From Holdemania sp. Marseille-P2844 (lineage in GTDB: Bacteria; Bacillota_I; Bacilli_A; Erysipelotrichales; Erysipelotrichaceae), in the NCBI RefSeq assembly GCF_900120005.1, contig NZ_LT635451.1:186001-250000 (forward strand): a stretch of 64,000 nt of DNA. The letters are read 5' to 3'. The number at the start of each line of letters is the position of its first letter. Positions within the stretch are counted from its first letter, which is position 1. The position numbers and the translations under genes were made by a program. The notes beneath the pieces were generated by a model, which did no database searches, was not told the DNA's origin, and saw only the letters and a program-made list of their open reading frames with translations. Positions 1 to 64,000 of the stretch are shown one piece after another.

Positions 1-2
1 CC

Positions 3-524
3 CATCAGATCGTCATGAACATCATGTCGATTTCGTTCTCCGTCGGCGACGGGCTGTCGATTGCCAATACCTCGCTGGTCGGGCAGAGCTTAGGCGCCAG
101 CCGCTCGGATATGGCGATCATCTACGGCAAGGTTGCCCAGCGGATCGGCTTGATTCTGGCAATTCTTGTCTCCGGTTCGATCACGCTGTTCCGCGCCCAG
201 CTGATGGCGCTGTTCACCAACGAGGCGGCGGTGATTCTGGCCGGGGAAACACCGTTGATCATTCTTTCGATCACCGTGCTGTTTCAGATCGTGCAGGTCA
301 TCATCGTCGGATCGCTGCGCGGGGCCGGCGACGTCAAGTTTGTCGCGCTTCTGATGTTTGTCAGCGTCACGATCGTCCGGCCGGTTCTGACCTGGGTGCT
401 GTGCTATCCGCTCAATCTGGGATTGCCGGGGGCGTGGCTGTCGGTGCTGCTCGATCAGTTCACGCGCTATATCGTCAGCTACTGGCGTTTCCGCGAAGCG
501 AAGTGGACGCGCATTCAAGTGTAG
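3..524 (+). CDS. MATE-family efflux transporter, C-terminal part (5' end outside window)
   Basis: The reading frame is open from base 3, so the gene starts before the window. The visible 173 codons are hydrophobic, with about four membrane segments. The stretch SVGDGLSIANTSLVGQSLGA is typical of the second half of MATE (NorM/DinF) multidrug and toxin exporters, which move cationic compounds out using Na+ or H+ gradients. The protein ends in a short basic tail (REAKWTRIQV), and an intrinsic terminator follows 9 bases after the stop. The family is clear; the substrate cannot be read from sequence. A second, complete MATE gene lies at 12999-14387. Confidence 0.85.
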   Translation, partial: HQIVMNIMSISFSVGDGLSIANTSLVGQSLGASRSDMAIIYGKVAQRIGLILAILVSGSITLFRAQLMALFTNEAAVILAGETPLIILSITVLFQIVQVIIVGSLRGAGDVKFVALLMFVSVTIVRPVLTWVLCYPLNLGLPGAWLSVLLDQFTRYIVSYWRFREAKWTRIQV

Positions 525-533
525 GCAACAGAA

Positions 534-563
534 GGGGGAAATTCATTGATTTCCTCCTTTTTT
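534..563 (+). terminator. Intrinsic terminator after the MATE gene
   Basis: A 9-bp stem (GGGGGAAAT with ATTTCCTCC, one G-T pair), a 6-base loop and six T's follow directly after the MATE stop codon. Confidence 0.8.
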
Positions 564-607
564 GACGGCCGGTTTTCAGGCAAATTGTAAAGTTTAAATC
601 ATCTGAT

Positions 608-621
608 GGAAAGCGCTTGAA
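608..621. promoter_or_regulatory. Possible cre-like (CcpA) site upstream of nifJ
   Basis: GGAAAGCGCTTGAA resembles the catabolite-responsive element consensus TGNAANCGNWNNCW with two mismatches. It lies about 50 bases upstream of the nifJ -35 box, a plausible place for catabolite control. This is a weak motif match only. Confidence 0.25.
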
Positions 622-670
622 AAAAATGGGTAAAAATCGGAAAGAAGCAGGAAGAAGTTGAAAATCGAGG

Positions 671-699
671 TTTAAAAATCAAACCTTTTGTTTTATAAT
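671..699 (+). promoter_or_regulatory. nifJ promoter
   Basis: A TATAAT -10 box (694-699) lies 17 bases after a TTTAAA -35-like box (671-676). It is followed by the ribosome-binding site AGGAGG (719-724), 7 bases before the nifJ ATG. Confidence 0.65.
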
Positions 700-731
700 G
701 GTAACGGTTAGAGAGTACAGGAGGTTTAACC

Positions 732-3700
732 ATGACAAAAACTTTTATGTCCATGGATGGCAATACAGCTGCCGCTCATTGCGCGTATGCGTTTACTGAA
801 GTAGCTGCAATCTATCCTATCACCCCATCCTCACCGATGGCTGAAGTCGTTGACGCATGGGCTACTCAGGGCCGTAAAAACATTTTTGACACGATTGTCA
901 AAGTTGCGGAACTGCAGGCTGAAGGCGGTGCCGCCGGCGCGGTACACGGCGCTCTGCAGGGCGGTGCGCTGGCGTCCACATTTACGGCAAGCCAGGGCTT
1001 ACTGTTGATGATTCCAAATATCTATAAGATGGCCGGCGAGCTGCTGCCAGGCGTTATTCACGTCGCAGCGCGTTCTCTGGCAACCCGTGCACTGAGCATT
1101 TTCGGCGATCACAGCGACATTTATGCCTGCCGTCAGACCGGCGTCTGCATGCTGGCGTCGCATTCCGTTCAGGAAGCAATGGATCTGGCCGGCGTCGCGC
1201 ATTTAGCGGCGATCAAGGGCTCCGTACCGTTCGTTCATTTCTTTGATGGCTTCAGAACTTCTCACGAAATTCAGAAAGTCGAAGTCATGGATTATGAGTT
1301 CTTAAAGAGCTTGATCGACATGGACGCGGTTGAAGCGTTCCGGGCCAATGCGCTGAACCCGCATACCAACGCGGTAACCCGCGGCGGCGCGGAAAACGAC
1401 GACATTTATTTCCAGGGCCGCGAAGCGCAGAATCTGCACTATGAAGCGATCCCGGATATCGTTGCCGATTACATGAAGAAGATCAGCGAGCATACCGGCC
1501 GCGAATACGCACCGTTCACTTACTATGGTGCACCGGATGCGGAACGCATCATCATTGCGATGGGTTCCGTTACCGAAACGATTAAAGAAACGATCGACGA
1601 GCTGACCAAGCGCGGCGAAAAAGTCGGCCTGATCAAAGTCCATCTGTATCGTCCGTTCTCCGTGAAGTATCTGACCGCGGTGCTGCCGGCTTCGGTCAAG
1701 AAGATCGCGGTTCTGGACCGCACGAAGGAAATGGGCGCCCGCGAACCGCTGTACCTCGACGTCTTAGCCGCATTAAAGGGCATGGATCTGACGATCATCG
1801 GCGGCCGCTACGGCTTAAGCTCCCGCGATACGCAGCCGAACCAGATCAAGGCTGTTTATGACGAACTGGCGAAAGATGCTCCGAAGGCGGAATTCACCAT
1901 CGGCATCAACGATGACGTTACGCACCTGAGCCTGGAAGTCGATCCTGAATTCCATGTCAGCGCGGACTACACATCCTGCCTGTTCTTCGGTTTGGGTTCT
2001 GACGGTACCGTTTCGGCGAACAAGTCTTCGATCAAGATCATCGGCGACAACACCGATCAGTATGCGCAGGCGTATTTCCAGTATGACTCGAAGAAGGCCG
2101 GCGGCGTTACCCGCTCCCACCTGCGTTTCGGTCATTCCCCGATCCGTTCCACCTATTATATTGAAAACGCTGATTTCGTTTCCTGCAGCTTAGACGCTTA
2201 CTGCTTCAAGTATGACATGGTCAGCTGCCTGAAGAACGGCGGAACCTTCTTATTGAACACAACGTTCTCCGCAGAGGAACTGCAGGATCACCTGCCGAAC
2301 CGCATGCTGGCGCAGCTGGCGAAGAAGAACGCGAAGTTCTACATCATCGACGCGACCAAGATCGCTCAGGAAATCGGCATGGGCCGCCGGACCAACACGA
2401 TCCTGCAGTCGGCGTTCTTCGCGCTGAACGAACAGATCATGCCGTATGATAAAGCGGTTGAACTGATGAAGTACATGGCGAAGAAGTCCTACTCCAAGAA
2501 GGGTGACGAAATCGTCCAGCTGAACTACAAGGCGATCGACCAGGGCAAAAACGGTCTGGTTGAAATCGAAGTGAAGCCGGAATGGGCTGAACTGAGCTAT
2601 GATTCCGGACGCAAGCTGACCGGCGACGAATACTTTGACAACCATGTCATGGCGATCAACTCTCTGGAAGGCTATGATCTGCCGGTATCCAACTTCATGA
2701 AGTACGATATCCTGGACGGCTCGATTCACAACAGCGTTTCCTTCAAGGAAAAGCGCACGATCGCGGTTCAGGTTCCGACCTGGGATCCAAACAACTGTAT
2801 CCAGTGCGGATTCTGCTCGTTCGTCTGCCCGCATGCGACAATCCGTCCGTTCTTACTGACGGATGAAGAAATCGCCAATGCGCCGATGGAATTCAAGACG
2901 ATTCAGGCGATGGGCAAGGGTGTTGAAAATCTGAAGTATCGGATCCAGGTTTCTCCGGCGAACTGCGTCGGCTGCGGTCTGTGCGTTGTTGAATGTCCGG
3001 GCAAGGGCGGCAACAAGGCGCTGAAGATGGTCGATATCAACGAAAAGCTGGATCAGGAACCGCTGGCCGATTACCTGTTCAAGCACACCGAATACAAGAC
3101 GAACTACTTCCCGGTGGACACGGTCAAGGGCTCGCAGTTCGCAATGCCTTACTTTGAAGTTTCCGGAGCCTGCCCGGGCTGCGGCGAAACGCCTTACTAC
3201 AAGCTGGCTTCTCAGCTGTTCGGCAAGGATATGATGATCGCCAATGCGACCGGCTGCTCAATGATCTACTGCTCCTCGACACCGTCAACTCCGTTCTCCA
3301 ACGATGCGGAAGGCAACGGCGTCGCCTGGGCGAACTCCCTGTTTGAAGACAACGCTGAATACGGCTACGGCATGGCTTTGGCGCAGAACTTCAAGGAAGC
3401 GCGCATCCTGTCGCTGATGGAAAACAACCTGGATTCCGTTGAACCGGAACTGAAGGCGGCGTTCGAGAAATATCTGGCGGCGGGCAACAACCGTGATGCA
3501 CAGCGTGAAATCAAAGATGAAATCATTGCCGGCGTCAAAGCTTCCGCGAATGAAGCGGTCAAGGAACTGCTGGATTACGAACGCGACCTGGTCGGCAAGT
3601 CGATCTGGATCGTCGGCGGCGACGGCTGGGCTTATGATATCGGCTACGGCGGATTGGATCATGTTCTGGCCAACAACCTGAACGTTAACGTCCTGGTTCT

Positions 3701-4238
3701 GGATACCGAAGTTTACTCCAACACCGGCGGACAGGCATCCAAGTCTTCGCAGTCGGCAGCGATCGCGAAGTTCGCAGCCGGCGGCAAGAGCACCGCGAAG
3801 AAAGACCTCGGTCAGATCGCGATGGCTTACGGTCATGTCTATGTCGCTTCCGTTTCGATGGGCGCGAACCGGGCTCAGACGCTGAAAGCCTTCAAGGAAG
3901 CTGAAAGCTATGACGGACCATCCCTGATCATTGCTTACGCACCATGTGCTGAACACGGCATCAAGGGCGGTCTGGCGAACCATCAGAGAGTTCAGGCCAA
4001 GGCTGTTGAATGCGGCTATACTGTTCTGTACCGTTTTGATCCGCGCAACGAAGAACATCCGTTAACGATCGATTCCAAGGAACCGAACTGGGATCTGTTC
4101 CAGGCGTTCCTGCTGAACGAAACCCGTTACAGCCAGCTGCCGAAGCTGAAGGGCGAAAAAGCATACGAAATGTTCGAAAGAACAAAGAAGGATGCGCAGC
4201 GCCGTTATACACGCTTAGTCAAGCTGTCAGAAGAATAA
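732..4238 (+). CDS. nifJ: Pyruvate:ferredoxin (flavodoxin) oxidoreductase
   Basis: Single-chain 1168-residue PFOR, the usual length for the homodimeric enzyme. It oxidises pyruvate with CoA to acetyl-CoA and CO2 and reduces ferredoxin or flavodoxin in the cytoplasm; this is the central step of anaerobic fermentation. The N-terminal pyruvate-binding domain (YPITPSSPMAE near residue 30) is followed by the transketolase-like domains. Two 4Fe-4S motifs sit near residues 688 (CIQCGFCSFVCP) and 740 (CVGCGLCVVECP). The C-terminal domain has the proximal cluster cysteines (CPGCGE near 813) and the thiamine-diphosphate site (GDGWAYDIGYGG near 962, VYSNTGGQ near 993). It is monocistronic, with its own promoter and terminator. 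Codon choice is strongly biased, as in highly expressed genes. Confidence 0.97.
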   Translation: MTKTFMSMDGNTAAAHCAYAFTEVAAIYPITPSSPMAEVVDAWATQGRKNIFDTIVKVAELQAEGGAAGAVHGALQGGALASTFTASQGLLLMIPNIYKMAGELLPGVIHVAARSLATRALSIFGDHSDIYACRQTGVCMLASHSVQEAMDLAGVAHLAAIKGSVPFVHFFDGFRTSHEIQKVEVMDYEFLKSLIDMDAVEAFRANALNPHTNAVTRGGAENDDIYFQGREAQNLHYEAIPDIVADYMKKISEHTGREYAPFTYYGAPDAERIIIAMGSVTETIKETIDELTKRGEKVGLIKVHLYRPFSVKYLTAVLPASVKKIAVLDRTKEMGAREPLYLDVLAALKGMDLTIIGGRYGLSSRDTQPNQIKAVYDELAKDAPKAEFTIGINDDVTHLSLEVDPEFHVSADYTSCLFFGLGSDGTVSANKSSIKIIGDNTDQYAQAYFQYDSKKAGGVTRSHLRFGHSPIRSTYYIENADFVSCSLDAYCFKYDMVSCLKNGGTFLLNTTFSAEELQDHLPNRMLAQLAKKNAKFYIIDATKIAQEIGMGRRTNTILQSAFFALNEQIMPYDKAVELMKYMAKKSYSKKGDEIVQLNYKAIDQGKNGLVEIEVKPEWAELSYDSGRKLTGDEYFDNHVMAINSLEGYDLPVSNFMKYDILDGSIHNSVSFKEKRTIAVQVPTWDPNNCIQCGFCSFVCPHATIRPFLLTDEEIANAPMEFKTIQAMGKGVENLKYRIQVSPANCVGCGLCVVECPGKGGNKALKMVDINEKLDQEPLADYLFKHTEYKTNYFPVDTVKGSQFAMPYFEVSGACPGCGETPYYKLASQLFGKDMMIANATGCSMIYCSSTPSTPFSNDAEGNGVAWANSLFEDNAEYGYGMALAQNFKEARILSLMENNLDSVEPELKAAFEKYLAAGNNRDAQREIKDEIIAGVKASANEAVKELLDYERDLVGKSIWIVGGDGWAYDIGYGGLDHVLANNLNVNVLVLDTEVYSNTGGQASKSSQSAAIAKFAAGGKSTAKKDLGQIAMAYGHVYVASVSMGANRAQTLKAFKEAESYDGPSLIIAYAPCAEHGIKGGLANHQRVQAKAVECGYTVLYRFDPRNEEHPLTIDSKEPNWDLFQAFLLNETRYSQLPKLKGEKAYEMFERTKKDAQRRYTRLVKLSEE

Positions 4239-4260
4239 GCTGAAGATCGTATAGAAAGCT

Positions 4261-4289
4261 GACCCTCATTTTGGGGGTCGCTTTTTTTT
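4261..4289 (+). terminator. nifJ terminator
   Basis: GACCC...GGGTC hairpin followed by a run of eight T's, 22 bases after the nifJ stop. Confidence 0.8.
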
Positions 4290-4441
4290 GCTTTTCAGCC
4301 GCTGTTGAATGGAAGCATGGAATTATTCCCTGATCGATTTTGATACATCTGAATTTGAATAAAACAAGCTCCTCTTTGCAGAAATCTGGCAAACAATGTC
4401 CGCCGGATGTCTAAGGCTCAGGATGAAAACCGCGGAAGGAC

Positions 4442-4470
4442 TTGATAATTGATAGGGTTTTCATTATACT
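4442..4470 (+). promoter_or_regulatory. Promoter of the glycolipid glycosyltransferase gene
   Basis: TTGATA (4442-4447), 17-base spacer, TATACT (4465-4470). This is a near-consensus housekeeping promoter 24 bases before the start codon. Confidence 0.7.
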
Positions 4471-4494
4471 TGATAGTGGATTCGAGGTATGTAC

Positions 4495-5514
4495 ATGAAA
4501 GTATTGTTGTTTTTTGAAGGAGAAAAGGTGATCTCGACCTCCGGAATCGGACGGGCGCTGAAGCATCAGAAGCAGGCGCTGACGATGGCGGGGATTGAGT
4601 ACACGCTGGATCCGAACGATGATTTTGATATTCTGCACATCAATACGGTCGGACCGGCCAGCGCGGGGGTGATTGCCAAAGCCCGCCGGGAAGGCAAACC
4701 GGTCATTTATCACGCACATTCAACAGAAGAAGATTTCCGCAATTCGTTTGTGCTGTCCAATCAGTTTGCCCCGCTGTTTAAGAAGCATCTGGTTTCGCTC
4801 TATTCCAGCGCCGATGCGATCATTACGCCGACGCCCTATTCCAAGAGCTTGTTGGAAGGCTATGGCATTGACTTACCAATTTATGCCGTGTCCAACGGCA
4901 TTGATCTGGACCGCTTCAGCTACAATCCGGAAAAGGTCAAAGCGTATTACAAGTATTTCAGCCTGAATGAAACCGATAAGGTCGTATTGTCTGTCGGCTT
5001 GTATTTTGAGCGCAAGGGACTGCCGGATTTCATTGAGGTAGCGAAGCGTCTGCCGCAGTATAAGTTTATCTGGTTCGGCTATACGCCGCTGATCTCCGTG
5101 CCGAAGAATATCCGCGAGCTGGTTGAGGATCATCCGGCTAATGTGATCTTCCCAGGCTATGTTAAGGGCGCGATTATCGAGGGCGCGTATGCCGGAGCGA
5201 ATGCTTTTTTCTTCCCGTCTTACGAGGAAACGGAAGGCATCGTCGTGCTGGAAGCGCTGGCCGCTTCCCAACAGGTCATCGTCCGTGACATCGGGGTGTT
5301 TGATCCTTGGCTGAAAGATCGGGTGAACTGTTATAAAGGCCAGTCTGTAGACGAGTTCGTCGAGCTGATCGAAGGAGTCGTTGAGAAGCGTCTGCCGTCG
5401 GTCAGCGACGAGGGGAAAAAGACGGCACAGGAACGCAGCATCGCCAGCGTGGGCCAGCAGCTGAAAACCATTTATGAAACCGTGCTGGAAAACAACCGGC
5501 CGGAGACGTTGTAA
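4495..5514 (+). CDS. GT4-family glycosyltransferase, probably diglucosyl-diacylglycerol synthase
   Basis: A 339-residue GT-B fold glycosyltransferase of family 4. The start MKVLLFFEGEKVISTSGIGR and the C-terminal donor-site motif EETEGIVVLEALA (E-x7-E) match the enzymes that add the second glucose to glucosyl-diacylglycerol in Gram-positive bacteria (alDGS/LafB type). It would act at the cytoplasmic membrane face, making glycolipid anchors for lipoteichoic acid. The ATG at 4495 is preferred over 4489 because GAGG at 4484-4487 sits 7 bases upstream of it. It has its own promoter and terminator. The two genes downstream encode a multi-spanning membrane protein and the likely partner enzyme. The family is certain; the acceptor is inferred from similarity and context. 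Confidence 0.8.
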   Translation: MKVLLFFEGEKVISTSGIGRALKHQKQALTMAGIEYTLDPNDDFDILHINTVGPASAGVIAKARREGKPVIYHAHSTEEDFRNSFVLSNQFAPLFKKHLVSLYSSADAIITPTPYSKSLLEGYGIDLPIYAVSNGIDLDRFSYNPEKVKAYYKYFSLNETDKVVLSVGLYFERKGLPDFIEVAKRLPQYKFIWFGYTPLISVPKNIRELVEDHPANVIFPGYVKGAIIEGAYAGANAFFFPSYEETEGIVVLEALAASQQVIVRDIGVFDPWLKDRVNCYKGQSVDEFVELIEGVVEKRLPSVSDEGKKTAQERSIASVGQQLKTIYETVLENNRPETL

Positions 5515-5535
5515 GGAGAGCAAGGCTCTCTTTTT
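5515..5535 (+). terminator. Intrinsic terminator
   Basis: GAGAGC-AAG-GCTCTC with five T's begins directly after the TAA of the glycosyltransferase gene. Confidence 0.8.
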
Positions 5536-5619
5536 CTTTGATTTGACGGGGATTTCTTAAGAAAGAAAAAAGAATCGGCGAAGGCGGTCTTAAGAGCGCG
5601 GGGCAGGAAGCCTTATTCC

Positions 5620-5648
5620 TTGTGTAACCTTGTTTTTCATTGTATAAT
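5620..5648 (+). promoter_or_regulatory. Promoter of the membrane protein / glycosyltransferase-RecX operon
   Basis: A perfect TATAAT (5643-5648) with a weak TTGTGT (5620-5625) 17 bases upstream, 23 bases before the ATG. Confidence 0.6.
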
Positions 5649-5670
5649 AAGTTAACGAGGCTGAGGAAGT

Positions 5671-6720
5671 ATGAAAAAAGCGCGAAACTATGTGATTAAT
5701 ATTCTGCTCATCGTAGGCTTCACAGCCGGAGTGCTGTGGTTTACCTTGAAGGATAATTTTAACGAAGTCATGGGGATTCTGCAGCAGGTGAACGCCGGCT
5801 GGCTGATCGTGATCATTGCGATCGCGATTCTGTATCAGTGTGTGATCGGCTGGATACTGACGCAGCTGACCCGCATCAGCAATCCGCATTACAAGTTGAA
5901 TTATGGGATTGTCAACGCCCTGGTGGCTTCTTTTTTCCATGGCGTGACTCCGAGCGCCTCGGGTGGTCAGTTTGCCCAGGTGTATGTGTTTAAGAAACAG
6001 GGCGTGCCGTTAAGTGATTCGGCGAGCGTGCTGTGGATGGATTTTATCGTGTACCAGTCGACGATGATCGCGTCGGTTTTCATTTTGATCCTGCTGCGGT
6101 TTCATCATTTCTACACTAACTATTCGCAGTTCTTTTTGCTTGTCCTGCTTGGCTTTCTGGTCAACAGCCTGGTGATCATCGGGTTGTGGGCGTTAGTCCG
6201 GTTCCCGAAGGTTTACACATGGATCAGCACGACCGGTCTGCATCTGGGCTGTAAGCTGCATCTGGTAAAAAATCCGGAAAAAGCGCTGGCTTTATTAAAG
6301 GATCAGCTCGACCGGTTCGGTAGTGAAACCGCGAAGCTGAAAGGCCACCGGCCGCTGATTGTGCGAGTGACGCTGGCCAACTTTGTACGGCTCGGCCTGT
6401 ATTATGCGATCCCGTTTTTCTGCGCGCAGGCGCTGGGCCTGAACGTCAGTCTTGATCTGATTATTGACTGCATGGCGCTGTCAGCGTTTGTGTCGATGAT
6501 CAACGCATTCATTCCGATTCCGGGCGCCAGCGGCGGTACGGAAGCTACGTATGTTTTGATGTTTTCAACGATCTTCGGAAAGCTGGGCGCGACCAGCTCG
6601 ATGATTTTATGGCGGTTTGCCTCTTATTACTTTATGCTGATCCTGGGCGGTCTGACCTTTATCTGGGTTAAGAGCCGGCCGGCGATCGTTGTCGAACCGA
6701 TGCAGGAGGAAAAGAAATGA
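5671..6720 (+). CDS. Lysylphosphatidylglycerol synthase TM-region (UPF0104) membrane protein
   Basis: A 349-residue protein with about eight membrane helices. It carries the conserved features of the LPG_synthase_TM/UPF0104 family: TPSASGGQFAQVY near residue 92 and PIPGASGGTEATY near residue 284. The catalytic aminoacyl-transfer domain of MprF is absent, so it is not expected to lysinylate lipids. Stand-alone members beside glycolipid glycosyltransferases, such as LafC in streptococci, are thought to support glycolipid handling or flipping. It starts a two-gene operon and overlaps the next gene by 4 bases (ATGA). The function in glycolipid export is inferred from context. Confidence 0.8.
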   Translation: MKKARNYVINILLIVGFTAGVLWFTLKDNFNEVMGILQQVNAGWLIVIIAIAILYQCVIGWILTQLTRISNPHYKLNYGIVNALVASFFHGVTPSASGGQFAQVYVFKKQGVPLSDSASVLWMDFIVYQSTMIASVFILILLRFHHFYTNYSQFFLLVLLGFLVNSLVIIGLWALVRFPKVYTWISTTGLHLGCKLHLVKNPEKALALLKDQLDRFGSETAKLKGHRPLIVRVTLANFVRLGLYYAIPFFCAQALGLNVSLDLIIDCMALSAFVSMINAFIPIPGASGGTEATYVLMFSTIFGKLGATSSMILWRFASYYFMLILGGLTFIWVKSRPAIVVEPMQEEKK

Positions 6721-8702
6721 GAATTGGATTATTTACAGATACCTATCTGCCTGACGTCAACGGCGTCGTTTCTTCCATCGTGACGCTGCAGCAGGAACTA
6801 GAAAAGAATGGTCACGACGTGTTTGTGATCACGACCCATCCGGGACTGCTTCAGGTCCAGCGCGAAGGCAATGTGCTGCGGCTGCCGGGGGTGGAATTAA
6901 AAAGCTTATACGGCTATGTGCTGACCAGTCCGATTCATTTCGCGGTGCTCAAGGATATCCGCGAGATGGAGCTGGATGTGATCCATGCCCATACGGAATT
7001 CGGCGTTGGAATCTTCGCCCGCATCGTAGCGAAAATGCTGCAGATCCCGCTGGTGTCGACGTATCATACAACCTATGAGGATTATACACATTACGTCAAC
7101 GTCTTTAATCTGGAAACGATTGATAAGGTCGCCAAGAAAGCGGTCAGCAGCTTAAGCAAGCTGTATGGCGAGACAAGCACGGAACTGATCGCTCCATCCC
7201 AGAAGACCAAGGAAATGCTGCAGCGCTATGGAATTAAAAAGCGGATTCACGTGATTCCGACCGGACTGGACCTGCAGCGCTTTGACGCCCACCGCACGGA
7301 TGCGGAAACGATCCGGCAGCGGCGCGAAGAGCTGATGGCGAATCCGGAAGAGACGCTGATCATTTTCGTCGGCCGGATCGCGAAGGAAAAAAGCATCGAC
7401 TTTGTGATCGACGGGTTTACCTATTTAAAAGAAGCCGGGGTGCCGGTTCATTTTGCGGTGATCGGCGGCGGGCCGGAGCAGGAAGCCTTGGAGAGCCATG
7501 TGCGCGAGCTGGGGCTGGATTCAATGATCACCTTTGCCGGGAAGAAGCCGGCGGACCAGATTCCTTCCTACTACCATTGCGCGGACGCGTTTGTTTCCGC
7601 TTCGCTGACTGAAACGCAGGGCATGACCTACATCGAAGCGTTAGCCAGCGAACTGCCGGTTTTTGCCCGGCCGGATGAAGTGCTGGAAGATCTGGTGCTG
7701 GAAGGCCAGACCGGTTTCCTGTTTAAGAAACCTGAACAGTTTGCCGAGAAAGTGCAGCTTTTCTTAGCGATGAGCGCAGAGGAGCGCGCCGTGATGAAGG
7801 CTGCCGCGAAGTCTCAGGTTGAAGTTTATGACAGCCGGATTTTCTATCAGAAGGTGCTGGAAGTCTATGAAAGCGCGACTGCGGAATACCGTGAGATGTA
7901 CCGGCTGGAATCGATCCGGCCGAAGGACGACTGCGTTGAGCTGAAGGTCTGCTCGCCCAACGATGAAATCCGAATTCTTGTTTCGCTGGAAACGTATTTC
8001 AATAAGGGACTGCGCAAGGACGTGCTGATCAGCAGCGATGAGCTGGACGAACTGATCAGCGAGGAAGAAGCGGTCAAGGCGTATCAGAGCTGTCTGAAGC
8101 GGATCGCGGCGAAAGACCGCACGCGCAAGGAAATCTACGACTGGCTGACGCAGAACACGCAGCTGGATATCAAGCAGATCAACGAGATCGTTGAGAAGCT
8201 GGAAGAACGGGATCTGATCAACGACCTGCGCTATACCAAAAATCAAGTTTATAATCTGAAGCTTCTGATGCAGGGCAAAAACAAGATCAGCCGGACATTG
8301 CGGAAGAAGGGCATCCCGTATGAGATGATTGAATCCGTGTTCGCCGACGAGGATGAACAGTCGGAATTCCGCAACGCATTGAAGTGGGCGCAGAAGCTGC
8401 AGCCGACGATCAAGGAAAAATCAGTACGGATGAAGAAGAATATGATGAAATCCAAATTGATCGCTCAGGGCTTTGCGGTCGACGTGATCAACGAGGTCAT
8501 GGACAACCTGAGCTTTGTCGAGGAAGAACGGGCCGAGCTGGAGAGCCTGCGCAAGACGGCGGCGAAAGCAAAGAAGCGGTATCAGTCGAAGTACAGCGGC
8601 ACCAAGCTGCGCAATTACGTTTTCCGTTACTGTTCAGCCCAGGGCTTCGACGTCGAGGATATTTATTTAATTTTAAGTGAAATGGAGTGGGATGATGAAT
8701 AA
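6717..8702 (+). CDS. Glycolipid glycosyltransferase (GT4) fused to a RecX domain
   Basis: 661 residues in two parts. Residues 1 to about 395 form a complete GT-B glycosyltransferase. It starts MRIGLFTDTYLPDVNGVVSS and has the donor-site motif ETQGMTYIEALAS, as in 1,2-diacylglycerol 3-glucosyltransferase (alMGS/LafA type). Residues from about 440 to 661 form a RecX-like helical-repeat region (KRIAAKDRTRKEIYDWL, KGIPYEMIESV, RYCSAQGFDVEDIYLIL). RecX proteins bind and inhibit RecA filaments. There is no internal stop or frameshift: both halves lie in one uninterrupted frame with uniform codon use. The start overlaps the preceding stop (ATGA), and the yhaM-like gene begins 8 bases before this gene ends. 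Joining lipid glycosylation to recombination control is unexpected; the protein might be cleaved, or might have two separate activities. Confidence 0.88.
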   Translation: MRIGLFTDTYLPDVNGVVSSIVTLQQELEKNGHDVFVITTHPGLLQVQREGNVLRLPGVELKSLYGYVLTSPIHFAVLKDIREMELDVIHAHTEFGVGIFARIVAKMLQIPLVSTYHTTYEDYTHYVNVFNLETIDKVAKKAVSSLSKLYGETSTELIAPSQKTKEMLQRYGIKKRIHVIPTGLDLQRFDAHRTDAETIRQRREELMANPEETLIIFVGRIAKEKSIDFVIDGFTYLKEAGVPVHFAVIGGGPEQEALESHVRELGLDSMITFAGKKPADQIPSYYHCADAFVSASLTETQGMTYIEALASELPVFARPDEVLEDLVLEGQTGFLFKKPEQFAEKVQLFLAMSAEERAVMKAAAKSQVEVYDSRIFYQKVLEVYESATAEYREMYRLESIRPKDDCVELKVCSPNDEIRILVSLETYFNKGLRKDVLISSDELDELISEEEAVKAYQSCLKRIAAKDRTRKEIYDWLTQNTQLDIKQINEIVEKLEERDLINDLRYTKNQVYNLKLLMQGKNKISRTLRKKGIPYEMIESVFADEDEQSEFRNALKWAQKLQPTIKEKSVRMKKNMMKSKLIAQGFAVDVINEVMDNLSFVEEERAELESLRKTAAKAKKRYQSKYSGTKLRNYVFRYCSAQGFDVEDIYLILSEMEWDDE

Positions 8703-9663
8703 GAAAATCAGTGAGTTTAAGGAAGGTGAAAGCCTGACGCTGCCGCTTTTGCTTGTGCAGGTCACCAAGGGCGTGACGAGCAATGGTTCGCCTTATCTGT
8801 CTTTGACGCTGCAGGATAAATCCGGGACGATCGAAGGCAAGATCTGGGATGTGAAGGAAGAACAGGCGGCTGCCTGCGTGCCGGGACGGGTCGGCGAGGT
8901 CAGCTGCGAGGTGCTGCGGTACCGGAATTCACTGCAGCTGCGCGTGCACCGGCTGACGCCGATGGATCAGCAGAGTATTGAATTAAGCGATTATGTTATC
9001 GCTTCGGATATTCCCAAGGAGCTGTTGCAGCAGAAGATTCAGGACGCGATCAGCTCGCTGTCCAATCCGGTCTATAAGGGGATTGTCAGCGCATTGTTCG
9101 CGGAATACGACAAGCCGTTCTTCGATTATCCGGCGGCGGCGAAGAACCATCACAACTTCGTCGGCGGCCTGGCGGTGCATGTCACCGGGATGGTCGATCT
9201 GGCGAATGAGATCGTCAAGCTCTATCCGCTGCTGGATCGGGATTTGTTGGTCAGCGGCGTGCTGGTTCATGATCTGGGCAAGCTGACGGAACTGTCCGGC
9301 CCGGTCATGACGGAATATACGCTGGAGGGCAAGCTGATCGGGCATATCTCGATCATGCAGGCGAAGATTATGGAAGTCGCCGTTCAGCTGGGCTACGAAA
9401 AGAGCGAGGAAGCGATTTTACTGCGGCACATGGTCTTGTCGCACCATGGTCAGCTGGAATTTGGTTCGCCGGTCATGCCGATGGTCGCGGAGGCGGAAGT
9501 GCTGCATCTGATCGACAATCTGGACGCGCGCATGAACACACTGGATAAGGCGTACGCGCAAACGGAGCCGGGCAGCTTCACATCGCGTCTGTTCCCGATG
9601 GAAAACCGGGCGTTTTACAAGCCGAAATCGAAAAAGAATGAAAAACAGGATGAAGTGGATTGA
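8695..9663 (+). CDS. yhaM: 3'-5' exoribonuclease YhaM-like (OB-fold plus HD domain)
   Basis: About 322 residues. An N-terminal OB-fold nucleic-acid-binding domain (LTLQDKSGTIEGKIWDV near residue 40) precedes an HD phosphohydrolase domain with its metal ligands (HHNFVGGLAVH, VHDLGKL). This is the YhaM architecture, a Mn2+-dependent exoribonuclease that trims RNA and single-stranded DNA in Firmicutes. The start at 8695 is chosen because GGAG at 8684-8687 is 7 bases upstream; this start lies inside the last codons of the RecX-fusion gene, so the two are probably translationally coupled. YhaM-like nucleases are often found near DNA-processing genes, which fits the RecX half of the upstream protein. 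Confidence 0.85.
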   Translation: MNKKISEFKEGESLTLPLLLVQVTKGVTSNGSPYLSLTLQDKSGTIEGKIWDVKEEQAAACVPGRVGEVSCEVLRYRNSLQLRVHRLTPMDQQSIELSDYVIASDIPKELLQQKIQDAISSLSNPVYKGIVSALFAEYDKPFFDYPAAAKNHHNFVGGLAVHVTGMVDLANEIVKLYPLLDRDLLVSGVLVHDLGKLTELSGPVMTEYTLEGKLIGHISIMQAKIMEVAVQLGYEKSEEAILLRHMVLSHHGQLEFGSPVMPMVAEAEVLHLIDNLDARMNTLDKAYAQTEPGSFTSRLFPMENRAFYKPKSKKNEKQDEVD

Positions 9664-9713
9664 GGCCACAGATTTCGGAAAGCTGAGAGGCATTATAAAA
9701 TAAATATCTGATC

Positions 9714-9982
9714 ATGAATGAGGTGCTGGATAATACCGTCGAAGTCAGCTTGTTTTCGTCACCGGATGGGTTTATGAAATTTATGTATCGTATGCGGGCA
9801 TGGATGGGATTGTCTATGTGAATGAAGCGGACGCGTATCTGCGGCGGGAGGAAATCAAACGAGTCCTGGCTGAGGACTATCATAAGAATAAAAAACCGTC
9901 AAATGAGTTTATTGTGGAATTCGAAAATAAATACGAACTGAAAATTTCGTCTGATCTTTATTTTGACGGTTCCGCTTTGTGA
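9714..9982 (+). pseudogene. Small hypothetical gene broken by a one-base frameshift
   Basis: An ATG at 9714 opens 18 codons ending SLFSSPDG. In the next frame, from base 9770, the sequence continues VYEIYVSYAGMDGIVYVNEA and on to a stop at 9982. Adding one G to the GGG run at 9768-9770 would join the two into a protein of about 89 residues. No good ribosome-binding site is seen upstream. The family is not recognised. It could be a decayed gene or a base-call error in a homopolymer. Confidence 0.45.
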
Positions 9983-9994
9983 AATGAAGACTGA

Positions 9995-10026
9995 AGAGAA
10001 TCTTGCGGGATTCTCTTTTCTTTTTT
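9995..10026 (+). terminator. Intrinsic terminator
   Basis: AGAGAATC-TTGCGG-GATTCTCT, a perfect 8-bp stem, is followed by a T-rich tract. Confidence 0.75.
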
Positions 10027-10037
10027 GTACACTCTAT

Positions 10038-10043
10038 TATAAT
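10038..10043 (+). promoter_or_regulatory. -10 box for the CpsB-like phosphatase gene
   Basis: A perfect TATAAT 38 bases before the start codon. No convincing -35 box is visible; the expected position is taken up by the T tract of the preceding terminator. Confidence 0.4.
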
Positions 10044-10080
10044 AAGGATAGCGATTGCGGACAGAGGAGGAAAAAATGGA

Positions 10081-10821
10081 ATGATTGATATTCATTGTCA
10101 TGTGTTGTGGGGCGTCGACGACGCGTCGCAGGATCGGGAAACAACGAAGAAGATGCTGCAAATTGCGGTAGAGGATGGAATTGAGGCGATCTTGTGTACG
10201 CCGCACAGTCTTCCTTATTATAAATATGAAAACGACGCTCAAACGCTGGCGGCGCCGTTTGCGGCGCTGCAGGAGCTGATCGCCGAAGAAAACTGGCCGA
10301 TTGAAACGGCGCTGGGCTGCGAGTTCTTTTTGACCGATGCGTCGCTGGAATGGATCCGCAGCGGTCGGGCGCTGACGCTGAACGGTTCGCGGCGGCTGTT
10401 GATCGAATTTCCCTGGTATCAGAAGGTCCATCTGGGCAGCAGCGAAACCGAGCTGTTAAAGCAGGTGTTGGATGCGGGCTATGAGGTGATCATCGCGCAT
10501 CCGGAACGGTATAAGAGCGTGCAGGAGGATTTCTCTACGCTGAAGCGATGGCGGGCTATGGGCTGCGATTTTCAGGTCAACCGGACTTCGCTGATTCTCA
10601 ACGACGATAAGGAACAATGCGCGCTGGCCTGGCGGATGGTAGAGGAAGGCTATTGCGACGCCGTCGGCACTGACGCGCATCATTGCTGGGGCAAGCGGGT
10701 GATCAAGCTGAGCGATGTTCAGGCCGAGATTGAACGGCGGACAGACCGGGATACTGCTCTGTTGCTGTGCCATGAAAACGGGCGGCGGCTGATCACGGGT
10801 GACGCCTTGATCCATCGCTGA
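10081..10821 (+). CDS. CpsB/CapC-type PHP-fold tyrosine-protein phosphatase
   Basis: A 246-residue PHP-superfamily metallophosphatase related to CpsB/YwqE. The metal-binding motifs are visible in order: DIHCHVLWGVDD at residue 3, CTPHS near 40, GCEFF near 80, AHPERY near 140, and DAHH near 199. Enzymes of this type dephosphorylate bacterial tyrosine kinases that control capsule or exopolysaccharide synthesis. No BY-kinase or capsule genes lie nearby in the window, so the partner is unknown. The start at 10081 is preferred because GGAGG (10066-10070) lies 10 bases upstream and MIDIHCH is the canonical N-terminus. Confidence 0.85.
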   Translation: MIDIHCHVLWGVDDASQDRETTKKMLQIAVEDGIEAILCTPHSLPYYKYENDAQTLAAPFAALQELIAEENWPIETALGCEFFLTDASLEWIRSGRALTLNGSRRLLIEFPWYQKVHLGSSETELLKQVLDAGYEVIIAHPERYKSVQEDFSTLKRWRAMGCDFQVNRTSLILNDDKEQCALAWRMVEEGYCDAVGTDAHHCWGKRVIKLSDVQAEIERRTDRDTALLLCHENGRRLITGDALIHR

Positions 10822-10917
10822 GGTGAAAATCATCAGGAAAGGAATAGGACAATTTGACCGGCGTGAAAGCAGAACAACCAAGATCCGGGGCCAAATGAAA
10901 GGGAAAGGGGAAGGAAA

Positions 10918-11293
10918 ATGAGTAAAAATATCATCGATCAGCTCTATCGTTTTGAAGGTCAGCCGGAGGCTTCATTTGCGGAAACCTTCGTCAGACAAGT
11001 CAAGGCTTTTAGCGGGGATGTCGTTGTTTTCGTGACAGCAGGCGGGTGATACCGAGGTACAGATAATCACAGCTGAGCGCTATTATGCGCGGGTGAATTC
11101 AGCAACGGGCGTGACGATCACCTTGGTGATTCGAGAAAGGGAGATCACGGCTTATGTTGCGGTTGTGGCCGGCGGCGAAGGACCGTTCAATATCAGCTGG
11201 GGCAACTATGAAAATTATTTGAAAAAGGTGGAGAAGCTTTTGCTTTCGTATGCTTTCAAGCGGATCCCGGGCGCGATCAGCGTTCGTCCTTAA
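10918..11293 (+). pseudogene. DUF6054-like small protein gene, frameshifted
   Basis: An ATG at 10918 (after AAGGGGAAGG) encodes 43 residues ending VVVFVTAGG and then TGA. In the next frame the protein continues without a break from about base 11045 (GDTEVQIITAERYYARVN) to AISVRP at 11293. Removing one G from the GGG at 11044-11046 restores a single protein of about 125 residues. The second half, including TLVIREREITAYVAVVAGG and SWGNYENYL, resembles the DUF6054 family as I recall it. Its function is unknown. True pseudogene and sequence error cannot be separated from this window. Confidence 0.6.
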
Positions 11294-11376
11294 ATCATTT
11301 CAGAAAAAAGTTCATCCTGCGGGATAAGGATACGCCAGGGATAAAAATGCTCCATAAACAAGTGCTTTTTTGATTG

Positions 11377-11405
11377 TTGACAAGGGAGGAATTTATGAGT
11401 ATACT
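11377..11405 (+). promoter_or_regulatory. Strong promoter of the PyrR-controlled transporter
   Basis: TTGACA (11377-11382), a 17-base spacer, and TATACT (11400-11405). Transcription would start near 11412, at the beginning of the attenuator structure. Confidence 0.85.
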
Positions 11406-11414
11406 TTTTGCAGT

Positions 11415-11509
11415 GATCCTTTAAGAGAGTCCCGTGAGGCTGCTCAAGGAAGATGAATACGTTTCGCCTGTTCATTTACTCCTGATCTTAAAGGGTCAGG
11501 AGTATTTTT
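11415..11509 (+). promoter_or_regulatory. PyrR-type pyrimidine attenuator (binding loop, antiterminator, terminator)
   Basis: The leader contains AGTCCCGTGAGGCT (11428-11441), matching the PyrR binding-loop core ARUCCNGNGAGGYU. It sits in a hairpin closed by CCTT/AAGG and GAG/CTC. Downstream is an intrinsic terminator: TACTCCTGA (11477-11485), TCAGGAGTA (11496-11504), then T's to 11509. The 5' segment GATCCTTTAAGA (11415-11426) can pair with TCTTAAAGGGTC (11486-11497), which overlaps the terminator loop and its 3' arm. The two structures are therefore mutually exclusive, as in Bacillus pyr attenuators. In the known mechanism, UMP-bound PyrR stabilises the binding loop, frees the terminator and shuts off the downstream gene. 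Confidence 0.88.
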
Positions 11510-11525
11510 ATGAAAGGGGAACTGT

Positions 11526-12881
11526 ATGAAAAAAACAGAGAAAAAAGGCAATCATCTTGCCGTCAAAATGGCGATCGCGATGGTTCTGGGGCTGATCTGC
11601 GGCCTGGCCATGCTGATGCTTCGTGAAAATCTCTTGACCTCGGGCCAGACCCAGACCTGGGTGGCTATCAACAATCTATTATTCCAGGATATTACGGCGG
11701 AGGCCGGCAAGAATGCGATCGGTTTGTTCTACATCGTCGGTCAGCTGTTTGTCAACGCACTGCAGGTCATCATCGTACCGATGATTTTCTGTTCGATTGC
11801 GTTGGCGATCTGTCAGATTACGGATACGCGCAAGCTGGGGCGGATTTCCAGCAAGACGCTGGGGACTTTCTTACTGACGACCGTGGTGGCGTTGGTGATC
11901 GCCGGCGCTGTCGGTCTTACCGTTTATGCGACCGGGGCTTTCAATGCGGTGGAAGTCAGCGGCTTGAATGTTTCGACGGGGTCCAGCGGAAGCAATCCGC
12001 TGTCAATCTTGTTGTCGATCGTCCCGAACAACATGACCAGCGCGTTCTCAACCAACGGACAGGTGCTGGCGGTGGTGTTCTTAGCGGTAGCGACGGGGTT
12101 GGGCATCAACGCCCTGGGTTCCAAGGTAACCGTTTTAAAGAAGCTGCTGCAGGAGATCAGCGATATCATCACAGTTTGCTTAAGCTATGTGATCAATAAA
12201 TTTGGTCCGCTGGCAATCTTCGTTCTTTTGACCCGGACGTTTGCAATCTACGGCGTCGATCATCTGAAGCCGGCGCTGGCCTATGTCGTGACGACGGTGC
12301 TGCTTCTGCTGGCCTTCCTGATCGTCGGCTATGCGATCTTTGTGGCGGTCTTGGGCCGGATCAATCCGATTCCGTTCGTTAAGAAGATTGCGAAAGTTGC
12401 GGTGTTCGGTTTCTCTACTTCCTCCAGTGCGGCAACGCTGCCGCTGAACCGCAAGACGGTAACGGAAGAACTGGGCGTCAGTGATGAAATTGCATCGTTC
12501 ACGCTGCCGTTAGGCATGACGGTCAACATGGACGGAACGGCGATCATGCAGGTCATTGCCGCGATCTTCGTCGCGGCCTCCTCCGGCTATTCTGTGACGG
12601 TTTCCAGCATTGCGATCATTGCGATCCTGGCGCTGATCGCTTCGATCGGCACACCGGCGGCTCCGGGGGCTGGAGCGGTCATCCTGTTCACAATTTTGAC
12701 GGGGATGGGTTATACCAATGACGCGGCGTTGCTGGCATATTCGCTGATCCTGGCGATCAACCGGCCGATTGAAATGCTGGTTACTTCGCTGAACGTCGTC
12801 GGGGATGCTGCAACGTCGGTCATCGTCGCCCGCAGCGAGAAAATGCTGGATGAAAAGCAGTACAATGCCGAACAAAATTAG
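11526..12881 (+). CDS. DAACS-family dicarboxylate/amino acid:cation symporter, PyrR-controlled
   Basis: A 451-residue membrane transporter of the GltP/DctA family (SLC1 fold). It has the serine-rich hairpin FGFSTSSSAATLPLNRKT near residue 297, the signature TVNMDGTAIMQ near 330, and the second re-entrant loop IGTPAAPGAGAVILF near 369. Members import glutamate, aspartate, C4-dicarboxylates or serine with Na+ or H+; enterobacterial DctA also carries orotate. The gene is monocistronic and sits directly behind a PyrR-type attenuator, so its expression should rise when UMP is low. This suggests uptake of a pyrimidine precursor such as orotate or aspartate. The ribosome-binding site AGGGG lies 6 bases before the ATG. 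The family is certain; the substrate is inference. Confidence 0.9.
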   Translation: MKKTEKKGNHLAVKMAIAMVLGLICGLAMLMLRENLLTSGQTQTWVAINNLLFQDITAEAGKNAIGLFYIVGQLFVNALQVIIVPMIFCSIALAICQITDTRKLGRISSKTLGTFLLTTVVALVIAGAVGLTVYATGAFNAVEVSGLNVSTGSSGSNPLSILLSIVPNNMTSAFSTNGQVLAVVFLAVATGLGINALGSKVTVLKKLLQEISDIITVCLSYVINKFGPLAIFVLLTRTFAIYGVDHLKPALAYVVTTVLLLLAFLIVGYAIFVAVLGRINPIPFVKKIAKVAVFGFSTSSSAATLPLNRKTVTEELGVSDEIASFTLPLGMTVNMDGTAIMQVIAAIFVAASSGYSVTVSSIAIIAILALIASIGTPAAPGAGAVILFTILTGMGYTNDAALLAYSLILAINRPIEMLVTSLNVVGDAATSVIVARSEKMLDEKQYNAEQN

Positions 12882-12898
12882 AGTGTGAAAAGAGTTGG

Positions 12899-12929
12899 CC
12901 AGAAGCTGAAAAATGCTTCTGGTTTTTTT
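12899..12929 (+). terminator. Terminator after the symporter gene
   Basis: CCAGAAGC...GCTTCTGG, a perfect 8-bp stem with an 8-base loop, followed by seven T's. Confidence 0.9.
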
Positions 12930-12940
12930 CATATTTGTTC

Positions 12941-12969
12941 GTGACAAACGGAAATTTCAGTGCTATTCT
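12941..12969 (+). promoter_or_regulatory. Promoter of the second MATE gene
   Basis: GTGACA (12941-12946), a 17-base spacer, and TATTCT (12964-12969), 29 bases before the ATG. Confidence 0.55.
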
Positions 12970-12998
12970 AGTATTCAGTTTAAGGGGGAGCATTACTG

Positions 12999-14387
12999 AT
13001 GAGAAAGCATCAACATCCGACAGTCAATGAGATTACGGAAGGGGTTATTTGGAAACAGCTGCTGTTGTTTTTCTTTCCGATTATGCTGGGAACGTTCTTT
13101 CAGCAGTTATACAACACGGTCGACGCGATTATCGTCGGTCAGTTTGTCGGCAAGGAGGCGCTGGCGGCGGTTGGGGGCGCGACGGGGACTTTGATCAATC
13201 TGCTGGTCGGCTTTTTTGTCGGCTTGTCTTCGGGCGCGACGGTCATTATTTCACAGTATTATGGCGCGCGAAAGGTGGAGCAGTCAAGCGACGCCGTGCA
13301 CACGGCGGTGGCGATGTCGTTGATCGGCGGGGCGATCATGATGGTGATTGGGATCTTCGGCGCACCGGTGGCGTTAAGGGCGATGGGGACGCCGGAGAAC
13401 ATTATGAATTATTCATTGATTTATATGATTGTCTACTTCGTCGGCTTGATTCCGAATTTGATGTACAATGTCGGGTCCGGTATTCTGCGGGCTGTCGGAG
13501 ATTCCAAGCGGCCGATGTACTTTCTGATTGTCTGCTGCCTGGCCAACGTGGTTCTGGATCTGCTTTTTGTCCTGGTCTTCCAATGGGGTGTCTTCGGTGC
13601 GGCGGCGGCTACCTGTCTGGCGCAGTTTATCAGCGGCGGACTTGTCTATCTGAGCTTATCTCAGGCTGAGGATGACCGTTACCGGCTGATCCGCAAGCGA
13701 ATTCGGCTGCATGGCGAATTGTTGAAGGAAATCGTCGTAATCGGGATCCCGGCTGGGCTGCAGTCGGTCATGTATTCGGTATCGAATATTGTGATTCAGG
13801 CCAGCGTGAATACGTTTGGCACGGACACGATTGCGGCGTATACGGCGTATGGGAAGATCGATGGGATCTTCTGGATGATCATGGGGGCTTTCGGCGTGGC
13901 GATCACGACGTTTGTCGGACAGAATTTCGGCGCGCGTAAAATCGACAGGATTCACAAGAGCGTCAGGGTGTGCCTGGCGATGGCATTTGGCACAGCATTG
14001 GGAATGAGTGGGATCTTGATGGTGACCAGTCGCTGGATCTATCATTTGTTTACGCAGGACGCGGCGGTGATTGAGGTGGGGATGCAGATGTTGTTGTATC
14101 TGGCTCCCTATTATTTCACTTATGTGTGTATTGAGGTGCTGTCAGGGGTGGTGCGCGGCACAGGAGATTCTGTAATTCCGATGATCATGACCTGCATGGG
14201 GGTATGTGTATTGCGCGTCGTCTGGATCTGGATCGCCGTTCCGCTGAATCCTACAATTGAGAATGTTTTGTTCAGCTATCCGTTGACGTGGAGTCTGACT
14301 TCGATCCTGTTTGTGCTGTATTATCTGCAGGGTGGCTGGTTAAAGCGCAGGTTGAAAAAAGAAGAGAGAAAAGGGCTTCAAAATTGA
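12999..14387 (+). CDS. MATE-family multidrug/toxin efflux transporter
   Basis: A 462-residue, about 12-helix MATE exporter of normal length. It has the family N-terminus (KQLLLFFFPIMLGTFFQQLY, NTVDAIIVGQFVG) and the mid-protein repeat GIPAGLQSVMYSVSNIVIQA that begins the second six-helix half. These proteins expel cationic drugs, dyes or metabolites using ion gradients. It has its own promoter and is transcribed alone; a hairpin about 90 bases downstream may terminate it. It belongs to the same family as the partial gene at the left end, but the two are not an obvious recent duplication. The substrate is unknown. Confidence 0.92.
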   Translation: MRKHQHPTVNEITEGVIWKQLLLFFFPIMLGTFFQQLYNTVDAIIVGQFVGKEALAAVGGATGTLINLLVGFFVGLSSGATVIISQYYGARKVEQSSDAVHTAVAMSLIGGAIMMVIGIFGAPVALRAMGTPENIMNYSLIYMIVYFVGLIPNLMYNVGSGILRAVGDSKRPMYFLIVCCLANVVLDLLFVLVFQWGVFGAAAATCLAQFISGGLVYLSLSQAEDDRYRLIRKRIRLHGELLKEIVVIGIPAGLQSVMYSVSNIVIQASVNTFGTDTIAAYTAYGKIDGIFWMIMGAFGVAITTFVGQNFGARKIDRIHKSVRVCLAMAFGTALGMSGILMVTSRWIYHLFTQDAAVIEVGMQMLLYLAPYYFTYVCIEVLSGVVRGTGDSVIPMIMTCMGVCVLRVVWIWIAVPLNPTIENVLFSYPLTWSLTSILFVLYYLQGGWLKRRLKKEERKGLQN

Positions 14388-14474
14388 TTTGTTTATTCTT
14401 TTAAACAGTTTATAAGATTCGTCAGGATGTAAGCCAAGTTAGATTTTCTTGAGTTATAAAACTGTATAAATAAG

Positions 14475-14505
14475 AAAATCGAAGGTAAAAATTCTTCGAT
14501 TTTTT
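14475..14505 (+). terminator. Hairpin terminator bounding the AT-rich island
   Basis: AAAATCGAAG...CTTCGATTTT, a 10-bp stem with a 9-base loop and T's on the 3' side. The A-rich 5' side could also terminate minus-strand transcripts. Confidence 0.65.
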
Positions 14506-14590
14506 ATAATTTTTAGTGAACGTTCAGGACAAAAAACAGGTAATTCATTACATTTTAAGTGTTGAAACTGGAACTTTACTTACACTTTCA

Positions 14591-14619
14591 TTGACATTCA
14601 CACGATCTACTTTTATAAT
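14591..14619 (+). promoter_or_regulatory. Perfect-consensus promoter at the start of the AT-rich island
   Basis: TTGACA (14591-14596), exactly 17 bases, then TATAAT (14614-14619). It points toward the interrupted membrane-protein gene, about 190 bases downstream. The leader contains AGGAGG (14746-14751), but no ATG follows at a normal distance. Confidence 0.8.
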
Positions 14620-14808
14620 GTCTAATGTAAGAAGATAGGGTAATTATTTTCATTATAAATAAAATCGATCAGCGTGTCAATGCTTACAGACGTGATTACT
14701 AAGCATTATCCTGGTTGTAATGGTTTCTAGTATTCATATTATATTAGGAGGAATTGTATATTTTAAAATTCTCTGTATATGAGTTTATAAAAATATACTA
14801 AAGAAAGT

Positions 14809-15318
14809 ATGTTGTTAAAATTTTTTATTGAAAAATTTCCTTTAGTATTTAAAAAAACTGATACTAAATTCAGTGTATCTGTCTTTGAATTTTTGATAAT
14901 TATTTATTTTGTTTTATTTATCTATGAACAATCTAATACGTATAAAATCATGTATGATTTTATTTTGATTTTAATTATATCTATATGGTTTGGAGTGGCT
15001 AAAAATTTTTATAATAGAATTAAAAAATTAAAATATATCTACAATGAAAATTCTGATTATAATAATCTATATAAAAAATATAATAGTTCACTATTTAACT
15101 GGAATTTAAGCAGGTTTTTTTTCATAATTATTTGGATATTTAACATTGGCTTTGTTTGTTATACAGTTGAAAGTTTAGGTTTAATTCCTAATTCTTTTAG
15201 CTCAAAAATTCTATTTAGTATAACTTTAATATTAAATGGTTCTAGTTATTATGGTTGTATCTTACATGCTTGCTTTCTGGCAAAACTTTCTTCACTAAAA
15301 TGGCTCTTTCAAAAATAG
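14809..15318 (+). pseudogene. N-terminal part of an AT-rich membrane protein cut by an ISL3-type element
   Basis: 169 codons with strong A/T bias (Ile, Phe, Lys, Asn, Tyr), far from the roughly 50% GC neighbours. Four hydrophobic segments are visible (for example LIIIYFVLFIYEQ and FFIIIWIFNIGFVCY). Its TAG stop is created by the first base of the insertion sequence, so the gene is probably truncated rather than naturally short. The other half appears to lie beyond the element at 16778-17295. The start has only a poor ribosome-binding site (AAAGAAAG). The family is not recognised. The composition suggests horizontal transfer. Confidence 0.6.
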
Positions 15319-15355
15319 TGTTGGTGAGAGAAAAACCGAAACAAGAAAGACGCAG

Positions 15356-15383
15356 ATGAGTTCCAGAAATGGGACTCATTTTT
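15356..15383 (+). terminator. Hairpin just inside the left IS end
   Basis: ATGAGTTCC...GGGACTCAT with five T's. It is oriented to stop host transcription entering the element and touches the transposase stop codon. Confidence 0.55.
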
Positions 15384-16668
15384 AATTGAGAAAACGGCAG
15401 GGAACTAAGGTGTTAGAAATAAGTAAAATGCGGGTCTTAAATTGAATGAAAGAACGATAACCGAAAGCCAGGCGCTTGATGACCTTAATCAGATTATTCG
15501 TACCTTCAATCATGCCATTGGAAAATGAGTAAGTCAAGGCGTTGATCACTGCCTCTTTCCGTTCCACTAAGGACTGAATGGCAGTATTCATGGGCTTGGA
15601 GATCAAAGGATCAGGATTCAGACAAGCTTGGAGGAAGGCGTCAGGATCTTTCCGGTTGAGCGCGGTAAGGAGACTCTGATAGAGCTCATAAGTCGCCTTG
15701 AGCTCGGGATCCAGTTCAACTAAGAAGTGGACAAGGTCAATTTCGCGCATCAGAGATGGAAAGCAAACCCATTTTTTGAAGTCCTGATCATTCAGGTCAT
15801 CTTCAAATTTAAGAAGGAGTTTCCAATAGCGTTTGAGCTTATTGTAATGAGGCTTACTCTGATTCATGAAATTGACGCGGGTCTTATTGAGAGCGCGGCT
15901 GAGCAGCTGAACGATGTGGAAGCGGTCAAGAATGATCTTGGCGTGAGGGAAACAGTGGTGAACGACAGAGAAGTAAGGGGAATACATATCCATACAAACG
16001 GTTTTAACGGCTTCGCGGGCTTTCCTGGAATAGCTCATGAAATAGCGGATGAGAACGGGCATTCTGCGATCAGGAAGGATATTGAGAATCTGACCGGATT
16101 CCGCGTTAAGAAAGAGAAAAGACATTGAAGCATCAACCCCTTTGACAGAGCGAAACTCGTCAAAACAGAGATGAGGGGGAAGAAAATTCCGCTGGACTTT
16201 AAAATCCTGATAGAGCTGTTGAAGAAGGGAATTCACCGTAGCATGAGAAACAGAGTGACGGAAAGCGATATCTTTTTCAGAAGTCTTCATCTTGGCGTCG
16301 AGGGCAATGGAGAGACGAGTGTTATTGGAAATGAAACAATGAGGGAGAACGATGGAAGTCGAAGCCGTAAAAGTATGGCCGCAATGTTTACAAAGGAAGC
16401 GTTGTTTTTTGAGGCGGAGATAAGCGGGGCGGCGGGAAACGGAAGGCAGGGTGATGAGGGAGGATTTCGTACCATGTTTGATGATAGCCGAGCCGGGGTT
16501 GGAGGACCCGCAGAGAGGACAGGAAGAGGGAGGGTCATAAGAAAGCGAGCCGGAAAAGACAAGGGAGTCAACACCACGAATCGACTGAGAAGAGACACAA
16601 TCCTCAGAGAAATGAAGATGAGGGTCTTTTAAATTGAGAACAGATACGATAGAATGAGTAATGGACAT
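15382..16668 (-). CDS. ISL3-family transposase
   Basis: A 428-residue transposase. The N-terminal zinc-binding region has paired CxxC motifs (CPLCGSSNPG and CKHCGHTF), matching the zf-ISL3 domain. A helix-turn-helix region follows (SVSHATVNSLLQQLY). The DDE catalytic core has CFDEFRSVKG (first Asp/Glu region), CMDMYSPY (second Asp) and LDRFHIVQLL. A late Glu lies in SNGMIEGTNNLIKVIKR. The frame is intact and the length is normal, so the element may be active. AAAGGA lies 9 bases upstream of its ATG. Confidence 0.93.
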   Translation of the reverse strand: MSITHSIVSVLNLKDPHLHFSEDCVSSQSIRGVDSLVFSGSLSYDPPSSCPLCGSSNPGSAIIKHGTKSSLITLPSVSRRPAYLRLKKQRFLCKHCGHTFTASTSIVLPHCFISNNTRLSIALDAKMKTSEKDIAFRHSVSHATVNSLLQQLYQDFKVQRNFLPPHLCFDEFRSVKGVDASMSFLFLNAESGQILNILPDRRMPVLIRYFMSYSRKAREAVKTVCMDMYSPYFSVVHHCFPHAKIILDRFHIVQLLSRALNKTRVNFMNQSKPHYNKLKRYWKLLLKFEDDLNDQDFKKWVCFPSLMREIDLVHFLVELDPELKATYELYQSLLTALNRKDPDAFLQACLNPDPLISKPMNTAIQSLVERKEAVINALTYSFSNGMIEGTNNLIKVIKRLAFGYRSFIQFKTRILLISNTLVPCRFLN

Positions 16669-16777
16669 AGTGAGATTTCCTTTCTGTAATTTGTGGTGAT
16701 TTTATTGTAACGGAAATTCTTACCTATGTCTCTTTTTTTTATGCTCAAGAAAAAAAGGCGTTGGTTTCTACCAACAC

Positions 16778-17295
16778 CAAAATTTATAGAACCACTAAAA
16801 TTAGATGATCTGAAGCACAATAATTATCTACCTTCATGTTCTAGTGAAATTCAGCAATTAGTCAGTCATTCTTCAGAGAATTCACTTACATTTTTAATAG
16901 TATCTATACTGTATAATTGTTTGTATATAACAACATTGTTATGTGATAATTCGAATATGGTTTCTAAAATTTCTGGAATGATTAATTTTCAATTATTAAC
17001 AGTTACATTAGTAGTTCTTAGCTTTTTTACATGCATAGTAATAACAATTTTACCCAAAATTTATATTAATAGAATGGTTTTCTATTGGAAAATGGTTAAA
17101 TTACAAAGCTTAGAGGAGAATCTTAACATTGCTGAGATTAATAATGATAAAAACAAAATTCAAGAGTGTATAACTTATATTTCAGAACTTAGTAAAGATC
17201 AAATAAAATATAATTATTACATTTTAGAAATAATTATAACAATAACTTCATTAATATTAAATGTTCTAAACATTGCTAATTTAATTTATAAATAA
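16778..17295 (+). pseudogene. C-terminal part of the interrupted AT-rich membrane protein
   Basis: The open frame begins with an ATG at 16726 inside the insertion sequence, but host-derived sequence starts at 16778 (KFIEPLKLDDLKHNNYL). About 170 residues follow, with two long hydrophobic hairpins (LTFLIVSILYNCLYI, LLTVTLVVLSFFTCIVITIL), a charged stretch and a final hydrophobic helix. Base and codon use match 14809-15318. Joining the left half ending LFQK to FIEPLK is in frame if the A run is five long, as in the left copy, giving a protein of about 340 residues. This reconstruction is an inference. The function is unknown. Confidence 0.5.
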
Positions 17296-17323
17296 GGAAA
17301 TATCTACGACTTTAAAACTAAAT

Positions 17324-17343
17324 AAAAAAAGCGCCGAGGCGCT
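17324..17343 (-). terminator. Terminator for the HIT/DUF362 operon
   Basis: On the minus strand AGCGC-CTCG-GCGCT is followed by seven T's. It lies about 100 bases beyond the HIT gene stop codon. Confidence 0.85.
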
Positions 17344-17444
17344 AGTTTGAGAAGACTGTATTTATTCGCTATAATATTTAAGTTTCCAAAGCTTCAAACC
17401 CTAACTAAGATAGAACAAACTATAGGATAAACGTATAGTTTTGA

Positions 17445-17837
17445 TTATTTGACTAACTCTAAAACTTCATCCAGATCTTGTTTTTTTGATTCTTTGAATT
17501 CGCATACGAACGCATCGTCTTCGCTGTAACGGGGAATGATGTGGAAATGCAGATGATTCACAGTCTGGCCTGCGGCCTCGCCGTTGTTGTTCAGGATATT
17601 GATCCCCGAAGCTCCTGTTTTTTCCTGAATCCGTTTCGCTAAGTGCTTGACGACCTGAATCAGGTGAGCGGCTGTTTCATCGTCACATTCCAACAAATTG
17701 TCGACATGCTTCTTAGGCATAACCAGAGTATGACCTTTTGTAACCTGGGAGATGTCCAGGATCGCTAAGACCAGATCATCTTCGTAGACGACTTTTGATG
17801 GAATTTCATGGTTGATGATGCTGCAGAATACACACAT
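17445..17837 (-). CDS. HIT-family nucleotide hydrolase/transferase
   Basis: A 130-residue HIT (histidine triad) protein of normal length. The catalytic triad HLHFHIIPR sits near residue 97, and the N-terminal CVFCSIINHEIPS contains the paired cysteines often seen in this branch (HinT/Hit). Such proteins hydrolyse AMP-linked substrates such as adenosine phosphoramidates in the cytoplasm. The ATG is preceded by AAGGAGGAGC. It lies 13 bases after the DUF362 gene, so they probably form one operon read from the promoter near 19000. Confidence 0.92.
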   Translation of the reverse strand: MCVFCSIINHEIPSKVVYEDDLVLAILDISQVTKGHTLVMPKKHVDNLLECDDETAAHLIQVVKHLAKRIQEKTGASGINILNNNGEAAGQTVNHLHFHIIPRYSEDDAFVCEFKESKKQDLDEVLELVK

Positions 17838-17850
17838 GGGAAGCTCCTCC

Positions 17851-18957
17851 TTAACAATGGATTAATTCGTATTCACGCGTGCCCAGACCAATTTCTTCGC
17901 CATGGGCAAGACACGTCTGCCAGTTAGTATCCGGATGCGTGTCGGTGAAGTGATCGTGGTGATCATGCTGATGCTCATCCAAGACGCTGCCCGCAATCAC
18001 CGGAGCCTGGTTTACCGCATCAACACAAGCCTGATCTAGGGCTACCGGATCAAAGGAGGCAAAGATCCCGATATCCGGAACGATCGGCAAATCATTCTCC
18101 GCATGACAATCGCAGCATGGTGAGACGTCCATGACAAAGCTGATATGGAAGTGTGGCCGACCCTGAATAACCGCTAGCGAGTACTCGGCAATCTTCTCGT
18201 TGAGGATATCGTTAGCCTCGTCGTTCATCGGTTCAATCGCATCGAAGTTGCACATGCCGATGCAGCGCCCGCAGCCAACGCAGCGGCTGTGATCAATGTG
18301 CATCTTGTGATTCTCATCGAAGTTCAAGGCGCTGTGGGCACAGATCTTCTGGCACATGCCGCAGCTGTGGCACCGTTCAGGATTGACCTGCGGCTTTGAG
18401 CTGTTATGCATTTCCATCTTTCCGGCACGGGAACCGCAGCCCATCCCGATATTCTTCAACGTCCCGCCGAATCCCGTGGATTCATGCCCTTTAAAATGAG
18501 TCATCGTGATGAAGATATCCGCATCCATAATTGCCCGGCCGATCTTGGCTTCTTTGACATGCTTTTGATGAATCGGCACTAAAGTTTCGTCCGTTCCTTT
18601 CAAACCATCGGCGATCAGAATGTGGCAGCCGCAGCTGAACGGATTGTAGCCGTTCTGATACGCTGATTCAATATGATCCAGAGCGTTCTTTCGTCCGCCG
18701 ACATACAAGGTGTTGCAGTCAGTCAGAAACGGCTTACCGCCCAACGACTTGATCAGATCTACGATTCGATGTGCGTAATTCGGCCGCAGGTAAGCCAGGT
18801 TTCCCGGTTCGCCAAAATGAATTTTAATCGCGACATATTTATCTTGAAAATCCAGTTTTTCAATTCCCGCCTGTTTCACCAGTCGTTCCAGCTTGTCCAA
18901 CAGGCTGGTCGTTCCATAGGTCCTCAGGTTCGTTGTATAAACCTTTGCTTTTTCCAT
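17851..18957 (-). CDS. DUF362 domain protein with two 4Fe-4S clusters
   Basis: 368 residues from the ATG at 18957. That start is preferred because GGAGGG lies 9 bases upstream; an upstream GTG/ATG extension lacks a site. The DUF362 core (IKIHFGEPGNLAYLRP, TMTHFKGHESTGFGG) surrounds two ferredoxin-type motifs, CHSCGMCQKICAHSALNF and CVGCGRCIGMCNFDAI. A His-rich stretch (DEHQHDHHDHFTDTHPD) near the C-terminus could bind metal. The family is common in anaerobes, and its biochemical role is not established. It is the first gene of a two-gene operon with the HIT protein. Confidence 0.88.
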   Translation of the reverse strand: MEKAKVYTTNLRTYGTTSLLDKLERLVKQAGIEKLDFQDKYVAIKIHFGEPGNLAYLRPNYAHRIVDLIKSLGGKPFLTDCNTLYVGGRKNALDHIESAYQNGYNPFSCGCHILIADGLKGTDETLVPIHQKHVKEAKIGRAIMDADIFITMTHFKGHESTGFGGTLKNIGMGCGSRAGKMEMHNSSKPQVNPERCHSCGMCQKICAHSALNFDENHKMHIDHSRCVGCGRCIGMCNFDAIEPMNDEANDILNEKIAEYSLAVIQGRPHFHISFVMDVSPCCDCHAENDLPIVPDIGIFASFDPVALDQACVDAVNQAPVIAGSVLDEHQHDHHDHFTDTHPDTNWQTCLAHGEEIGLGTREYELIHC

Positions 18958-18981
18958 ATTTATTATCCCTCCATGTCCCTT

Positions 18982-19010
18982 ATTATATAGGAAAGTGGAA
19001 TGCATTTCCA
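18982..19010 (-). promoter_or_regulatory. Promoter of the DUF362-HIT operon
   Basis: On the minus strand TATAAT (18987-18982) lies 17 bases after TGGAAA (19010-19005). Confidence 0.5.
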
Positions 19011-19100
19011 GCGATCACCTGCGGATTGGAAAAATATTCGCAGACCTTTTTCAAATACATAGATTGATAAACTTTTATCTTTTCGTCACCGATCAAAGTC

Positions 19101-19143
19101 AGAAAAAAGCCCTGGGAATTTGCGTTTGCAGCTCCTGGGGCTT
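19101..19143 (-). terminator. Terminator for the two-gene foldase operon
   Basis: An 11-bp stem (AAGCCCTGGGA at 19107 with TCCTGGGGCTT ending 19143, two G-T pairs), followed on the minus strand by six T's. Confidence 0.8.
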
Positions 19144-19162
19144 TCGTGTTTAAGGTCTCTTT

Positions 19163-20026
19163 TTACTTCGATTTTGCCTGAATCAGATAATCCGCGTAGT
19201 TGGATTCCAACTGATCATAGATCGTCTTATCATAGACTGTGAAATTGTATTTTTCAAAATAGAAGATCGATGCTTCCGAAGACAGCGCGCTGATCGAGGC
19301 GATCGTATCGACCGCTTCATCCTTGAAGCTTTCCGCATCCGTCGCGATGACCTGAACGATGTAGAAGTTCGCGCCGTTGTCATCAGCGATCACGTCGGTC
19401 AGTGTTGGATCTGTGATCACCGACAGCGTCGACAGGACGTTGGTCGCATAGCTGCTCTGCGTCGTTGCGATTGTCTCGGCGGCGGAAACGCTGGAGCCTA
19501 AGCTTGTCGCCGTTTCTTCAAAGTTCGCGCCACTCTTGACCTGTTCCAGGGCCTGGTTGGCCGTTGCTTCATCAGTGAACTGCATGATCCGGATTTTCTT
19601 CGGGGAATAACGGGAAACCAGATCGCCGAACTTTTCGTTGACGTAAACCTTCGTCAGTTCCTGAGCCTGCAGACTGACTAACAGACTGTTGTTCAGGTAT
19701 TCTTCCTCATCCGCAAAGCCATAGGACTGCAGGTAGCTGGCAAACGAATCGCCCAGCATCGTCTTGTACGTGTTCAGCGTTTCTTCCGCTTCGCTGCGCA
19801 TTTCATCCGTTACTGGAACTTCTTTTTCAAAAATAACTTTCTTTGCTTCATTGATCGTGAAATAGCCGGCATCCCGCGCCAACATGAAGTTGTACATGTC
19901 GCCTTTGGTCAGCGTCTGATTGCCAACGGAGAAGACGGCTGTCTTCGGATCTTTCAGGGACGCGCGCGCATCGCTGCAGCCCGCTAACAATAAGGCCCCG
20001 AGGGCTAAAAGAACAAGCTTCTTCAT
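19163..20026 (-). CDS. PrsA/SurA-like lipoprotein, degenerate parvulin domain
   Basis: 287 residues with a lipoprotein signal (MKKLVLLALGALLLAGC, lipobox LAGC at residue 17). It would be anchored outside the membrane. A SurA-N-like helical region (GNQTLTKGDMYNFMLARDAG, EEYLNNSLLVSLQAQEL) leads into a short region resembling a parvulin fold (KKIRIMQF, ALEQVKSGANFEETA). That region lacks the conserved catalytic histidines and the GWH end motif of active parvulins. It may be a chaperone rather than an isomerase. Its start overlaps the stop of the upstream foldase gene (TAATG), so the two proteins are probably produced together. Confidence 0.75.
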   Translation of the reverse strand: MKKLVLLALGALLLAGCSDARASLKDPKTAVFSVGNQTLTKGDMYNFMLARDAGYFTINEAKKVIFEKEVPVTDEMRSEAEETLNTYKTMLGDSFASYLQSYGFADEEEYLNNSLLVSLQAQELTKVYVNEKFGDLVSRYSPKKIRIMQFTDEATANQALEQVKSGANFEETATSLGSSVSAAETIATTQSSYATNVLSTLSVITDPTLTDVIADDNGANFYIVQVIATDAESFKDEAVDTIASISALSSEASIFYFEKYNFTVYDKTIYDQLESNYADYLIQAKSK

Positions 20027-21123
20027 TATTCGTTTCCTCCCTGTTCGCCGTTGTTTTCACCGTTTTGATCTTCGGCGTTGTTCTGATCTTCGCCCTGACC
20101 TTCAGGATTTTCCGTGTTTTCCGTAGTTTCCGGCTGAGTTTCCGGTTCGTCTTTTTCATTTAAGCCCATGTAGATCAACAGTTTGTTCTGCAGTTCGTCG
20201 TTGCCCTTGAAGTCCAGGTTCATTTCCTGAGCCTTCTCCCAGACAACCTTCGGCTGCAGGTTCGGGTAGTAGGTCGCCAGGGCGTCGTAGAACTCATCAT
20301 AGCCTTTCAGCGTCTCCGTGTCGGAAACATCGCACTTGATGATGTGCCAGCCATAGGTCGTCTGAATCCATTCGCTGACCTCGCCCTCGTTCATCGCCAG
20401 TGCGGTTTCCAGGAACGGGGAGACTAACTGGCTGTCGGCGTCCATGTAGCCGATCGAACCATTCTGGACGGCAGAGCCGGAATCTTCTGACAACTCCTGC
20501 GCCACTTCGCCGAAGTCGCGGCCGCTGGCCAGCGCGTCCTTAACCGCGTTGACACGGTTGGTTTCTTCTTCTGTCGGGTTGGCCGGATCATCCATCTTGA
20601 TTAAGATATGGCTGACAATCCGCGGCTTCTTCGCTTCAACATACGCCGGGATGTATTCGTCGGCATGCGCGTTGATGTAATCCTTGATCATCTGCTGCGT
20701 CTTCTGGATGTGGATGAAGTAGTCTGTCAGATCAGAAAGCTTGCTGTAGCCGACGCCGTTGAGCGCTGTCAGCAGCATTTCCTTGTACTGATCGCCGTAG
20801 GTCGACTGATACTGCGCCGTAATCGAATCCGCATACGACTGGGCCTGCGTCTTCATTTCCTCCGTGGTTTCAATGGACGGGTCAACGACCGCTTTCTCCA
20901 TGAACTGATAGACGCCGGCGACGCCCATTTCGTTAAACAGCGTGTCGTAGAATTCTCCGGCTGTGATATCCTGATCGCCGATCGAGAATACGACGTCCTC
21001 GCCGCCGACTGATTTTCCTGGGAGCTTTCCTTTGTTCTGGTCGTATGCAAAATAAATGCTGGCTCCGATTAACAGAACGCCAACAAGGCACACAAACCAG
21101 TACTTTTTGAGTGTTTGTAACAT
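20026..21123 (-). CDS. PrsA-like membrane-anchored peptidyl-prolyl isomerase (parvulin)
   Basis: 365 residues. An N-terminal uncleaved membrane anchor (WFVCLVGVLLIGASIYFAY) is followed by a SurA-N-like region and a full parvulin domain: RIVSHILIKM near residue 170, GRDFGEVAQELSEDSGS, and the end motif TTYGWHIIKC. It would catalyse prolyl isomerisation of exported proteins at the outer face of the membrane. The last 45 residues form an acidic, Asn/Gly/Gln-rich low-complexity tail. A strong promoter and AGGAGGT site lie upstream. It forms an operon with the lipoprotein downstream. Confidence 0.88.
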   Translation of the reverse strand: MLQTLKKYWFVCLVGVLLIGASIYFAYDQNKGKLPGKSVGGEDVVFSIGDQDITAGEFYDTLFNEMGVAGVYQFMEKAVVDPSIETTEEMKTQAQSYADSITAQYQSTYGDQYKEMLLTALNGVGYSKLSDLTDYFIHIQKTQQMIKDYINAHADEYIPAYVEAKKPRIVSHILIKMDDPANPTEEETNRVNAVKDALASGRDFGEVAQELSEDSGSAVQNGSIGYMDADSQLVSPFLETALAMNEGEVSEWIQTTYGWHIIKCDVSDTETLKGYDEFYDALATYYPNLQPKVVWEKAQEMNLDFKGNDELQNKLLIYMGLNEKDEPETQPETTENTENPEGQGEDQNNAEDQNGENNGEQGGNE

Positions 21124-21149
21124 GAATGTACCTCCTAATGAACTTTATT

Positions 21150-21178
21150 ATTATAGGGTATTTCAGGGGACTTTGCAA
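21150..21178 (-). promoter_or_regulatory. Promoter of the foldase operon
   Basis: Minus strand TTGCAA (21178-21173), a 17-base spacer, and TATAAT (21155-21150), followed by AGGAGGT before the ATG at 21123. Confidence 0.75.
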
Positions 21179-21327
21179 TTTGATCGGCAGGCTTTCTATC
21201 TGAATTTTGTGTGAACAACCCCATTTTCCCGCTTTTTTCCATCATCGCTGGAAGAAAAAGGCCGAAAGAGTGCTTGGTAAAGCCGTTTGAACAGATAATA
21301 ATCCGCACATCCTGAAACAGAATATGC

Positions 21328-21333
21328 TATAAT
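21328..21333 (+). promoter_or_regulatory. -10 box of the suf operon promoter
   Basis: A perfect TATAAT 59 bases before the sufC start; no good -35 is visible at 16-18 bases. The promoter may need an activator, but nothing in the sequence names one. Confidence 0.45.
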
Positions 21334-21392
21334 CATTCTGGACATTTTTTGTCTGGATAACAACTCGAATCATGAGCGGAAAGGATGAGAGA

Positions 21393-22220
21393 ATGAGTCA
21401 GCTGATGATTAAAAATCTTCATGTTGAGGTCGAAGGCAAGGAGATCCTCAAAGGGATCGATCTGACGGTCGCCGATCATGAAATACATGCTTTAATGGGT
21501 CCTAACGGAAACGGAAAATCGACGCTGCTGGCGGCGATTATGGGGCACCCGAAATATACTGTGACAAGCGGAACGATTGAATACGACGGACGCGACGTTT
21601 TGGCGATGAGCGTCGACGAGCGCAGCCGCGCTGGTTTGTTTCTGGCGATGCAGTATCCTCAGGAAGTGCCGGGCGTCACGAACTCCGATTTCCTGCGTGC
21701 GGCAATGAACGCCCGCCGGGAAAATCCGATTTCCCTGTTCTCTTTTATTAAGGAAATGGAAAAGACGATTAAAGATCTGCAGATGAAGCCGGATTTAGCA
21801 CATCGTTTCCTCAATGAGGGCTTTTCGGGCGGCGAGAAAAAGCGCAACGAAATCGTGCAGATGAAAATGCTGAAGCCGTCGCTGGCGATGCTGGATGAGA
21901 TTGACAGCGGATTGGACGTCGACGCTCTGAAAATCGTGGCCGACGCCGTGACGCAGATGCAGCAGGAAACGGGGCTGGGTATGATCGTCGTTTCGCATTA
22001 CGAACGATTCTATCAGTTATTAAAGCCGACGCACGCACACGTGCTGATCAACGGCCGGATCGTCATGGAAGGCGATGAAACGCTGGTTCAGAAAATTGAT
22101 CAGGACGGCTACGACTGGCTGTATCAACAGCTGGATCTGCAGCCGGCCAAAGAAGAAGTGAAGCTGACCTTCACCCTGGGCAGCTGCGCCGCCAGCGCAA
22201 GGGGCCGCAAGCATGGCTGA
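21393..22220 (+). CDS. sufC: SufC Fe-S cluster assembly ATPase
   Basis: 275 residues from the ATG at 21393, preferred over 21372 because AAAGGA lies 7 bases upstream and MSQLMIKNLHVEVEGKEILK is the usual N-terminus. It is an ABC-type ATPase with Walker A GPNGNGKST, signature FSGGEKKRNEI, Walker B LAMLDEIDSGLDVDA and a switch His (VVSHYER). It powers the SufBCD scaffold in cytoplasmic iron-sulfur cluster assembly. The C-terminus is about 20 residues longer than usual, ending in a Cys/Ala/Arg-rich tail that overlaps the sufD start by 8 bases. Confidence 0.95.
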   Translation: MSQLMIKNLHVEVEGKEILKGIDLTVADHEIHALMGPNGNGKSTLLAAIMGHPKYTVTSGTIEYDGRDVLAMSVDERSRAGLFLAMQYPQEVPGVTNSDFLRAAMNARRENPISLFSFIKEMEKTIKDLQMKPDLAHRFLNEGFSGGEKKRNEIVQMKMLKPSLAMLDEIDSGLDVDALKIVADAVTQMQQETGLGMIVVSHYERFYQLLKPTHAHVLINGRIVMEGDETLVQKIDQDGYDWLYQQLDLQPAKEEVKLTFTLGSCAASARGRKHG

Positions 22221-23052
22221 AACAGTGCTGACCCTGCATGAAAGTCCGGTCAGCCCCGTCGTTTTACAGGAAACATTGCGCGAGCTTGTCATCGACGCTT
22301 CCGCGCCGCTGACGCTGACTTTGACCGCGCCTGCGCAAACGGCCTGCTCCCTGGTCGTCCGGATCCGTCAAGCCGAAGCTCTGACGATTCAGGTGCGGGC
22401 GGAAGCGGCCAGCCAGCTCACGCTCTTGTATTGGAATGAGAGCAGCGCGCCGATCACGATTCGCGAAAGCAACGAAATTTACCGTGACGCCCGCTTCAAA
22501 GCGGCGTATGTGCAGCTGAATCCGGGCACGGTCGATCATCAGTCCAAGACCCTGCTGAAGGAAAGCGGGGCCGAGGCTTTGGTTCAGTCGGCGGTGATCG
22601 CACAGACTCAGAAGCAGTTTGTCGTCGATCTCATTCACCAGGCCGGACAGACGACGGGAATCATGGAGAATTACAGCATTGTCCTGCAGGGCGGACGCTA
22701 CCGCATGGAAGCGACCGGCAAGATCGAAAAGGGCGCCCGCGGTGCCAAGAGTCATCAGACCAGCCGCGCACTGACCTTTGACGCCCAGCAGACCGCGACG
22801 ATTCTGCCGAAGTTATTGATCGATGAAAACGATGTGGAAGCCAGCCATGCGACGACGATCGGACAAATGGATGAAAACCAGATGTATTATTTACAGAGCC
22901 GCGGCTTGAGCGAAGACGAAGCGATCCGCCTGGTCACGATCGGCTATCTGCTGCCGATCGCCCGGATCAGCGACGATCCAAAACTTCAGGAAGCCCTGGC
23001 TCAGGAAATTGAAACGAAGGTGAATGAAGTATGTTTGACGTCCTCAAAATAA
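22213..23052 (+). CDS. sufD: SufD-like Fe-S scaffold subunit (short form)
   Basis: 279 residues, much shorter than the roughly 430 of Bacillus SufD. The missing part is mainly N-terminal. The beta-helix region and conserved C-terminal block are present (GKIEKGARGAKSHQTSRALTF, ISDDPKLQEAL, and MYYLQSRGLSEDEAIRLVTIGYL in the family position). It would pair with SufB and SufC as the cluster scaffold. Genes on both sides overlap it (sufC by 8 bases, sufS by 22), giving tight coupling. The assignment rests on the C-terminal motif and operon position. Confidence 0.9.
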   Translation: MAETVLTLHESPVSPVVLQETLRELVIDASAPLTLTLTAPAQTACSLVVRIRQAEALTIQVRAEAASQLTLLYWNESSAPITIRESNEIYRDARFKAAYVQLNPGTVDHQSKTLLKESGAEALVQSAVIAQTQKQFVVDLIHQAGQTTGIMENYSIVLQGGRYRMEATGKIEKGARGAKSHQTSRALTFDAQQTATILPKLLIDENDVEASHATTIGQMDENQMYYLQSRGLSEDEAIRLVTIGYLLPIARISDDPKLQEALAQEIETKVNEVCLTSSK

Positions 23053-24263
23053 GACAGGATTTTCCAATGTTTCACAACCGCACGATGCAGTCGCATCCGC
23101 TAGTTTATCTGGACAACGCCGCGACGACGTTCAAGCCGCAGTGTGTGATCGACGCCGTCGTGCGGTATTACACCGAGCAGACGACCAACGTTCACCGCGG
23201 TGATTATGAAATTTCCTATCAGGTATCGGAAGCCTATGAGAAAACCCGCGAAGACGTGGCGCGGTTTATCCATGCCCAGCCGAAGGAAATCGTCTTTACG
23301 GCCGGGGCCAGCGCGTCGCTGAATCTGGTGGCGTATGGCTACGGGCGGAAGTATTTAAAGCCGGGCGACGTGATTCTGTCGACGGAGGCGGAACACGCGT
23401 CCAACATCCTGCCGTGGTTTAAAGTCGTGGAGGAAACCGGTGCGAAGCTTGAATACATTCCCCTGACGGAGGATGGCCGGCTGACGCTGGAGAACTTCCG
23501 CAAGGCGATGCATGAGCAGGTGAAGATCGTCGCTGTCGCGGATATCACCAATGTGCTGGGCTATGTCGCGCCGATCGAGGAAATGACGCGGATTGCCCAT
23601 GAACACGGAGCGATCGTCGTCTGCGACGGGGCGCAGTCCGTGCCGCACACGCCGACGGATGTGAAAGCCTGGGACGTGGATTTCCTGGCGTTTAGCGCGC
23701 ATAAGATGTGCGGCCCGACCGGCATCGGCGTGCTGTATGGCAAATTTGAGCTGCTGCAGAAAACCGATCCGTTCATGCTCGGGGGCGGCAGCAACGCCCG
23801 CTTTGACATGTGCGGCAACATCCTGTTAAAGGACGCGCCGTATAAATTTGAAGCCGGGACGCCGAATATCGAAGGGGTGCTCGGCCTGCAGCAGGCTGTG
23901 CGCTATCTCGAAAACATCGGCATGGACAAGATTGAAGCCTACGAGCATGAGCTCAAGGCCTACGCGATTGAAAAACTGAAAAAACTGGATAACCTGATCC
24001 TGTATAATCCAACCTCACCGACCGGCATCATCGCCTTCAATGTGAAGGATGTGTTCGCTCAGGATGCGGCCGGATATCTGAATTCCAAGGGGATCGCTGT
24101 GCGCTCCGGCAATCATTGCGCTAAAATTCTGCTCAATGTGCTGAAGACCTCGGAAACGATCCGTGCCAGTTTGTATTTCTATAACACGAAGGAGGACGTC
24201 GACCGGTTTGTCCAGGCGTGCAGTGAAATTACGCTGGAAAACTGCGTCGGACTGTTCTTCTGA
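23031..24263 (+). CDS. sufS: SufS cysteine desulfurase
   Basis: A 410-residue PLP enzyme, the normal length. Visible motifs are YLDNAATTFKP (N-terminus), TEAEHASNILPW, the pyridoxal Lys in AFSAHKMCGPTGIG near residue 228, and the active-site Cys loop in RSGNHCAK near 364. It takes sulfur from cysteine as a persulfide and passes it to SufU. It starts inside the last codons of sufD and is followed 17 bases later by sufU. Confidence 0.96.
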   Translation: MFDVLKIRQDFPMFHNRTMQSHPLVYLDNAATTFKPQCVIDAVVRYYTEQTTNVHRGDYEISYQVSEAYEKTREDVARFIHAQPKEIVFTAGASASLNLVAYGYGRKYLKPGDVILSTEAEHASNILPWFKVVEETGAKLEYIPLTEDGRLTLENFRKAMHEQVKIVAVADITNVLGYVAPIEEMTRIAHEHGAIVVCDGAQSVPHTPTDVKAWDVDFLAFSAHKMCGPTGIGVLYGKFELLQKTDPFMLGGGSNARFDMCGNILLKDAPYKFEAGTPNIEGVLGLQQAVRYLENIGMDKIEAYEHELKAYAIEKLKKLDNLILYNPTSPTGIIAFNVKDVFAQDAAGYLNSKGIAVRSGNHCAKILLNVLKTSETIRASLYFYNTKEDVDRFVQACSEITLENCVGLFF

Positions 24264-24280
24264 TTGAAAGGAGGAAGTTT

Positions 24281-24730
24281 ATGTCCAGTTTGCTGGAGGA
24301 TCCGATGGTCTTGCGCGAGATCATCATGGATCACTATCAATATCCGCACAATCATAAGCTGACGGACGACGCGGGCTACCATCAGGTGCATATGGCTTCG
24401 GAATCCTGCATCGACGATATTACGGTTCAATCCAAAATCAACCCTGCGGGCAGCATCGAAGACGTGCGCTTCGACGGGGTCGCCTGCACGATCTCAACGT
24501 CGTCGACCTCGATCATGACGGAGCTGTTGAAAGACAAAAGCGTTGCCGAAGCCAAGGCGATCATCGACGAGTATTTCGCGATGATCGAGGAACAGCCATA
24601 TGATCCGGAACGGCTGCAGGAGGCGGTTGCCTTCAAGAATGTCAGCAAGCAGGCCAACCGGATTAAATGCGCGACGATCGGTTGGAAAGCGATGAAGGAA
24701 ATGATCGAAGAATGGGAGAAAAATCAATGA
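24281..24730 (+). CDS. sufU: SufU zinc-dependent sulfurtransferase
   Basis: 149 residues. The expected zinc/sulfur ligands are all present: Cys and Asp in ESCIDDI near residue 43, Cys in GVACTIS near 68, and Cys in RIKCATIGW near 131. SufU accepts persulfide sulfur from SufS and delivers it to SufBCD; the order sufCDSUB is the standard Firmicutes arrangement. GAGGAAG lies just upstream of the ATG. Its stop overlaps the sufB start (ATGA). Confidence 0.95.
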
Positions 24731-26136
24731 GCCGCGAACAAGAAACAGTCCTGAAGACGCAGGACGATTACCAATACGGCTTTCACGACGAGGACGTCAG
24801 CGTCTTCAAAACAAAAAAGGGCCTGACCCGGGAAACGGTGATCGAGATCTCAACGATCAAGAAGGAACCGCAGTGGATGCTGGATTTCCGTCTGAAAGCC
24901 TATGACGCGTTCGTCAAGATGCCGATCCAGGATTGGGGTCCTGACTTAAGCACGTTGAATTTTGACGATTACACCTACTATATCCGTCCGAGCAACAAGA
25001 AGGAAACGGATTGGGAAGAGGTACCGGAGACGATCAAGGACACCTTTGACCGGCTGGGCATCCCGGAGGCGGAACAGAAGTTCTTAGCCGGCGTCAACAC
25101 CCAGTATGAATCGGAAACGGTTTATCACAACATGCTGAAGGAAGTCGAGGAGAAGGGCGTCATTTTCCTGGATACCGACTCCGCTCTGCAGCAGGTTCCG
25201 GAACTGGTGAAGGAATACTTCGCGACGGTTGTACCGTATACCGACAACAAGTTCGCTGCGCTCAACAGCGCCGTGTGGTCGGGTGGTTCGTTCATCTATG
25301 TCCCGAAAGGGGTAAAGCTGGAAAAACCGCTGCAGTCCTATTTCCGCATCAATTCGGAACAGATGGGTCAGTTTGAACGGACGCTGATCATCGTCGATGA
25401 GGGCGCCGACGTGCATTACGTCGAAGGCTGTACGGCGCCGACGTATTCCAAGGAATCGCTGCATGCCGCGGTGGTCGAGATCATCATCAAGGAAGGCGGC
25501 AAGTGCCGGTATTCGACTGTTCAAAACTGGTCGGACAACATCATCAACCTCGTCACCAAGCGCGCCAAGGTCGATGCGCACGGGGCGATGGAGTGGATCG
25601 ACGGCAACATCGGGTCGCAGACGAATATGAAATATCCGGCCTGTCTGTTAGTCGGCGAATATGCCCGCGGCATGTGCATTTCGATCGCCGTGGCATCCCG
25701 TCATCAGGTCCAGGACGCCGGAGCCAAGATGATTCATCTGGCGCCGCATACTTCCAGTACGATTATCTCCAAGTCGGTTTCCCGGCTGGGCGGCGAGGTC
25801 AATTACCGCGGTCTGGTCCAGCATGGGCCGAAAGCGGAATACGCCCGTTCGAAGGTGGAATGCGATACGCTGATCCTGGACGAGCAGTCCCGCAGCGACA
25901 CGATTCCGACAAACGTGTCGTCTTCGCGGACTTCGACGATCGAGCATGAAGCGACAGTCTCGAAGATTTCCGAGGAACAGCTGTTTTATCTGATGTCGCG
26001 CGGACTGACGAAATCGCAGGCGACAGAAATGATCATCATGGGCTTTCTGGAACCGTTTACCCGCGAGCTGCCGATGGAATACGCGGTCGAGCTGAACCAG
26101 CTGCTGAAGCTGGATATGGAGGGCAGCGTTGGATAA
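24727..26136 (+). CDS. sufB: SufB Fe-S cluster scaffold protein
   Basis: 469 residues from the ATG at 24727, which overlaps the sufU stop; the longer upstream frame has no ribosome site. Family blocks include [47 protein letters not shown] and the C-terminal [20 protein letters not shown]. SufB is the main scaffold on which the cluster is built, with SufC and SufD. The next gene begins 8 bases before its stop. Confidence 0.96.
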
Positions 26137-26683
26137 AAAAGCACTGCGGAAGCTGGCGCAGATGAAGCGGCACGAGCTGCCGCCGCTGCTCAAAGCGCAG
26201 TTTGATGAAAATATCCGGTCGCAGCTCATGAAGGTGCAGGAACCGTATCAGAAGATCGGAATGTATATTTCGATCAATGATGAAGCGGATACCCGCCGGA
26301 TCCTGCAGCATCTGCTCGATCAGGGCAAACAGATCGCCGTTCCCAAGTGCGTCGTGCGCGAAGGGCGGAACACGCTGGATTTCTATTGGATCGAAGGGTT
26401 GGAGGATTGCATTCCTTCCCGCTTCGAGCTGTTGGAACCGGTGGCGCAGCCGTCCCGCAAAGCGGCGTTGTCCGAGCTGGAGCTGATGATCGTCCCGGTC
26501 GTCGGATTCGATTGGCGCAAGAACCGGATCGGTTACGGCAAAGGGTATTATGACTCGGTGCTAGATACCTTTCCCGGCTTGAAGGTCGGACTGGCCTACA
26601 CAATGCAGCGCGTGGCTGATTTTGAGCCGGAGGCTTTCGATGTTCCGCTGGATATGATCATCACGGAGCAGGGCTCCTTGTAA
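26129..26683 (+). CDS. 5-formyltetrahydrofolate cyclo-ligase
   Basis: A 184-residue cyclo-ligase that converts 5-formyl-THF to 5,10-methenyl-THF using ATP, salvaging a folate dead-end product. The conserved ATP/folate motif [19 protein letters not shown] near residue 127 and the N-terminal basic start [14 protein letters not shown] are typical. It starts with TTG, inside the end of sufB, with GGAGGG 5 bases upstream, so it is probably the last gene of the suf operon. A strong terminator follows. Confidence 0.92.
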
Positions 26684-26715
26684 ACAAAGATCTCTTAAAA
26701 TGAGAAACAACGATG

Positions 26716-26742
26716 AAAACCGGGGTGAACGCTCCGGTTTTT
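26716..26742 (+). terminator. suf operon terminator
   Basis: AAAACCGGGG with CTCCGGTTTT forms a 10-bp stem (one G-T pair), with T's after it. Confidence 0.85.
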
Positions 26743-26750
26743 GATTTGAT

Positions 26751-26772
26751 AAAAAAAGAAGCTTTCGCTTCT
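26751..26772 (-). terminator. Terminator for the small minus-strand gene
   Basis: Minus strand AGAAGC-GAAA-GCTTCT followed by six T's. It starts right at the stop codon of the 26772-26999 ORF and converges with the suf terminator. Confidence 0.85.
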
Positions 26773-26999
26773 CATTTCTGATCTAATTGTTCCAGGCATG
26801 TCTGCCGGGCCTGCTTGGCGGTAGTGAACGCAACATCCTTTTCAAATAAATACGTTATAAAATGATTCCAGTCCGTAACCGGGAAAGAATCCGGGTCAAT
26901 CTGCGTCAGGACCTCGGCAATAACGGAGTAATTATCCTGCGCCTTTAAATCAGAAATGAATAAACCGCACTGGTCTGCGATCTGATCAATTAGTGCCAT
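26772..26999 (-). CDS. Small protein of unknown function
   Basis: 75 residues, mostly helical and slightly acidic (MALIDQIADQCGLFISDLKA start; ARQTCLEQLDQK end). No family was recognised. It is judged real because it has a near-consensus minus-strand promoter (27101-27073), an AAGGAG about 12 bases upstream of the ATG, and a perfect terminator touching its stop codon. A GTG at 27011 is an alternative start. It faces away from the serine recombinase gene and shares its upstream region, where two related palindromes flank its promoter. Confidence 0.7.
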   Translation of the reverse strand: MALIDQIADQCGLFISDLKAQDNYSVIAEVLTQIDPDSFPVTDWNHFITYLFEKDVAFTTAKQARQTCLEQLDQK

Positions 27000-27027
27000 A
27001 ATCCTTCTCACTCCTTTATCGTTTCAG

Positions 27028-27041
27028 TAAAGTGTACTTTA
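27028..27041. repeat. Palindromic site 1 near the recombinase
   Basis: TAAAGT-GT-ACTTTA: 6-bp arms around a 2-bp centre. Its centre GTGTAC is shared, in inverted orientation, by the site at 27145-27158. It lies between the small minus-strand gene and its promoter. Confidence 0.5.
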
Positions 27042-27072
27042 ATAAAACACCCAGCAAATCACTCTATTCTTT

Positions 27073-27101
27073 ATTTTAATAGGTAGAACGTTTCCTGTCA
27101 A
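27073..27101 (-). promoter_or_regulatory. Minus-strand promoter of the small gene
   Basis: On the minus strand TTGACA (27101-27096), a 17-base spacer, and TAAAAT (27078-27073). It lies between the two palindromic sites. Confidence 0.7.
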
Positions 27102-27144
27102 AACCTATTTTGGTAATTTTTACAGCTTGTTTCCAATGTGTCAG

Positions 27145-27158
27145 AAAGGTACACCTTT
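27145..27158. repeat. Palindromic site 2 near the recombinase
   Basis: AAAGGT-AC-ACCTTT: 6-bp arms around a 2-bp centre. Its reverse complement matches site 1 at 10 of 14 positions, including GTGTAC in the middle. The flanks CAG...TAAAACA also match site 1, but in direct orientation. Confidence 0.5.
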
Positions 27159-27180
27159 TTAAAACAAAGCGGTTGATCAA

Positions 27181-27211
27181 AGGGAGAAAAAGTTTACCAT
27201 CTCCCTTTTTT
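27181..27211 (+). terminator. Hairpin terminator upstream of the recombinase gene
   Basis: AGGGAG...CTCCCT with six T's. It stands between the palindromic region and the recombinase gene, so it may insulate or attenuate recombinase expression. Confidence 0.7.
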
Positions 27212-27250
27212 CTGTGTCTATGATGTAATGAATGCATGGAGGAGGAAGTT

Positions 27251-27874
27251 ATGTCACAGACCGTTTACGGATATATCCGCGTTTCATCAAAGGATCAGAA
27301 TATCGAGCGTCAGAGGAAGGAGCTGATCGCCTATGGCGTCGCGCCACGGCGGATATATATGGATAAGCTCAGCGGAAAGGATTTTAACCGTCCCGGTTAT
27401 CAGAAGCTGACGCGCCGCAAGGTCAAGCCGGGCGATCTGATCGTCGTTCAAAGCCTGGACCGGTTAGGCCGCAATTATGAAGAAATTCTGGAGGAATGGA
27501 AATGGATTACGCGTACCCGTAAAGTCCATATCAAAATTCTGGATATGCCGATTCTGGACACCAGCGTCGATCAGGATCTGGTCGGCACGCTCATCTGCAA
27601 TCTTGTGCTGGAGCTGCTTTCGTTTGTCGCGGAGAACGAGCGCAAGATGATTCGCCAGCGCCAGGCCGAGGGCATCCGGATCGCCAAGGAAAAGGGCGTG
27701 CATCTGGGCCGTCCGCAGCTGGCGGTGCCGCCGGAATTCATGCCGCTGTATCAACAATGGCGGCAGAAAAGCCGGCCATCCAAGGAGCTGATTGCCCAAA
27801 GCGGAATGTCGTATCAGAAATTCTACCGCACCTGCCGGAAACTTCGCCAGCGGGAAACGAATGCCAGCCGTTAA
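27251..27874 (+). CDS. Small serine recombinase (resolvase/invertase family)
   Basis: 207 residues from the ATG at 27251 (GGAGGAGGAAG just upstream). The catalytic domain starts YGYIRVSSKDQNIERQR with the nucleophilic Ser. It continues through DKLSGKDFNRPGYQKL, VQSLDRLGRNYEEIL and the helix-E region FVAENERKMIRQRQAEGI. A short C-terminal helix-turn-helix follows (PSKELIAQSGMSYQKFYRTC). This is the size and layout of DNA invertases and Tn3-type resolvases, not of large phage integrases. No transposon ends are visible around it. A -10-like TATGAT lies at 27219-27224. Its targets may be the two palindromes just upstream. Confidence 0.9.
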   Translation: MSQTVYGYIRVSSKDQNIERQRKELIAYGVAPRRIYMDKLSGKDFNRPGYQKLTRRKVKPGDLIVVQSLDRLGRNYEEILEEWKWITRTRKVHIKILDMPILDTSVDQDLVGTLICNLVLELLSFVAENERKMIRQRQAEGIRIAKEKGVHLGRPQLAVPPEFMPLYQQWRQKSRPSKELIAQSGMSYQKFYRTCRKLRQRETNASR

Positions 27875-27992
27875 ACCGGCGCGCTGGATTCTTTTTATTG
27901 TCCGCCAAACTCTGCCGGCTTTTTCCGAACTTCCGTTTTCGCGGCGCTTAAATTATGATATGATAAAGGACAGAATTCGGAGGTGAGAGCGC

Positions 27993-30161
27993 ATGCGGAT
28001 CGCGAAAGTTTGGATTGAACATCCGGTTTTACAGCTCGATCAGGTGTTTTCTTATGACGCGCTGCAGCTGCCGGCAGAAAAGGGCAAGCGGGTGACTGTT
28101 GATTTCAACGGCCGTCAGAACGTCGGGTTTGTCGATGCGGTGACGGAGGTGGACGACGGTCAGCCGGAGACTCAGGTCAACGGGCGTCCTTTGAAACCGC
28201 TTTTGTCCGTGCTCGATGAGAACGCGCTGATCACGCCGGAATTGTTTGAGCTGGCTAAATGGATGGCGGAGGATACGCTTTCCCCGGTGATTTCCTGTTT
28301 TCAGGCGATGCTGCCGAGCAAGCTCAAGCCGAAAAGCTCGAATCAGAAAATTAAAATGGAACAGATCGCCGTGTATGTGGGCGAGCATCCGCTCTTAACA
28401 CCCCGGCAGAAGGAAGTGCTGGGCTGGCTGCGGACGGAAGGCCCGACGGTTTTGGCGCAATGGCGCAAACAGTCGCCGGCGATCACCCGCACACTGGAAA
28501 AGCTGGGCTGTGTCCGGCTGGACAGCCGGCCGGTAAAAGCGCGGGAAGAACAGGCCGGTCAGGCGGAAGCCTTTCTGCCGCTGAACGCGGATCAGAAGCG
28601 GGTCGTGCAGGAAATTCAAACGAGCACCCAGGATGTGATTCTGCTTCATGGGGTGACCGGCAGCGGAAAGACGGAGGTCTATCTGCATCTGGCTCGTCAG
28701 GTGCTTGATGCGGGCCAACAGGTGTTGATTTTAGTGCCGGAAATCTCGCTGACTCCGCAGATGGTAGCGCGCGTCAAAGGCCGCTTCCAGAACGATGTGG
28801 CGATTTATCACTCCGCGCTGAACAATCAACAAAAATACGAACAATACTGCCGGGTATTTGAAAAGCAGGCTTCGATTGTCGTCGGCACCCGCTCGGCGGT
28901 GTTTATGCCGTTTGACCATCTCGGCCTGATCATTCTGGATGAGGAGCACGATTCCAGCTATAAGCAGGATTCCCTGCCGCAGTACCATTGCCGCGATATC
29001 GCCATTCATCGCGCACGTCATTTCGGATGCAAGGTGATCCTGGGCAGCGCGACACCGTCGCTGGAATCCTACGCCCGGGCGCTAAAAGGGGTGTACGGTC
29101 TGGCTGAGCTGAAAGAACGGGTCAACCGTCAGCTGCCAGTCTGCACAGTGGTCGATATGAAGAACCAGAACCGCGCGCAGTCGGGAATTCTGAGCGACGT
29201 GCTGCGCCAGAAGATCGCGGACCGGATCAAACGGGGCGAGCAGGCGATCCTGTTATTGAACCGGCGCGGATACAGTCCGCTGATCAAATGCGGCCAGTGC
29301 GGCGAAACTCTGCAGTGCCCGCATTGCGACGTGGCCCTTTCCTATCATAAATCGATTCAGAAGATGAAGTGTCATCTGTGCGGCTCGGAGTTTCCGTTGG
29401 TCACGGTCTGTCCGAAATGCGGATCGCGGACGTTTGCGGCGCCGGGCTACGGCACGCAGAAGCTGGAGGAAGAAGTCGCGCGGCTGTTTCCGCAGGCCCG
29501 TGTGCTGCGCATGGACGCCGATACGACATCGCGCAAGGAAGCCCATCAGAAGCTGCTTGAACAATTCGGCCGGCATGAAGCGGATATCCTGGTCGGCACG
29601 CAGATGATCGCCAAAGGTCTGGACTTTCCGCAGGTCACGCTGGTCGGCATCCTCAACGCCGATGCCGGCACGGCCCGGCCGGACTTTCGCAGCGTGGAGA
29701 TGACGTTCGATTTGATCATGCAGGCGGCCGGGCGCAGCGGCCGTTCCCAGACGCCCGGAGAGGTTGTCATCCAGGCGTTTGATCCGAACCATTTCGCGGT
29801 TGTCGCCGGCAGCCGGCAGGATTATCAAAGCTTTTTCTATCAGGAGATGCAGTACCGGCATTTAGGCGGCTATCCGCCGTATACCTATCTGATCGCGCTG
29901 ACCTTTTCCGACGTTCGGCCGGACCGACCGAAGCAATCGGCGCAGGTCGTGGCGCAGGCGCTGCGGCAATCCAGTTTGTTCAAGGTGCTGGGGCCGAGCG
30001 ATCTGTTCAAGCTTCAGGATCGCTACCGCAGCCGTCTGGTGCTGAAAGGCAAGGATCTGGATCAGATGAAGGCCGCGCTGGCGCAGGTTCTCCAGGAATA
30101 CCGCAAGCAGCGCTCTCAGGCGCATTTAAGCATCGACGTCAATCCGCTGATTCTCGAGTAG
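27993..30161 (+). CDS. priA: Primosomal helicase PriA
   Basis: 722 residues. It has an N-terminal 3'-DNA-binding domain, then a superfamily-2 helicase core with Walker A HGVTGSGKTEVYLHL near residue 220 and DEEHDSSYKQ as the motif II box. A zinc-binding insert contains CGQCGETLQCPHC and CHLCGSEFP plus CPKCGS. Motif VI lies around QAAGRSGRS. PriA reloads the replisome at stalled forks. GGAGGTGA lies upstream of the ATG. It opens the conserved housekeeping cluster that runs to thiN. Confidence 0.97.
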   Translation: MRIAKVWIEHPVLQLDQVFSYDALQLPAEKGKRVTVDFNGRQNVGFVDAVTEVDDGQPETQVNGRPLKPLLSVLDENALITPELFELAKWMAEDTLSPVISCFQAMLPSKLKPKSSNQKIKMEQIAVYVGEHPLLTPRQKEVLGWLRTEGPTVLAQWRKQSPAITRTLEKLGCVRLDSRPVKAREEQAGQAEAFLPLNADQKRVVQEIQTSTQDVILLHGVTGSGKTEVYLHLARQVLDAGQQVLILVPEISLTPQMVARVKGRFQNDVAIYHSALNNQQKYEQYCRVFEKQASIVVGTRSAVFMPFDHLGLIILDEEHDSSYKQDSLPQYHCRDIAIHRARHFGCKVILGSATPSLESYARALKGVYGLAELKERVNRQLPVCTVVDMKNQNRAQSGILSDVLRQKIADRIKRGEQAILLLNRRGYSPLIKCGQCGETLQCPHCDVALSYHKSIQKMKCHLCGSEFPLVTVCPKCGSRTFAAPGYGTQKLEEEVARLFPQARVLRMDADTTSRKEAHQKLLEQFGRHEADILVGTQMIAKGLDFPQVTLVGILNADAGTARPDFRSVEMTFDLIMQAAGRSGRSQTPGEVVIQAFDPNHFAVVAGSRQDYQSFFYQEMQYRHLGGYPPYTYLIALTFSDVRPDRPKQSAQVVAQALRQSSLFKVLGPSDLFKLQDRYRSRLVLKGKDLDQMKAALAQVLQEYRKQRSQAHLSIDVNPLILE

Positions 30162-30262
30162 CGGATTTCATTCATTCCATCTATCTTTAGGGAATCGTCT
30201 GCCCTGTCCCGGCCGGCGGTTTTACAGGAAGATCAAGTATAAGCAAGCAAAGGAGCAGGCTG

Positions 30263-31501
30263 ATGAACACAACAAGAAAAAGAGCGTGGCAGGGGCTGAA
30301 CGCGATCCTCAATGAAGGCCAGTATGCCAATCTGTGGCTGCGCCAGCACGGTCAGACGCTCAGTGAGGAAGAAAAACGCTGGGTGACCGCCGTGATCTAC
30401 GGCGTGCTGCGCCATCGTGAACCGCTGCGCTGGCAATGGCGGGATTTAGTGCGCAACGTGCCGGAACCCAGCGTCGCGGTCTTGCTCGACATGAGCGTGT
30501 ACCAGCTTTTTTATCTCGATAAAGGCGCTGAGTACGCCATCGTCAACGACGCGGTCGAGCTGTGTCCGCAAAGTAAAAAAGGTCTGGTCAACGCCGTTTT
30601 GCGCCAGCTGCTGCGGCGCGGACCCAAACCTCTGCCGGAGCCGGAATCCATCGCGGATCTGGCGTTAGTGACCAGTCACCCGCAGTGGCTGCTGCAGCTG
30701 TGGAAAGCCCACTATGGCGAAGAAAAAATGCGCCGGATCGCGCTGGCGGACTTGGAAGAAGCGGCGGTCAGCGTGCGGATCAATCCGCTGAAATTAAGCC
30801 GGGAAGCGCTGGCGCAGCGGCCGGATTGGGTGCTGGAGTCCAACGGCTGGACGATCCGCACCGCGGGCAATCCGGTCAGCGATCCCTGGCTGAAGGAAGG
30901 AAAAATCGTCATTCAGGACCGTTCCAGCCAACAAGTCGCGCTGATGCTCGATCCCAAACCGAACGACACGGTTTTTGACGCCTGCAGCGCGCCGGGCACC
31001 AAGACGACGCAGCTGGCGGCGATGATGAACAACGAAGGCTCGATTCTGGCCTGTGATCTGCATGCCCATCGGCTGGCGTTAGTCGAGGAAGCGGCGCAGC
31101 GCTGCGGCGCGACGATCATTCAGACCCGGACGCTCGATGCCGCGCAGGCGGACCAGCAGCTGACCGGGCGGCAGTTTGACCGCGTGCTGCTGGACGTGCC
31201 GTGCAGCGGATTGGGCGTATTGCGGCATAAGCCGGAAATTCTGCTGCGGCTGACGCCGGACTCGCTGGACGAGATCGTCGCGCTGCAGGCTGCGATCCTG
31301 ACTCATTGTGCGCCGCTGTGCAAATCGGGCGGAACGCTGGTTTACAGCACCTGTACGCTCAACCGCAAGGAAAACGACAAGCAGGTCGCCGCGTTTTTGC
31401 TTCAGCATCCGGAATTTAAGCTGCTGGCGGAACAAACGATCTTCCCGGATGAAGGCGCGCAGGATGGCTTTTATATCGCGAAAATGACCCGCCGCGGTTA
31501 A
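30263..31501 (+). CDS. rsmB: 16S rRNA (cytosine-967-C5) methyltransferase RsmB
   Basis: 412 residues. The N-terminal NusB-like RNA-binding domain (ARKRAWQGLNAIL-type start, VNDAVELC, GLVNAVLRQLLRRG) is followed by a SAM-binding Rossmann domain. That domain has DACSAPGTKTTQLA near residue 240, LLDVPCSGLGVLR (first catalytic Cys) and YSTCTLNRKEN (second Cys). It methylates C967 in helix 31 of 16S rRNA. In many Firmicutes fmt and def separate priA from rsmB; here they are absent and about 100 bases lie between. Confidence 0.95.
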   Translation: MNTTRKRAWQGLNAILNEGQYANLWLRQHGQTLSEEEKRWVTAVIYGVLRHREPLRWQWRDLVRNVPEPSVAVLLDMSVYQLFYLDKGAEYAIVNDAVELCPQSKKGLVNAVLRQLLRRGPKPLPEPESIADLALVTSHPQWLLQLWKAHYGEEKMRRIALADLEEAAVSVRINPLKLSREALAQRPDWVLESNGWTIRTAGNPVSDPWLKEGKIVIQDRSSQQVALMLDPKPNDTVFDACSAPGTKTTQLAAMMNNEGSILACDLHAHRLALVEEAAQRCGATIIQTRTLDAAQADQQLTGRQFDRVLLDVPCSGLGVLRHKPEILLRLTPDSLDEIVALQAAILTHCAPLCKSGGTLVYSTCTLNRKENDKQVAAFLLQHPEFKLLAEQTIFPDEGAQDGFYIAKMTRRG

Positions 31502-31531
31502 AAATATGATAGAATAAAGGACGGTGATAGA

Positions 31532-32575
31532 ATGAAAACAATTTATGATTACAGTTATTCCGGACTTGAGGAACTCGTCCTCAGCCTGGGATGGAAAAAA
31601 TACCGGGCCGATCAGATTTTTCAATGGCTGTACCGCAAGCATGCGACGTCCTTCGATCAGATGACCGATTTAAGCAAGGAGATGATCGCAGCGCTGAAGG
31701 AACAGTTCTGCATCAATCCGATCCAGCTTGTTGAAAAGCAGGTGTCGCGCGACGGCACGATCAAGTTTTTGTTTGAGCTGGGCGACGGGGCGTTGGTCGA
31801 GTGCGTCTTGATGACCTACAATTACGGCCGCTCCTTATGCGTAACCTCGCAGATCGGCTGCAACATGGGCTGCACGTTCTGCGCCAGCGGTCTGCTGAAA
31901 AAACAGCGGGATCTGACCAGCGGTGAAATGGTCGCACAGGTCATGACCGTGCAGCTGGAGCTGGACAAGGAAGAAGACCGGATTTCGCACGTCGTCGTCA
32001 TGGGCACGGGCGAACCGTTTGACAATTATGACAACGTGCTGAATTTCTGCAACACGATCAACCATGACAAGGGGCTGGCGATCGGCGCCCGCCACATCAC
32101 GATTTCGACCAGCGGGCTGATTCCGAGCATCGATCGGTTTGCGGCCGAGCATAAGCAGTACAACCTGGCGATCTCGCTGCACGCCCCGACCGATGAGCTG
32201 CGCAGCCGGATCATGCCGGTCAACAAGGCTTATCCGTTAGGGCCGCTCATGGCCTGTCTGCGGCGCTATTCGGTGGAGAACAACCGCCGCCTGACGTTTG
32301 AATACATTCTGCTTCAAGGCGTCAACGACACCAACGAGATGGCGGTGAAGCTGGCTTCCCTGATCCGCGGCATGAACGCTTACGTCAATCTGATTCCCTA
32401 CAATCAAGTCGATGAAAACGGCTATAAGAGTACAGATTACAAATCCGCAATGCGCTTTTACGACGTGCTGATGAAGCAGGGCGTGAAAGCAACGCTGCGC
32501 CAGGAGCACGGCAACGACATCGACGCCGCGTGCGGGCAGCTGCGCGCCAAGCATGAAAGGATGCGCGGGCAATGA
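31532..32575 (+). CDS. rlmN: 23S rRNA/tRNA adenine-C2 methyltransferase RlmN
   Basis: A 347-residue radical SAM enzyme. The cluster motif is CNMGCTFCASG near residue 110, with glycine-rich MGTGEPFDNYDNVL and the second catalytic Cys late in the chain (DAACGQLRAKH). It methylates A2503 of 23S rRNA and A37 of some tRNAs. Its stop overlaps the start of the phosphatase gene (ATGA). Confidence 0.96.
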   Translation: MKTIYDYSYSGLEELVLSLGWKKYRADQIFQWLYRKHATSFDQMTDLSKEMIAALKEQFCINPIQLVEKQVSRDGTIKFLFELGDGALVECVLMTYNYGRSLCVTSQIGCNMGCTFCASGLLKKQRDLTSGEMVAQVMTVQLELDKEEDRISHVVVMGTGEPFDNYDNVLNFCNTINHDKGLAIGARHITISTSGLIPSIDRFAAEHKQYNLAISLHAPTDELRSRIMPVNKAYPLGPLMACLRRYSVENNRRLTFEYILLQGVNDTNEMAVKLASLIRGMNAYVNLIPYNQVDENGYKSTDYKSAMRFYDVLMKQGVKATLRQEHGNDIDAACGQLRAKHERMRGQ

Positions 32576-33321
32576 AGTGCTTCGGCGCTACCGATACCGG
32601 CTTGGTCCGTGCGAACAATCAGGACAGCTATGTCATCGCCTCCAATGAGGTAGGCGATGTTTTCGCTTTGGTCTGCGACGGCATCGGCGGGGGCAATTCC
32701 GGCGACGTGGCGTCCCAGACTGCGATCCAGTATTTCAGCGAGGTGTTCAGCGCGAACAAAGGCTTTAAGGATGAGGAGGAAGCTCTGACCTGGCTGCGCT
32801 ATCAGATCCGCAAGGCCAACGACACCGTGTTCACGCTTTCGACAACCCGCCGGGAATATCAGGGAATGGGCACAACCCTGGTCGGGGTGCTGCTGATCCC
32901 GCAGGGCAGCTACGTGATCAACGTCGGCGACAGCCGCGCCTACGCTTCGTTTCAGGATGGCAGCTTCCGCTGCCTGACGCAGGATCACACGCTGGTTCAG
33001 GATATGGTCAACCATGGCGAGCTGAGCGAGGAAGAAATGATGAATCATCCGAAGCGGAATATGCTGACCAACGCCCTGGGCATCTGGTCCAACATCCGCA
33101 TCGATCTGACGCGGATTGACGATCCGGCGGATACGTTTTTATTATGCTCCGACGGACTGCACGGCTATGTGCCCGACAGTGTGATCGCCAAGGTCATGCT
33201 CGACAGCCGCCAGACGCTGCAGGCCAAAAGCAAACAGCTGATGAATCTGGCGCTGCTGCAGGGCGGCTACGACAACATCACGATCATCCTGATCCAGAAG
33301 GAAGCGGGGGATAAGCGATGA
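32572..33321 (+). CDS. prpC: PP2C-family protein phosphatase (PrpC/Stp type)
   Basis: 249 residues with the PP2C metal motifs in order: ATDTGLVRANNQDSY (residue 5), VCDGIGGGNSGDVAS, GTTLVGVLLI, NVGDSRAYA, LCSDGLHGYV and GGYDNITIILI. It removes phosphates placed by the partner kinase PrkC on cell-wall, division and translation proteins. It overlaps both neighbours by 4 bases, so phosphatase and kinase are made together. Confidence 0.95.
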   Translation: MKCFGATDTGLVRANNQDSYVIASNEVGDVFALVCDGIGGGNSGDVASQTAIQYFSEVFSANKGFKDEEEALTWLRYQIRKANDTVFTLSTTRREYQGMGTTLVGVLLIPQGSYVINVGDSRAYASFQDGSFRCLTQDHTLVQDMVNHGELSEEEMMNHPKRNMLTNALGIWSNIRIDLTRIDDPADTFLLCSDGLHGYVPDSVIAKVMLDSRQTLQAKSKQLMNLALLQGGYDNITIILIQKEAGDKR

Positions 33322-35018
33322 ACAAAATGATTGCCAAGCGCTACATGGTCGTCAAGCACATCGGCCAGGGCGGAATGGCGGACGTCTATGTCGCCGTCGA
33401 CACGCTGCTCAACCGGGAGGTCGCGGTAAAGGTGCTGCGCGGGGAATTAAGCAACGATCCCGTCGCGCTGCTGCGGTTTCAGCGGGAAGCCAATGCCTCC
33501 ACGGCGCTCTCGCATCCCAATATCGTCGACATATACGACGTTGGCGAGGAAAACGGCTACCATTACATCGTGATGGAATACGTCCGCGGCAAGGATCTGA
33601 AACAGCTGATCGCCCAGCGCGGCGCTTTGTGCAAGGAAGAAGCCGTGGCGATTATGAAGCAGTTGGTCAGCGCGGTTGCCGAAGCGCACCGCTGCAATAT
33701 CATTCACCGCGATATCAAGCCGCAGAACGTACTGATCAAAGACGACGGCACGCTCAAGGTCGTCGATTTCGGTATCGCGCTGGCGCAGGATGCGCTGCAG
33801 CTGACGCAGTCGGATTCGGTCATGGGGTCGGTTCACTATCTTGCCCCGGAGGTGGCGCGCGGGGAAGCCGCAACGCGCCAGAGCGATATTTATTCCTTAG
33901 GCATTGTGTTCTACGAGTTGCTTTCCGGCGAGGTGCCGTTCCATGGCGAACAGGCCGTACAGATCGCGATGAAGCACATGCGCGAGGAAATCCCCTCGAT
34001 CCGCAAGCTCAATCCGCAGCTGCCCCAGGCCGTTGAAAACGTGATCCTGCGGGCGACCGCGAAAAATAAGAATTTCCGCTATCCCAGCTGTGAGGTCATG
34101 CTTCAGGATTTAACGACCTGTCTGTCCCCGCAGCGCGCTGATGAGCCGCGCGTCGTGTTCAAAACGCCGAGCGAGGGCAACAAGACGATCGCCATCGACA
34201 CGGCCCGGCGCAAGGAGAGCGGTTCCTCACATCCCTCAGCCAAGCCGAACAAAAAGAAAAAGAAACGGAAGAAGAAAAGCAACGCCTGGGTAGGCCTGCT
34301 GATCACCGGGTTAGTCGTACTGTCAATCGCGGCGGTGGTCTTTATCCTCGCGCTGACCGGCAACTGGGGCGGCAAAAGCCAGCTGGTCGAAGTGCCGCCG
34401 TTGATCAACCTGACGGTCGAGCAGGCAGCTTCCACGCTCAGCGACGCCGGGCTGGAGCTGAACCGCGCGGAGATCAGCTACGCGTTAACCGACGACGTGG
34501 AGAAAGACCGAATCTATGAAAGCGATCCGGCCGCGGGTACGGCACTGACGGGCGGCAGTCAGGTGAAGATCAAGGTATCGCTGGGCCGCTATGTCGTCGT
34601 TGAAAATTACGTCGGAATGAAGATCGGCGAGGCCCGCGAAAAGCTGGAGGGTTCCAATATCCGCATTCAGACAAGCCAGGAAGCCAGCGACAGCGCGCCG
34701 GGCACGATCCTGCGACAGGAACTGCTCGATCCACAGACCAAGATCGATCCGCAGAAAACCAATACGATCCGGTTTGTGATCGCCGCGTATCCGACCTTCC
34801 AGATTGACTGGTCGATCAAAGGCATGGACGTCTTTGAGGCCCAGTCGCTGTTGGAAAGCCAGGGTGGGGAAGTCATGCTTTCCGTGCTGGATACCAGCGG
34901 TATGAGCGAGGAAGAAGCCGCGAATCTGCCGCGGGGCGTCGTGATCAACTGTTCACCGGGTTTCGGCACGTTGTATGAACAAAATGAAGACAGCTATATT
35001 ACCTTATATTATTATTAA
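33318..35018 (+). CDS. prkC: PASTA-domain Ser/Thr protein kinase (PrkC/StkP type)
   Basis: 566 residues. The Hanks-type kinase domain spans residues 1-270: GQGGMADVY, AVKVL lysine, HRDIKPQNVL catalytic loop, VVDFGIA, and APEVARGEA. A Lys-rich juxtamembrane stretch precedes one membrane helix near residues 325-347. Three PASTA-like repeats follow outside the cell (VPPLINLTVEQAASTLSDAG, ENYVGMKIGEAREKLEG, and a divergent third from WSIKGMDVFEAQ). The PASTA repeats sense muropeptides or lipid II; the kinase controls wall growth, division and dormancy exit. It is operonic with its phosphatase and followed by rsgA, the common Firmicutes order. Confidence 0.96.
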   Translation: MNKMIAKRYMVVKHIGQGGMADVYVAVDTLLNREVAVKVLRGELSNDPVALLRFQREANASTALSHPNIVDIYDVGEENGYHYIVMEYVRGKDLKQLIAQRGALCKEEAVAIMKQLVSAVAEAHRCNIIHRDIKPQNVLIKDDGTLKVVDFGIALAQDALQLTQSDSVMGSVHYLAPEVARGEAATRQSDIYSLGIVFYELLSGEVPFHGEQAVQIAMKHMREEIPSIRKLNPQLPQAVENVILRATAKNKNFRYPSCEVMLQDLTTCLSPQRADEPRVVFKTPSEGNKTIAIDTARRKESGSSHPSAKPNKKKKKRKKKSNAWVGLLITGLVVLSIAAVVFILALTGNWGGKSQLVEVPPLINLTVEQAASTLSDAGLELNRAEISYALTDDVEKDRIYESDPAAGTALTGGSQVKIKVSLGRYVVVENYVGMKIGEAREKLEGSNIRIQTSQEASDSAPGTILRQELLDPQTKIDPQKTNTIRFVIAAYPTFQIDWSIKGMDVFEAQSLLESQGGEVMLSVLDTSGMSEEEAANLPRGVVINCSPGFGTLYEQNEDSYITLYYY

Positions 35019-35051
35019 AGCATCCATCGGAACGATTAGAAAAGGAGCGTT

Positions 35052-35915
35052 ATGATCGGAAGAATAATCAGAATTATTTCCAACCAGTATCTGGTTGCGG
35101 ACGAGGAAGGCCGCCGCGTGGCATGCGTGGCGATGGGCAAGGTCCGGCGGCAGGACAAACCGCGCGTGGGCGATTGGGTCGAATATACGGATTTCGGCGA
35201 TCAGACCGGAATCGAGCGGATTCGTCCGCGGATGAACTCCCTGATCCGTCCGCCGGTTGCCAATGTCGATCAGGCGCTGATCGTCATGTCCGCGAAGGAT
35301 CCGGATTTTTCCTGCACGCTCGTCGACCGGATTCTGTTTCTGATCGTCAACGCTTCGATCAAGCCGGTGCTGTGCATCACCAAGATGGATTTAGTTCAGC
35401 CGGACGACCCGGTTCACGGCTGGATTGAGGATTACCGCCAGAGCGGATATGAAGTTGTGCTGAGCGGCCGGGAGGAACTCGATGAAAATCTGGCCGGGGT
35501 GCTGCGGGGCAAGGTGACGGTGCTGACCGGCCAGAGCGGCGTCGGCAAGTCTTCCTTATTGAATAAGCTGAATCCTGAGTTTCAGCTGCAGACTCAGGAG
35601 ATTTCCAAGGCGCTGGGCCGCGGCAAGCATACGACCCGGCATGTTGAGCTGCACGAGGTAGCCGGCGGCTGGGTGGCTGATACGCCAGGCTTTTCCTCGC
35701 TGGATTTCAGCCGCATGACGCCGACCGAGCTGGCGCAGAGCGTCCCGGACTTCGCACCGTATTTAGGCCGGTGCCGGTTCCGCGACTGCATTCATCAAAA
35801 CGAACCGGGCTGCGCGATCAAGCAGGCCGTGGAAGACCGGCAGGTCTCCCGGATCCGCTATGCGGACTATTTGGATTGTCTGACCCTGGTGCAGGGCCGA
35901 AAGGAGAAATATTGA
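35052..35915 (+). CDS. rsgA: Ribosome small-subunit GTPase RsgA
   Basis: 287 residues. The N-terminal OB-fold is followed by a circularly permuted GTPase with G4 ITKMD before G1 GQSGVGKSSLLNKL, and G3 DTPGFSS. The C-terminal zinc knuckle is visible as CRFRDCIHQNEPGC. RsgA checks late 30S subunit assembly. The stop overlaps the rpe start (TGATG). Confidence 0.96.
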   Translation: MIGRIIRIISNQYLVADEEGRRVACVAMGKVRRQDKPRVGDWVEYTDFGDQTGIERIRPRMNSLIRPPVANVDQALIVMSAKDPDFSCTLVDRILFLIVNASIKPVLCITKMDLVQPDDPVHGWIEDYRQSGYEVVLSGREELDENLAGVLRGKVTVLTGQSGVGKSSLLNKLNPEFQLQTQEISKALGRGKHTTRHVELHEVAGGWVADTPGFSSLDFSRMTPTELAQSVPDFAPYLGRCRFRDCIHQNEPGCAIKQAVEDRQVSRIRYADYLDCLTLVQGRKEKY

Positions 35916-36562
35916 TGACGATCATATCCCCCTCGATTTTATCGCTGGATTTTTCCCAGCTGAATTCCCAGATGGACGCGGTCAACGCCTCCCGCGCCCA
36001 GTGGCTGCATTATGATGTGATGGACGGCCATTTTGTGCCGAACCTGACGTTCGGTCCGGATATTCTCAAGGCGTTCCGCAAGCTGACCGACCGCCAGCTG
36101 GACGTGCATCTGATGATCAGCGATCCGCGGAAGTACGCGCCGGTCTTTGCCCAGGCGGGAGCGCAGTGGATCACGTTTCATTACGAAGCGATGAACGATG
36201 CCCAGGACTGCCGCGCGCTGGCCAAGGAGCTGCGTGCGTTGGGCGTGAAGCCGGGCATTTCGATCAAGCCGCAAACGCCGGTGTCCGTGCTGGAAGCGTT
36301 GTGGCAGGATTTCGATCTGGTGTTGGTGATGTCGGTGGAACCGGGCTTCGGCGGGCAGCAGTTTGATCCGTCGGCGCTGGATAAAATCGCCGTGCTGCGC
36401 CAGTGGGCGCAGGCGGCTGGCGCTGATCTGCGGATCGAGGTCGACGGCGGGATCAACGCCGAAACCGGGAAGCTGTGCCGTGAGGCCGGCGCGGATGTGC
36501 TGGTCGCGGGCAGCTATATCTTTAAAAACAACATTGTGGAAGCCGTTGATTCGTTATGTTAA
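35915..36562 (+). CDS. rpe: Ribulose-5-phosphate 3-epimerase
   Basis: 215 residues from the ATG at 35915, which overlaps the rsgA stop and follows AAGGAG; a longer upstream frame is unlikely. TIM-barrel motifs are ISPSILSLDFSQL, HYDVMDGHFVPNLTFG, HLMISDPRKY, VMSVEPGFGGQ and EVDGGINAET. It interconverts ribulose-5-P and xylulose-5-P in the pentose phosphate pathway. thiN starts inside its last codons. Confidence 0.96.
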   Translation: MTIISPSILSLDFSQLNSQMDAVNASRAQWLHYDVMDGHFVPNLTFGPDILKAFRKLTDRQLDVHLMISDPRKYAPVFAQAGAQWITFHYEAMNDAQDCRALAKELRALGVKPGISIKPQTPVSVLEALWQDFDLVLVMSVEPGFGGQQFDPSALDKIAVLRQWAQAAGADLRIEVDGGINAETGKLCREAGADVLVAGSYIFKNNIVEAVDSLC

Positions 36563-37173
36563 AACCGTGCACGATCGTGCTGGGGCTGGCGCAGGACTGT
36601 GCGCTGGCTGAAGGGGATCTGATCGGCGCGGACCGCGGGGCGCTGATCTGTGCTCAAGCACACCGGCGAATGGTGATGGCGATCGGTGATTTTGACTCGG
36701 TCACTCCGCCGCAAAAGGAACTGATCCGGCAATATGCCGATCAGATGCAGGTGCTGCCGGCGATGAAGGATGAAACCGACGCGCTGTCGGCGCTGCGCTG
36801 GGCTGCCGGTCAAGGCTATAACCCGATGGTTCTGATCGGCGGGGTCGGCGGAAGGCAGGATCATCAGCTGGCCAATCTGCTTCTGGTTATGCATCAGAAG
36901 CTGCCGGTCATCCTGCGGGAGAAAAACAATGAATTGTTCTGTCTGGATCCAGGCCGGCATGTGTTTCATCCCGATGCCCGCCGCTTCATTTCCTTTTTCG
37001 CGGTGGAGCCGGCGGTGCTGACGCTGGAAGGATTTCTATATCCGCTCGATCATTATGTGATGGAGCGCGGCGACACGATCGGCATCTCGAATGAAATCGC
37101 GGCGGACGAAGCGGTGCTGACGCTGGATCAGGGCCGGCTGCTTGTCGTCCGCAGCCGCGACGACGGCGAATAA
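36556..37173 (+). CDS. thiN: Thiamine pyrophosphokinase
   Basis: 205 residues. Motifs are IGADRGALI near residue 23, AIGDFDSVTP near 41, KDETDALSALRWA, and GGVGGRQDHQLANLLL. These are the ATP/Mg- and thiamine-binding blocks of bacterial TPK, which makes the TPP cofactor needed by enzymes such as the PFOR at the left end of the window. It overlaps rpe by 7 bases and ends the housekeeping operon. Confidence 0.93.
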   Translation: MLKPCTIVLGLAQDCALAEGDLIGADRGALICAQAHRRMVMAIGDFDSVTPPQKELIRQYADQMQVLPAMKDETDALSALRWAAGQGYNPMVLIGGVGGRQDHQLANLLLVMHQKLPVILREKNNELFCLDPGRHVFHPDARRFISFFAVEPAVLTLEGFLYPLDHYVMERGDTIGISNEIAADEAVLTLDQGRLLVVRSRDDGE

Positions 37174-37286
37174 TCCAATTTTCAGCGAAGGAAAGCCGTA
37201 CAGACGCATGTTTGAAAACAAAATTATTAACCAGCCTTATTTCCTCAACAGGGAGTAAGGCTTTGTCTTTAAAAGGAGAGATCAGC

Positions 37287-37976
37287 GTGGATTCTTTAAC
37301 GATGCAGAATTTAAGCCGGGCGACGATGGAATACCTGATACAGAATTTATCGGCAGGGATGTCGTTAGTGGAAGTAAGAAGCTTAAGCGAGCGGTTTATG
37401 CTGGAAAACGGAGCCGATTCATTTTGGTACTATGATGTTGGGGCGTTTGTTTTTTCCGGGGAGGAAACGACAATCTCAATTTCCGGGAAAGACTATACAA
37501 CCGCGGACCGGCGGATTCGCGAGAATGATCTGCTGACCGTAGACCTGAGCCCGCAGTGTCAGCGGATCTGGGGCGATTACGCAAGAACGCTTGTGATCGA
37601 AGCTGGGAAGGTGGTCGTTCATCCAAAGGATATCCGCCATCCGGAATGGAAGCGGGGACTGCGCATGGAAGACCATTTGCATCACGTTTTGACGGAGGCT
37701 GCAACGGAAGCCATGACGTTTGAGGAGTTATATTTTGTCATGAATGAAGAAATCACAAAGCAAGGCTTTGTGAACTTGGATTATCTGGGAAATCTGGGCC
37801 ATTCGATCGTTCAGGATAAACAAGATCGGATCTACATTGAAAAAGGGAATGGTACGAAATTGTCGGACGTTAAAATGTTTACCTTTGAACCCCATCTTTG
37901 TCTGCCGGGTTCGCTTTATGGCTTTAAGCAGGAAGACATCTATTATTTTGAAAAGGGCAAGCTGAAGCGCTTGTAA
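37287..37976 (+). CDS. M24-family metallopeptidase (Xaa-Pro aminopeptidase-like)
   Basis: 229 residues starting with GTG at 37287, preferred because AAGGAG lies 8 bases upstream; an upstream TTG lacks such a site. The pita-bread fold metal ligands can be traced: Asp in LTVDLSPQ, Asp in GDYARTL, His in NLGHSIV, Glu in FTFEPHL and Glu in QEDIYYF. The N-terminal creatinase-like domain of longer Xaa-Pro peptidases is absent. It could cleave N-terminal residues from peptides; the substrate is not known. Confidence 0.8.
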   Translation: MDSLTMQNLSRATMEYLIQNLSAGMSLVEVRSLSERFMLENGADSFWYYDVGAFVFSGEETTISISGKDYTTADRRIRENDLLTVDLSPQCQRIWGDYARTLVIEAGKVVVHPKDIRHPEWKRGLRMEDHLHHVLTEAATEAMTFEELYFVMNEEITKQGFVNLDYLGNLGHSIVQDKQDRIYIEKGNGTKLSDVKMFTFEPHLCLPGSLYGFKQEDIYYFEKGKLKRL

Positions 37977-38062
37977 GGGCAGGCGGGCTGAAGATGCGGC
38001 ATCGTTTTCCTGCTTGATGAAGATGATCCGACTTAACCGCAGGAATCAAGACCGTGAGTCCG

Positions 38063-38091
38063 TTGGCGGAATGCCGCCGGTGCGGTATAAT
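38063..38091 (+). promoter_or_regulatory. Promoter of the kinase/acetyltransferase pair
   Basis: TTGGCG (38063-38068), a 17-base spacer, and TATAAT (38086-38091). Confidence 0.6.
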
Positions 38092-38145
38092 GAAAAAAAG
38101 GAGTAAATAATCAAGCCTTCCTGATTGAGAGTCTTGATTTTGAAC

Positions 38146-38745
38146 ATGACGATGAAAACTTGTATTTGTATTGCCGGGATGCCGGCCAGCGGAAAAACCA
38201 CGGCGGCGCTCCGGCTCAGCGAAAAGCTGGGGATCGCGATGTTGTCCAAGGATGAGATCAAAGAGAAGCTGTTCGACCGGATTGGTTTTCAAAGCCGGCA
38301 GGAAAAGGTTCAGCTCGGTCTGGCGGCGATGGAAATTCTTTATTATGCGGCAGAGCGTTGTTTAGCGGCCGGTCAGTCGGTGATTCTGGAGAATAATTTT
38401 GAGGATCTTTCCCAGCCGGGCTTGCAGGCGCTGCAGGAGCGAACCGGCTGCCGGATGATCACAATTCTGTTCGATGGGGAAACCCGGGCGGTTTATGAGC
38501 GGTTTGTCAAGCGTGATCAATCGCCGACCCGGCACCGCGGCCATGTTGTGAACGACCGGTATCCGGAAGTCGGCGTCCCGACAGAAGTGCCGACTTTGAG
38601 CTTCGATGCTTTTGAACAAAGTATTGCGCAGCGCGGATACCGGCGCTTTGCGATCGGTACGCTGATCCCGGTTGACTGCACGGATCCGGCGCGCATCGAC
38701 GTGGAAAGGCTGGCGGAACAAATCCGGGAGCAGATGGACGCATGA
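38146..38745 (+). CDS. P-loop kinase-like ATPase (AAA_33/zeta-toxin-like fold)
   Basis: About 199 residues. Walker A is IAGMPASGKTTAALRL near residue 8, followed by LSKDEIKEKLFD and ILENNFED (a Walker-B-like region). An Arg-rich lid RDQSPTRHRGHV lies later. This is the general small-molecule kinase fold (AAA_33). The substrate is unknown. No antitoxin gene is adjacent, so toxin function is not supported. The start is uncertain (ATG 38146 or 38152), since there is no clear ribosome site. It overlaps the acetyltransferase gene by 4 bases. Confidence 0.7.
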   Translation: MTMKTCICIAGMPASGKTTAALRLSEKLGIAMLSKDEIKEKLFDRIGFQSRQEKVQLGLAAMEILYYAAERCLAAGQSVILENNFEDLSQPGLQALQERTGCRMITILFDGETRAVYERFVKRDQSPTRHRGHVVNDRYPEVGVPTEVPTLSFDAFEQSIAQRGYRRFAIGTLIPVDCTDPARIDVERLAEQIREQMDA

Positions 38746-39239
38746 TCATGATCGAAGCTAACGCCGGGTTGGCGGACAGGCTGGCAAAGCTGAAACGCCG
38801 GGTGTGGCAGGAAACCTATACGGGAATTTATCCATCGCAAAAACTTTTAGAGTTTGATGAAGCCCGGCACGTGGAAAAATTCCGGCGGTTGATCGCGGAT
38901 CCGACAAATCAGGTCGTGCTGCTTGGCGAGGAAGGGCAGGACGCCGGCTATTTTGTGCTGGGAAAACCCCGCTTGGGATGGACCGAATTGCCGATCAGCG
39001 TCAACGCCCTCTATTTGATATCCGATTTTCAACATCGCGGGCTGGGACGGCAGGTCTGGCAGGAAATTGAACGCCGGGTAAAGCAGGCGGGATTCACGGT
39101 GTTTGGCTGCCGCTGCAATGAGCACAACGAACGCGCGCTGGCGTTTTACTTCCGGCAGGGCGGCGTGATAATTGCGCGGGAAAGCGGGCATGCGGATCGT
39201 TCGGAAGATCAGATCTCCCTGCTTTTTCAACTTGAATAA
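38742..39239 (+). CDS. GNAT-family N-acetyltransferase
   Basis: 165 residues. The acetyl-CoA-binding motif A is visible as LISDFQHRGLGRQVWQEIE (near residue 88). The C-terminal block NERALAFYFRQGG is typical of GNAT enzymes. The substrate is not predictable. It is translationally coupled to the P-loop kinase gene, so they may act on related small molecules. A perfect terminator follows. Confidence 0.85.
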   Translation: MIMIEANAGLADRLAKLKRRVWQETYTGIYPSQKLLEFDEARHVEKFRRLIADPTNQVVLLGEEGQDAGYFVLGKPRLGWTELPISVNALYLISDFQHRGLGRQVWQEIERRVKQAGFTVFGCRCNEHNERALAFYFRQGGVIIARESGHADRSEDQISLLFQLE

Positions 39240-39260
39240 AACAGAAGGATGGAGGATCCA

Positions 39261-39282
39261 GGCAACCGTCGGTTGCCTTTTT
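39261..39282 (+). terminator. Intrinsic terminator
   Basis: GGCAACC-GTC-GGTTGCC with five T's. Confidence 0.9.
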
Positions 39283-39354
39283 GTTTTGTTGGTTTCCGGG
39301 CTGGAAATGCCGTTTTGATCGTGCTACACTGGTTTCTGTCGAAAGGAGTGGACG

Positions 39355-41304
39355 ATGGTGAAATTAGCGGAAAATATTCAGCGGCGGCGCAAAGCGGCCG
39401 GCTGGACACAAGAACAGCTGGCTCAAAAATGCGCGGTTTCCCGGCAGGCGGTGTCAAAGTGGGAGGCCGGACAATCAGTTCCCAGTCTTGATAAACTGCG
39501 TCAGTTAGCGAATTGCTTTGGAATTTCAGTCGACGAGCTCGTTCAGGATGACCCTGCCGCTGCGCAGACGGAAACGCTTCAAGCCGGATCGCCTTCACTG
39601 GTCGAGCTGGATCAGGCGCGGCAAACCCGGCAGCGACGCCACGGCTGGACTGCGGCGGCCATCGTATGCCTGATCGTGGCGGTCGGAATTCTTGCGCTTC
39701 AAATTGTGACGTACACGATCGTCCGTGCCCGAGGCTGGGAATACATTGCGGACTGGATTTCACCGCTGTTAAATTTAATGTTGGTTCTGGCATTGGCTTT
39801 ATCCGGCAGCGTTCTGATCCGCACGCCCAGCTGGCGAAAAAGCGGCTTGGGCATCGCGCTGGTGCTGATGGCGGGGTTTGGCTGGCAGCTGCAGCAGGCG
39901 ATCCAGCAGCGGCCGACGACGATCAGCTTTTCGGCTGACGGCCGTCATCAGGTCGTGATCAAGCAGGATAAAACAACCGGGAAGACTGTGCTCTGCCGCA
40001 GCCGCTATGGTCTTTACCGGCGTGAAAAAGACACGTTTCCCTATACGGTGGAAGGGCCGGTGAAGCTGCAGTGGCTGGCCGAGGATGTCTGTGCAATCAC
40101 CTATCAAACGCTGGACCGGAGCGTTCATCAGATGATCGCGACGTTTGGCGACCGCGGCGATCCGATCAGCTATCATAACATGGCTTCGGCGATCCAGGGC
40201 GAATGGTCGTTGATGGAAACCAACGCGGCCGGCTGGAAAATCGTAGTCGACCGCACGGGAATTCATCTGGAAAATGGAACGCTTCAGGAAGATTATGCTT
40301 ATGACGACGCGGTGCCGTTCGGGACGCTGGCGCTGGCGTTGTGCCGGGACGGACTGCCGCAGTGGACGCTGGTGTTAAGCGAGGAGGGAACGTTGAACGA
40401 ACAGGATCTGTTCATCGACGGTTCGCTGATTCTCTGTCCGGTCGCAATGAACCCGACCGCGCCGCTGAACTTTGTCCGCACCTCGCCCCTGCCTGATGTC
40501 GGTTTATTTCAGACCCCGGACCTTCCGGAGGAAGACGAAACGCCGTTGGTTGAAGTGATGCGTCAGACGATCCTTGCGGATCCGACGTTATCGCAGCCAT
40601 TACCCAACGGCGCAATGAAGCTGGACACCGCCAGCACCGATCCGCTCTGGCTGAGTTTGTTGACCCTGCGTCAGCGGGATGAAGGCTATCGGGTTAACGG
40701 CGTCGATATCCGCGTGGAACTGGCTTCTGTACAAGTGCTGGCGGGGACCGATGCCGATCAGCTCGTGGAGGTCAAAACGAACGAATGGGCGGTTTCCCCA
40801 GGCAACCAGGGCGCCGGACCCAGCGGCGAAGCGTTTACGATGACCTATAAGCTCCGTTTGATGCGGGCGGAGAACGCCGTGTTGGCAGCGCTGATGCCTT
40901 CCCTGGAGGAAGGAATGAGCGGACTGGAGCCCGTGGAGCTGGAACCTGAGTTTCCAGCGGTGCCGGAATTGGTGCATTATTTTGTCAGCGGTCTTTATGA
41001 TACAACCTATATGTATATTAACCGCCGTTCCCCCGCACAGGCGATGCAGATCCTGCTGGATGAAGCCTTTGCGCAAAAGGAAGCTTCGCTCAGCACCGAT
41101 GGGCAGCAGGCGCTGCTGGAAAGCGACGGCGGTCAGACGCTGTGGCTGCTTTACGATGGGATCGCGGAAGACCGGCTTCACTATCGTTTCTGGCTTGTCC
41201 GCTGCGAAGGACCGGACTGGCTGCATTGCGACGGCCTATGGCAAAGCGAAGGGGAGTACACGATCCCGATCCGGGAAGCGGAAAACAATGCCCAGCCGGA
41301 GTAA
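39355..41304 (+). CDS. Membrane-anchored XRE-type regulator with large extracytoplasmic region
   Basis: 649 residues. An XRE helix-turn-helix spans residues 5-60 (RRRKAAGWTQEQLAQKCAVS, RQAVSKWEAGQSVPSLDKL). After a linker come three membrane helices (residues 98-122, 135-156 and 165-181). A region of about 465 residues follows, placed outside the cell by the three-helix count. It is rich in beta-type segments and acidic residues and was not matched to a known family. A one-component membrane sensor that binds DNA directly is likely. A GAAAGGAG site precedes the ATG. It is transcribed alone, and the target genes are unknown. Confidence 0.75.
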   Translation: MVKLAENIQRRRKAAGWTQEQLAQKCAVSRQAVSKWEAGQSVPSLDKLRQLANCFGISVDELVQDDPAAAQTETLQAGSPSLVELDQARQTRQRRHGWTAAAIVCLIVAVGILALQIVTYTIVRARGWEYIADWISPLLNLMLVLALALSGSVLIRTPSWRKSGLGIALVLMAGFGWQLQQAIQQRPTTISFSADGRHQVVIKQDKTTGKTVLCRSRYGLYRREKDTFPYTVEGPVKLQWLAEDVCAITYQTLDRSVHQMIATFGDRGDPISYHNMASAIQGEWSLMETNAAGWKIVVDRTGIHLENGTLQEDYAYDDAVPFGTLALALCRDGLPQWTLVLSEEGTLNEQDLFIDGSLILCPVAMNPTAPLNFVRTSPLPDVGLFQTPDLPEEDETPLVEVMRQTILADPTLSQPLPNGAMKLDTASTDPLWLSLLTLRQRDEGYRVNGVDIRVELASVQVLAGTDADQLVEVKTNEWAVSPGNQGAGPSGEAFTMTYKLRLMRAENAVLAALMPSLEEGMSGLEPVELEPEFPAVPELVHYFVSGLYDTTYMYINRRSPAQAMQILLDEAFAQKEASLSTDGQQALLESDGGQTLWLLYDGIAEDRLHYRFWLVRCEGPDWLHCDGLWQSEGEYTIPIREAENNAQPE

Positions 41305-41360
41305 TCGTTCGATCCTGAAATAAAGCAAAAGTTGAGTGAAAAACGCCTGGAAGTATCTGG

Positions 41361-41413
41361 AAAAAAAAGACCGCAGACGATCGGAAAAAGAACAATTTTC
41401 CTGGGCTGCGGTC
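41361..41413 (-). terminator. Second hairpin downstream of rpmB
   Basis: GACCGCAG...CTGCGGTC, an 8-bp stem with a 29-base loop, followed on the minus strand by eight T's. It may back up the rpmB terminator and separate it from the convergent XRE gene. Confidence 0.55.
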
Positions 41414-41525
41414 CTGTTAAATAATTTTTTTTCTAAATACCGAGATTAAAATAATTAGCCTGCTTGCAGCAGCGTCTTCCGGCTTTAACCTGACAGAGAC
41501 CAGCCAGAGAGAAACTTGAGCCAAG

Positions 41526-41551
41526 AAAAAAAGGAGCGTGAACTCCTTTTT
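41526..41551 (-). terminator. rpmB terminator (bidirectional)
   Basis: AAAAAGGAG-CGTGAA-CTCCTTTTT, flanked by A's and T's so that it can work on both strands. It lies just after the rpmB stop. Confidence 0.85.
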
Positions 41552-41553
41552 AA

Positions 41554-41748
41554 TTAACCGTTTTTCTGCTGAGCCTTCAGTGTTTTTAAAGCACGGGCGG
41601 AAATACGGATTCGCTGTGGCTTACCATCAACCATCACTTTAACTTTTTGTAAATTAACGTTCCACTTGCGGCGGGATGCGTGCAGGGAATGAGAACGCTT
41701 ATTTCCTGATAAGGCTTTTTTACCGGATACGGCACATACTCTAGACAT
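41554..41748 (-). CDS. rpmB: 50S ribosomal protein L28
   Basis: A 64-residue bL28, the normal length, with [20 protein letters not shown] (CxxSGK start) and the basic [13 protein letters not shown] core. It is a structural component of the large ribosomal subunit. Monocistronic on the minus strand with its own promoter and terminator. The usual neighbourhood near thiN is kept in loose form. Confidence 0.97.
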
Positions 41749-41787
41749 TAACCGTAACCCCCCTTTCTGTCTTAATTTCGCTTGTAA

Positions 41788-41816
41788 ACTATAACATGAT
41801 CATCCAAAAAATGCAA
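41788..41816 (-). promoter_or_regulatory. rpmB promoter
   Basis: Minus strand TTGCAT (41816-41811), a 17-base spacer, and TATAGT (41793-41788). Confidence 0.7.
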
Positions 41817-42038
41817 GGCGTTATCCGAAAAAGGTGATAAAGAAAAAGGATTTTTTTACAACGGCGGCTTGGAAATACGAAAAACCGCCGGATTTCTGCC
41901 AAAATCGCCAGCGTTCGCAGGAAGCTGACATCATTTTTATCCGGCGTGGAAGGCAAAGCGAATTGTTGGAAAAATTCTTTTGTTGAATAGTGTTTTATGA
42001 TATAGTATATATGTGTAGCTCAGGGGGTCGAAAAAGGC

Positions 42039-43304
42039 ATGGACAAGCAGATTTTCGCGGCGCTGGAGATAGCGGATCACGAAGTTAGATTGCTGGTAGG
42101 CGAGTTCTTCAATACTCGCTTTAATATAATCAAAGTCGAACGGGTTCCTGTGGCGGGCGTTCAGTTTCATCAGCTGACGGAACCCAATGAAATTGTCAAA
42201 GCGATCCGGAGGGCGGCGGAAAACGCTTCCCGCATGATCGGTGCACGGATTGAACGGGTTTTGTTATCCATTCCCTCGCGGGATATGATGCGCAAATCGC
42301 TGAAGATTACGGTGCCGGTTTCTTCTTTTGACCGCCGGGTAACCGTTCTTGATGTTCGGGAAGCGGTTAAAAACGCCATGAAAACGAAAATTGAGAACGG
42401 ACTGGCGCTGATCAGCGCAGTGTGCGTGCGGTATACGTGCAATGGGATCTCGACGCGGCGGATGCCGATCGGCGAGCTGTGCGACGAGCTGACGGTGGAC
42501 GTCGATTTGTTATGCGCGAACCGTAAGATCGCGTTTGAATATGTCAGCTGTGTCGAACAGGCGGGGCTGGAAGTGCTGGATATCAGTCTGGACAGCTTTG
42601 CGATCGCGAAGGAAGCGGCGTTGTTCGAGCAGACGATGGATCAGAATTTAATTTTAATCCGGCTGGAAGAACAGACGACGACTCTGTCGCTGTTGTCCAA
42701 GGGCAAGCTGGCGAGCTGTGAGATTATCGAACAGGGAATCGATCAGTGGAGCCAGGCGCTGGTGGAACGGTACGAACTGCCGCTGGCGGAAGCCGTCCGC
42801 TTAGTCAAATACAACACGCGATTGAATCAGCGTCGTCCGGTGCAGACGCCGATCTATATCTGGTCAAAAAATACAAAAACGTACACGCTTTCCGAAAAGG
42901 AACTGTGCGAAGCGATTCGGGAACCACTGGAATCCTGGATGGAACAGATTGAACAAATGTGCCGACCGATCCTCAAAGCGGGCAAGACGCAGATTGTGAT
43001 CGTCGGCGAAGGCGGCGAGCTGCAGGAAATCGCGGAATATGTCCAGGATCATCTGGGAGCGCCGGCGAAGGTGTATTATCCGGAAACCCTGGGTGTGCGC
43101 GACAGTGCGTTAACCGGGTGTCTGGGATTGTTCTATGCTTACAAGGATCAGCAGCCGCTGTTAAATACCGATCAGGTCGGCGTGAACGCCGCACAGTTTG
43201 AAAAAGCGGTGACGATCGGCGGGTTGAAGAAAGAAAAAACCAGCGTTGACGATTCGATTACAAAACGATTAAAAGACATGCTTTTTGAAGCCAAACAGAA
43301 ATAG
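42039..43304 (+). CDS. ftsA: Cell division protein FtsA
   Basis: A 421-residue actin-fold protein. It starts MDKQIFAALEIADHEVRLLVGEF, and the 1C-type domain contains VLLSIPSRDMMRKSLKITVPV. The later phosphate- and nucleotide-binding region is VIVGEGGELQEIAEYVQ. The C-terminus ends in a basic amphipathic helix (ITKRLKDMLFEAKQK) expected to bind the membrane. It tethers FtsZ to the membrane. The sequence is rather divergent from Bacillus FtsA; identity rests on fold motifs plus the ftsZ gene 15 bases downstream. Confidence 0.9.
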   Translation: MDKQIFAALEIADHEVRLLVGEFFNTRFNIIKVERVPVAGVQFHQLTEPNEIVKAIRRAAENASRMIGARIERVLLSIPSRDMMRKSLKITVPVSSFDRRVTVLDVREAVKNAMKTKIENGLALISAVCVRYTCNGISTRRMPIGELCDELTVDVDLLCANRKIAFEYVSCVEQAGLEVLDISLDSFAIAKEAALFEQTMDQNLILIRLEEQTTTLSLLSKGKLASCEIIEQGIDQWSQALVERYELPLAEAVRLVKYNTRLNQRRPVQTPIYIWSKNTKTYTLSEKELCEAIREPLESWMEQIEQMCRPILKAGKTQIVIVGEGGELQEIAEYVQDHLGAPAKVYYPETLGVRDSALTGCLGLFYAYKDQQPLLNTDQVGVNAAQFEKAVTIGGLKKEKTSVDDSITKRLKDMLFEAKQK

Positions 43305-43319
43305 GAAACGAGAGGATGA

Positions 43320-44402
<1,083 letters not shown>

Positions 44403-44415
44403 ACGAACGTGAATG

Positions 44416-44443
44416 AAGACGGAGCTTTGGTTCCGTCTTTTTT
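44416..44443 (+). terminator. ftsAZ terminator
   Basis: AAGACGGA...TCCGTCTT with six T's. Confidence 0.85.
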
Positions 44444-44454
44444 CTTGTTCTGGT

Positions 44455-44468
44455 TGAAAGCGCTTGAT
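44455..44468. promoter_or_regulatory. Possible cre-like (CcpA) site
   Basis: TGAAAGCGCTTGAT matches the cre consensus TGNAANCGNWNNCW at every defined position but one. It lies 46 bases upstream of the 44514 gene, close to its expected promoter, where binding would repress. Confidence 0.35.
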
Positions 44469-44513
44469 CGTGGTAAAATAAGAATAGAAGCAATGCGGAA
44501 GGAGGTCCCAGTC

Positions 44514-44972
44514 ATGGATCTGGTTTACCTGGATTCTGATATTCTCGGCGACAGTTATGACGCGCAGCTTTGCCGGAAACGTTTTATTCGTTATGCGCAG
44601 GATCATCCGCCGGTATTAATCGCCGTTGCGCGGGTTGGCGAAGCGGAAAGAGAAGTCTGGAACAGCCTGAAACAGGCATGTTCTTTTGTGCGTTATTTTC
44701 TTGATGATCAACATCCGTGCGAGCAGCTTGACGGGATGACGGTTGAGCTTCAGGAGCAGTGTCTGCAATGCGGAAACTGGCAGATCAAACCGGAACGGGG
44801 CGCGGCTGCCTGGATTCAGGCGGAAACCGGCGTCAGCTGGCGCTACATCGTATTGGATATGTTAAGCGATCCTGCGTTTTCCTATTATCACCACATGAAG
44901 ACGTTTTCCGACCTGCATTCGGCCTATGTCTACATTCGAATTCGAAACGGAATTCATAAAATTTTGAATTAA
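44514..44972 (+). CDS. Conserved-type hypothetical protein downstream of ftsZ
   Basis: 152 residues from the ATG at 44514, chosen because AAGGAGGT (44499-44506) is 7 bases upstream. It is soluble with no signal or membrane helix. Paired cysteines (QCLQCGNW) near residue 82 could bind metal but are isolated. The family is not recognised. It sits after the ftsZ terminator, so it is an independent unit and may be under cre control. Confidence 0.7.
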   Translation: MDLVYLDSDILGDSYDAQLCRKRFIRYAQDHPPVLIAVARVGEAEREVWNSLKQACSFVRYFLDDQHPCEQLDGMTVELQEQCLQCGNWQIKPERGAAAWIQAETGVSWRYIVLDMLSDPAFSYYHHMKTFSDLHSAYVYIRIRNGIHKILN

Positions 44973-45018
44973 TGTTATTTAAATAATTAATCAATATATT
45001 AAAAATATTAAAAAGTTC

Positions 45019-45046
45019 TTGAAATAATTCAAATATAATTTATAAT
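45019..45046 (+). promoter_or_regulatory. Promoter of the DUF2089/SHOCT-like operon
   Basis: TTGAAA (45019-45024), a 16-base spacer, and TATAAT (45041-45046), within a very AT-rich stretch of about 90 bases. A second TATAAT overlaps at 45034. Confidence 0.65.
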
Positions 45047-45066
45047 ATTCTCAGGAGGACACGAGG

Positions 45067-45351
45067 ATGGCCAAAAAGATTAAGATCATTGTGGAGTCGC
45101 CTGAACAAAATGTCGTGATTCCGGCAATTCCGCTGAGCGCCGCCGCGGCAATCTTGAAAGTTGTGCTGTGGGGATCGCAGTATGTTCCGGCTCAGTCGCG
45201 CGATGAAAGCGTGCAGCTCCTGCTGGATAACCGCGACGCGATTCTGGACCTGGTGCAGACGTCGGTCAGGGAATTGAAAGCCTGCGAGCCATTCCGGCTG
45301 GTCGAGGTGGAATCCGGTCCGAATCGGGTGCTCATTGATATTTTAGGATAA
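45067..45351 (+). CDS. Small operon protein, unknown function
   Basis: 94 residues starting MAKKIKIIVESPEQNVVIPA, with a hydrophobic middle (IPLSAAAAILKVVLWG). The strand-helix pattern resembles the SHOCT/YvlB-associated small proteins encoded in DUF2089 operons, but no firm family match can be made. AGGAGGAC precedes the ATG. It is 12 bases upstream of the DUF2089 gene. Confidence 0.7.
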   Translation: MAKKIKIIVESPEQNVVIPAIPLSAAAAILKVVLWGSQYVPAQSRDESVQLLLDNRDAILDLVQTSVRELKACEPFRLVEVESGPNRVLIDILG

Positions 45352-45363
45352 GGAGGAAACACG

Positions 45364-45732
45364 ATGCGAAATGAAGTGTTCGGAACGTGTCCAGTCTGCG
45401 GCAATCAGCTGCTTGCGACACGGTTAACCTGTACCCGCTGTCATACGGAGATTACCGGCGAGTTTGCCTTATCCCGTTTCAGTTATCTGAATCGAGATGA
45501 ACTGCAGTTCGTCGAGACCTTTATCAGGGTTCAGGGCAACATCAAGGAAATGGAAAAGGAATTCAATATTTCCTATCCGACGGTCAAGAAAATGCTGGAT
45601 ACGATCATCACCAAGATGGGCTTTCCGGTCAAGCAGGAAGCAGAACCTGCCGTCCGTGCCGACGATGTGCTCTCACGGCTGCAGCAGGGCGAGATCAGCG
45701 CCGAAGAAGCGATTGCGCTGTTAAAAAAGTAG
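45364..45732 (+). CDS. DUF2089 family zinc-ribbon/HTH regulator-like protein
   Basis: 122 residues. An N-terminal zinc ribbon (CPVCGNQLLATRLTCTRCHTE) precedes a helix-turn-helix region (GNIKEMEKEFNISYPTVKKM). The C-terminal SHOCT-like helix pair is GEISAEEAIALL. DUF2089 proteins usually accompany SHOCT/DUF4097 envelope-stress genes and are thought to regulate them. Here it lies between two such small genes, with 10-12 base gaps, so it is one operon. Confidence 0.85.
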   Translation: MRNEVFGTCPVCGNQLLATRLTCTRCHTEITGEFALSRFSYLNRDELQFVETFIRVQGNIKEMEKEFNISYPTVKKMLDTIITKMGFPVKQEAEPAVRADDVLSRLQQGEISAEEAIALLKK

Positions 45733-45742
45733 GAGGAACAAC

Positions 45743-46153
45743 ATGAACTCCCGAGAAAAAATTATGGAAATGGTCAAAGATGGCACGCTGAGCGTGGAAG
45801 AAGGGCTGCGGCTGCTGGATGCGATCGAAGAAAGTGAAAAACGCACGGAGAAGACGTCCAAACCGGCTGAATCGGAGGTGCGTCCGTTGATTTACAGCGC
45901 GCCTTCCCATCCGAAAATGCTGCGGATTCAGGTTGAGTCGGCCAATAACGATCGGGTGCGCGTCAATGTGCCGGTGTCGCTAATCCGCGCAGGTCTGGAT
46001 TTCACCAAACAGATGAAGCTCAGCGGAATGGACGTGGATCTGAAAGGCGTGGATCTTGACTTGATCATGAAACTGGTTGAAGACGGTCAGGTCGGCGAAC
46101 TGGTCGACGTGGTTTCGGCGGAAGGCGACAAAGTTCGGATCGTCGTCGAATAG
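45743..46153 (+). CDS. SHOCT-like domain protein (YvlB/LiaX-type N-terminus)
   Basis: 136 residues. The N-terminus MNSREKIMEMVKDGTLSVEE, GLRLLDAIEE is the SHOCT-like helical hairpin seen at the start of YvlB and LiaX. The rest is a short beta/alpha region (MLRIQVESANNDRVRVNVPV). The long DUF4097 beta-helix of those proteins is absent. It ends the three-gene operon, followed by a perfect terminator. A role in envelope-stress sensing is inferred from family context only. Confidence 0.78.
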   Translation: MNSREKIMEMVKDGTLSVEEGLRLLDAIEESEKRTEKTSKPAESEVRPLIYSAPSHPKMLRIQVESANNDRVRVNVPVSLIRAGLDFTKQMKLSGMDVDLKGVDLDLIMKLVEDGQVGELVDVVSAEGDKVRIVVE

Positions 46154-46165
46154 TCATTCAATTTT

Positions 46166-46188
46166 AAGGAAGCGAAGGCTTCCTTTTT
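46166..46188 (+). terminator. Operon terminator
   Basis: AAGGAAGC-GAAG-GCTTCCTT followed by T's. Confidence 0.9.
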
Positions 46189-46226
46189 GCGTCGTTGTCC
46201 GTATAATTAGAGAAGAGGTGTTGAAT

Positions 46227-47372
46227 ATGCTGAAAGAAGAGTGCCGTTTGTTCCAAAAGGTCTGGCTGGGCTGGACAGAATCACAGATGGATCAGTTTGT
46301 CCGGATCGGGACGCAGTTAGCGCAGGCGCTGGCGGAAGGCCGGAAGGTGTATGCCTTCGGGATCGGCGAGGATCATTGGTTTGCGGAAGAGCTGACGGCC
46401 CGGCTGCAGGGACATCCTGAAATCATCGGTCTGTTTCCCCGTGAGCTGATGACCTACGATCGCCGCTATGCCTCGTTAATCCGATGTCCGGAATATGCCA
46501 GGGTGCTGATCGAAGCCTGGAAAATAGAGCGAAATGATTTGGTTTTGTCCTTCCACAGTCAGGATACGCCGCTGTATGCCGCGATGGAAAAGCATTGCCG
46601 CCGGTTAGGGATTCAATGGCAGATGCTGCAGGCGGACCGGCAGACGGAAGTGCCGGGATTGTTCAGCGTAGAAGAACGTTTTCTGCCTATGCTGCAGGTC
46701 TATGGCGCCCAGGCGGTCAATGCCGTCAGTTTTGCGTTGGCGGCCGGGATGGATCCCGCCAGCGCTGTGCATGAACTGAATAAAAGCATGCTGGAAATTT
46801 TGGAACAATTTGAACAGACCCAACTGCCTTCGATCGCCAAAGTCACTGAGGAGTTGGAGCGGAAGCAAGGCCGGCTGATCGTCATGGGCAGCGGTCATTC
46901 GCACATGCTTCAGGATTTGATGGCGCAGGAGAAGACGCCGGATAACGTCGTTCCGATTCTGGAACAGGAATTGATGGTATTCGATCCAGTCCAGAGCGGC
47001 TGGACGCAGAAGCAGCGCGACTATGCCCAGATGTTGATTGATAAATATAAAATTCAACCCCAGGACGTATTCCTGATGCCGTCCAACACCGGGAAAAGTG
47101 TGATGAACGTCGAGCTGGCGCGGTTGTTGTGGTCGAATAAAACGACGGTCGCGGCAATCACGAACATGAAACAGTCGCCGGTGATCAAGTCCGATCATCC
47201 CAGCGGCCGGCGCTTGTTTGAGACGGCGGATATTGTGATCGACAACTGCTGCGTCAACAAGGACGCCTGCCTGACAATCGACGGTCAGCGACGTTGTCCG
47301 TTGTCCTCGGTGACGGTGTTGCTTTGCGGGGTTCTGCTTCTGGAACAGCTGCATGAACTCAGCGCAGAGTAA
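46227..47372 (+). CDS. Two-lobe SIS-domain (UPF0309-like) protein
   Basis: 381 residues from the ATG at 46227 (AGAGGTG upstream). The C-terminal half (from about residue 205) matches the UPF0309 sugar-isomerase-domain pattern: VMGSGHSHMLQDLM, LMPSNTGKSVMNVELARLLW, DHPSGRRLFETADIVIDNCC. The N-terminal half appears to be a second, degenerate SIS lobe (VYAFGIGEDHWFAEELT, VLSFHSQDTPLYAAME). SIS domains bind phosphosugars. Family members are usually about 240 residues, so the duplicated layout is unusual. TATAAT at 46202-46207 is its -10 box. The substrate is unknown. Confidence 0.78.
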   Translation: MLKEECRLFQKVWLGWTESQMDQFVRIGTQLAQALAEGRKVYAFGIGEDHWFAEELTARLQGHPEIIGLFPRELMTYDRRYASLIRCPEYARVLIEAWKIERNDLVLSFHSQDTPLYAAMEKHCRRLGIQWQMLQADRQTEVPGLFSVEERFLPMLQVYGAQAVNAVSFALAAGMDPASAVHELNKSMLEILEQFEQTQLPSIAKVTEELERKQGRLIVMGSGHSHMLQDLMAQEKTPDNVVPILEQELMVFDPVQSGWTQKQRDYAQMLIDKYKIQPQDVFLMPSNTGKSVMNVELARLLWSNKTTVAAITNMKQSPVIKSDHPSGRRLFETADIVIDNCCVNKDACLTIDGQRRCPLSSVTVLLCGVLLLEQLHELSAE

Positions 47373-47559
47373 GAAAAACAGAATTTAATGTGAGATATAG
47401 AAGGTCAGTAAACAAAGGCTGGAAAAAGCACAAAAAGTTAAAAAGATGGGAATGCTGCGAAAATAGGTTTCCATCTTTATTTCATATGAATAATAAACAA
47501 TTTGTAAATGAACATCATCTTGTTTTGCGGTATGATTAAAGCAGATAAAGAGGATTTTT

Positions 47560-48104
47560 ATGATGGAAAAAGAACGCAGCGACGAATTATTGAATCGGGG
47601 CGCGAAAGCGTATCAAAGCGAAACGCCGGAAGGCTTCAGGACGGCTGTGCGGTATTATCTGGAATCCGCCAGTCTGGGTAATGGTCAGGCGATGACGAAT
47701 TTGGGTTATGTTATACCTATGGGCGGGGCGTGACGAAGAATCCGGCCGAAAGATTCCGCTATTTTGTGCAGGCGGCGAAGCTGGGAAATCCCGAAGCGAT
47801 TATGAAGGTTGCCGACGCTTACCAACGTGGTCAATTTGTTAAAAAGGATGAAATCCGGGCGTTTCAGTTTTACCGCAAGCTGTTTCAGCATCTGCGGGAA
47901 ACGGGAGAGCTTATGGATTATCCGGAGGTCTGCCTGCGCTTAGGTCGATGTTATTTGGAAGGAAAAGGGACCGAAGCAGATTTACGGCAGGCGCGGCGGT
48001 TTTTAGTGCTGGCGGTGCACGGCTACTCCCTGCATGAGGATCAATATTTCTACTATCCGAAACAGCGCCGTCAGGCAGAAGAACTGCTTCGGCAATGTCA
48101 ATAA
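47560..48104 (+). pseudogene. Sel1-repeat protein gene with a one-base frameshift
   Basis: The ATG at 47560 (or 47563) encodes ESASLGNGQAMTNLGYV and then a stop at about 47731. In another frame the expected Sel1 continuation runs on: YTYGRGVTKNPAERFRYF, AAKLGNPEAIMKVADAYQRG, and LRLGRCYLEGKGTEADL to 48104. Adding one T after 47709 would restore a single protein of about 181 residues with Sel1-like (TPR-related) repeats, which mediate protein contacts. It may be a pseudogene or a base-call error. Confidence 0.7.
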
Positions 48105-48149
48105 ACGCAGGCTGACTAAGAATTCAAGACGTGGGAAAGGGGGAAAATT

Positions 48150-49750
48150 ATGCAGCGGAAAAAGCGAAGCCTCAGGATCGTGGCCGTGCTGGCTGTCCTG
48201 TTTGGCGGATGCGTACCAGCTTCTTCGCCGATAGAACCGACTCCCGTCGTTTCGCCGGCTGTCATCTCGGCAGAGACGGCGTTTACCATTACACTTTCAC
48301 CTGCGGATGAAACAGGCTTCGATATTACTCAGCCCTTAAATCAGGTTGAGATCACCAATCATACTGATCAGGAAATCCAGATCCTTTCTCTGGATCTTAA
48401 AGGCAACCGAGGCGGAATCCGCGAAATTCCGATCAACCGCACACTGGGACCGCAGGAAATGGGCTGTTATTTCATTGCGGGGGAATATCGCAAGGATATC
48501 GATCCGGTGGCGGCGGTGACGTTTGCCAGCCAGGCCGCCGCGAGCGTGACAAAATATGATTATGATTCGCAGAAAACAGAAACGCTGAAGCGGGAGAATC
48601 CCCCGGCGCCGTTTCAGTTCAATTTCGCATCGACCGTGCTCGTCAGAACGACTGATGCAGGTTTTCAGTTCGCCATTCTGCCGGGGAAGCAGGCATCCTT
48701 GCGCGAAGTCGAAACGCCTTACGGCGGATACTGCACGCTGGAGGATGAGCTGCTTGACAATCAATATCGCTATGGCAAGAAGCTCTTTTACAGCTTTGTA
48801 GACACAAAGCTGGAGCTGGGGGATCAGGAAAAAGCGTACATTGAGAACCTGATGCTTCGCTATAACTGCGATTACGCTTATAATGGCGAATATGATCCGG
48901 TAAGGATCATGGAGGAATATGCCCTGTTAAGAACTTATTCGCTGATGAAGTCAGAGGATCCAGATCATCCCTACTGGCTTTTGTATTGTACTCCCGATGT
49001 TTATGCGTTCACCCCGGCGCAATGGGAAGCGGCACAAGCGCAGAAGCTGACGTGGGAACAGCTCTGGCCGATGCTGAAGGAAGAACCGAATTCCTGCCAA
49101 CAGATTTACTTTCAGGGCTGGGATGCTCCGCTGACAGACGCTGACCGAACCTGTGTGATTTAAAAGAAATTCCGGCCTGCTTTGAAGGAGAACCGGAAAA
49201 GTCTGAAATCGGCGCGGATAAACCGGTGATTTATCTTTATAAGGATACGGAAATCGACTTCACGCTGACCTTGGGGACGCCGCCGACGCTCAGCTATCCG
49301 CAGTATCGGCAGGGATGGTCAGGCACGGTGACGGCAGAGGATTTGATTATTCAGGATCGCCGCTATCCATATCTCTATTACGAAGCGCAGATCCCGGATG
49401 ACTTCGACTTTGATTAAGGGTTTGTCGTAGCCCGTGAGGATACCGTCGGTTTCTTAGAGGAAAAGCTGGCGATTCTGGGCTTAAATGAAAGGGAGAGCGC
49501 CGATTTCATCACCTACTGGCTGCCGGTCCTCTCCCAATCCGACTATAACCGGATTACGTTTCCCTGCGCCGATTATGCCCGGCTCGTTCCGCTTCAATGC
49601 CAGCCGCAGCCGGATACACTGATCCGCGTCTATATGCTCTCGGAAGGTCTGGACGAGGCGGTTGTAATGGAGCCGCAGACGTTAGACCCGGCCCCGGCCA
49701 GAACCGGATTTACTGTTGTGGAATGGGGCGGCAGCCGCCGCAATTCATAA
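48150..49750 (+). pseudogene. Lipoprotein gene broken by a frameshift and a stop codon
   Basis: The intact 5' part (48150-49163) encodes 337 residues with a lipoprotein signal (VAVLAVLFGGC, Cys at residue 21) and an unrecognised beta-rich domain. Just before its stop the reading shifts frame, and the expected continuation is LCDLKEIPACFEGEPEKSEI, GADKPVIYLYKDTEIDFTL. That continuation meets an in-frame TAA at 49415-49417 (between DDFDFD and GFVVAREDTV) and then reads to 49750, ending GFTVVEWGGS. The KPVIYLY...FVVEWGG pattern is a recurring C-terminal domain in Firmicutes surface proteins, from memory. The whole would be about 530 residues. The N-terminal part could still be made as a shortened lipoprotein. 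Confidence 0.7.
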
Positions 49751-49770
49751 ACATTTGTCAAAGAAAGTCC

Positions 49771-49796
49771 AAAACCGGAGGAATCCGGCTTTTTTT
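49771..49796 (+). terminator. Intrinsic terminator
   Basis: CCGGA-GGAA-TCCGG followed by seven T's. Confidence 0.8.
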
Positions 49797-49885
49797 GGCA
49801 CGCTTTGCGGACGATCCGGCGCTGCGCCGCGTTCTAATCCGAGGGGATTTGCGATATAGATGGGAATAGGTAAAGGAGAAGTGCT

Positions 49886-52507
49886 ATGCCCTATCGTCAA
49901 ACTATACAGGAACTGGAAGCAGCAACACTGACTAACGCCCGCGAGGGCCTGAGTGAAAAAGAAGCGGCCGCCCGGCTGCAGCGCTTCGGCGGCAACGAGC
50001 TGGAAAAGAAAAAAGAAGAATCACTGCTGAAAAAAATCGCGGAACAATTCAATGATCCGATGATCCTGATTCTGATCCTCGGGGCCGTGATCTCCATTTT
50101 TCTGCATGAGGTGATGGATTCCGTCATCATCGTTGCGGTGATTACGATCAACGCGCTGATCGGCGTATTCCAGGAATGGAAGGCGGAAAAAGCGCTGCAC
50201 GCGCTGGAAAAAATGACTGCGATGAAAGCTGTGGTCAAGCGTGACGGACAGCTGAAGCAGATCGACGCGGCCGAGCTGGTTTTGGGTGATCTGGTGTTTC
50301 TGGAAGCCGGCAACTTCGTGCCGGCGGATCTGCGCTTAATTGAAACCGTACATCTGAAAGTGGAGGAATCCAGTCTGACCGGCGAATCGGTGCCGGTCGA
50401 TAAGGATGCCTCGGCGCGTTACCCTAAAGATCAGACGCTGCCGCTGGCGGATCAGAAAAACATGGCGTTTTCCTCGACGATCGTCTTGGACGGCAACGCC
50501 GCGGGGTTGGTCGTGGCAACGGGCATGGACAGCGAGATCGGCAAGATCGCGAAGCTTTTGCAGCATGAGGAAAAGCTGCTGACGCCCTTGCAGCGGCGTT
50601 TGGCTGAGTTGTCAAAGGTGCTGGGGGCGCTGTCGGTCATCATCTGTGCGGCAATTTTTGTGATCGCCGTCATTCAGAAACGCGATCTGTTTGAAATGCT
50701 GCTGACGTCGATTTCCCTGGCGGTGGCGGCGATTCCCGAGGGACTGCCGGCGGTCGTGACGATTTCCCTGGCGCTGGGCGTCCAGAAAATGAGCGATCAT
50801 CACGCGATCGCGCGCAAGCTGCACGCCGTGGAAACACTCGGCCAGGTTTCGGTCATCTGTACGGATAAAACCGGGACGCTGACGCAGAACCGGATGACGG
50901 TTGTCGCGTACTATCTGAATGGTAAAATCCAGACAACGTCGCAGAAAGTGACGGAACGGAGGCTGAAGGAAGGCTTCTATCTGTGCGGCAACGCCAAGCT
51001 TGACGCAGAGGGTGTCATCGGCGATCCGACCGAAGTGGCGCTGATGCGCTGGGCGCTGGATAACGGCGTCGACGCCGCGCAGATCATCCGGCAGTTCCCG
51101 CGTGTTGCCGAGATTCCGTTTGATTCCCGGCGCAAACGGATGAGCACTGTGCATCAGACGGGCTTGGAAAAAATCGTCTATGTCAAGGGCGCGTTGGAAA
51201 GCGTGCTGCCGTTATGTACGCATTTGTGGCAGGATGGCCGGCGGGTGGAGCTGACAACGCCGATGCGGCGGCAGATTGAGGAAGCCGCCGCACAGATGGC
51301 CGGCGAAGCGCTGCGCGTGCTGGTGCTGGCGACGCGCACCGTCGCCTCGCTGGACGAGAGTCAGTTTGAAACCCGGTTATGTTTTATCGGAATGGCAGGG
51401 ATGATCGATCCCCCGAAGGAAGGTGTCAAAGAAGCGATTGCGTTGGCGCATAAAGCAGGCATCGACGTCGTGATGATCACCGGCGATCATCCGGAGACCG
51501 CGCTGGCCATCGGCCGCCAGTTAGGCATCGCCCAATCGCTGGCGCAGGTGCTGACCTCGGTGCAGATGCAGGATCTGAGCGATGATCAGCTGGCTCAGGC
51601 CTGTCAGCGCATCCGGATTGTCGCACGCGCCACGCCGCAGGATAAGGTCCGGATTGTGAAAGCCTACCAGTTGGATGAAAAGATCGTGGCGATGACCGGC
51701 GACGGGGTGAACGACGCGCCTTCATTGAAGCAGGCCGACGTCGGCATCGCGATGGGCAGCGGAACGGAGGTATCGCGGCAGACGTCCGATCTGATTCTGA
51801 CGGACGATAATTTCGCGACGATCATCAGCGCGGTCGAGGAAGGCCGCAACATTTATCTCAATATCCAGAAGGCTGTGCTGTATCTGCTTTCCTGCAATCT
51901 GGGGGAAATCACGACGCTGTTTCTGGCAATCGTGCTGATGCCGATCGCCCCGGCGCCGCTCTCGGCGATTCAGATTCTGTGGATCAATCTGGTTACCGAT
52001 GCGTTCCCGGCGCTGTCGCTGGCCGCCGAACCACAGGATCCCTATATTATGGATCAGAAACCCCGCGTGGCGACGGAAAGTCTGTTCGCCAACGGCGGCT
52101 GGGCGTTCATGGTGCTCAATGGTCTGTATATCGGCACGATCTCGTTAGTCGCGTTCAAATTCGGATCAAACTATGATCCCCGTACAGCACATACGATGAC
52201 GTTCATGGTCCTGTCGATCGCGCAGCTGTTCCACAGCTTGAATCTGCGCAGTCTGGACCACTCGATTTTCAAGGTTGGGATTCTCCGCAATAAGCTGTTG
52301 TTAGCGACGTTTGTGATCGGCGTGGCGCTGCAGGTGATGGTGGTGAATCTGCCGATCTTCCAGATGATTCTGAAAACCGCAGCGCTGGACTGGACCTGCT
52401 GGGCCGTCGTGTTCGGTTTGTCCGCAAGCCTGATTTTGATCAACGAGATCTCCAAATTATTCAATCCTGTCAACCATTCATCGCGTCCTCTCTCCCGGAA
52501 ATCCTGA
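49886..52507 (+). CDS. P-type Ca2+-type cation-transporting ATPase (IIA)
   Basis: 873 residues, the usual length for bacterial SERCA/PMR1-like pumps (LMCA1 type). Features in order: cation-ATPase N-domain; actuator motif SLTGESVPVDKDA near residue 164; PEGLPAVV in helix M4; phosphorylation motif ICTDKTGTLTQN near 325; nucleotide-binding KGALESVL; hinge VAMTGDGVNDAPSLK near 605; and C-terminal helices. It would export Ca2+ (possibly Mn2+) from the cytoplasm. The ion choice is inferred from the family. AAAGGAGAAG precedes the ATG, and the terminator overlaps the stop. Confidence 0.93.
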   Translation: MPYRQTIQELEAATLTNAREGLSEKEAAARLQRFGGNELEKKKEESLLKKIAEQFNDPMILILILGAVISIFLHEVMDSVIIVAVITINALIGVFQEWKAEKALHALEKMTAMKAVVKRDGQLKQIDAAELVLGDLVFLEAGNFVPADLRLIETVHLKVEESSLTGESVPVDKDASARYPKDQTLPLADQKNMAFSSTIVLDGNAAGLVVATGMDSEIGKIAKLLQHEEKLLTPLQRRLAELSKVLGALSVIICAAIFVIAVIQKRDLFEMLLTSISLAVAAIPEGLPAVVTISLALGVQKMSDHHAIARKLHAVETLGQVSVICTDKTGTLTQNRMTVVAYYLNGKIQTTSQKVTERRLKEGFYLCGNAKLDAEGVIGDPTEVALMRWALDNGVDAAQIIRQFPRVAEIPFDSRRKRMSTVHQTGLEKIVYVKGALESVLPLCTHLWQDGRRVELTTPMRRQIEEAAAQMAGEALRVLVLATRTVASLDESQFETRLCFIGMAGMIDPPKEGVKEAIALAHKAGIDVVMITGDHPETALAIGRQLGIAQSLAQVLTSVQMQDLSDDQLAQACQRIRIVARATPQDKVRIVKAYQLDEKIVAMTGDGVNDAPSLKQADVGIAMGSGTEVSRQTSDLILTDDNFATIISAVEEGRNIYLNIQKAVLYLLSCNLGEITTLFLAIVLMPIAPAPLSAIQILWINLVTDAFPALSLAAEPQDPYIMDQKPRVATESLFANGGWAFMVLNGLYIGTISLVAFKFGSNYDPRTAHTMTFMVLSIAQLFHSLNLRSLDHSIFKVGILRNKLLLATFVIGVALQVMVVNLPIFQMILKTAALDWTCWAVVFGLSASLILINEISKLFNPVNHSSRPLSRKS

Positions 52508-52520
52508 TCCGGGAGTTTTT
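52492..52520 (+). terminator. P-type ATPase terminator
   Basis: CTCCCGGA...TCCGGGAG with five T's; the first arm lies within the last codons. Confidence 0.85.
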
Positions 52521-52650
52521 CAAATTTCTTACAAAGCGCAGAAACTTCTGCAGGGCGCAGGACTCTATGTTAAAATAAATCCAGTGTAAATCGGATAAAC
52601 GCATCGCAATCCGCGATGTTCAAATGCTAAACCTCTGGAGGACTGCCGAC

Positions 52651-54279
52651 ATGGACAAACGTAAAACTCAGCCGCACAAGAAAAAGAAGGTCCGGCGTGA
52701 TTTAACCTTGATCAATCAGATCATGGCTTTTTTCGTGCTGACCGCCGATTTGTTTCTGGTGCTGGCGATGCTCGGGCTGACGCAGTTCAGCTCGTTAAGC
52801 CGGACGCTGTTTATCCGTCTGAATCTGATCGTTCTGGCGGCGGCGCTGATTTTGAATTTCCTGGCGATGCTGGCCGTTGGCCGGCGCAGCGTCAGCCTGT
52901 TGAAGACCGCGATGACGGCGGCGGTCGTGATCGGCTTGATCAGCGCGTTTGGCGTGTATGTCGAAGGCCGGCTGAACGTCAATCTGGACAAGATGATGGA
53001 TCAGGGATCGTCGCAGGAAACCGTCGGCGTTTCTTTTGTCGTGCTGGGTGATGATGAGCATGCCGCGCTGCAGAGCGCGCAGGATCTCAACGGCAAGGTG
53101 TTCGGGATTCTGGATGACGAACAGGCGCAGCAGGGCTATCAAATGCCGAAGAACGAGATTGAAAAATTAAAGTTAAAGGTAACATACCGTGAATATTCCG
53201 ATTATACACGGCTTTTAAAAGGGCTGCTGAACAAGGAAATCGACGTGGCCGCCCTGCCGGAAAACTATAAGGGCATGTTTGAAACGAACGAGGAAATCGC
53301 GCCGGAGCTGGCGGCGCTGCGCGATGTGCATAACTTTAACCGCACGCTGACGATTCATACCGAGCAGGGCAGCGATAAGGACGTGACGAAGGAGCCGTTC
53401 ACCGTGCTGATCATCGGCGTGGACGACGACCGGAGCGACGCGCTGATGTTGGCAACGGTCAATCCAGGCAGCATGACGGTGCTGCTGACGTCCATCCCGC
53501 GCGACAGCTATGTGCCGATCGCCTGCTATACCAATCAAAAGTCGGATAAGATCAACAATTCCCGCGTGCGCGGCCGCCAATGCACGATTGATACGGTGAA
53601 ACAGCTGCTGGACGTCGATGTGGACTTCTACTTTGAAAGCAACTTCCACGGTATCATTGAAATCGTCGACGCTTTAGGCGGCGTGATCATCGACAATCCG
53701 AAGGAATTTGTCGGTCAGGATTCCTCCGATGAACGTGGACATCAGACAGTGTGGGTGCCGCAGGGCGTTAACCGGCTGAATGGCGAACAGACGCTGGCGT
53801 TTGCCCGGGAACGGCATTCTTATAATTCCGGAGATTTTCAGCGTCAGAGCAATCAGCAGCAGGTGATTCAGGCAATTTTGACGGAAGCGGTGCGGCTGAA
53901 GGATGTCAATAAGGCGCTGAAGGTGCTGGATGCGGCGGGCGAGAACGTGTCGACTAATCTAAGCATGGAACAGATGATCGGCTTGTTTAACTTAACGATG
54001 AAGAAGATGAACCGCAGCTATGTGCAGAATCAGAACATATTCAATGTGATCGGCGCGCGGATTTCCGGCGTCAACGACCGGGCGCCGAATCGGATGTCGA
54101 TTGTCCGGTTGTATCAGGGCTCAATCGAAGACAACAAGAAAGCAATCCACCGGGTGTTTAATTTGAACAGCGAGATCGACGCGCCGAAGGCGCTGTCGTT
54201 CAGCATTGACTGGGTCTATGAGGCGCCGGCGATCTCAAAGGATGAATATGACGAGAAATTTGCGCCGTTAAAGCAATGA
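52651..54279 (+). CDS. LytR-CpsA-Psr (LCP) family glycopolymer transferase
   Basis: 542 residues from the ATG at 52651, chosen because GGAGGA lies 8 bases upstream. A Lys-rich cytoplasmic start is followed by three membrane helices within residues 20-110. A large extracellular part contains the accessory domain (residues 120-250) and the LCP catalytic domain: VLIIGVDDDRSDALML, LTSIPRDSYVPI, DALGGVIIDNP, LAFARERHSYNSGDFQRQ. LCP enzymes attach teichoic acid or capsular polymers to peptidoglycan. It is monocistronic, fitting the wall and glycolipid functions elsewhere in the window. Confidence 0.93.
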   Translation: MDKRKTQPHKKKKVRRDLTLINQIMAFFVLTADLFLVLAMLGLTQFSSLSRTLFIRLNLIVLAAALILNFLAMLAVGRRSVSLLKTAMTAAVVIGLISAFGVYVEGRLNVNLDKMMDQGSSQETVGVSFVVLGDDEHAALQSAQDLNGKVFGILDDEQAQQGYQMPKNEIEKLKLKVTYREYSDYTRLLKGLLNKEIDVAALPENYKGMFETNEEIAPELAALRDVHNFNRTLTIHTEQGSDKDVTKEPFTVLIIGVDDDRSDALMLATVNPGSMTVLLTSIPRDSYVPIACYTNQKSDKINNSRVRGRQCTIDTVKQLLDVDVDFYFESNFHGIIEIVDALGGVIIDNPKEFVGQDSSDERGHQTVWVPQGVNRLNGEQTLAFARERHSYNSGDFQRQSNQQQVIQAILTEAVRLKDVNKALKVLDAAGENVSTNLSMEQMIGLFNLTMKKMNRSYVQNQNIFNVIGARISGVNDRAPNRMSIVRLYQGSIEDNKKAIHRVFNLNSEIDAPKALSFSIDWVYEAPAISKDEYDEKFAPLKQ

Positions 54280-54329
54280 TCTGTTAAGGAAGACTAAAAG
54301 AGAATTTCTGAGGAAAGCGAGACGGGGAT

Positions 54330-54842
54330 ATGGATACAACACATCAATTTCAACAGGAGCTATTAGCGGCTTGCGATGAACACGGCCGGCGCTTTTCTTA
54401 TCCTGTTTTGCGGGATGCGGTGCTTAAAAACGGATACTTTCTGGGCGTGGTCGCAGTGATTGAAAATGATCAGCATCAAGTTTTGATCACCCGCCGGGCA
54501 GTTGGGAAAAGCGATGGGGGACACTGGGAATGCCCCGGCGGGATGGTGAAATTTCACGAATCCAGTCTTGATGCAGTACAGCGTGAGCTGAAGGAAGAAC
54601 TTGGAATTTTGGTTAATTCTGAAACTTGTCTTTCTGTACGAATTGTATTCCATCAAAGCCGGAAAATTTCCCTGTTTCATGTCCGGTTCAATGGAAGTAT
54701 TTACGAGCTTGTTCTGCAAAGCGAAGAAGTGACAGAAGCCTGCTGGGCGTCTGTGAACGAAATCGACGAATTGATGCGAACAGGTCAATTCATCGCTTGT
54801 TCAGTCCTGACATCTGATTTATTAAAGGAAATCTTATCATGA
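54330..54842 (+). CDS. Nudix hydrolase
   Basis: 170 residues with a full Nudix box: GGMVKFHESSLDAVQRELKE followed by ELGI (G-x5-E-x7-REUxEExGU pattern). It would hydrolyse a nucleoside diphosphate linked to another moiety; the substrate is unknown. There is no strong ribosome site (GAAAGCGAGACGGGG). The stop overlaps the DUF6176 start (ATGA), so the two genes are co-translated. Confidence 0.88.
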   Translation: MDTTHQFQQELLAACDEHGRRFSYPVLRDAVLKNGYFLGVVAVIENDQHQVLITRRAVGKSDGGHWECPGGMVKFHESSLDAVQRELKEELGILVNSETCLSVRIVFHQSRKISLFHVRFNGSIYELVLQSEEVTEACWASVNEIDELMRTGQFIACSVLTSDLLKEILS

Positions 54843-55204
54843 AACTCACATTGACCCGCTATGCGGTACGCCCGGGGAAAGAGCAGCTGACCCGCGAATG
54901 GATGGCTGTATTGAACCAAAGACAGGCGGAGGTTCAGGAAACGCTGAGCGATGAAAAAATGGCTTTGGAAGCAATTTTCATGGAAGAAGACGCGAAGGGA
55001 ATGGCTTTGATCTGGGTGGATCTGCAGGGTGAGGGGACGGATGTCCAAGATTCTGCGCATCCGATTGATCAAGTACATCTGGCTTATTGGAGAGAATGTA
55101 TTGATTCTTCGGTTCCTCCTGTGGAGTTAACTTCTGTGAATTGCTTCGCTGATCCCAAGGTCCAGTTAGCGCTGCTTGCAGCTGCGGGGATGGGCGAAGA
55201 TTGA
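54839..55204 (+). CDS. DUF6176 family protein
   Basis: 121 residues. The pattern RYAVRPGKEQLTREWMAVLN, EKMALEAIFMEED and IDQVHLAYWRECID matches the DUF6176 family as I recall it: small alpha/beta (dimeric ferredoxin-like) proteins of unknown function. It is coupled to the Nudix gene. A terminator lies about 60 bases downstream. Confidence 0.75.
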   Translation: MKLTLTRYAVRPGKEQLTREWMAVLNQRQAEVQETLSDEKMALEAIFMEEDAKGMALIWVDLQGEGTDVQDSAHPIDQVHLAYWRECIDSSVPPVELTSVNCFADPKVQLALLAAAGMGED

Positions 55205-55264
55205 TCATTGCGGTTAAGAATACAGGGTAAAAAATTGGACGTATAAATTAGTGCATAAGAAATG

Positions 55265-55288
55265 AAAAGTGGAAATCCCGCTTTTTTT
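55265..55288 (+). terminator. Terminator after the Nudix-DUF6176 pair
   Basis: AAAAGTGG...CCGCTTTT (one T-G pair) running into T's to 55288. Confidence 0.6.
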
Positions 55289-55343
55289 CATCCTATTTTC
55301 AAGAAGATAATAATGAAAAATAGTGTAATTTTAGTGAAAAATA

Positions 55344-56270
55344 GTGGAAAGCGGCCCTCACAAGCATTTCCTAAAACCAGAACAGGAAGTTAGAAATTAT
55401 TATCTGGCACTTTTATATTTAGAGAATAAGTTGAAAAAAAAGGAAAAAGTTACAAAAAGAATGATTTTGGAAGTTCAGGCGATCGTGGAAAAGGGAGCTT
55501 CCAAAGAAAAAATAGGATTGCGGGGGCCCATGCCGGCAGGCGTTTTATTTGCGGTTTATGATTCTTTGAGCGGGAACGCGGATTATATTCCGCCTGAGTA
55601 TATTGATGTTCCGATACTGCTTGATGAATTGGTAGACTATCTTGATCATACTGATGATCATCCGTTGTTGATCGCGGCGATTGCCCATTATCAATTAGTT
55701 ACAATTCATCCATTTGAAGATGGGAATGGTCGAACGGCAAGATTGATTTCTGGATATCTGCTCGATTATTTTGGATATGGATTTCAGGGGATTGGTTCGT
55801 TAGAAGAATATTTTGCTTATGATGCAGAAGAATACTACAATTCCCTGCAAATGGGGTTGCCTGCTTTATATTATTCAGGCAGAAATAATCCGCCGCATCC
55901 AGAAATTTGGCTTACTTATTTCTTAAGAATGATGGAGCTTTACTCAAAGAAAGTTTATGATTTGTCATATAAAACAAAGGAAAGTAATGTTGTTTCGAGC
56001 TTGACCTATTTGAAAAAAAGGGAGAAGGAGCTGCTTAGTTATTTGTTTGAAAATGGAATTAGAGAATTTACTCCGATTGAACTTGGAAAAAAATTAGGAG
56101 TTACCAATAAAACGGTTATCAACAGAGTTGCTGGTCTTGTTCAGCACGGATTTCTTATTCCGGTATTAGTCAATGAAAGAATACGTTCTTATCAAATAAG
56201 CGAATTAACGAAGGAGAATGAAGAAGAAATAATCAAGCTTCAGCATGGGTTGCAAACTAAGAAAGCATAA
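55344..56270 (+). CDS. Fic-domain AMPylase-like protein, N-terminus apparently truncated
   Basis: 308 residues from a GTG start. The Fic core is clear: AAIAHYQLVTIHPFEDGNGR, TARL near residue 128 with the catalytic His and the anion-binding loop. A C-terminal winged helix follows (FTPIELGKKLGVTNKTVINR). Fic enzymes transfer AMP, or another nucleotide, onto protein hydroxyls. Family members of this layout normally carry about 60 more N-terminal residues with the inhibitory (S/T)xxxE(G/N) helix. Here the frame closes at a TGA 9 bases upstream of the GTG and no such motif is present, so autoinhibition may be lost. Base composition is markedly AT-rich, suggesting transfer. Confidence 0.8.
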   Translation: MESGPHKHFLKPEQEVRNYYLALLYLENKLKKKEKVTKRMILEVQAIVEKGASKEKIGLRGPMPAGVLFAVYDSLSGNADYIPPEYIDVPILLDELVDYLDHTDDHPLLIAAIAHYQLVTIHPFEDGNGRTARLISGYLLDYFGYGFQGIGSLEEYFAYDAEEYYNSLQMGLPALYYSGRNNPPHPEIWLTYFLRMMELYSKKVYDLSYKTKESNVVSSLTYLKKREKELLSYLFENGIREFTPIELGKKLGVTNKTVINRVAGLVQHGFLIPVLVNERIRSYQISELTKENEEEIIKLQHGLQTKKA

Positions 56271-56329
56271 TTAAATAACAGAATAAAGAATTCGGTTAAC
56301 AAGTCTAACTTTAGAAAGGAGACAGGTCT

Positions 56330-56572
56330 ATGATGGAGGCTATTTACACGTTTAACGGAAAGGACATAACGATGAATGTATGTTTACAGATCCGAGCCGT
56401 TGTGAATATCATTCAGGAACAACTCAATTTATCTTTTGAAGACGCGATGCTGGAGTTCTACCGTTCATAAACGTACAAAACGCTGCAGCCGACGGAAAAT
56501 GCGCTGTGGGCGGAATCGCCGGAATTTATTACCGATATGTTTTTTGCCGAGCGGGAAGGAAGAGAATTCTAA
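56330..56572 (+). pseudogene. Small hypothetical gene with an internal stop codon
   Basis: AAAGGAGA precedes an ATG at 56330. The frame reads MMEAIYTFNGKDITMNVCLQ on to FEDAMLEFYRS, then TAA at 56468-56470. It continues in the same frame as TYKTLQPTENALWAESPEFI to a second TAA at 56572. A GAA-to-TAA change would explain the break of an 80-residue protein. The family is not firmly recognised. It lies between the Fic gene and the flavodoxin operon. Confidence 0.55.
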
Positions 56573-56585
56573 GCGGCAGTCCAAA

Positions 56586-56627
56586 ATAAAAATCAGCGGG
56601 GGAAGGTTTATCTTTCCTCGCTGATTT
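56586..56627 (-). terminator. Terminator of the bilQRS-like operon
   Basis: AATCAGCG...CGCTGATT with an extended imperfect inner stem. On the minus strand it is followed by TTTTTATTTT. It lies 13 bases past the flavodoxin stop. Confidence 0.85.
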
Positions 56628-56639
56628 CAGGTTTGCGGT

Positions 56640-57152
56640 TTATTGGAGTTCTGTCAAAATACGCTGGGCAAATTGCCGGCCACCTTCAAGATTTGCGCTG
56701 TCCGGATGCGATAAAGCGGCGTCAAAGTTCTCCAGCAGGGAAGCCCAGCGCGGATTCTCCGGCTCTTTTGCCTGCAAGGCCAAATACCGCTGTTTAACGG
56801 TTTCCGGCATTCTTCCCTGGCAGGCGTAGCAGCCCAAGATCGTGTTGTCGGCAGGAACTTGATCGGCGCTTCGCTTCAGGATCGCCTGGAAATATTCGTC
56901 CGACTGGCCAAAGCCGCAGGTCGCAAACAAGGCCAGCTGCTTCTGATGACACTGGGCCAAAAAATCCAGGACCGGCTTGGCGAAGACGCCTTTGTCTGTC
57001 CAGGAACCGACAAAAATCAAGTCTGCCTGCAGCGCTTCAGGCGCAGGCGCTCCGGAATAAATAAGCATTTCGTCCGGCAGGGCGGATTGAATTGCTTCTG
57101 CCAGCTGACGGGTATTGCCGGTATTACTTTGAACTACGATTGCGATTTTCAT
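56640..57152 (-). CDS. bilS: Flavodoxin-like protein, likely BilS
   Basis: 170 residues. The FMN-phosphate loop SNTGNTRQLAEA is at residue 9, followed by FVGSWTDKGVFAKPVLDFL and FATCGFGQSDEY, typical of short flavodoxins. It is the third gene of a MarR-OYE-flavodoxin operon and its ATG overlaps the stop of the OYE gene (ATGA). In the bilirubin reductase system of gut Firmicutes, a flavodoxin-like protein (BilS) is encoded directly with BilR and is thought to help electron supply. The flavodoxin call is firm; the BilS role rests on context. Confidence 0.8.
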   Translation of the reverse strand: MKIAIVVQSNTGNTRQLAEAIQSALPDEMLIYSGAPAPEALQADLIFVGSWTDKGVFAKPVLDFLAQCHQKQLALFATCGFGQSDEYFQAILKRSADQVPADNTILGCYACQGRMPETVKQRYLALQAKEPENPRWASLLENFDAALSHPDSANLEGGRQFAQRILTELQ

Positions 57153-58255
57153 TGGATATCACTCCTTTTCTGATCATAAATACAATGAATTCCCTGATGG
57201 CTCATCAAACCTTGCAGACATTTTTGATTGCAGCCGGCACAATACCGGATCGTTTCCGGATGACCAGCCAACAGTTTCGCGGTCCAGTCGGGATCAGCGA
57301 TCAGCTGCCGGCTCATTGCGGCTGCGTCGATCCGACCGCTTTCGATCGCCTGGTCGATGAATTCTGGATGGCGCAGATTCCCGACGCCGATCACTGGTTT
57401 GCAGGTCAGCGCTTTGACTTGATCGGCAAATTTTAGAAAACAACCTTCCGCGGAAAACGCCGGGTGATTCGCGGGCGGAATCGTGTCGGTCAGCGCGCCG
57501 TGATTCGCCAGGGTGACGTGGAAACAATCGACGCCTGCCTGTTCCAGCCAGCCGACGACCGGATCCAGATCCTGTTCCAGCACGCCCGCTTTGCCATAAT
57601 CCGGATTGATCTGCCGGACGGCCAGCTTGTAGTCGATGGGCAGCGAGCAGTGCTGCCGGACCTGCCGCACTGCTTCCAAAGCAAACCACATCCGATTTTC
57701 CAGACAACCGCCGTATTCGTCGGTCCGCTTGTTGATCAGTGACGAACTGAAGCTGCCGATCAAACGATCGCCGTGTACCTGAATCATATCGAAGCCCGCG
57801 GCCTGAGCCTGCTGGGCGCTGAGACCGAAAGCCGCAAGGATTTCGCGAATCCGTTTTTCACGCATTTGATTGACCGTGACCGCGGCGGAGTCGTTCAGTT
57901 TCTGACGCAGCTGATCCGCGGTGAGTCTGTGTGTCAGCAGCGCGGGAATTAATTTCAGCATCGCTTTGAAATTGGCGTCTGAAAGATGCAGCTGGGCGGA
58001 TACTTTTGCGCCTTGTTGATGCAGCTCGCTGATCAGCTGCCGGTAAGCGGCGAAAGTGCGGGGGTTTTGTAAACTTTGGGAACCGAGAACCGGGATATCC
58101 GGCAGGATGATCAGGGCGGTCTGGCCCTGAGCGATCGCGCTTAGCTTCGCGGCTTTTTCTTCCGGCTTTAAGCCCAGGGTGGTGGGGGCAAAGATGATCC
58201 GGTTTTTCAGTTCACATTTGCCGATGGTGATCGGCTTAACGCAGGCGTGCGTCAT
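57149..58255 (-). CDS. bilR: Old Yellow Enzyme-family reductase, likely bilirubin reductase BilR
   Basis: 368 residues: an OYE/2,4-dienoyl-CoA reductase-type TIM barrel binding FMN. The motif VHGDRLIGSFSSSLINKRTD, EYGG begins at residue 160. It carries Asp163-Arg164 where most OYEs have a different residue pair; an Asp-Arg pair at about this position is reported as a hallmark of BilR. The C-terminus keeps the Fe-S motif C-x2-C-x3-C-x11-C (CAGCNQKC...HC) and then ends, lacking the NAD/FAD domains of full dienoyl-CoA reductases. It is translationally coupled to a MarR gene before it and a flavodoxin gene after it, as in bilQRS. The predicted reaction is bilirubin to urobilinogen. Without an alignment other enoate substrates remain possible. 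Confidence 0.8.
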   Translation of the reverse strand: MTHACVKPITIGKCELKNRIIFAPTTLGLKPEEKAAKLSAIAQGQTALIILPDIPVLGSQSLQNPRTFAAYRQLISELHQQGAKVSAQLHLSDANFKAMLKLIPALLTHRLTADQLRQKLNDSAAVTVNQMREKRIREILAAFGLSAQQAQAAGFDMIQVHGDRLIGSFSSSLINKRTDEYGGCLENRMWFALEAVRQVRQHCSLPIDYKLAVRQINPDYGKAGVLEQDLDPVVGWLEQAGVDCFHVTLANHGALTDTIPPANHPAFSAEGCFLKFADQVKALTCKPVIGVGNLRHPEFIDQAIESGRIDAAAMSRQLIADPDWTAKLLAGHPETIRYCAGCNQKCLQGLMSHQGIHCIYDQKRSDIQ

Positions 58256-58674
58256 TTTTCACTCCTTAAGCTCAGGACAACCTGACTTAAAAGCGCAGTT
58301 AACTGTTTCGCTTGATCCGGTGAAAGACAGGCCAGCGCCCCCTGCTCCCATTGCTGGTTGGCGACAGTGATTTCCTGGCAGATCTGTTCGCCTTTTTCGG
58401 TTAACGAAACGGTGAACGCCCGGCCGTCCTGCGCGCTGCGCGTGCGGATCAAACAGCCGAGCTTTTCCAGCTTGTCTAAACAGCGGGTGATGTGGCCGTT
58501 ATCCTGACGCAGCTTTCGGGCCATGGCGGACGGCGTACAGGCGCCGGTATGCTCAAGATAGATGAGATAAGGGAACAACCCTACGGTTAACCCGAAGGCA
58601 TCCAGCCGCGTTTGCAGCGTGGACGTATATTCCCGGCGCAGCTGGCAGATTAAATATGAGAAAGGATAGGACAT
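58252..58674 (-). CDS. bilQ: MarR-family regulator, likely BilQ
   Basis: 140 residues with the winged-helix MarR fold: CTPSAMARKLRQDNGHITRC (recognition helix region) and KLEKLGCLIRTRSAQDGRAF (wing with the D-x-R motif). It is first in the operon, and its stop overlaps the OYE start (ATGA). AGGAGGTG precedes the ATG. A 17-bp perfect palindrome covers the -35 box of its promoter, so autorepression relieved by a ligand is likely. The ligand would plausibly be the reductase substrate or a related aromatic compound. Confidence 0.82.
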   Translation of the reverse strand: MSYPFSYLICQLRREYTSTLQTRLDAFGLTVGLFPYLIYLEHTGACTPSAMARKLRQDNGHITRCLDKLEKLGCLIRTRSAQDGRAFTVSLTEKGEQICQEITVANQQWEQGALACLSPDQAKQLTALLSQVVLSLRSEK

Positions 58675-58695
58675 AAAACACCTCCTGACTTCTTC

Positions 58696-58723
58696 AGTAT
58701 AAGCATAAATTTGACTAAGTCAA
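58696..58723 (-). promoter_or_regulatory. bilQRS-like operon promoter
   Basis: Minus strand TTGACT (58723-58718), a 16-base spacer, and TATACT (58701-58696), 22 bases before the MarR ATG. Confidence 0.75.
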
Positions 58724-58725
58724 AT
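58709..58725. promoter_or_regulatory. Putative MarR operator
   Basis: ATTTGACTAAGTCAAAT is a perfect 17-bp palindrome (8-bp arms, one central base). It overlaps the -35 element and the spacer, the classic position for MarR-type repression. Confidence 0.7.
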
Positions 58726-58756
58726 AAAATAATCAAAGAAAAGCGAAAATTTCCGC

Positions 58757-59545
58757 TCAGAGCTGACCGAAAGCTTGCAGCGCAGTAACGATGCCGTCCT
58801 GTTCGACGGAATCGGTGACGTAGTCGGCAATCGCTTTAATTTCTTCCCGGCCCTGGCCCATCGCTACGCCGACTCCTGCCGCCTGCAGCATTTCCAGATC
58901 GTTGATCCCATCGCCAAACGCCATTGTGGCCTGGGGATCAATATGGAAGTGCTGGCAAAGCCGGGTGATCCCGACGCCCTTGTCTATACCCCGGAGAACC
59001 AGATCGGCATAGTGAAACGGCGTCGGCAACACCGTCAAACCGGGAATCGTCCGGTAAGCCGCATAATCGCTGTCCGCTGCGTCAAAGGCCAGCGCCATCG
59101 TCGCCTGATCGTCTGACCGCGTCGCCCGGACGTCGATCGCGGCCGGATCGCGGTGAAAGAATTCGCAGGCCGCGATGAAATCCGGCGTCGGCGGACAATT
59201 CAGCCAGTCGTCATGACCCATATACTGGATCGGTGAGCGGAGCTGCGCGGAGACCGCTTCTAACCCCGCCATCGTTGCCTGATCAAAGAAAACCCGGAAC
59301 AGCTCCGTTTTCTGTGCGTCGGCAATGACGCTGCCATTGCGGCAGATATAGCCGTCCCACGCAATCGCCGCCAGCTGCGGCATCATCAGGATTGTATTCA
59401 CATCCCGTCCCGAGCTGATCACAATCTTTTTTCCATTTTTCTGCAAGCGTGTTAACGCCTCCATGACCGCCGGCGAAATCCGGTGATTGCGATTATCCAG
59501 CAGCGTTCCGTCGACGTCAAAGAAAAACATTTGAAATTCCTTCAT
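58757..59545 (-). CDS. Cof-type HAD-IIB hydrolase
   Basis: 262 residues from the ATG at 59545, preferred because GAGGTG is 6 bases upstream; the longer frame lacks a site. HAD motifs are FFDVDGTLLDNRNH (motif I), ISSGRD (motif II), a Lys region (RGIDKGVGI) and FGDGINDLEML (motif IV). The large type-IIB cap lies between. Such enzymes dephosphorylate sugar phosphates, FMN or PLP. It is separate from the bil operon and has its own -10 TATAAT (59572-59567, minus strand). Confidence 0.9.
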   Translation of the reverse strand: MKEFQMFFFDVDGTLLDNRNHRISPAVMEALTRLQKNGKKIVISSGRDVNTILMMPQLAAIAWDGYICRNGSVIADAQKTELFRVFFDQATMAGLEAVSAQLRSPIQYMGHDDWLNCPPTPDFIAACEFFHRDPAAIDVRATRSDDQATMALAFDAADSDYAAYRTIPGLTVLPTPFHYADLVLRGIDKGVGITRLCQHFHIDPQATMAFGDGINDLEMLQAAGVGVAMGQGREEIKAIADYVTDSVEQDGIVTALQAFGQL

Positions 59546-59627
59546 TCCGTTCACCTCATGGTTTTCATTATACTCACAACGCGATGAAAAATCATCCTGA
59601 AATTGCCGCGGAAACGCTTTCGTCCGG

Positions 59628-59656
59628 TTGTGATTTAAGGGTAAATCCAGTATAAT
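59628..59656 (+). promoter_or_regulatory. Promoter of the serine hydrolase-PHP operon
   Basis: TTGTGA (59628-59633), a 17-base spacer, and TATAAT (59651-59656). Confidence 0.7.
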
Positions 59657-59733
59657 GTATGGGTCTTTAGACTTTATTGTATTGATGCGCTGCCGCGCAG
59701 GAATACTGAAAATAGAAAAAGAGGAGGAACTCA

Positions 59734-61650
59734 ATGGAAAATCAAAAGCTGGACGCTTTGTGCGAAGCCTTTTTCACCGAGCATCAGGTCCGTGCGATGG
59801 ATGTCGCGATCTTTCAGCAGGGAGCAGAAATTTATCATTACCGCAGCGGCCGGACGGCGTCGAAGGGCGCGAAGATCACGGAGAAAACGATGTTTTCAAT
59901 CGGCTCCATCAGCAAGATGTTCACCACGGCGGCCGTGATGATGCTGGCGCAGGAAGGCAAGCTGTCGCTTGACGAGCCGATCGTGAAAAAACTGCCGATG
60001 TTCAAGATGCCGGATGCCCGGTATAAAAATATTACGGTCCGGATGCTGCTGAATCACAGCAGCGGACTGCCGGGCAACTGCTTCAAGGGGAAATACACCA
60101 ACGCCCGCAACCGTAATCACCTGAAGGAAGAAATTGAATACGCGGCGCAGAGCCGGCTGAAGGATCAGCCGGGAAAGTTCAGCGTTTACTGCAACGACGG
60201 GTTTTCCCTGGCGGAGCTGTTAGTCGAGGTGGTCAGCGGGCAGAGCTATTCCTCCTATATTTACGAGAAGATTCTCGAGCCGTTAGGCATGGAGCATACC
60301 GATTTCCCAATCCATGAAATCATGGATGGCAAATACATCAAAGCGAAATCACCGTTTGGTCTCGACTTCCCGCAGGAATATGTCAACGGCATTGGTTCCG
60401 GCGGGATTTACAGCACGGCCGCGGATTTATGCCGTTTCTTAGACGCGCTGCGTGAAGGCAAACTGGTTGATGAAGCGGGTCTGACGGAAATGAATCGCGA
60501 TCAACAACCGAAAGAGCTGATCGTTGCGGACAATACCACGGAACGTTATGGTCTGGGTTGGGACTGCGTGTCGATGCGGCTGTTTGAGGGCTTTGGCAAA
60601 CAGGCGCTGTGCAAGTCCGGCTCGACGTTCGGGTTCAACTCCCATTCCCTGATTATCCCGGATTGTCAGCTGAGCGCCGCGGTTGTCCTGTGTACGGATA
60701 AGGGCAGCGCTTCAAAGCTCAATCAGGCACTGGTTTATGAAATTCTCAAGGCTCAGGGCTGCGCGTTTGAAGCGACGCCGCTGCCGGCGTTGAAAACCGT
60801 CGTGCATCCGGTGGAAATTACTGGTTTGTACGGCAATAAGGATCAGATCGTGCGGGCACGCTTTGAACATGGCGATCTGACGCTGGAGGTTCGCGAAGCC
60901 AAGGGCGGCTGGCGGCTGGAAGTTTCCGGCTTGCAGGAAGATCACGGCTGGTTTGCGGGACAGCCCGGCACGTCGGTCTTCGGCATGGCCGATTTAAGAA
61001 TCGGGTTTGTGCCGCAGGGCGAAAAGCTGTATCTTGTTTATCAGATGCCGGGCAGCGTCGTGGCGGAACAGGCTGAACGCCAGGTTTTTCTGCAGAAGCT
61101 CAAGCCGTCCGGTAAAGTAAGCGGCTGGAAGAATCTGACGGATAAGACGTGGATCATGGATAACGAATATCTGCAGCAGCGCACGCTGGGCAATGTCCCG
61201 ATGACCTTTACCGTGCAGATGGAAAAGGGCTACGACGACCTGCTTTTAGCCCCGTATCCGCTGCGCATCCTCAACGATTATGAGGCGGTGCCGGCGATTG
61301 AGATTCCGGGCAATTATTCGCGCGAAATGTCGAGCGTTTTGTGGCTGGCGGATGGTTCGATTCAAAACGGTCAGTACCACTATGTTCTCTGTGAGAACCT
61401 GCCGCCGTTGGACGTGCGGGAAATGACGCTGCGCGATCCACTGATTCACTGGTATATCGGTGCCGCGCCGATTGACACGCTGAAAATTGATGGGATTGCC
61501 CGCGTCGTCGTCCTGGACGAAAACGGTCAGGTGGAATTTGACAGCCAGTTGTCCAGCGGTCTGCCAACTTCGCTGCGCGGCAAACGGATCGGTTTCTTCG
61601 GCGAACTGAACAGTAAGATCAGCCTGCAGTATCTGGAGGAAAACGCATGA
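59734..61650 (+). CDS. Beta-lactamase-fold serine hydrolase (class C-like), cytoplasmic
   Basis: 638 residues. The N-terminal 345 residues have the serine hydrolase motifs: SIGSISKMFTTAAV (SxxK, nucleophile near residue 57), YCNDG (YxN) near 152, and CKSGSTFGFNSH (KSG/HxG triad) near 292. The remaining roughly 290 residues are beta-rich and resemble the extra C-terminal domains of peptidase-like family members. No signal peptide is present, which argues against a secreted beta-lactamase; an intracellular esterase or D-aminopeptidase-like role is more likely. GAGGAGG precedes the ATG. It overlaps the PHP gene by 4 bases. Confidence 0.85.
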   Translation: MENQKLDALCEAFFTEHQVRAMDVAIFQQGAEIYHYRSGRTASKGAKITEKTMFSIGSISKMFTTAAVMMLAQEGKLSLDEPIVKKLPMFKMPDARYKNITVRMLLNHSSGLPGNCFKGKYTNARNRNHLKEEIEYAAQSRLKDQPGKFSVYCNDGFSLAELLVEVVSGQSYSSYIYEKILEPLGMEHTDFPIHEIMDGKYIKAKSPFGLDFPQEYVNGIGSGGIYSTAADLCRFLDALREGKLVDEAGLTEMNRDQQPKELIVADNTTERYGLGWDCVSMRLFEGFGKQALCKSGSTFGFNSHSLIIPDCQLSAAVVLCTDKGSASKLNQALVYEILKAQGCAFEATPLPALKTVVHPVEITGLYGNKDQIVRARFEHGDLTLEVREAKGGWRLEVSGLQEDHGWFAGQPGTSVFGMADLRIGFVPQGEKLYLVYQMPGSVVAEQAERQVFLQKLKPSGKVSGWKNLTDKTWIMDNEYLQQRTLGNVPMTFTVQMEKGYDDLLLAPYPLRILNDYEAVPAIEIPGNYSREMSSVLWLADGSIQNGQYHYVLCENLPPLDVREMTLRDPLIHWYIGAAPIDTLKIDGIARVVVLDENGQVEFDSQLSSGLPTSLRGKRIGFFGELNSKISLQYLEENA

Positions 61651-62366
61651 TTTACCTTGATCTGCATACGCATACCGTCGTCAGCGGACACGCGTACAGC
61701 ACGCTGAACGAGAACATCGCTGCAGCCAGGGAACACGGTCTAACGATTTACGGCGTCAGCGATCATACGCCGAAGATGCCGGGTTCTACGCATCTGTTCT
61801 ACTTCCGCAACCTTCATGTCGTCCCGGAATTCGTGCAGGGAATCCGCGTGCTCAAAGGCGCGGAGCTGAATGTGATGGATGTTGAAGGACATGTCGATCT
61901 GGACGAAAGCACGCTGAAAATGCTTGATTACGCGATCGCATCCCTGCACGTTCCATGCTTCGGCACCGCGCATACGGAAGCGGAAAACACGCAGGCGATG
62001 ATCAATGCCGTGCAGAATCCTTATGTCAAGATTCTTGGCCATCCGGACGATTCCCGCTATCCGATCGATCAGGAAGCGGTCGTTCTGGCATGCAAGGCGA
62101 CCCATACGTTAGTCGAGGTCAACAATTCCTCGATGAATCCGAAAAGCTCGCGGGTCGGCGGCCGGGAAAATATGCTTGGGATGCTGCGGTATTGCAAGCA
62201 GCACGGCGTGCCGGTCCTGTTTGGCAGCGACGCGCATTACTGCGACGCGATCGGCCGGTTCCAGCGGTGTGAGGAAGTCTGCGCCGCCGCGGAGTTTCCA
62301 GCATCGCTGATCGTGAATTCCAATCCGGAACTGATTTTTGAATATTTTCATCTAAAAGTCGAATAA
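61647..62366 (+). CDS. PHP-domain phosphatase (YcdX-type)
   Basis: 239 residues. Metal-binding motifs run in order: LDLHTHTVVSGHAYST (residue 4), GVSDHTPKMPG, KGAELNVMD, SLHVPCFGTAHT, LGHPDDSRY and FGSDAHYCD. This is the YcdX family of trinuclear-metal phosphatases. The substrate is unknown. It is co-translated with the serine hydrolase (ATGA overlap). Confidence 0.92.
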   Translation: MIYLDLHTHTVVSGHAYSTLNENIAAAREHGLTIYGVSDHTPKMPGSTHLFYFRNLHVVPEFVQGIRVLKGAELNVMDVEGHVDLDESTLKMLDYAIASLHVPCFGTAHTEAENTQAMINAVQNPYVKILGHPDDSRYPIDQEAVVLACKATHTLVEVNNSSMNPKSSRVGGRENMLGMLRYCKQHGVPVLFGSDAHYCDAIGRFQRCEEVCAAAEFPASLIVNSNPELIFEYFHLKVE

Positions 62367-62425
62367 ACAGTCGGTAATGCGAGTAAGATAAGCGTTTAAC
62401 AGAATAAAGGAAAAATATAGTTAAG

Positions 62426-62460
62426 AAATCGATTCCCTTCAAGACGGGGTCGATTTTTTC
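62426..62460 (+). terminator. Terminator after the PHP gene
   Basis: AAATCGATTCCC...GGGGTCGATTT (one bulge, one G-T pair) ending in T's. Confidence 0.65.
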
Positions 62461-62801
62461 TGTTGAATCCCATTTGCTTTCAGGGGTTGGCAAATTTATC
62501 TTTTCGCAGCCAGGATAAAGTCAGACATGTTGAAGATTTTCGGGCTTATGCTTATCTTTTCTTGGTTCAATAAAGTCGTTGAAGTGAAGTTAAGGATAAT
62601 CAGAAGTTTGAAAGCAAAAAGAAATGAATGTCTGATTCAATTACTTCGTCGATTCGCAAGACCATTTCCAGTGTTCGGAATTTAATTTGAAAATGGTTAC
62701 AAATAAGTTTGCGATTTTGTCGAAAATAATTGAATTTTCATGAAAAAGAGGAAGGCTTTTTTGAAATTACCGCAATATTAACTTGTAGAGGAGGTGGGGG
62801 A
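62461..62801. other. Non-coding gap before the Rpn gene
   Basis: About 340 AT-rich bases without a convincing gene, repeat or RNA element. The end holds GAGGAGG just before the ATG at 62802. An in-frame extension of the next gene to 62730 exists but has no ribosome-binding site. No clear promoter pair was found. Confidence 0.5.
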
Positions 62802-63854
62802 ATGTCCATCAATCTACTTGAACGGAAGAAGCAAAAGAAGAGAAGGATTTCTTTGTTGGACGACTGGGTCTTTAAAACTGTGATCGGTGATCCTGAGGAT
62901 TTGATATGTCTGACGAGTCTTTTCCATGCGATTGATCCTGATTTTAAAAAGGTGCGGTTGTTGCCGAATGAGAAAAAAGCAGGACATCCTGACGACAAAG
63001 CAATTCGTTATGATATCTGCGGGGTGATCAACGAGGAGATTTATTTTGATCTGGAAATCCAGCAAAACGGGAATCCCGAGGAGCAGGGAATCCGCATTGT
63101 TTTCTATTTATCGCGTCTGCTTTCCGGCCAGAAGACAAAGGGAAAAGATTATCGGGAACTGAAACCAGTGCGCGTGATCATGATCACGAATTTCTGCTTT
63201 TTTGACGATCCGGATGTGAGCAGCGATGTGTTTTATTTAGCCGGTGAGAAAACGGGAAGAACCTTGACAAAACACATTCAAGTGAGTATTATTGAATTAG
63301 CAGAAGTGGAACGCTTACAGCGGATTCCAGTCAAGGATTTAACGCCGTTGGACCGGTGGCGCGTGGTATTAAAATTTGCAGGCGATCCGGACAAAGCGGC
63401 GTGGATTCAACAGATCATAGCGATGGATGAAGGATGCAGAAGGGCGGTGGAGAAAATGATGGAGATTCCGATGAGCACGATCGAGTACATGTGGGAAACA
63501 AAGCGGCTGGACAGAGAAATGATGCGGAATTCAGAGATCCGCAAGGAACGGGAAAGAGCTGTGAAACAGGCGCGGGAGCTGGCCTTAAAGCAAGGTAAAG
63601 ATCAAGGTTCTCTGTTGAAGCTTATTACAATTACACTGAAAAAAGCGAAGAAAGGAATGCAAGCTGCTGAAATAGCGGATATTCTAGAGGAAGAAGAAGC
63701 ATGTATTCAAACCATTCTGAAAATCAAAGCACAACATCCGGATTACACGGAGGAGCAAATTGCAATAAAGATTATCAGTGAGTCTGTTCATCCGGCAGCA
63801 GTGCGAAACAAAGAGAGACTTAACGAAGAAAGCGGAGGGTTTCCACTCACATGA
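62802..63854 (+). CDS. Rpn-family PD-(D/E)XK nuclease (recombination-promoting, transposase-like)
   Basis: 350 residues from the ATG at 62802. The N-terminal nuclease domain has the family pattern: LLDDWVFKTVIGDPEDLICL start, then RYDICGVINEEIYFDLEIQQ (Asp ... Glu-x-Gln catalytic core), then RIVFYLSRLLSGQ and PVRVIMITNF. The C-terminal third is a charged, helical region rich in Lys/Arg/Glu, typical of Rpn/YhgA-like proteins, whose C-termini evolve fast. They cut DNA and promote RecA-independent recombination. No inverted repeats flank the gene, so it is not an insertion sequence by itself. Confidence 0.85.
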   Translation: MSINLLERKKQKKRRISLLDDWVFKTVIGDPEDLICLTSLFHAIDPDFKKVRLLPNEKKAGHPDDKAIRYDICGVINEEIYFDLEIQQNGNPEEQGIRIVFYLSRLLSGQKTKGKDYRELKPVRVIMITNFCFFDDPDVSSDVFYLAGEKTGRTLTKHIQVSIIELAEVERLQRIPVKDLTPLDRWRVVLKFAGDPDKAAWIQQIIAMDEGCRRAVEKMMEIPMSTIEYMWETKRLDREMMRNSEIRKERERAVKQARELALKQGKDQGSLLKLITITLKKAKKGMQAAEIADILEEEEACIQTILKIKAQHPDYTEEQIAIKIISESVHPAAVRNKERLNEESGGFPLT

Positions 63855-63980
63855 GGTCAAATCCTGTATAGAGGGGCAATAACCTACTGCTGAATCAGAA
63901 CGCCGGTCTATTATTTTTCTGATTGCCTGTGTTAACCTTAAAGTAAAAAGAGCCTGAATATTAAAAAAAGGAGAAAGTAT

Positions 63981-64000
63981 ATGATCCAACAACTTATTGA
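63981..64000 (+). CDS. Start of a gene continuing beyond the window
   Basis: AAAGGAGAAAGTAT precedes an ATG at 63981, with the open frame MIQQLI up to the window end. The product cannot be identified. Confidence 0.5.

Follow-up and report, generated by a model that had tools for sequence, protein, structure and literature searches.

How do gut bacteria switch on the genes with which they reduce bilirubin? The question is raised by a locus in a Holdemania species, where three genes resembling a known bilirubin-reducing system stand behind a palindrome. The bacterial reduction of bilirubin in the gut affects serum bilirubin and jaundice, and E. coli gained the activity when supplied with bilRS of C. 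difficile, bilRS of C. symbiosum or bilR of R. gnavus (PMC10769871). In our literature search we found nothing on how bil genes are switched on, and no paper giving an operator or a function for BilQ; the first-pass annotation had likewise known of no operator described for this system. The window referred to below is the whole stretch of 64,000 nucleotides that was analysed (1-64000).

The operon bilQ-bilR-bilS spans positions 56640-58674 on the minus strand. The first gene, bilQ (58252-58674, minus strand), codes for a MarR-family regulator of 140 amino acids (NCBIfam NF045593, 150.9 bits with a cut-off of 125; Pfam MarR, 2.7e-10). It is followed by bilR (57149-58255, minus strand), coding for a predicted short-form OYE bilirubin reductase of 368 amino acids (NF045592, 506.5 bits, cut-off 425; Oxidored_FMN, 1.8e-38, residues 7-332), and by bilS (56640-57152, minus strand), coding for a flavodoxin of 170 amino acids (NF045594, 194.4 bits, cut-off 155; Flavodoxin_3, 2.4e-41). 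The bilQ/bilR and bilR/bilS junctions are both 4-bp overlaps (ATGA), in agreement with the earlier description of a MarR, an OYE and a flavodoxin gene coupled on the minus strand, and the proposed bilQRS gene set and order is upheld by all three products scoring above their equivalog cut-offs. Directly 3' of bilS lies a stem-loop with a T tract, a predicted intrinsic terminator (56589-56628, minus strand) consisting of a long G+C stem and then TTTTTATTTT, with a fold of -20.1 kcal/mol (z -5.3 relative to shuffles). By its predicted products the operon is a further example of the already known bilirubin-reducing bilQRS gene set. It is adjoined by a gene for a Fic-family protein with an HPFEDGNGR motif (55344-56270, plus strand).

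A close relative of this operon is found in Holdemania filiformis DSM 12042, in which BilR is 97.6% and BilQ 89.3% identical to the window proteins. Set against H. filiformis (L001 5582-6004), the window BilQ (58252-58674) shows 89% identity and BilR and BilS about 98%, so that the regulator is diverging faster than the other operon members. The identity of the window BilQ to BilQ proteins outside Holdemania is only about 27-34%, and the ligand of the Holdemania protein therefore need not be common to them.

The assignment of bilR was examined at the level of motifs and of a tree. The sequence HGDR is found at residues 161-164 of the protein, with Asp163-Arg164 where the first-pass annotation had placed them, and it corresponds to residues 164-167 of R. 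gnavus BilR, of which a DR-to-AA mutant was tested (PMC10769871). In an alignment with E. coli dienoyl-CoA reductase (1PS9) the segment comes to lie next to that enzyme's catalytic region. The Cys4 motif CAGCNQKCLQGLMSHQGIHC begins at residue 339; the last residue is 368 and an NAD/FAD domain is missing, also as first described. In a maximum-likelihood tree, constructed without C. difficile and R. gnavus sequences, the window BilR belongs to a short-BilR clade of 21 members (support 100/100) which includes C. symbiosum ATCC 14940 (L006), a different strain from the one assayed in the paper. All HGDR proteins form a clade of 24 members (support 100/99). HGDR is present in 24/24 members of this clade and in 0/6 of the OYE paralogs from the window's own genome, which all six fall outside it, and the window bilR codes for the only BilR above the cut-off in the 3.68-Mb genome. 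The two checks proposed beforehand, the tree placement of the 368-aa protein and the alignment of its Asp-Arg pair, thus both came out in favour of BilR. It may be mentioned that in a Butyricicoccus MAG (L013 6001-7123) bilR is broken into two open reading frames of 122 and 258 amino acids by a frameshift or an assembly error.

It could be argued that Holdemania has a reductase which resembles BilR and acts naturally on another compound. OYE enzymes are promiscuous, the identity to BilR of C. symbiosum ATCC 14940 is 49%, and neither of the two main papers names a member from Holdemania. We nevertheless find this improbable, with a score above the BilR equivalog cut-off, with HGDR and Cys4 kept, and with operon partners and an operator as in C. 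symbiosum. Bilirubin reduction is the preferred reading, and its expected product can be specified. According to a 2026 preprint (PMC13252198) BilR on its own saturates both methine bridges and stops at divinyl-urobilinogen, biliverdin is also a substrate for it, and reduction of the vinyl groups requires BilV, an OYE protein with the motif AHAH. We looked for this four-residue motif, by which the absence of BilV was judged, in the OYE proteins recognised in the genome, eight in number (assembly 96.6% complete), and found it in 0/8. Since no AHAH OYE protein was recognised, divinyl-urobilinogen would be expected rather than full urobilinogen, which agrees with the figure of only 0.4% of species with a short bilR that also encode bilV (PMC13252198). 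Of the "complete" bilirubin-to-urobilinogen system originally proposed, the bilQRS set is there; the step to full urobilinogen goes too far.

Upstream of bilQ is the predicted BilQ operator (58709-58725), an exact palindrome ATTTGACT-n-AGTCAAAT with 8-bp arms (58709-58716 and 58718-58725) that are 100% complementary around a 1-bp centre. The operator encloses the -35 sequence TTGACT (58723-58718) of the promoter (58696-58723, minus strand), and the -10 sequence TATACT (58701-58696) comes after a spacer of 16 bp, so the palindrome is as perfect, and lies as squarely over the -35, as first reported. The exact sequence TTTGACTNAGTCAAA occurs once in the 3.68-Mb genome and there are no sites with one mismatch. 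A second, degenerate box in this promoter (AAGTCA after the -10) was considered and no claim is made for it.

A TTGACN3GTCAA palindrome which contains a -35 hexamer might in principle have arisen by chance in an otherwise ordinary promoter, and some of the counts in Holdemania point that way. With at most one mismatch the pattern has 9 sites in the window, all but the operator lying elsewhere, where 1.9 are expected from shuffles; genome-wide the looser box has 3 sites and its reversed control 5, and the strict pattern is also at control level. A wider regulon in the same genome was rejected, as the two other WNTTGACN3GTCAANW sites are not linked to bil genes (one of them, L133, lies within an open reading frame). 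Against this stands a comparison between promoters of different MarR genes. We collected 29 bilQ genes, of which 25 came from searches of whole genomes and from named relatives and four from the neighbourhoods of bilR genes, and removed close duplicates; the control was 41 MarR genes from the same genomes or relatives which score below the BilQ cut-off. When the 150 bp before each gene start was searched for TTGACN3GTCAA with at most one mismatch, the box TACTTGAC-N3-GTCAAGTA was found in front of 28/29 bilQ genes and 0/41 other MarR genes (Fisher p 1e-18), while dinucleotide shuffles of the bilQ promoters gave a mean of 0.12 boxes and a maximum of 2. This contrast speaks for the MarR-operator prediction made at first pass and against coincidence. 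It should be noted that the bilQ loci, where related, do not count as fully independent cases; their promoters nevertheless differ outside the boxes.

The arrangement of the boxes points in the same direction. The consensus is ATACTTGAC-WWA-GTCAAGTA, and the palindrome's outer pair shows symmetric covariation (26/46, as compared with 19.0 in shuffled sequences, p 0.0075). About half of the loci have two copies, and their distance is 27 or 28 bp in 16/16 promoter pairs, a fixed spacing hardly to be expected of chance boxes. The -35 is part of the first copy, and the second, downstream, shares its first base with the end of the -10; Holdemania retains one copy, the one on the -35. The -35/-10 geometry of its promoter is common to nearly all other bilQ promoters.

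Boxes are also found where bilR stands without a linked bilQ. In three genomes with bilR on another contig than bilQ there is a box just upstream of bilR (L121, and L122 and L123 with two copies each); a fourth such bilR, of the long form (L118), has no box upstream. The bilS-bilR pair L005 has a box as well, and no bilQ was found on that contig, and in L115 a bilQ-bilR operon encoding a long BilR of 648 amino acids has the box too. The strict box occurs only a few times per genome, and boxes at these bilR genes are therefore unlikely to be there by coincidence. Taken together with the bilQ promoters, they make a chance origin of the palindrome very improbable indeed. We conclude that the palindrome is a conserved, predicted BilQ operator, and the boxes at unlinked bilR genes make its tie to the predicted BilQ targets well supported, as judged from sequence.

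How could such an operator control the pathway? We propose, with considerable confidence, that bilQRS is repressed by BilQ at the -35 palindrome and released by a bile pigment, giving one transcript and divinyl-urobilinogen as the product. When bile pigment is absent a BilQ dimer would sit on the palindrome over the -35 and exclude RNA polymerase, and bilQRS would be off, including bilQ itself. Both the exclusion of polymerase and the autoregulation are predicted from the position of the site over the -35. A bile pigment (bilirubin, biliverdin or a close tetrapyrrole) would then bind BilQ and release it, whereupon the three genes would be read into a single transcript that stops at the stem-loop behind bilS. 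From the domain make-up of the proteins, BilS would pass electrons to the Fe-S/FMN of BilR. For Holdemania, we infer in this way the binding of BilQ, repression, ligand and electron flow, and likewise bilirubin as substrate and as inducer.

Operons in related bacteria suggest that BilQ may have further targets. Five box-bilQ operons encode a protein of 182-184 amino acids in place of bilR, located behind bilQ at L102 5949-6500 (minus strand), L104 7111-7662, L106 6915-7469, L107 7231-7779 and L113 6703-7254. The protein has no NCBIfam match, and among four scanned against Pfam three gave weak CpeT matches below the cut-off (E 0.006-0.08). Its sequence profile matched no chain in the PDB, and matches were obtained by comparison of folds alone. 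In structural comparison the AlphaFold2 model (pLDDT 90.4) came closest to CpcT, a phycobiliprotein lyase (4o4o; Z 17.4 with an rmsd of 2.9 across 170 residues), followed by CpcT with phycocyanobilin (4o4s, Z 17.1), by CpeT (5hi8, Z 16.2) and by CRL of plants (Z 15.4), the next rows being well below these at Z about 11. A predicted CpcT fold under a box-bilQ promoter suggests a wider bile-pigment regulon. A common fold with CpcT is no proof of bilin binding, but the association of this modelled fold with the promoter of a bilirubin-pathway regulator is striking. In those gut Firmicutes that have no bilR, the protein, which would be soluble and is in some operons accompanied by a gene for a small membrane protein, would serve to bind, carry or sequester bile pigment from the host. 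That BilQ senses bile pigment, has an operator dedicated to it and controls a regulon reaching beyond bilirubin reduction to a bilin-binding CpcT/CpeT-fold protein outside phototrophs is a reading whose chances we regard as evenly balanced.

Some observations on this family should be added. It is not tied exclusively to BilQ, as it also occurs, with no box, in about nine further genomes of the order, and it was rejected as a part of the window system, the window's genome having no homologue. G035 (L152), the sole same-genus genome without a BilQ above the cut-off, carries a CpcT-like gene without a box. A small hydrophobic protein of 108-109 amino acids, probably a membrane protein and with no family above its cut-off, recurs in box-bilQ operons (L007 7102-7431, L100 7802-8131, L107 6893-7219, and L102, where it has 109 amino acids and adjoins bilQ).

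The same operons bear on the nature of the signal. Two genomes with CpcT-like operons, G111 and G145, possess a bilR at another place under a box of its own, and three others (G040, G316 and G766) have no BilR match at E 1e-70. The existence of several genomes with bilQ and box and without bilR means that bilirubin reduction is not the only thing to which BilQ is linked. The ligands of MarR proteins are often assorted aromatic or amphipathic compounds. The palindrome might thus be the BilQ operator while the signal is biliverdin, a reduction product, a bile acid or another amphipathic stress compound instead of bilirubin. That BilR also acts on biliverdin (PMC13252198), and that some box-bilQ operons encode the CpcT-like protein where bilR is missing, fits this reading; the recurrence of BilR, BilS and the CpcT-fold protein under the box argues against it, linear tetrapyrroles being the known substrates of BilR and the ligands expected for a CpcT fold. 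We consider it possible, if on balance somewhat doubtful, and keep a bile pigment as the preferred inducer.

As far as the literature searched shows, the new part is the palindrome as an operator that recurs before bil genes in many gut bacteria. With a conserved operator and a fixed promoter geometry the induction of the pathway by bile pigment becomes directly testable, and the box offers a DNA signature for further bile-pigment genes, with the CpcT-like protein as the first candidate. Holdemania, a genus of the human gut, joins the predicted bilirubin reducers.

The system most like the one in the window is the bilQRS set described by Hall et al. (2024, PMC10769871) in Clostridium symbiosum and Clostridioides difficile, which has the same three genes in the same order, with a short BilR carrying HGDR and Cys4, a flavodoxin BilS and a MarR-type BilQ. 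The C. symbiosum ATCC 14940 locus (L006) has the operator twice and Holdemania has it once; C. difficile was outside the loci examined. Compared with the two-enzyme BilR/BilV pathway (PMC13252198) Holdemania has the BilR with HGDR and no AHAH OYE was found, so vinyl reduction is not predicted. Among solved structures the best sequence match of BilR is E. coli dienoyl-CoA reductase (1PS9), which shares the OYE barrel and the Cys4 Fe-S motif; the window BilR, however, is without the C-terminal FAD/NADPH domains and has HGDR where the dienoyl-CoA reductase has its own catalytic segment. MarR-family operators over the -35 are, like that of Holdemania, 17-19 bp palindromes that overlap the promoter of the operon to which the regulator itself belongs, whereas the predicted operator TACTTGAC-N3-GTCAAGTA, found at 0/41 other MarR genes in related genomes, is tied to BilQ.
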